Assembly (NCBI GenBank): GCA_025363575.1
Contig: JANYDM010000132.1
Coordinates: 1 to 20,056 of the forward strand
Direction of reading: 5' to 3'
Source of the DNA: Betaproteobacteria bacterium
Lineage (GTDB): Bacteria > Pseudomonadota > Gammaproteobacteria > Burkholderiales > SG8-41
DNA: 20,056 bases
Shown piece by piece: positions 1-20,056 of the stretch. The notes below the pieces were generated by a model. It was not told the origin of the DNA. It made no database searches and saw nothing but the letters and a program-made list of their open reading frames with translations. A program made the translations under genes and the position numbers. Within the stretch, counting starts at the first letter, position 1; the number at the start of each line of letters is the position of its first letter.

Positions 1-76
1 CGGCTGCACGGCGCGCTCCCCGTGAAAACTGCAACAAGGCCTCGAGCGAATCGCCGAGAAATTCGACCGGCTTCAT
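1..76 (-). CDS. Type II toxin, HigB/RelE-like (phage Gp49-like), 5' part only
   Basis: The reverse strand reads from an ATG at 76 off the left window edge: 25 codons, no stop. The peptide begins MKPVEFLGDSLEAL and continues QFSRGARRAA. This start is typical of the Gp49-like/HigB branch of RelE-fold toxins, which are translation-dependent mRNA interferases of about 100 residues. Toxins of this branch are usually encoded before their HTH antitoxin, so the antitoxin would lie outside the window to the left. Family assignment rests only on the N-terminal pattern, and the catalytic C-terminal half is not visible. A near-consensus promoter lies directly upstream and would start transcription at about the A of the ATG. 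Confidence 0.6.
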   Translation of the reverse strand, partial: MKPVEFLGDSLEALLQFSRGARRAA

Positions 77-82
77 TCAGGA

Positions 83-111
83 ATTATACAATAACTTGTA
101 TGTCGGATCAA
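83..111 (-). promoter_or_regulatory. Sigma-70 promoter of the toxin gene with internal inverted repeat
   Basis: On the minus strand there is a -35 TTGATC (106-111), a 17-nt spacer and a perfect -10 TATAAT (83-88). Only six bases separate the -10 box from the ATG at 76, so the transcript should be leaderless or nearly so. A perfect inverted repeat, ATACAA-TAAC-TTGTAT (86-101), overlaps the -10 box and the spacer. That is where an autoregulating toxin-antitoxin repressor would be expected to bind. The operator role is inference. Confidence 0.65.
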
Positions 112-129
112 GGCCGGATATCTTAACAG

Positions 130-164
130 CCACGCTACGGAAAACCGCGTCAGTGCGAGCGTGG
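130..164. terminator. Possible stem-loop after ettA
   Basis: A 7-bp inverted repeat (CCACGCT at 130-136, AGCGTGG at 158-164) encloses a 21-nt loop that itself holds a CGG-AAAA-CCG hairpin. It lies between the ettA stop and the toxin promoter. There is no T run in the ettA direction, so it is at best a weak transcript-end structure. Confidence 0.25.
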
Positions 165-181
165 TGTGGGGTCTTGCAGCA

Positions 182-1843
<1,662 letters not shown>

Positions 1844-1924
1844 GTGGAGTGTGCCGAAAGGGAAAGGCGGCAATCATAGCGGAATGCGCGCCGTGCGGCA
1901 CCCCCGCGGAGCGCATTTCGGCCC

Positions 1925-2022
1925 CTTGTCGCCGGCTACCGTTCCAGCGTAACCACCTCTTGTCGGCGACGGCCGTTCCAGCGTAACCGCCTCTTGTCGG
2001 CGACGGCCGTTCCAGCGTAACC
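1925..2022. repeat. 34-bp tandem repeat, about 2.9 copies
   Basis: Copies begin at 1925, 1959 and 1993. The second and third are identical over their shared length and the first is diverged. The third copy loses its last four bases. Each unit contains CTTGTCG near its start and GTTCCAGCGTAACC near its end. The array fills most of the gap between divergent ettA and the gene at 2060, so it may be an operator array or a promoter duplication. I do not recognise the unit. Confidence 0.85.
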
Positions 2023-2059
2023 TTATCGCCGTACGAAAACATCTTCAGGGGGAGCTGCG

Positions 2060-2323
2060 ATGAGTTTCGATTCGACGATGAAGTTCAGCACCAACATGAA
2101 CCGCGCGGAAATCGACGCCATGCTCGCGGACTGCCGGACATTTGCGGGGGCGGCCGATCTGCCCGGCGTGGCGAAGCTGCTGACCGGCACCGAAGGCCTG
2201 GGCGCCGCCGACCTGAAGACCCGCATCATGGGATCGCTCGAGCAACTCGGCGGCAAAGACGAGTACGCGCTGCTGATCGACAAGCTCGATATGCTGCTGC
2301 TCAACCTGCCGAATCTGAAATAA
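2060..2323 (+). CDS. Conserved-looking small protein of unknown function
   Basis: This 87-residue protein starts at an ATG preceded by a strong Shine-Dalgarno sequence (AGGGGGAG, 2047-2053, spacing about 6). I do not recognise a family. The sequence has no signal peptide, no membrane helix and no cysteine. It looks mostly alpha-helical, with two short leucine-rich segments, one of them LDMLLLNLPNLK at the C-terminus. That suggests a small cytoplasmic helical-bundle or adaptor-like protein, but no function can be assigned. The gene lies just downstream of the 34-bp repeat array and converges on the small membrane-peptide gene at 2347-2505, with a GC-rich hairpin between them. Coding status is supported by the ribosome-binding site and by the absence of a better overlapping gene. 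Confidence 0.7.
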   Translation: MSFDSTMKFSTNMNRAEIDAMLADCRTFAGAADLPGVAKLLTGTEGLGAADLKTRIMGSLEQLGGKDEYALLIDKLDMLLLNLPNLK

Positions 2324-2326
2324 CTA

Positions 2327-2345
2327 CCGGGCGCGCAGAGCCCGG
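2327..2345. terminator. GC hairpin between convergent genes
   Basis: CCGGGC (2327-2332), a 7-nt loop and GCCCGG (2340-2345) form a 6-bp GC stem exactly between two convergent stop codons. No clear T run follows on either strand, so it is a probable but unproven bidirectional transcript end. Confidence 0.4.
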
Positions 2346-2346
2346 G

Positions 2347-2505
2347 TTAACGGCCCGTCGCCGCTACCGCAGCGTGCGTATCGGTGCCCGCACTTTGTCT
2401 CGCCGCGGCATTGCGCTTGCCTGCCGCATCGTCCCAACCAAATATGGCCGGCAGCGACACCAGCAAAACGGTCGCGACGCACAGGATCGCGTATAACTTG
2501 GCCAT
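2347..2505 (-). CDS. Small single-span membrane protein
   Basis: This is a 52-residue peptide starting MAKLYAILCVATVLLVSLPA. Residues 3-23 form one hydrophobic segment, followed by a polar, alanine-rich tail. The reading frame extends 21 codons further upstream, but the ATG at 2505 is preferred: it has a purine-rich GCGGAAAC stretch just before it and puts the hydrophobic segment at the N-terminus. The segment could be a membrane anchor or an uncleaved signal. No family is recognised. It is divergent from the exported hydrolase at 2595, with about 89 bases between, and convergent with the small gene at 2060. Evidence is the start context and the hydrophobic pattern only. Confidence 0.5.
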   Translation of the reverse strand: MAKLYAILCVATVLLVSLPAIFGWDDAAGKRNAAARQSAGTDTHAAVAATGR

Positions 2506-2594
2506 GTTAGTGTTTCCGCAATAAATGCCGGCATCAAGACCCGGCAGCGCCATTAACGGACAGTTCACCAGAAACTTTAGGACGGAGAAAGAAC

Positions 2595-4598
2595 ATGCAC
2601 GGAAAAACCCTCGCGGCCATGACGCTGCTGGCCAGCCTGGCCGCGCCAGCGCTCGCGCGCGTGACGCAGATCAACGTCGTCGCGGTCGAGCCTTTCGCCG
2701 ACGGCGCTACGTACGGCGCGACCGGCGCTTACGAGCGCGTGCGCGGCACGTTCAAAGGCGAGCTCGACCCGCTCGACGCGCGCAACAAGGTCGTCGTCAA
2801 TCTCGATAAAGCGCCCCGCAACGCGCGCGGCCGCGTCGAGTATGAAGCCGATTTCTTCCTGCTGCGCCCCGCCGATGCGGCGCGCGGCAACCGCAAGATC
2901 ATTTACGACGTCACCAACCGCGGCCGCAAGTTCATCCATTGGCGGCTGATGGACGCGCAGCCCGGCTCGGTTGCCGCCAGCAACGATCCCAGGAACGCCG
3001 CCGATGCGGGCACCGGGCTCTTTTTCCGCATGGGCTATACGCTCGCCTGGAGCGGGTGGGATTCCGAAGCGCCGCGCGAGTCCAACGGCCTGGCCATGAA
3101 CGCGGTGATTGCAACGGACAACGGCAAGCCCATTGTGCGCATGATCCGCGACGAACTCGTCAGCGGCACGCGCGAGCGCGTCGATCCGCCGAAGCCCGGC
3201 GAGCCGCCGCGCAAACAGGTGTTGAAGCTCTCATACGACGCGGCAACGCTGGACCAGGGCCGCGCGAAATTGACCGTGCGCCGCGGCGAGACCGACGCGC
3301 GCGTGGAAATTCCCGCCGCCAGCTGGGCGTACGCGGGGCCGCGCGCGATCGAACTGCTGCCCGCCGGCACGCAGCCGCAGCCCGGCGCGCTTTACGAATT
3401 CCACTACCCTGCGAAAGACCCGCGCGTGCTCGGCATCGGCATGGCGGCGACGCGTGATCTGATTTCGTATTTGCGCTACGACCAGAGCGTGAAGAACCCC
3501 GCACGCGCCGGCATCCGCACGACGCTCGCTTTCGGCATTTCGCAAAGCGGGCGTTTCCTGCGCGATTTCGTGCACGACGGCTTCAATCAGGACGAGGGCG
3601 CGCGCAAAGTGTTCGACGGCGTGCTCGCGCACACGGGGGGCGCCGGCGGCGTGTTCCTCAATCACGAATTCGGCCAGGCCAACCGCACGGCCACGCAACA
3701 CGAGGACCATACGTTTCCCGAAAACGCTTTCCCGTTTTCGAGCGCGCGCATGACCGATCCGGTGACGGGCAAGACCGCCGGCCTCTTGCGCGGCGATGGC
3801 TTCGACCCGCTGTGGATGGAGACCAACACGTCGACGGAATACTGGCAGAAAGGCGCATCGCTGCTCGTCACCGACCCGCTCGGCGAGCGCGACGTCGAAC
3901 TGCCGGGCAATGCGCGTGCGTACCTGATCGCCGGCACCCAGCACGGCGGCGCGGCGTGGATGACATCGACGACGGGCTCGTGCGTGAATCCGCGCAACCC
4001 CCACAGCCCGACGCCCGCGCTGCGCGCGCTGCTGGTCGCGCTCGACGAGTGGGCCAGCGACGGCAAGCTGCCCCCGCCCTCAATGACGCCGCGCATCGCC
4101 GATAAGACCTTCACCACCGCCGAGCGGCTCGCGTTTCCCGCCATACCGGGCGTTATGGTCGCGCGCCGCGTGAACACGATAGGCGTGCTGAAGGACTGGG
4201 TAGAGCCGGAAATGGACATGTCGCGGCCGTACCGCACGCTCGTGACGCAAGTCGACGCCGACGGCAACGAGATCGCCGGCATCCGGCTTACCGACATCGC
4301 CGCGCCGCTGGCGACTTACACGGGGTGGAATTATTACCGCGCGCCCTTTCCGGAAGGCGAGCTGTGCGACCGCGACGGCACGTACAAGCCGTTTGCCGCG
4401 ACGCGCGCCGAGCGCGAAGCCGCCAACGACCCGCGCCCGTCGCTGGCGGAACGGTATGGCGACCATGCCGGCTATGTAAAGAAAGTCGAGGATGCAGCCG
4501 CCAAACTTGTTGCCGCGCGCGTGCTGCTCAATGAAGATGCCGAACGGTTGATCGCGCGCGCGAAGAGCGAGGAGACGCGCGCGCGCTTTCCGCACTGA
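2595..4598 (+). CDS. Exported alpha/beta hydrolase-domain protein (Abhydrolase_10 type)
   Basis: This 667-residue protein has a cleavable signal peptide (residues 1-21, MHGKTLAAMTLLASLAAPALA), so it should act in the periplasm. It has the features of the large alpha/beta hydrolase-domain family of proteobacteria: an N-terminal beta-rich region with GATYGATGAYERVRG, then the nucleophile elbow GISQSGR with candidate catalytic Ser318, and a conserved-looking GTQHGG motif with His450 as a candidate active-site residue. The length fits the family. Substrates are largely uncharacterised; ester or amide hydrolysis is inferred from the fold. The start has GGAG at good spacing. A Bug solute-binding gene follows on the same strand after 66 bases, which suggests that hydrolysis product and captured solute may be linked. 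The exact reaction is unknown. Confidence 0.85.
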   Translation: MHGKTLAAMTLLASLAAPALARVTQINVVAVEPFADGATYGATGAYERVRGTFKGELDPLDARNKVVVNLDKAPRNARGRVEYEADFFLLRPADAARGNRKIIYDVTNRGRKFIHWRLMDAQPGSVAASNDPRNAADAGTGLFFRMGYTLAWSGWDSEAPRESNGLAMNAVIATDNGKPIVRMIRDELVSGTRERVDPPKPGEPPRKQVLKLSYDAATLDQGRAKLTVRRGETDARVEIPAASWAYAGPRAIELLPAGTQPQPGALYEFHYPAKDPRVLGIGMAATRDLISYLRYDQSVKNPARAGIRTTLAFGISQSGRFLRDFVHDGFNQDEGARKVFDGVLAHTGGAGGVFLNHEFGQANRTATQHEDHTFPENAFPFSSARMTDPVTGKTAGLLRGDGFDPLWMETNTSTEYWQKGASLLVTDPLGERDVELPGNARAYLIAGTQHGGAAWMTSTTGSCVNPRNPHSPTPALRALLVALDEWASDGKLPPPSMTPRIADKTFTTAERLAFPAIPGVMVARRVNTIGVLKDWVEPEMDMSRPYRTLVTQVDADGNEIAGIRLTDIAAPLATYTGWNYYRAPFPEGELCDRDGTYKPFAATRAEREAANDPRPSLAERYGDHAGYVKKVEDAAAKLVAARVLLNEDAERLIARAKSEETRARFPH

Positions 4599-4607
4599 CA
4601 CGCCGCG

Positions 4608-4630
4608 CTTTGCCGGCATGGCCGGCGAAG
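4608..4630 (+). terminator. Intergenic hairpin between hydrolase and Bug gene
   Basis: A 10-bp stem (one T-G pair) around GCCGGC-ATG-GCCGGC lies between the hydrolase stop and the Bug ribosome-binding site. No T run follows, so it may be an attenuating or mRNA-stabilising hairpin rather than a true terminator. Confidence 0.35.
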
Positions 4631-4664
4631 GTAGTATCGGACATTCCATTCAGGGAGTCCGCGC

Positions 4665-5645
4665 ATGACGCTCATCCGCCGCATCAGCCTGGCAGCAATC
4701 ACCGCGGTCATGGCCGGCGGCGTGCATGCGCAATCCAAACCCGCCGGCTATCCGGCGCGGCCGGTCAAAATCATCGTGCCGTTTCCCGCCGGCGGCGCCA
4801 CCGACATACTGACACGCGTCGTCGGACAAAGGCTCGGCGAGCGCATCGGCCAGCAGATGCCCGTCGACAACAAGCCCGGCGCGGGCGCCAACATAGGTGC
4901 CGAAGCCGCGGCGAAATCGCCGCCCGACGGTTACACGATATTGATGGGATCGATCGCATCGCACTCGATCGCCGTCAGCTACTACAAAAATCTCGGCTAT
5001 GACATCCGCAGGGATTTCGCGCCGATCGCGATGACCGGCGCGATCACCAACGTGCTGGTCGTGCATCCGGCGCTGCCGGTGCGCACCGTCAAGGATTTGA
5101 TCGCGCTGGCGAAGGCCCATCCGGGCGACCTGAACTATGCGTCATCGGGCACCGGCGGCCTCATACACTTGACCGGCGAGTTGTTCGCGCAAATGGCGAA
5201 AATAAAAATCGTGCACGTGCCGTACAAAGGCACCGCGCTGTTTCTCCCCGATCTTCTCAACGGCCAGATCGCGATGTCGCTCGACACCCTGCCGCCACAT
5301 CTACCGTTTATTCAGGCAGGCAAGCTGCGCGCGCTGGCGGTTACGACCGCGAAACGCTCGCCCGTGCTGCCCGATCTGCCGACGGTTGCGGAAGCGGCAC
5401 TGCCCGGTTTCGAATCGGTCGCGATTTACGCGCTGCTGGCTCCTGCCGGCACGCCCAGGGAAGTCGTGGCTTACCTGAACCGCGAAACCAACGCGGCGCT
5501 GCAGCTCGCGGACCTGCGAGAAAAACTATCTGCGCAGGGCATAGAAACGCTGGGCGGCACGTCCGAAGCTGTCGGCAGCATCATCAACAACGAAGTCGCA
5601 AAGTGGGCGCGTGTCATCAAGGACGGCGGGATCAAGCCCGAATAG
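4665..5645 (+). CDS. Bug/TctC-family periplasmic solute-binding protein (1)
   Basis: This 326-residue protein has a signal peptide ending near MAGGVHAQ (cleavage about residue 23), followed by the family hallmark YPARPVKIIVPFPAGGATD. Other Bug signatures are the DNKPGAGANIGAE loop, PPDGYT, LNYASSGTGG, VPYKGT and the C-terminal LPDLPTVAEAALPGFE. Bug proteins bind carboxylates, amides or aromatic acids in the periplasm and may feed a tripartite tricarboxylate transporter. No TctA or TctB gene is in the window, so this is an orphan receptor. AGGGAG (4652-4657) gives a good ribosome-binding site. It probably forms a transcription unit with the upstream hydrolase and converges on the tautomerase gene, with about 15 bases between stop codons. 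The ligand cannot be inferred. Confidence 0.93.
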   Translation: MTLIRRISLAAITAVMAGGVHAQSKPAGYPARPVKIIVPFPAGGATDILTRVVGQRLGERIGQQMPVDNKPGAGANIGAEAAAKSPPDGYTILMGSIASHSIAVSYYKNLGYDIRRDFAPIAMTGAITNVLVVHPALPVRTVKDLIALAKAHPGDLNYASSGTGGLIHLTGELFAQMAKIKIVHVPYKGTALFLPDLLNGQIAMSLDTLPPHLPFIQAGKLRALAVTTAKRSPVLPDLPTVAEAALPGFESVAIYALLAPAGTPREVVAYLNRETNAALQLADLREKLSAQGIETLGGTSEAVGSIINNEVAKWARVIKDGGIKPE

Positions 5646-5660
5646 AGAACCGCGCGCCCT

Positions 5661-6092
5661 TCAGCCGGCGACGCGCAGCCTGCGCGCGATCGACGCCGGC
5701 TTGCCGAACACATAGCGTTCTTCCTGGGTGATGCCGGCGTATCCATAGGCGGAGCCGCTCACGTCATTGATGAGCACGTACGATTTCTCGTGCACGCCGC
5801 CCAGCAGCTCGCCCATCTCCGCGTAGACCGCCGCGATATACGCCGACTTCTGCTCTTTGGTGTTGGTCTCGGCGGTAATGCTGATGTTGAGATGAAAACT
5901 GCGCACGCGCTGCGCCGCCAATGGCGTGTTCGCGATGAACCAGAGATCGGGCGAGACGAATTCGACTGCGACCGCGGTATCTGCCGGAGTCTTGCGCAAA
6001 TGTTCGGCAGTCAAAGCTGTAATCCGTTGCGCAACTGTCGCGGCAAGCTCAGTGTCACGCGCGCCGCTGATTTTGATCTGGATAAATGGCAT
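5661..6092 (-). CDS. Tautomerase-superfamily protein, double-length
   Basis: This 143-residue protein begins MPFIQIKISG, giving Pro as the residue exposed after Met removal, the catalytic general base of 4-oxalocrotonate tautomerase-like enzymes. The length is about twice the 60-75 residues of the single-unit enzymes. A second beta-alpha-beta half is visible from about residue 65 (SFHLNISITAETNTKEQK then YVLINDVSGSAYGYAG), as in the fused-subunit cis-CaaD/MSAD/MIF-like groups. The half boundary is approximate, and the second half has no internal catalytic Pro. The substrate is unknown; related enzymes act on enol or halogenated acids. AAGG precedes the ATG at about 6 nt. The gene is convergent with the Bug gene and lies downstream of the DUF2917 gene, separated by the palindromic repeat at 6151-6198. 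Confidence 0.8.
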   Translation of the reverse strand: MPFIQIKISGARDTELAATVAQRITALTAEHLRKTPADTAVAVEFVSPDLWFIANTPLAAQRVRSFHLNISITAETNTKEQKSAYIAAVYAEMGELLGGVHEKSYVLINDVSGSAYGYAGITQEERYVFGKPASIARRLRVAG

Positions 6093-6150
6093 AAGAGCCT
6101 TTCCGAGGAGCTATCTAAAAAAGCATTTAGTTACGGCGACCCAAAACTTG

Positions 6151-6198
6151 CCCTCCCCTTGTCCCCCAGGGGGACTTCCTTCGGGGCGAAAGGGAGGG
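6151..6198. repeat. Dispersed palindromic repeat, intergenic copy
   Basis: This 48-bp element matches 9010-9057 inside the fused uvrA gene at 46 of 48 positions in the same orientation. It folds as an outer stem (CCCTCCCCTT with the A/G-rich right end) closing two inner hairpins, GTCCCC with GGGGAC and CTTC with GAA(A/G). The result is a Y-shaped structure typical of REP-like or MITE-derived repeats. Here it sits just after the DUF2917 stop and may act as its transcript end. Confidence 0.85.
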
Positions 6199-6204
6199 GG
6201 TCTT

Positions 6205-6531
6205 TCAATAAACCCACTTGCGTGCCGGCCGCAGGGCTGCCGGCCCGAAACTGCGATCGAGAAACCCGACAAAACGTGACCACCAGCCGGTGTTCAGCTC
6301 ACGCGCGCGCACTTCGACGACGCTGGCCGTGTGCGCGGCCAATACCGTCACGCCGTCGCGCTCTACCGTAAAGGACTCGCCCGCATTCAGGATGACGTCA
6401 CGCGTGTCACCTTCCATCGTCAGCCACAAAGTGCCGCTGACGACCTTGATCGTGCTGTTGCGGACATTGCGCAATGCCAGGGAAGCCAGCGCCTCGAGTT
6501 CATGTTTCGTATGCAGGCTGCTCATGTTCAT
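6205..6531 (-). CDS. DUF2917 domain-containing protein
   Basis: This 108-residue protein has a central segment TIKVVSGTLWLTMEGDTRDV followed by LNAGESFTV, which matches the short cupin-like beta-sandwich known as DUF2917. That family is common in Burkholderiales and its biochemical role is not established. The start at 6531 is chosen because AAGGAG lies 6 bases upstream; the open frame extending to 6819 overlaps the divergent LysR gene and is not credible. The C-terminus carries a hydrophobic/basic tail (TGWWSRFVGFLDRSFGPAAL) that may contact the membrane. It is divergent from the LysR regulator at 6650, a pairing that suggests regulation by that protein. The family call is from the motif pattern only. 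Confidence 0.8.
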   Translation of the reverse strand: MNMSSLHTKHELEALASLALRNVRNSTIKVVSGTLWLTMEGDTRDVILNAGESFTVERDGVTVLAAHTASVVEVRARELNTGWWSRFVGFLDRSFGPAALRPARKWVY

Positions 6532-6649
6532 CGTATACTCCTTCAGTCGTCGTTTTGCCGTGCCCGGTGCTTTTCTACGCCTGCAGTTTGCGCCGGACGC
6601 CCGCTGCGCCACAAACGACATTTCGGCATTGATCGGATGAGTTATACGC

Positions 6650-7564
6650 ATGCGAAATAGCCGCCTGCCTTCGCTCGACCTGTTGCGCGGCTTCGAAGCG
6701 GCGGCGCGGCACATGAGCTTTACGCGCGCGGCTGCCGAGCTGCACGTCACGCAGTCCGCCATCAGCCGCCAGATCAAAACGCTCGAAGACCACCTTGGCG
6801 TCCCTTTGTTCAGGCGCATGAACCGCGCGCTGAAGCTGACGCCGGAAGGCGAGACGCTGTACGCGACCGCGCAATCGGTGATGCGTCAGATCGAGGACGC
6901 GACCGCCCGCCTCGGCGCACGCGACGACGCGCGCATGCTCACAGTGACAACGACCGTATCGTTTGCCGCGCTGTGGCTGGTGCCGCGCCTCGCGCGTTTT
7001 CGCGAAGCACGGCCCGGCATCGACGTGCGGCTTGCCGCGGGCAACGACTTGTCCAACCTCGAGCGCGACCGCATCGACATCGCCGTGCGTTTCCTTGAGC
7101 CGCGCGCGGCGCCCGCGGGCGCGCTGCCGCTGACAGGCGAGGAAGTCTTCCCGGTATGCAGCCCGGCGCTACTGCGCGATCGCGCGCGGCCGCTCAAAAA
7201 ACCCGCCGACCTCGCGCGCCACGTGATGCTGCACTACGACGACCCGGCGGGCCAGTGGCCGTGGCTCGCGTGGAACCAGTGGCTGGACGCGTTTCATCTC
7301 GGCGACCTCAAACCCGCGGGCATCGCGCGCTACAGCCACTACGACCAGCTGATACAGGCCGCGGTTGAAGGCGAAGGCGTCGCGCTCGGGCGCACGCCCC
7401 TGGTGCTGCGTTTTTTGAAGCGCGGGACGCTGGTGGCGCCGTTCCGCGACCGCGTGGCCGGCACGCGCGAGTATTTCATCATCGTCGCCCCGCAATCCGC
7501 GGCGCGCCCGCAAGTCAAACAATTCGTCAGCTGGCTGCAGCAGGAAATACGGCGCGAGCCTTAA
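6650..7564 (+). CDS. LysR-family transcriptional regulator, GcvA-like
   Basis: This 304-residue protein has the two-part LysR layout. The N-terminal winged helix-turn-helix (about residues 5-66) contains FEAAARHMSFTRAAAELHVT then QSAISRQIKTLEDHLG and PLFRR. A linker helix leads to a periplasmic-binding-protein-like effector domain (about 90-295). The wording of the HTH and the WPWLAWNQWL segment place it near GcvA-type regulators, but the effector is unknown. A GGATGAG stretch precedes the ATG. It is divergent from the DUF2917 gene over about 118 bases, the classical arrangement for LysR autoregulation and control of the neighbour. A C/G-rich hairpin follows the stop. Confidence 0.93.
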   Translation: MRNSRLPSLDLLRGFEAAARHMSFTRAAAELHVTQSAISRQIKTLEDHLGVPLFRRMNRALKLTPEGETLYATAQSVMRQIEDATARLGARDDARMLTVTTTVSFAALWLVPRLARFREARPGIDVRLAAGNDLSNLERDRIDIAVRFLEPRAAPAGALPLTGEEVFPVCSPALLRDRARPLKKPADLARHVMLHYDDPAGQWPWLAWNQWLDAFHLGDLKPAGIARYSHYDQLIQAAVEGEGVALGRTPLVLRFLKRGTLVAPFRDRVAGTREYFIIVAPQSAARPQVKQFVSWLQQEIRREP

Positions 7565-7589
7565 CAATCCGCATGATGAATAGTTAATT

Positions 7590-7615
7590 CCCTCCCCCCG
7601 CCAAGGGGGAAGGCG
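7590..7615. repeat. C/G hairpin related to the left end of the uvrA insertion element
   Basis: A C-rich arm, a GCCAA loop and a G-rich arm form a hairpin between the convergent LysR and hemerythrin genes. The sequence closely resembles 8905-8928, the left end of the element inserted in the fused uvrA, with one length change and a few substitutions. It may be a solo end of the same repeat family and may also end both transcripts. Confidence 0.55.
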
Positions 7616-7642
7616 TCTGTCCGTGGAATCACCGCGAGGTGT

Positions 7643-8047
7643 TTACTCCGCCTGGCAGCCCTTATCGGCCATATACAGCGCAAGCACTGCATCCATCGAC
7701 AGCGCATGTTGCGGAAACCATTCGGCCAGCGCCACCGCCAGCCGGCGGCCCAGTTGCGTATCGCCGGCGGCTACGCGACCGCGCACTTCGCGCGCCGTTT
7801 CAAGGATTTTCTCGTGCTCGCCGCGATGGCAGCCCAGCGGCGGAAACTGCAGGCTCTCCATCCATTCTTCTTCCTGATGGAAATGGGCCTGCGTATGCGC
7901 GATGAAGTCGTCGAGCGCGGGCAGCACATCGCCATCCGCGGCCGCGCCCACGCGGTTCAGCTGCGCGACGAATTCGCGATGTGTGTCGTCCATGGCCGGT
8001 TGACCGACTTCGAGCTGCTCCGACCAGGCGAGTACGGGTTGCTTCAA
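7643..8047 (-). CDS. Bacteriohemerythrin
   Basis: This 134-residue single-domain hemerythrin binds O2 at a non-haem di-iron site in the cytoplasm. All seven expected ligands can be placed: His23 (DDTHREF), His55 and Glu59 (HFHQEEEWM), His74 and His78 (CHRGEHEK), His114 and Asp119 (PQHALSMD). VLAWSEQLEVGQPAMD is the usual family N-terminus. I choose a TTG start at 8047: GGAG lies about 7 bases upstream and the start gives the family length. A GTG 17 codons further upstream would put the start ahead of the probable -10 box (TATACT, 8073-8078). It is divergent from the fused uvrA gene. The role is probably oxygen binding, delivery or sensing. Confidence 0.9.
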   Translation of the reverse strand: MKQPVLAWSEQLEVGQPAMDDTHREFVAQLNRVGAAADGDVLPALDDFIAHTQAHFHQEEEWMESLQFPPLGCHRGEHEKILETAREVRGRVAAGDTQLGRRLAVALAEWFPQHALSMDAVLALYMADKGCQAE

Positions 8048-8072
8048 AACACTTCTCCGAGAAACCAGCCGC

Positions 8073-8078
8073 AGTATA
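8073..8078 (-). promoter_or_regulatory. Probable -10 box for the hemerythrin gene
   Basis: TATACT on the minus strand would give a transcript start about 19 bases before the TTG at 8047, leaving room for the GGAGAAG ribosome-binding site. The -35 region is poor. Confidence 0.35.
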
Positions 8079-8128
8079 TCCGCGGGGGCACTTGACACAC
8101 CAGTTACAATACAAAGCAGAGCAAACGG

Positions 8129-8150
8129 TGCGGGGAACTACGCTCCCGCA
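8129..8150 (+). promoter_or_regulatory. Leader hairpin upstream of the fused uvrA
   Basis: TGCGGG (8129-8134) and CCCGCA (8145-8150) form a stem about 40 bases before the uvrA-like start. No Shine-Dalgarno sequence is visible between it and the ATG, so the hairpin may influence translation. This is inference. Confidence 0.3.
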
Positions 8151-8188
8151 GCGCAGTCCTACCCCGCCTAATCCGCATTCTGCCTGTC

Positions 8189-11100
8189 ATGAAACCCAAC
8201 GAAAATCTGCCGCTCGATTTTGACGCCATAACTATTTTCGGCGCGCGTCAAAACAATCTGAAAAACATCTCGCTCGCGTTACCGCTTAACGAGCTGATCG
8301 TCGTCACCGGCGTGTCCGGCTCCGGCAAATCATCGCTGGTGTTCGACACGCTGTATGCCGAAGGCCAGCGCCGCTATGTCGAAACGTTTTCTCCATACGC
8401 GCGGCAATTCCTCGATCGCATGGACAAGCCGCAGGTCGACGCGATCCACGGCATCCCGCCGGCGATTGCCATCGACCAGACCAATCAGGTGCGCACGTCA
8501 CGTTCGACCGTCGGCACGATGACCGAGCTGAACGATCACCTGAAGCTGCTGTTCGCGCGCACAGCGCAATTGTTCTGCCGCGGCTGCGGCCGCTCCATCC
8601 GCCGCGACACGCCCGACACGATTTACGCGGAGATGGCCGCGCGCGCGCAGGCCGCCGGCGACCCGCGCCTGATCGTCACGTTTCCGGTTCCGGTGCCGAA
8701 AAATTTCTCCGGGAAGGAAGTGAAGGAACTGCTGGGGGCGCAGGGTTACACCCGTTTTCACCGTGAAGACAAAGACCTGATCGAAGTCGTGCAGGACCGG
8801 CTGCGCATCGGCGCGGCCGAACGGGTGCGCGTGATCGAAGGCTTGGAAGCGGCGCTGCGTATTGGTGTTGGACGGGTGAATGTCTATCCTCGCGCTGACG
8901 AATCCCCCCCGTCGAAGGGGGAGGGCGAGCACAGCGGCGAGGAGGCAACCGGGCGGGGGATGGGGGACGTCACGCCTCATGATCACGCTCACCCCCATCC
9001 CCACCCTAACCCTCCCCTTGTCCCCCAAGGGGACTTCCTTCGGGGCGAAGGGGAGGGAAATATAGTCTGGCGCTTCTCTTCCGACCTGCACTGTGCCGAC
9101 TGCGACATCCATTACGCAGACCCTACGCCCAGCCTCTTCTCGTTCAATTCGCCTATAGGCGCGTGCGAGGAATGTCGCGGGTTCGGGCGCGTGATCGGCA
9201 TCGACTTCGGCCTCATCGTTCCCGACGAAGCGAAAACGCTGCGCGGGGGCGCCGTGCGTCCGTGGCAGACGCCGAGTTTTCACGAGTGCCAGGACGACAT
9301 CGAGAAGTACGCGAAAAAGCGCGGTATCCCGCTCGACACGCCGTGGCGCGACCTGACGGCGAAGCAAAAAGGCTGGGTGCTCGAAGGCGAGCCCGAATGG
9401 ATAAGCTGGAAGAAATCGTGGCCCGGCACCTGGTACGGCGTGCGGCGCTTCTTCAAGTGGCTGGAATCCAAAGCCTACAAAATGCACATCCGCGTGCTGC
9501 TTTCGAAGTATCGCGCGTATACGCCGTGCGAAGCCTGCGGCGGCGCGCGCCTGAAACCCGATGCGCTCGCGTGGCGGCTGGGCAGCAAGCAGGATGCGGA
9601 CGGCGTGTTGCCGCCTACGCAGCGCTATCGCGCGAACACGATGCGCTACGACGACGAAATCCTGCGCGCGCTGCCGGGGCTTACCGTGCACGACCTGATG
9701 CTGCTGGCGATAGATCAGACGCGCACGTTCGTCGATCACCTTCATCTACCGGCGCTCGCAGGGAAGAAGGCACAAACTGAAAATGCAGTGAATGCGAGCG
9801 CTACGAACGCCGCCGGGGTCGCATCCCCTGAAGGGGCCACTGCTTCGCCCTCCAGCGTTCAACTGGATGAGGCGACAGATCTGCTGCTGGCGGAAATCCG
9901 CGCGCGCCTGTCGTATCTTGCGCAGGTCGGGCTCGGCTATCTGACGCTCGACCGCCAATCGCGCACGCTTTCCGGTGGCGAAGTGCAGCGCATCAACCTG
10001 ACGACCGCGCTCGGCACCTCGCTGGTCAACACGCTGTTCGTTCTCGACGAGCCGTCGATCGGCCTGCATCCGCGCGACATGGAACGCGTGATCGGCGTAA
10101 TGCACCGGCTGCGCGACGCGGGCAATTCGCTCGTCGTCGTCGAGCACGAGCCGCAAATCATGTTCGCTGCCGACCGCATACTCGACATGGGCCCGGGCCC
10201 CGGCGAGCGCGGCGGCGAAATCGTCTGTTTCGACACGCCCGCGCGGCTGATGCAAACGCATACGCTGACCGCCGAGTATCTGTCGGGCCGCAAACGCGCC
10301 GACAGCGGCGTTCAGCCCGTGGCGCCGGCGGAGCGCGGCGCGAAAATCGAAATTCTGGGCGCCGCCGAGCACAATCTCAAACACGTCGATGTCGCGATTC
10401 CGCTCAACCGGCTCGTGTGCGTGACGGGCGTGTCGGGTTCGGGCAAATCGACGCTCGTGCAGGATGTGCTGTACGCGGCGCTGCTCAAGCACAAAGGCAA
10501 GCCGACTGAGACGCCGGGCGCGCACCGTGCGATCCATGGCCATCAGTTGATCGATGAAGTCGTCATGGTCGACCAGTCATCGATCGGCCGCACGACGCGC
10601 TCGAACCCGGCCAGCTATGTCGGCGCGTTCGATGCGATACGCGAACTCTACGCGCAGGCGCCGCTGGCCAAAGAGCGCAGCTACACGCGCGGCACGTTCA
10701 GCTTCAATTCCGGCAACGGCCGCTGCCCGACTTGCGGCGGCAACGGTTTCGAGCACGTCGAGATGCAGTTCCTGTCGGACGTCTACCTGCGCTGCCCCGA
10801 TTGCGACGGCAGGCGCTTTCGCCCGGAAGTGCTCGAAGTCACGCTTGAAAACAAATCGATCGCCGACGTGCTCGAGTTGACAGTGCACGAAGCGCTGACA
10901 TTCTTCGCCGGACATTACAGCGTGTGCGCCGCGTTGAAACCGCTTGCCGACGTCGGCCTCGACTATCTGCGCCTCGGCCAGCCGGTGCCTACGCTGTCGG
11001 GCGGCGAAGCGCAGCGGTTGAAGCTCGCGGGGCATTTGGTCGAGGTCGCGCAAAGCAAGCGCGCCGCGGCGATGCCGAAACCCCGCAAGAAAAAAGGCTT

Positions 11101-14100
11101 CAAGGCGCTGCTGTCGACGATTTTCACCTCCAGCGTCAAGCCCGCGCAAAAGGCGCCAGTACCGGCCGCGAAAAAAACACTGTTTCTGTTCGACGAACCG
11201 ACCACGGGCCTGCACTTCGACGACGTCGCCAAACTGCTGCGCGCTTTCCGCCAGCTCATTGCTGCGGGCAATTCGCTCGTCGTCATTGAACACAATCTCG
11301 ATGTCATAGGCGCAGCGGACTGGATCATCGACCTCGGGCCCGAGGGCGGCCATGCCGGAGGCGAAATCATCTGCACCGGCATGCCCGCGGAAATCAAACG
11401 GCATGCGACTTCGCACACGGGCAAGGCGCTGCGCGAGTACGAAGCGGCTTTAACGCAAGGTGAGTATGCAAGCAAAACTCCATCCCCCCTCGCCGGACCC
11501 AAGTCTCCAAAATTTATCACCGCATTGTCGGCGGGTGGCGCTGACGCCGCGGTCGCATCCCCTAAAGGGGCCCCTGCTCTGCGCGACGTCATCGCTATCC
11601 ACAACGCCCGCGAGCACAACCTCAAGAACATCGACGTCACGATTCCGCGCAATCAGTTCACCGTCGTGACCGGCGTTTCCGGCAGCGGCAAGAGCACGCT
11701 CGCATTCGACATCGTTTTCGCGGAGGGCCAGCGCCGTTACCTTGAATCGCTCAACGCGTACGCGCGCCAGTTCGTGCAGCCCGCTTCCAAGCCTGACGTC
11801 GACGCAATTTACGGCATTCCGCCGACCGTCGCGATCGAGCAGCGCACCAGCCGCGGCGGCCGCAAGAGCACGGTCGCGACGCTGACCGAGATCTATCACT
11901 TTTTGCGGCTGCTGTTCGTGAAGCTCGGCACGCAATACTGTCCGGACTGCAACGCGGCGATCGAGCCGCAATCGATCGATGCGATTGCCGCACGCATATT
12001 GAAGATCTACCGCGGCAGCCGCATCGGGCTGCTGGCACCCCTGGTCGTCGCGCGCAAAGGCTATTACACCGACCTCGCCAAATGGGCGCTCGGCAAAGGC
12101 TATACGCACCTGCGCGTGGACGGTGAGTTCATACCGACCGACAAATGGCCGCGGCTCGACCGTTTTCACGAGCACAACATCGAGCTGCCCGTGGCTGACG
12201 TGCGTGTCGCCGCGGACAACGAAGCGGAGCTGCGCGCCGCGCTTGCCCGTGCGCTCGATCTCGGCAAGGGCGTCATCCACGTGCTGGCGCCGCTGGACGC
12301 GCTGGCGAAAGCCATGCAGAACAAAGACGCCGCGGTGGGTCCGATGAGCGCCACCGTTTACTCTGTCAAACGCGCGTGCCCGTCGTGCAGCCGCAGTTTT
12401 CCGGAACTCGACCCGCGCCTGTTTTCCTTCAACTCCAAGCACGGCTGGTGCGGCGAATGTTACGGCACCGGACTGAAACTGACGGACGTCGGCTGGGACG
12501 ACGAGCGCGCCAAGACGGGCGCCGAAGACCACGTGCTCGACTCGTGGATCGAGTGGCTGGAGGTCGACGAGACCTGCCCGTCGTGCAACGGCAAGCGGCT
12601 CAACCGCGAAGCGCTCGCGGTGCGCTACCGCGACCGCTCCATCGCCGACATCACGGCCCTCGCCGTCGGCAAAGTCGAAGCGCTGTTCCGCGATATCACG
12701 CTCGCCGGGCGCGAAGCGGAAATCGCGCGCGACCTCGTCGTCGAACTGAAATCGCGCCTCGACTTCCTGAATCAGGTCGGCCTGTCGTATCTCGCGCTCG
12801 ACCGCTCGGCGCCAACCTTGTCCGGCGGCGAAGCACAGCGCATCCGTCTGGCGGCTCAGCTCGGCTCCAATCTGCGCGGCGTGTGCTACATCCTCGACGA
12901 GCCGACGATAGGACTGCATCCGCGCGACAACCGCGTGCTGCTCGACACGCTCGAAAAATTGCAGCGCAAGGGCAATACGCTGCTCGTCGTCGAGCACGAC
13001 GAGGACACCATACGCCGCGCCGCACACGTGATCGACCTGGGGCCGGGTGCAGGCAAAGTAGGCGGCGAAGTCATCGCTGCGGGCACCGCCGCGGAGCTGA
13101 TGAATAATCCGGCGTCCATCACCGGCAGATTTCTCGCTCATCCTCTGCAGCACCCGCTGCATCCGCCGCGCGCGGTCAACAAGCAAACGCCGGCGATCGA
13201 AATTATCGGCGCGAGGCTGCACAATCTGCGCAACGTGGACTCACGCCTCCCGCTCGGCCGCCTGACGGTCGTCACCGGCGTGTCGGGCTCGGGCAAGTCG
13301 ACGCTCGCGCGCGATGTGCTGTATGCGAATCTCGCGCAGCGCGTAGGCGAGCATAACAAGAAGAAGACGCCGGCCCTCATCGGCTGCCGCGATCTCAAAG
13401 GCTGGCAGCACGTGGGCCGCGTTCTCGAGGTCGACCAGACGCCGATCGGCAAGACGCCGCGTTCCTGCCCCGCCACGTATGTCGGCTTCTGGGACACGAT
13501 ACGGCGGCTCTTTGCGGACGCAACCGAAGCGCGCATGCGCGGCTACACCGCAAGCCGCTTCTCGTTCAATACCAAAGGCGGCCGCTGCGAGGGCTGCGAA
13601 GGCCAGGGCATCAAGCGCATCGAGATGAGCTTCCTGCCCGACGTCAAAGTGCTGTGCGAAGTATGCAACGGCGCGCGCTTCAATCCCGAGACGCTGGCGG
13701 TGCAATTCAAGGGCAAGTCGATTGGCGACGTGCTGGCGATGAGCGTCGACGAAGCGGTCGAATTCTTCAGCGCACACACGTCTATCCATCACGCGCTGCG
13801 CCTGTTGCAGAATGTCGGCCTCGGCTACCTCACGCTGGGCCAGCAAAGCCCGACGCTCTCAGGCGGCGAGGCGCAGCGCATCAAGCTCGTCACCGAGCTT
13901 TCGAAAGTGAGGCTGGGCGATGACGCCGGCGCGCGGCCGGGGCGCGCGGGCGCGCAGAAGCATACGCTGTACGTGCTGGACGAGCCGACCGTCGGCCTGC
14001 ACATGGCCGACGTCGAGAAGCTCATCCTCGTGCTGCACCGGCTGGTGGACGCGGGCAACACCGTCGTCGTCATCGAGCACAACCTCGACGTGATGGCGGA

Positions 14101-14257
14101 TGCCGACTGGATCATCGATCTGGGGCCCGAAGGCGGGGACGGCGGCGGACGCATCGTCGCGCAAGGCGCGCCACCCGCGCTCGCCGCGAAAAAGAACGCG
14201 ACGCATACGACGCGCGTGCTGGCGGAGTTTCTCGCGGAGCGCACTGTCCGCGCTTGA
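8189..14257 (+). CDS. uvrA: Double-length UvrA: two fused excinuclease ABC subunit A units
   Basis: This 2022-residue protein is two UvrA units head to tail (about 1-1090 and 1130-2022); ordinary UvrA is about 940. Four Walker A motifs GVSGSGKS lie at 41, 747, 1162 and 1697. Four LSGGE signatures lie at 594, 936, 1544 and 1890, each followed by a DEP-type Walker B. Both units keep the UvrB-interacting region and the CxxC zinc modules (CADC/CEEC, CPTC/CPDC in unit 1; CPSC/CGEC, CEGC/CEVC in unit 2). UvrA dimers find DNA lesions and load UvrB; this chain could form the dimer internally. Unit 1 carries insertions: 239-290, about 530-560, and a Lys-rich stretch at about 955-995. The 1095-1130 linker includes another repeat. 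I recall similar proteins annotated as UvrA paralogs in Bordetella. No Shine-Dalgarno sequence is seen. A normal uvrA probably exists elsewhere. Confidence 0.93.
8903..9058. mobile_element. MITE-like palindromic insertion inside uvrA, in frame
   Basis: This 156-bp (52-codon) segment interrupts the region between the UvrB-interacting domain and the first zinc module. It is strongly strand-asymmetric and palindromic. The left end is a C-run/G-run hairpin. An 11-bp perfect inverted repeat pairs 8956-8966 (GGGGATGGGGG) with 8992-9002. The right end (9010-9057) is the dispersed repeat also found at 6151-6198. It encodes a Pro/Gly/His-rich stretch including [13 protein letters not shown], unlike any UvrA domain. 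No transposase is present. Exact ends and target duplication cannot be fixed from one copy. Confidence 0.7.
9010..9057. repeat. Dispersed palindromic repeat, copy inside uvrA
   Basis: It matches the intergenic copy at 6151-6198 at 46 of 48 positions, in the same orientation, with the same Y-shaped fold. The two differences preserve the stems. It is translated as part of the fused UvrA protein. Confidence 0.88.
9817..9844. repeat. 28-bp palindromic repeat in uvrA, copy 1
   Basis: The core CCCC-TGAA-GGGG is a small hairpin. The 28 bases match 11551-11578 with two differences. Both copies are read in the same frame, here as VASPEGATA. This copy lies just before the helix leading to the first LSGGE signature. 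Confidence 0.8.
11551..11578. repeat. 28-bp palindromic repeat in uvrA, copy 2
   Basis: The second copy of the repeat at 9817-9844, here read as VASPKGAPA. It lies in the linker joining the two UvrA units. The flanking sequence (GACGCCGC here, GAACGCCGCC there) is also alike, so the true repeat is probably longer, with a 3-bp indel. Confidence 0.8.
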
Positions 14258-14279
14258 GGGGGCGTCCCTTAAAACGACT

Positions 14280-14303
14280 GCGGCCGGAGCAAAGTCCGGC
14301 CGC
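14280..14303. terminator. Strong bidirectional hairpin between uvrA and small membrane gene
   Basis: A perfect 9-bp stem (GCGGCCGGA with TCCGGCCGC) with a 6-nt loop lies between convergent genes. On the minus strand it is followed within five bases by TTTT, giving a reasonable rho-independent terminator for the 14322-14486 gene. For the plus strand no T run follows. Confidence 0.7.
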
Positions 14304-14321
14304 GGTCTGTACAACGTTGGA

Positions 14322-14486
14322 TCAGTCGCGATGCGCGTTGTAGTCGTTCCACGTGTAATGCAGGTGGCGTATGCGCTGCGGCTGAACGCGCTTCTTGCGG
14401 TCGTCTTCGCTGAACATCACGACGATCGTGAGAAGAACGAGTCCTGATATCAGCAGGTGCGGCAGATAGTGCAGCAGGGTCAACAT
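14322..14486 (-). CDS. Small membrane protein, 54 residues
   Basis: This short gene starts at the ATG at 14486, with a near-perfect Shine-Dalgarno sequence (GGAGGTTT, 7 bases before the start), and ends in TGA just before a strong hairpin. The peptide opens with one hydrophobic helix (residues 1-24, MLTLLHYLPHLLISGLVLLT and on). A charged segment FSEDDRKKRVQPQR follows, then a tail rich in His and aromatic residues, RHLHYTWNDYNAHRD. The layout suggests a single-span inner-membrane peptide with a basic cytoplasmic tail. I recognise no family. A ribosome-binding site, a plausible membrane topology and a terminator together make it a credible gene. It is convergent with the fused uvrA and divergent from the second Bug gene. 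Confidence 0.72.
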   Translation of the reverse strand: MLTLLHYLPHLLISGLVLLTIVVMFSEDDRKKRVQPQRIRHLHYTWNDYNAHRD

Positions 14487-14709
14487 GGCAAACCTCCGTC
14501 TTGAGTTCAGCCTCCAGGTTCATTTAACGGCGCACCCTGCGTGAAGTCGACCACTGCTACAAACCCTTACCGTTGTTACATTTGGCAAAACATTCTGTCG
14601 CCGCGCTTACCGTGCGAGCGTGACATTTGTCCGCGACGCCTCGCGGGTTGTGGACCGGTGCTGATATGGTGCACTATCACGCCTCGCACGCTCAAACTCC
14701 CGGAGGAAA

Positions 14710-15693
14710 ATGATGCGCACCCGCTTGCAACGACGTATTGCCACGGCCGCGGCGCTGCTGTGCGCCCTGATGCCGGCGCTGGCGCAAGCGCAATCGAAGT
14801 ACCCGGACCGTCCTATCCGCGTCATCGTCCCGCTCGCGCCGGGGGGCGGCAGCGACTACACCGCACGCTATATCGGCCTGCGGCTCGCCGAACGCGTCGG
14901 CCAGACCGTGGTGGTGGATAACCGTCCGGCCGCGTCCGGCATCGTCGGCACCGAATTGGTCGCCAGGGCCGTTCCCGACGGCTACACGCTGCTGCTCGCC
15001 TATTCCACGCACGCACAAAGCGCGCAACTGTTCTCCAAGCTGCCCTACGACCCGGTCAGGGATTTCGCGCCGGTGACGGAGGTGATCGCCACGCCGCTCA
15101 CGCTGCTGCTGAATCCGACGATCCCGGCAAAGACAGTGAAGGAATTCATCGCTTATGCGAAGGCCAATCCGGGCAAGCTCAATTACGGCTCATCGGGGCC
15201 CGGCAGCTCGCCGCATCTCGCGACCGAATTGTTCGCGTCAATGGCCGGCATCCAGGCCACGCACATTCCGTACAAGGGCGTCGGTCTCTACATCACCGCG
15301 CAGATCGGCAACGAAATCCAGTTCTCGTTCTCCAACATGTTCACTACCATGCCGCACTGGAAATCGGGCCGCCTCAACCTGATCGCAACCGGCGGATTGA
15401 AACGCATGGAGGCGATGCCCGATCTGCCGACCGTCGCCGAATCCGGCGTGCCGGGATTCGAAGCGCTGACTTGGTACGGATTCATGGCCCCGGCGAAAAC
15501 GCCGCGCGCGGTCGTCGACAAGCTGCAGAAGGAAATCGCTGCCATCGTCAACACGCCGGAAGTGCGCCAGACGTTCGTATCGCAGGGCAATGAGGCGCTC
15601 GCCAATACGCCGGCCGAGTTCGCGCAGGTCATTCAGAGCGACGCCGACAAATGGGGCGCGATTGGCAAGCGTTTGGGCGTAAAGCTGGATTGA
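14710..15693 (+). CDS. Bug/TctC-family periplasmic solute-binding protein (2)
   Basis: This protein of 327 residues (326 if the second ATG at 14713 is used) has a signal peptide ending at ALAQAQ (about residue 28), then YPDRPIRVIVPLAPGGGSD, the family opening. Other marks are DNRPAASGIVGTE, VPDGYTLLL, LNYGSSGPGSSPH, IPYKGVG and LPDLPTVAESGVPGFE. GGAGG (14702-14706) lies 3 bases before the first ATG and 6 before the second, which favours the second. The fold captures small organic anions or amides in the periplasm; no transporter membrane genes are nearby and the ligand is unknown. It is divergent from the 54-residue membrane gene and stands alone in its strand run, followed by an inverted repeat pair. 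Confidence 0.93.
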   Translation: MMRTRLQRRIATAAALLCALMPALAQAQSKYPDRPIRVIVPLAPGGGSDYTARYIGLRLAERVGQTVVVDNRPAASGIVGTELVARAVPDGYTLLLAYSTHAQSAQLFSKLPYDPVRDFAPVTEVIATPLTLLLNPTIPAKTVKEFIAYAKANPGKLNYGSSGPGSSPHLATELFASMAGIQATHIPYKGVGLYITAQIGNEIQFSFSNMFTTMPHWKSGRLNLIATGGLKRMEAMPDLPTVAESGVPGFEALTWYGFMAPAKTPRAVVDKLQKEIAAIVNTPEVRQTFVSQGNEALANTPAEFAQVIQSDADKWGAIGKRLGVKLD

Positions 15694-15705
15694 AGAGCCG
15701 ATTCG

Positions 15706-15825
15706 AACCGCAAATATACGCCGGTGAACGCTGATAATTCAAATGCAAACTCGTGTGAACGCATAAGCGCTTCGAATCGTTTTGCTTCCTGCTTTGTCTG
15801 CGTTCATCCGCGTTTATCTGCGGTT
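15706..15825. repeat. Inverted pair of 29-bp repeats
   Basis: The left arm 15706-15734 and the reverse complement of the right arm 15797-15825 agree at 24 of 29 positions. The right arm reads TCTGCGTTCATCCGCG then TTTATCTGCGGTT, itself built from repeated TCTGCG/TCATC units. I recall this kind of sequence as a widespread intergenic repeat in bacteria. A second inverted pair, GATTCGAA (15700-15707) with TTCGAATC (15771-15778), is nested here. The element fills the gap between the Bug gene and the kinase gene end and could fold as a large hairpin on both transcripts. Confidence 0.75.
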
Positions 15826-15830
15826 AATTG

Positions 15831-17249
15831 TTAGCCTTTTCGCGGCAGCGTCAGCACCGCCGCCAGCCCGCCTGCTGCGCGGTTGCGCAGCCTGAGGTCG
15901 CCACCATGCGCGCGTGCAACGTTGCGCGCGATGGTCAGACCCAGCCCGCTGCCGCCGGTCGCGCGGTTGCGCGAAGCATCCAGCCGGTAGAACGGCTCGA
16001 ACACGCGCTCGAGTTCGCCCTCGGGTATGCCGGGCCCTTCATCGCTCACGATGATGCGGAGTTCGCCCGGCGCGTCTTCAACCGTGAGAATGGCCCGCTG
16101 GCCGTAAATGACCGCGTTGTCGATCAGGTTGCCGATGCAGCGCTTGAGCGTTTGCGCGTGCCCGTGATAAGGCACATGCGCAACGCCTTCAATGTCGACA
16201 TTGCCCCCTACTTCGCGGGCGTCGGCCTGCAGGCTTTCGAGCAGCGCCATGATGTCGACGGGCTGCGCCGGCTCGTGCGGCTCGACGCCGCGCATGAAAT
16301 CGAGCGCCGCGCCGACCATGGCGTCCATTTCTTCGAGGTCCTTCACGAATTTCGCGCGCAGCGCGGCGTCGTCGAGCAGTTCCGCGCGCAGCCGCAGCCG
16401 CGTGATCGGCGTCTTGAGATCGTGCGACATCGCCGCGAAGATGCGCGTGCGCTCGCTGATGAACTTCGAGAGCTTCTCCTGCATCGTGTTGAATGCGCGC
16501 GCCGCACGGCCGACTTCGAGCGGGCCGCCTTCGTCCAGCGGCGGGCGGTTGATGTCTTCGCCCAGGCTGTGCGCGGCCTCGGCGAGCACCTTGAGCGGCC
16601 GCGTCAGCCAGCGCACCGCCAGCAACGTTACCGCAATGACGACCGCAAGCAGCACCGCGAGACTCAGCAACAACTGGTACGGCCACGCGAACGATTCCTG
16701 CGACTGGCGCGAATTGAACGTGACGAGATCGCCGTCATGCAGGCGCGCCTGCACGATGAAAGAAATGCCGCCAAAACGCCGCGGCGGCGGCACCGATCCG
16801 GTCTCGCCCGGATTCGCGCCGCCCGCTTCCGGACCGCCTCTGCTGCGCCAGCCGCCCTTGCCCATGCGGGCCGGCGCATCGGTCGCCTGCACGGTCAGAT
16901 CGAAACCCTCCGCCAGCGAGCGGTTGATGGCCGCGGTGAACTGGGCCGCCTGCTCCTGCTTCTCCGCATCGACCGCCTGCGGTTCAAGCGGCGGCTCGCC
17001 GAGCGAAATGCGCAGCGGCGGCGAGCTGAACACGCTGACAATTTTCGCGCGCTCGGCGGGCGCTATCGAGTCGAGCAGCTCGATGATGTCGGCGATGCGC
17101 GCGGCCGAGCGCATGCCCATCGAGCGCGTGATGTATTCGCCGCGTTCGCGCCAGTGCACCGCAAAACTCAGCAACTGCGCGACAATGAGGCCGCCCAGCA
17201 ATATCAGCACGAGGCGCGCGAACAGCGAGCGCGGCAAAAACCGCATCAC
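15831..17249 (-). CDS. Sensor histidine kinase, EnvZ/HAMP type
   Basis: This 472-residue inner-membrane kinase has TM1 at about 8-31, a periplasmic domain at about 32-187, TM2 at about 190-213, then HAMP (213-265). In the HisKA domain the phospho-acceptor His276 sits in FAAMSHDLKTPITRLR. The ATPase domain has N box NLIDNA (374-379), G1 DEGPGIP (403-409) and G2 GGSGLGLTIA. The periplasmic part contains a Gly/Pro/Arg-rich stretch (about 127-161) of low complexity, which is unusual for a sensor domain. The start is a GTG at 17249 overlapping the regulator's stop by four bases; an ATG follows directly. This implies translational coupling with the response regulator. The signal is unknown; the divergent Spy/CpxP-like gene suggests envelope stress. 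Confidence 0.93.
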   Translation of the reverse strand: MMRFLPRSLFARLVLILLGGLIVAQLLSFAVHWRERGEYITRSMGMRSAARIADIIELLDSIAPAERAKIVSVFSSPPLRISLGEPPLEPQAVDAEKQEQAAQFTAAINRSLAEGFDLTVQATDAPARMGKGGWRSRGGPEAGGANPGETGSVPPPRRFGGISFIVQARLHDGDLVTFNSRQSQESFAWPYQLLLSLAVLLAVVIAVTLLAVRWLTRPLKVLAEAAHSLGEDINRPPLDEGGPLEVGRAARAFNTMQEKLSKFISERTRIFAAMSHDLKTPITRLRLRAELLDDAALRAKFVKDLEEMDAMVGAALDFMRGVEPHEPAQPVDIMALLESLQADAREVGGNVDIEGVAHVPYHGHAQTLKRCIGNLIDNAVIYGQRAILTVEDAPGELRIIVSDEGPGIPEGELERVFEPFYRLDASRNRATGGSGLGLTIARNVARAHGGDLRLRNRAAGGLAAVLTLPRKG

Positions 17250-17968
17250 GTGCTGACTTCGACCGGCACTGCGAAGACGTAGCCTTCGCCGCGCACGGTC
17301 TTGATGATCGCCGGCTCCTTGGCGTCTTCGTCCAGACGGTGACGCAACCGGCTCACCTGCACGTCGATGCTGCGGTCGAACGGCGAGGCATCGCGCGACA
17401 GCATGAGGTCGATCAGCTGATCGCGGTTCAGCACCCGGTCGGGGTGCGCAAGAAATATCCGCAGCAGCTTGAACTCGGTGCCGCTCAGCGCGACGACCAC
17501 GCCGGCGGGCGACACCAGGTTGCGCGCCGCGACGTCGAGCGTCCAGCCCGCGAAGCTGATGCGCCGCGCCGCATCGGGCTGCAGGTTCTGCGGCAGCGTG
17601 CGTGTGCGCCGCAGCACGCTCTTGATGCGCGCCAGCAGCTCGCGCGGGCCAAACGGCTTGGCGAGATAATCGTCGGCGCCGATCTCAAGGCCGACGATGC
17701 GGTCGGTCTGCTCGCCGCGCGCAGTCAGCATGATGACCGGCACCGGGGAGCGCGCGCGCAGATCGCGGCACAGCGTCAGGCCGTCGTCGCCGGGCAGCAT
17801 GAGGTCGAGCACGATCAGGTCGGGAGTTGCCTCCGCGAATGCGCCCCACATGCCTTTGCCGTCGGCGACGGCGGTGACGCGGTAGCCGTTCTTCTCCAGA
17901 TAATCGCGCAGCAGGCTGCGAATTTCCAGATCGTCGTCGACGACCAGTATGTGATCTTGTGTGCTCAT
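17246..17968 (-). CDS. OmpR-family response regulator
   Basis: This 240-residue DNA-binding regulator is the partner of the overlapping kinase. The receiver domain (1-118) has the acidic pocket Asp11/Asp12, phospho-acceptor Asp55 (LIVLDLMLPG), Thr82 and Lys104 (AKPFGPRELL). The winged helix (about 137-235) has LSGTEFKLL, the recognition region DRSIDVQVSRLRHRLDED and the terminal RGEGYVF. The open frame runs 32 codons further upstream, but the ATG at 17968 gives the normal N-terminus MSTQDHILVVDDD. A purine-rich GAAGGAAG is present but rather distant (about 14 bases), so expression may be modest. It is the first gene of the two-component operon, with a long upstream region containing a perfect inverted repeat and a divergent periplasmic-protein gene as likely target. 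Confidence 0.94.
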   Translation of the reverse strand: MSTQDHILVVDDDLEIRSLLRDYLEKNGYRVTAVADGKGMWGAFAEATPDLIVLDLMLPGDDGLTLCRDLRARSPVPVIMLTARGEQTDRIVGLEIGADDYLAKPFGPRELLARIKSVLRRTRTLPQNLQPDAARRISFAGWTLDVAARNLVSPAGVVVALSGTEFKLLRIFLAHPDRVLNRDQLIDLMLSRDASPFDRSIDVQVSRLRHRLDEDAKEPAIIKTVRGEGYVFAVPVEVST

Positions 17969-18008
17969 GAGCTTGTATATCGCTTCCTTCGCGCGGGCGG
18001 CGAAAAAA

Positions 18009-18055
18009 TTGTATCGCAGTGTAACAACCGCCGCGCGTGACAGGGTGCGATACAA
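18009..18055. promoter_or_regulatory. Perfect 10-bp inverted repeat in the two-component/Spy-like intergenic region
   Basis: TTGTATCGCA (18009-18018) and TGCGATACAA (18046-18055) are exact reverse complements separated by 27 bases. A looser pair, GTGTAAC (18019-18025) and GTTACAC (18081-18087), overlaps the same region. The repeat lies between the response regulator and the divergent periplasmic protein gene, so it is a candidate operator for shared control. Whether this regulator binds it is inference. Confidence 0.5.
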
Positions 18056-18187
18056 AAATGGCAATTCATGAAACGCGGGCGTTACACCTTGGTGCTCAAA
18101 TGTGCATTGCCAGGAGACGACGGCGCAAGTGACTATGCAGCGCCGGGCCGGGAAGGCAACAGTTATCTAACCCAATGGAGAAAGCAC

Positions 18188-18793
18188 ATGAGCAACCATC
18201 GTAAAGTCATCGCAGGTATGATCGCCGCGGCCGCGCTTGCCGCGTCGGGATCGTTTGTTTATGCGCAGACGGACAGGGCACCCGGCCAGGGCGCGAACCA
18301 GTCGGGCGGCCCGGGCGCCAACCGCGGCGAAATGCAGCGCGGCGAGCGCGGCGGCCACGAACACCGCGGTCATCACGGCAAATGGAGCAATCCCAGGGCC
18401 GCGGTCGAAGGCCATCTGGCTGCACTCAAGGTCGAGCTCAAGATTACGCCCGCGCAGGAAAATGCGTGGCAGGCCTTTGCGGCCAAGACGCGTCAGCGCA
18501 CCGACGCCATGATTGCGCGGCACGAGCAAAGAAAACCCGAGCCGCAGGCCGCCAATCTGACGGCGCCGGAGCGCATGGCGCAACACACCGAGCGGATGAA
18601 GCAGCGCATCGCCGGCATGGAAGCGCGGACCGCGGCGGTGAAAGACCTCTATGCCGTGCTGACACCCGAGCAGAAGACGATTGCCGACAAACAGTTCTCG
18701 CGCGGCTTTCGCCATGGTCATCACGAACGCCACGGCGAACGTGGTGGACACGGCGGACACGGCGAACGCGGCGAGCACGGGAACAAAACCTGA
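18188..18793 (+). CDS. Spy/CpxP-like periplasmic LTxxQ-motif protein
   Basis: This 201-residue protein has a signal peptide (1-26, cleavage after FVYA). A low-complexity Gly/Arg/His-rich segment (30-66) follows, then a helical domain (67-170) with the two LTxxQ-type motifs ITPAQ (86-90) and LTPEQ (158-162) that define Spy/CpxP-like chaperones. The C-terminal tail (173-198) is again His/Gly-rich (FRHGHHERHGERGG), which could bind metal. Spy-like proteins form cradle-shaped dimers that protect unfolded envelope proteins; CpxP also dampens its kinase. The start at 18188 is set by GGAG 7 bases upstream; an upstream ATG at 18068 lacks this and would bury the signal peptide. It is divergent from the two-component operon, as cpxP is from cpxRA, and is followed by a strong terminator. 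Confidence 0.86.
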   Translation: MSNHRKVIAGMIAAAALAASGSFVYAQTDRAPGQGANQSGGPGANRGEMQRGERGGHEHRGHHGKWSNPRAAVEGHLAALKVELKITPAQENAWQAFAAKTRQRTDAMIARHEQRKPEPQAANLTAPERMAQHTERMKQRIAGMEARTAAVKDLYAVLTPEQKTIADKQFSRGFRHGHHERHGERGGHGGHGERGEHGNKT

Positions 18794-18814
18794 TCGCAAG
18801 TCGTATCTGATTTG

Positions 18815-18844
18815 AAGCCGGGGCCGTGTGTCCCGGCTTTTTTT
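18815..18844 (+). terminator. Rho-independent terminator of the Spy-like gene
   Basis: AAGCCGGG (18815-18822), a 9-nt loop and CCCGGCTT (18832-18839) form a perfect 8-bp stem that runs into seven consecutive T (18838-18844). It lies 22 bases after the stop codon. Confidence 0.93.
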
Positions 18845-18883
18845 CGTACGCCGGCCACTGCGCCAGGTTATCGCAGCCAACCG

Positions 18884-18889
18884 TATAAT
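18884..18889 (+). promoter_or_regulatory. -10 box of the third Bug gene
   Basis: A perfect TATAAT lies 19 bases before the first ATG, between a terminator and the GAGGAG ribosome-binding site. No convincing -35 or extended -10 is present, so an activator may be required. Confidence 0.5.
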
Positions 18890-18907
18890 CGCGGCTCGAG
18901 GAGATCT

Positions 18908-19906
18908 ATGATGGCCTATCGCAATTCGCCGTTTTGCGTTTTTCTGCTCGCCACCGCGGCACTCGCCGGTGCATCGACCGTCGCGACCGCCGCGGACTGG
19001 AAACCGGACAAGGCCATTGAGCTCGTCGTCGGCACCGGTCCCGGCAGCGGCGTCGACAACACGGCGCGCACTGCGCAATCGATTCTGCAAATGCAGAAAA
19101 TCGTCGAACCGCAGATGACGATCGTCAACAAGCCGGGCGGCCCTTACGCGGTCGCTTACAACTATCTTTCGCAATTCCCGGGCGACGGCACCAAGCTGGT
19201 GGCGCAGACGTCTACGCCGCTCTCCGCGCTGGTGACGGGACAGCTGACCGTCAAGTACTTCGAATTCACGCCGATCGCGAACCTCATCACGGAACCCATT
19301 CTCTTCATGGTGCGGGCCGAATCGCCGGTCACGAATGCCAGGGACCTCGCGCAGCGCTTAAAGGCCGATCCGTCGGCGCTGAGCATCGCGCTGGCCACCG
19401 CGCGCGGCAATGCATTTCACATCAGCGCCGCGCTGTTCGCGCGCGCGGCCGGCGCCGATGCGAAAAAACTCAAGATCGTCATCTACAATTCGTCCGGCGA
19501 TGCGGTTGCGGCATTGCTCGGCGGCCATGTCGACATCGTGGCGGTGACGCCCGGCAATTTCCTCCCGCTCTACGAAGCCAGGAAGATCCGCATCCTCGGC
19601 CTGGCATCGCCGCGGCGATCGGGCGGGCTGCTTGCGACGGTGCCGACCTTCAAGGAGCAGGGCTTCGATGTCGTGTTCGATCTGCCGCGCAGCGTGATGG
19701 GCGCAAAAGGCCTGAGCGCGGATCAGGTGCGCTACTGGGATGGCGTGTTCGGGCGCATGGTCAGGACAAATGAATGGCGGCAGGCGGTCGAGAAGAACCA
19801 GTGGGAAGACGACTATATGAACAGCGCCGACCTCGCTAAAAGCCTGAAGGCGCAGTACGAAGTGCTGAAGGATGTGCTGACCGAGCTCGGCATGGCAAAG
19901 CAATAA
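18908..19906 (+). CDS. Bug/TctC-family periplasmic solute-binding protein (3), divergent
   Basis: This 332-residue protein has a signal peptide (about 1-28, ending ATAADWK), then KAIELVVGTGPGSGVDNTAR in place of the common VPFxAGG opening. The fold is still recognisable from VNKPGGPYAVAYNYL, PIANLITEPILFMV and the LLATVPTFKEQGFDV segment, which corresponds to the usual LPTVAExGxPG. It is a more distant member than the two other Bug proteins, so its ligand is probably different. GAGGAG (18898-18903) lies 4 bases before the first ATG and 7 before a second ATG at 18911; the second may be the true start. A preceding terminator and its own -10 box indicate independent transcription. No membrane components are nearby. 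Confidence 0.88.
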   Translation: MMAYRNSPFCVFLLATAALAGASTVATAADWKPDKAIELVVGTGPGSGVDNTARTAQSILQMQKIVEPQMTIVNKPGGPYAVAYNYLSQFPGDGTKLVAQTSTPLSALVTGQLTVKYFEFTPIANLITEPILFMVRAESPVTNARDLAQRLKADPSALSIALATARGNAFHISAALFARAAGADAKKLKIVIYNSSGDAVAALLGGHVDIVAVTPGNFLPLYEARKIRILGLASPRRSGGLLATVPTFKEQGFDVVFDLPRSVMGAKGLSADQVRYWDGVFGRMVRTNEWRQAVEKNQWEDDYMNSADLAKSLKAQYEVLKDVLTELGMAKQ

Positions 19907-19930
19907 CAGCAAAAAGACATCGGCCATAGA

Positions 19931-20056
19931 GAGCACAGGGAGCACAGGGAGCACAGAGAGCACAGAGAGCACAGAGAGCACAGAGAGCACAGAGAGCACA
20001 GGGAGCACAGGGAGCACAGAGAGCACAGAGAGCACAGAGAGCACAGAGAGCACAGA
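19931..20056. repeat. 9-bp tandem repeat with 63-bp higher-order period, cut by window end
   Basis: Exactly 14 copies of GAGCACAGR are present. The last base alternates in a fixed order, two units ending GG then five ending GA, and this seven-unit (63-bp) block occurs twice (19931-19993 and 19994-20056) without a mismatch. The array starts 24 bases after the third Bug gene and continues beyond the window. Because 9 is a multiple of 3, open frames cross it on both strands (Glu-His-Arg repeats in one plus frame), but no start or ribosome-binding site supports translation. Confidence 0.95.

Follow-up and report, generated by a model that had tools for sequence, protein, structure and literature searches.

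Results

The fused uvrA gene and its in-frame insert

The stretch of DNA analysed here (the window) comprises 20,056 nucleotides of a contig from a Betaproteobacteria bacterium (JANYDM010000132.1), and it contains an ORF on the forward strand (8189-14257) that encodes a double, or fused, UvrA of 2022 residues. The protein scores above cut-off with two UvrA equivalog models, NF001503 (2009.7 bits, cut-off 1147) and TIGR00630 (1969.4 bits, cut-off 729.8), and below cut-off with NF001885, an excinuclease ABC subunit A model of 1809 residues (1113.1 bits, cut-off 3054). The features of the gene and the repeats related to it are collected in Table 1.

Table 1 Repeat-related features in and near the fused uvrA of the window.
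Feature	Position	Strand	Basis
Fused (double) uvrA, 2022 aa	8189..14257	+	ORF; NF001503 and TIGR00630 above cut-off; dN/dS 0.10-0.18 against three relatives
Composite repeat captured in frame, linker between UvrB-binding domain and first zinc module	8903..9057	+	Plan as in dispersed copies, by reading
Short hairpin of the composite element	8903..8925	+	Window reading and relatives' copies
Arms GGGGGATGGGG / CACCCCCATCCCC with spacer	8926..9009	+	Paired in predicted fold; similar arms in relatives' copies
Long hairpin (CCCTCCCCTTG - 27-bp unit - AAGGGGAGGG)	9010..9057	+	46/48 to 6151-6198
Nested 27-bp unit, read as VPQGDFLRG	9021..9047	+	P0002 has 9 residues fewer here
Second copy of the long hairpin, outside ORF 5661-6092	6151..6198	+	46/48 match
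Short hairpin of similar make-up, between LysR and hemerythrin ORFs	7590..7615	+	Resemblance by eye
Further repeat in another uvrA linker (residues 523-559), stretch missing in P0002	9811..9844	+	Repeat family D19
Partner of the 9811-9844 repeat, in linker 1088-1134	11545..11578	+	91% identical

As the initial annotation had proposed, a stretch of about 156 bp (8903-9058) lies in frame inside this ORF, which stays open through it without a stop. Its boundaries are approximate. The whole linker, which joins the UvrB-binding domain to the first zinc module, spans 8891-9061 (171 nt, 57 residues), is 44 residues longer than the short linker (39 nt) of a nearby relative, L072, and corresponds to the place between chain residues 254 and 270 of a solved UvrA (3zqj numbering).

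The reported match between the right end of the insert and the repeat upstream is confirmed by a scan of the window (46 of 48 positions identical) and is far above the controls: the next best matches of the same 48-mer reach 27/48 on the forward strand and 36/48 on the reverse strand, while 40 random 48-mers of the window find forward-strand matches of at most 40 positions (mean 28.2). The single-strand fold of the insert is modestly better than that of its shuffles (z -1.76; 8 of 200 equally good), and the linker, owing to its interrupted stem, fails a hairpin test free of motifs (8 pairs, p 0.08). It is repeat identity, and not the fold, that is strong evidence for the element in the window; the left hairpin resembles 7590-7615 on visual comparison only, and an Rfam scan of the window gave no family reaching its gathering score.

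The repeat in the other linker of the same gene (9811-9844) was followed with the stretch 9795-9860, which is matched in four of six relatives tested, at two to three places each, one match being G041's own uvrA by position. Elsewhere in the window, a 34-bp tandem repeat of about three copies (1921-2022) lies just outside an ettA-like ORF (182-1873), and a 9-bp tandem array of about 14 copies (19928-20056) reaches the window end. When 182-14257 is set beside the related locus L001, gene order up to the LysR gene is common to both, by ORF sizes; the presumed uvrA of L001, a long open frame with its start at L001:16505, is separated from LysR by about 5.6 kb with other ORFs, against 0.6 kb in the window.

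Composite copies in related genomes

Relatives were reached from the window's LysR through L001 (Betaproteobacteria MAG RYN_557; 79% identity), which led to a family of 74 genomes, and copies of the window element were counted in these relatives, not in the organism's own genome. In the closest of them a composite layout recurs dispersed, made of a short hairpin, GGGGATGGGG/CCCCATCCCC arms and a long hairpin. A 62-base query with the right arm gave matches in 40 of the 74 relatives, many over the 27-bp unit only; G002, G040, G042 and G043 have listed right-arm matches of at least 40 bases at 83-95% identity, and 18 copies, all from these four genomes, were read with their flanks. The full plan (short hairpin, GGTGGGGATGGG-like arm, spacer, CCCATCCCC-like arm, long hairpin) was found by reading in 14 of these 18 and was not seen in L187, L189, L190 and L199. 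A strict regular expression for the composite recovers seven of the 18, with lengths of 114-130 nt (the loci L188 and L196 being almost identical), and misses the window copy, which is longer (155 nt) and diverged in its left half. The stretch 8900-8970 is matched at two places in G042 and at two in G043, the uvrA of G043 among them, and at none in G001, G002 or G040. The most fitting reading of 8903-9057 is thus that of a composite element of the kind dispersed in the relatives, and the earlier proposal that a dispersed palindromic element has been captured as coding sequence gains support from these like composites.

By a crude ORF rule (at least 80 aa), nine of the 18 right-arm copies lie outside ORFs, one at an edge and eight inside, so that "intergenic" is not supported for all; several of the ORFs that hold copies have only 80-175 aa and are perhaps spurious. 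The CCCTCCCC-N-GGGGAGGG palindrome occurs in 57 of the 74 genomes, with up to 80 copies per genome against 0-1 for the backward control. In 20 regions each of G048 and G032, picked away from contig ends, 26/31 and 23/27 repeat copies are outside ORFs or at their edges, again by a crude rule.

A hairpin stands at each end of the composite, by reading, and five aligned locus groups contain no clear target-site duplication. Neither GTAG nor CGTC was found on reading the ends of the window copy; CGTC directly precedes the short hairpin in four of the six G002 copies printed (not in L182 and L187), and does not in the G042 copies L188 and L191. Y1_Tnp was detected in five of eight genomes tested and not in G001, G040 or G032, although G040 and G032 carry repeats.

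A 27-bp unit nested in the long hairpin

The long hairpin encloses a unit of 27 bp. At the position of the long-hairpin peptide, P0002, the closest UvrA, has PSPPLEGEG, nine residues fewer than the window protein, and it also lacks a stretch of 35 residues at 523-559. Elsewhere the unit occurs alone, in tandem at an exact spacing of 27 bp, or nested in other hairpins. Among 61 unit sites, which are the top of the listed matches to a query with REP flanks, 24 (39%) have flanks that pair over at least six bases, compared with 1.2% at random positions. Without the 14 sites fetched for the REP arm, 15 of 47 (52 loci) are paired, whereas mispaired flanks reach 3.3% (at most 13% in 500 shuffles), and these 15 represent 15 different flank pairs; independent insertions of the unit are fewer, because several sites share related host repeats and the query held REP flanks. 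The unit is often in hairpin loops, and its copy number is variable inside a gene. It is open in all six frames, even in tandem, which taken alone is weak evidence, 33% of shuffled 27-mers being likewise open. An exact 25-base core of the unit is present in 9 of 300 genomes drawn from the order, three of them on the family's list.

Several unit-bearing loci may be described for themselves. Two homologues with an AHSA1 domain, L208:724-1266 and L250:526-1014, carry three and one in-frame copies, respectively (APKEVPLGG). A 645-aa ORF on the reverse strand with no Pfam match (L204:910-2847) has five and two in-frame copies at two places, and a related open stretch in L207 has three copies at one of these places. 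At L199:1250-1276 the unit stands alone, within an ORF of apparent transposase type.

One linker, many fillers

The linker was compared in 60 related regions, one per genome for 60 of the 74 genomes, the other 14 having no strong or only a partial fused match. Its length is a multiple of three in all 60 and in the window, ranging from 9 to 321 nt (3-107 residues), and is at least 45 nt in 32 of the 61 loci, window included; in 120 aligned fused UvrAs (the best listed of 7301) it measures 7-73 residues, with a common short form of 12-13. The insert is not a one-off, since the site varies in length among the fused UvrAs compared and is occupied by unrelated repeats. The fillers comprise a C-rich hairpin class like that of the window, a second hairpin class (ACCCCTCC...GGAGGGG), 7-bp tandem arrays, mixtures, and unremarkable sequence. 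Motif-free shuffle tests detect a hairpin or a 7-bp array in 22 of the 32 long linkers versus 1 of the 29 shorter ones, and ten long linkers, the window's included, fail them.

When linker DNA was compared with its own genome it matched 8 places in G043, 67 in G032 (query: the first 101 nt) and 89 in G048, self included, of which 2, 7 and 3, respectively, are inside the same uvrA by position. Matches at the linkers' own loci lie mostly within the same uvrA because only the insert had been masked; once the entire frame is masked, a linker match nearby but outside uvrA persists in L062 and L068 alone. The linker of L067 (1540-1860) contains a 48-bp palindromic repeat, translated as TPALRATPPLEGGAPT, in several tandem copies, and the first 101 nt of this linker find 67 places in its genome, seven of them within the same uvrA. 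The 7-bp units of L104, L105 and L106 differ (CTCATCC, CGGTCAC and CTCAGCA), and each recurs in other parts of the same uvrA.

A uvrA tree was built by a quick method with the linker left out (18 of 58 inner branches open). For the window, L054 and L067 the state was taken from copy evidence, the 7-bp state also includes L069, L076, L079 and L103, for which the threshold was relaxed, and 31 of the 61 rows count as having no repeat. On this tree the five linker states require at least 20 changes, and the presence or absence of a repeat 14; the well-supported (starred) branches alone force at least seven changes for the 7-bp state, six for the first hairpin class and two for the second. Shuffled labels need 27.3 changes on average versus 20, which indicates that the states are clustered on the tree; given also the fillers shared by the close loci L065 and L071, the linker rows are not all independent.

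Repeat density and the ordinary UvrA as a control

Within the same loci, 7-bp arrays occur at 0.086 per kb in fused uvrA, 0.0035 in other genes and 0.055 between genes, and hairpins of at least 10 pairs at 0.206, 0.037 and 0.357 per kb; by a crude ORF rule, fused uvrA is thus 24 times denser than other genes in arrays and 5.5 times in hairpins, and array periods of 4-6 and 8-12 show no excess comparable to that of period 7. Motif regular expressions, with 65 hits in 321 kb against 3 in 576 kb of other genes, put the enrichment at 39-fold, but we prefer the motif-free test because the motifs came from uvrA inserts. The linker at issue accounts for 8 of 27 arrays, 8 of 65 hairpins and none of the 15 hairpins of at least 12 pairs. 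Other linkers of the fused UvrA vary too (109 sequences): ten length-variable intervals, making up 12.9% of the residues, hold all 27 arrays and 35 of the 65 uvrA hairpins, the other 30 being outside them. The window uvrA has no array or hairpin at the thresholds of this interval test.

Among the matches listed were 20 further UvrA loci, of which L128, aligning only from profile position 267, and L129, judged by alignment, are of a different type. At the equivalent site, 17 of the other 18, the ordinary UvrAs, have no insert; the exception is L126:1245-4418, the ordinary UvrA of G009, a genome with no strong fused UvrA match, in which an 83-aa insert of an LTPxPSP-type repeat occupies the equivalent linker. 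L115 and L126 score 1557 and 1510 bits as UvrA (cut-off 1147), and the remaining loci were recognised by motifs. In 16 genomes that have both forms, the ordinary UvrA never carries an insert (0/16), while the fused linker is at least 45 nt in 8/16. The description of the fused protein as an essential-type enzyme was therefore too strong, as these 16 relatives possess both fused and ordinary UvrA.

Constraint on the gene and disorder of the linker

The fused uvrA is under purifying selection, with dN/dS of 0.06-0.18 in 12 pairs, including pairs with and without inserts; the values for pairs with the window are rough because dS is near 1. Against this constraint the linkers look permissive. AlphaFold places residues 240-288 below a pLDDT of 50, beside a UvrB-binding domain near 95, in a model that is weak overall (mean 61; 214 of 460 residues below 50), and the linker is thus predicted to be disordered.

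Discussion

In this study we find that about 156 bp of the window's fused uvrA are very probably a composite REP-like dispersed element, lying in frame in a disordered linker. This reading builds on the repeat identity, on unrelated fillers at one site, on multi-copy matches in three genomes, and on selection acting on the gene. Such an element would have come to rest in a linker that appears to tolerate almost any in-frame filler, and with this tolerance genomic repeats would end up there repeatedly and with different sequences, while purifying selection would keep the rest of the fused UvrA intact. The insertion may be near neutral, and the mover could be a transposase, or replication or recombination acting on hairpins. 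The in-frame state of the linkers is survivor bias, and genomic repeats seem to find a sink in the floppy joints of the fused UvrA.

Linkers might instead lengthen through local slippage or duplication of GC-rich sequence, with no capture of dispersed elements. Indeed, the 7-bp arrays and the 48-bp tandem of L067 resemble local expansion and could have grown by slippage, L104-L106 have matching arrays in other parts of the same uvrA, and the copy number of the 27-bp unit differs between L208 and L250 (3 vs 1). As a general account this is unlikely, because composites with the same arms are found elsewhere in relatives and the DNA of a linker can recur at up to 89 places of the genome that carries it, self included.

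The added peptide could also be under selection for what it does, be it binding of metal through the His-rich stretch, which the initial annotation had suggested, or tuning of UvrB loading. The linker does join the UvrB-binding domain and the zinc module, and a similar His/Pro stretch is shared with six other listed homologues (P0002, P0022, P0034, P0036, P0052 and P0099); most of the listed homologues have other fillers. The stretch is, however, CACCCCCATCCCCACCC read in one frame; the linker varies from 3 to 107 residues with a sequence that changes with repeat class and frame, related loci have 11-13 residues or other fillers, and P0002 lacks both the nine-residue block and the 35-aa stretch at 523-559. 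We consider a selected function very improbable and metal binding unsupported. That REP insertion in repair genes is selected as mutator-creating, a speculation in the part of PMC3733652 consulted, which lists uvrA, uvrB and recB among the repair genes with REPs, is hardly credible here, as the fused gene is still under purifying selection and the ordinary UvrA is spared in 16/16 paired genomes. On these grounds, varied linker length and sequence for the one, purifying selection and the spared ordinary UvrA for the other, the metal-binding and mutator readings were rejected.

Within the captured composite, the 27-bp unit might tentatively be regarded as a separate miniature repeat, nine codons long and gene-safe, which prefers hairpin loops, with fused UvrA linkers as a sink for such repeats, a reading that we consider less likely than not. 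Being exactly nine codons and open in six frames, it could enter genes and expand in them without disrupting them. If real, its preference for hairpin loops would point to an uncharacterised route for short DNA movement. Moreover, a linker filled many times by unrelated DNA, with the ordinary paralogue of the same cells as a control, constitutes a natural experiment in which passage from repeat to protein by neutral tolerance or by selection becomes directly testable. For annotators, peptides such as PHPNPPLEGEG, SRLTPHAS and APKEVPLGG can be translated repeats.

The open-licence literature searched yielded nothing on a refilled linker, the contrast with ordinary UvrA or the 27-bp unit, nothing on APKEVPLGG or APQGDFLRG, and nothing on a fused UvrA paralogue in Betaproteobacteria; the only match for CTTCCTTCGGGG concerns cell migration.

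In RAYT/REP systems, Y1-type transposases move hairpin DNA. Such a system is a plausible type of mover; Y1_Tnp was found here in five of eight genomes tested, and not in the repeat-carrying G040 and G032. The present repeats are short palindromes in many copies, as REPs are; that they lie mostly outside genes, as REPs do, is less clear.

The initial annotation knew of no described case in UvrA, a remark that fails since REPs inside uvrA are already published: the portion of PMC3733652 consulted reports double REP insertions in both uvrA genes of Opitutus terrae and, for a Thioalkalivibrio uvrA, two dimers of REPs, raises the possibility that flexible linkers are neutral sites, and places REPs in genes of one category at different sites, except in Xanthomonas recB. 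Like the REPs described in that portion, the present repeats are short palindromes, often paired, within uvrA, and sometimes at two sites per gene. The REPs there belong to GTAG/CGTC-tagged families of single species, whereas here unrelated repeat classes share one linker across a family and the ordinary UvrA is spared in paired genomes. In enterobacterial RU elements (PMC2759123), intergenic repeats likewise provide open frames inside genes; the units measure 103-168 bp, and the abstract of that paper does not mention a refilled site.

As in the Rickettsia palindromic elements (RPE) treated in the consulted parts of PMC2229807 and PMC3733652, a palindrome is tolerated in frame in a conserved protein; in the RPE work covered by the former, guanylate kinase with an insert is active. 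RPE are described there for one lineage, while the present element is nested and shares its site with 7-bp arrays in relatives. We liken it to RPE by behaviour and do not file it as a member. As far as searched, repeat capture in uvrA is thus known in kind, and what is new is the recurrent sink together with the nested unit of 27 bp and nine codons.
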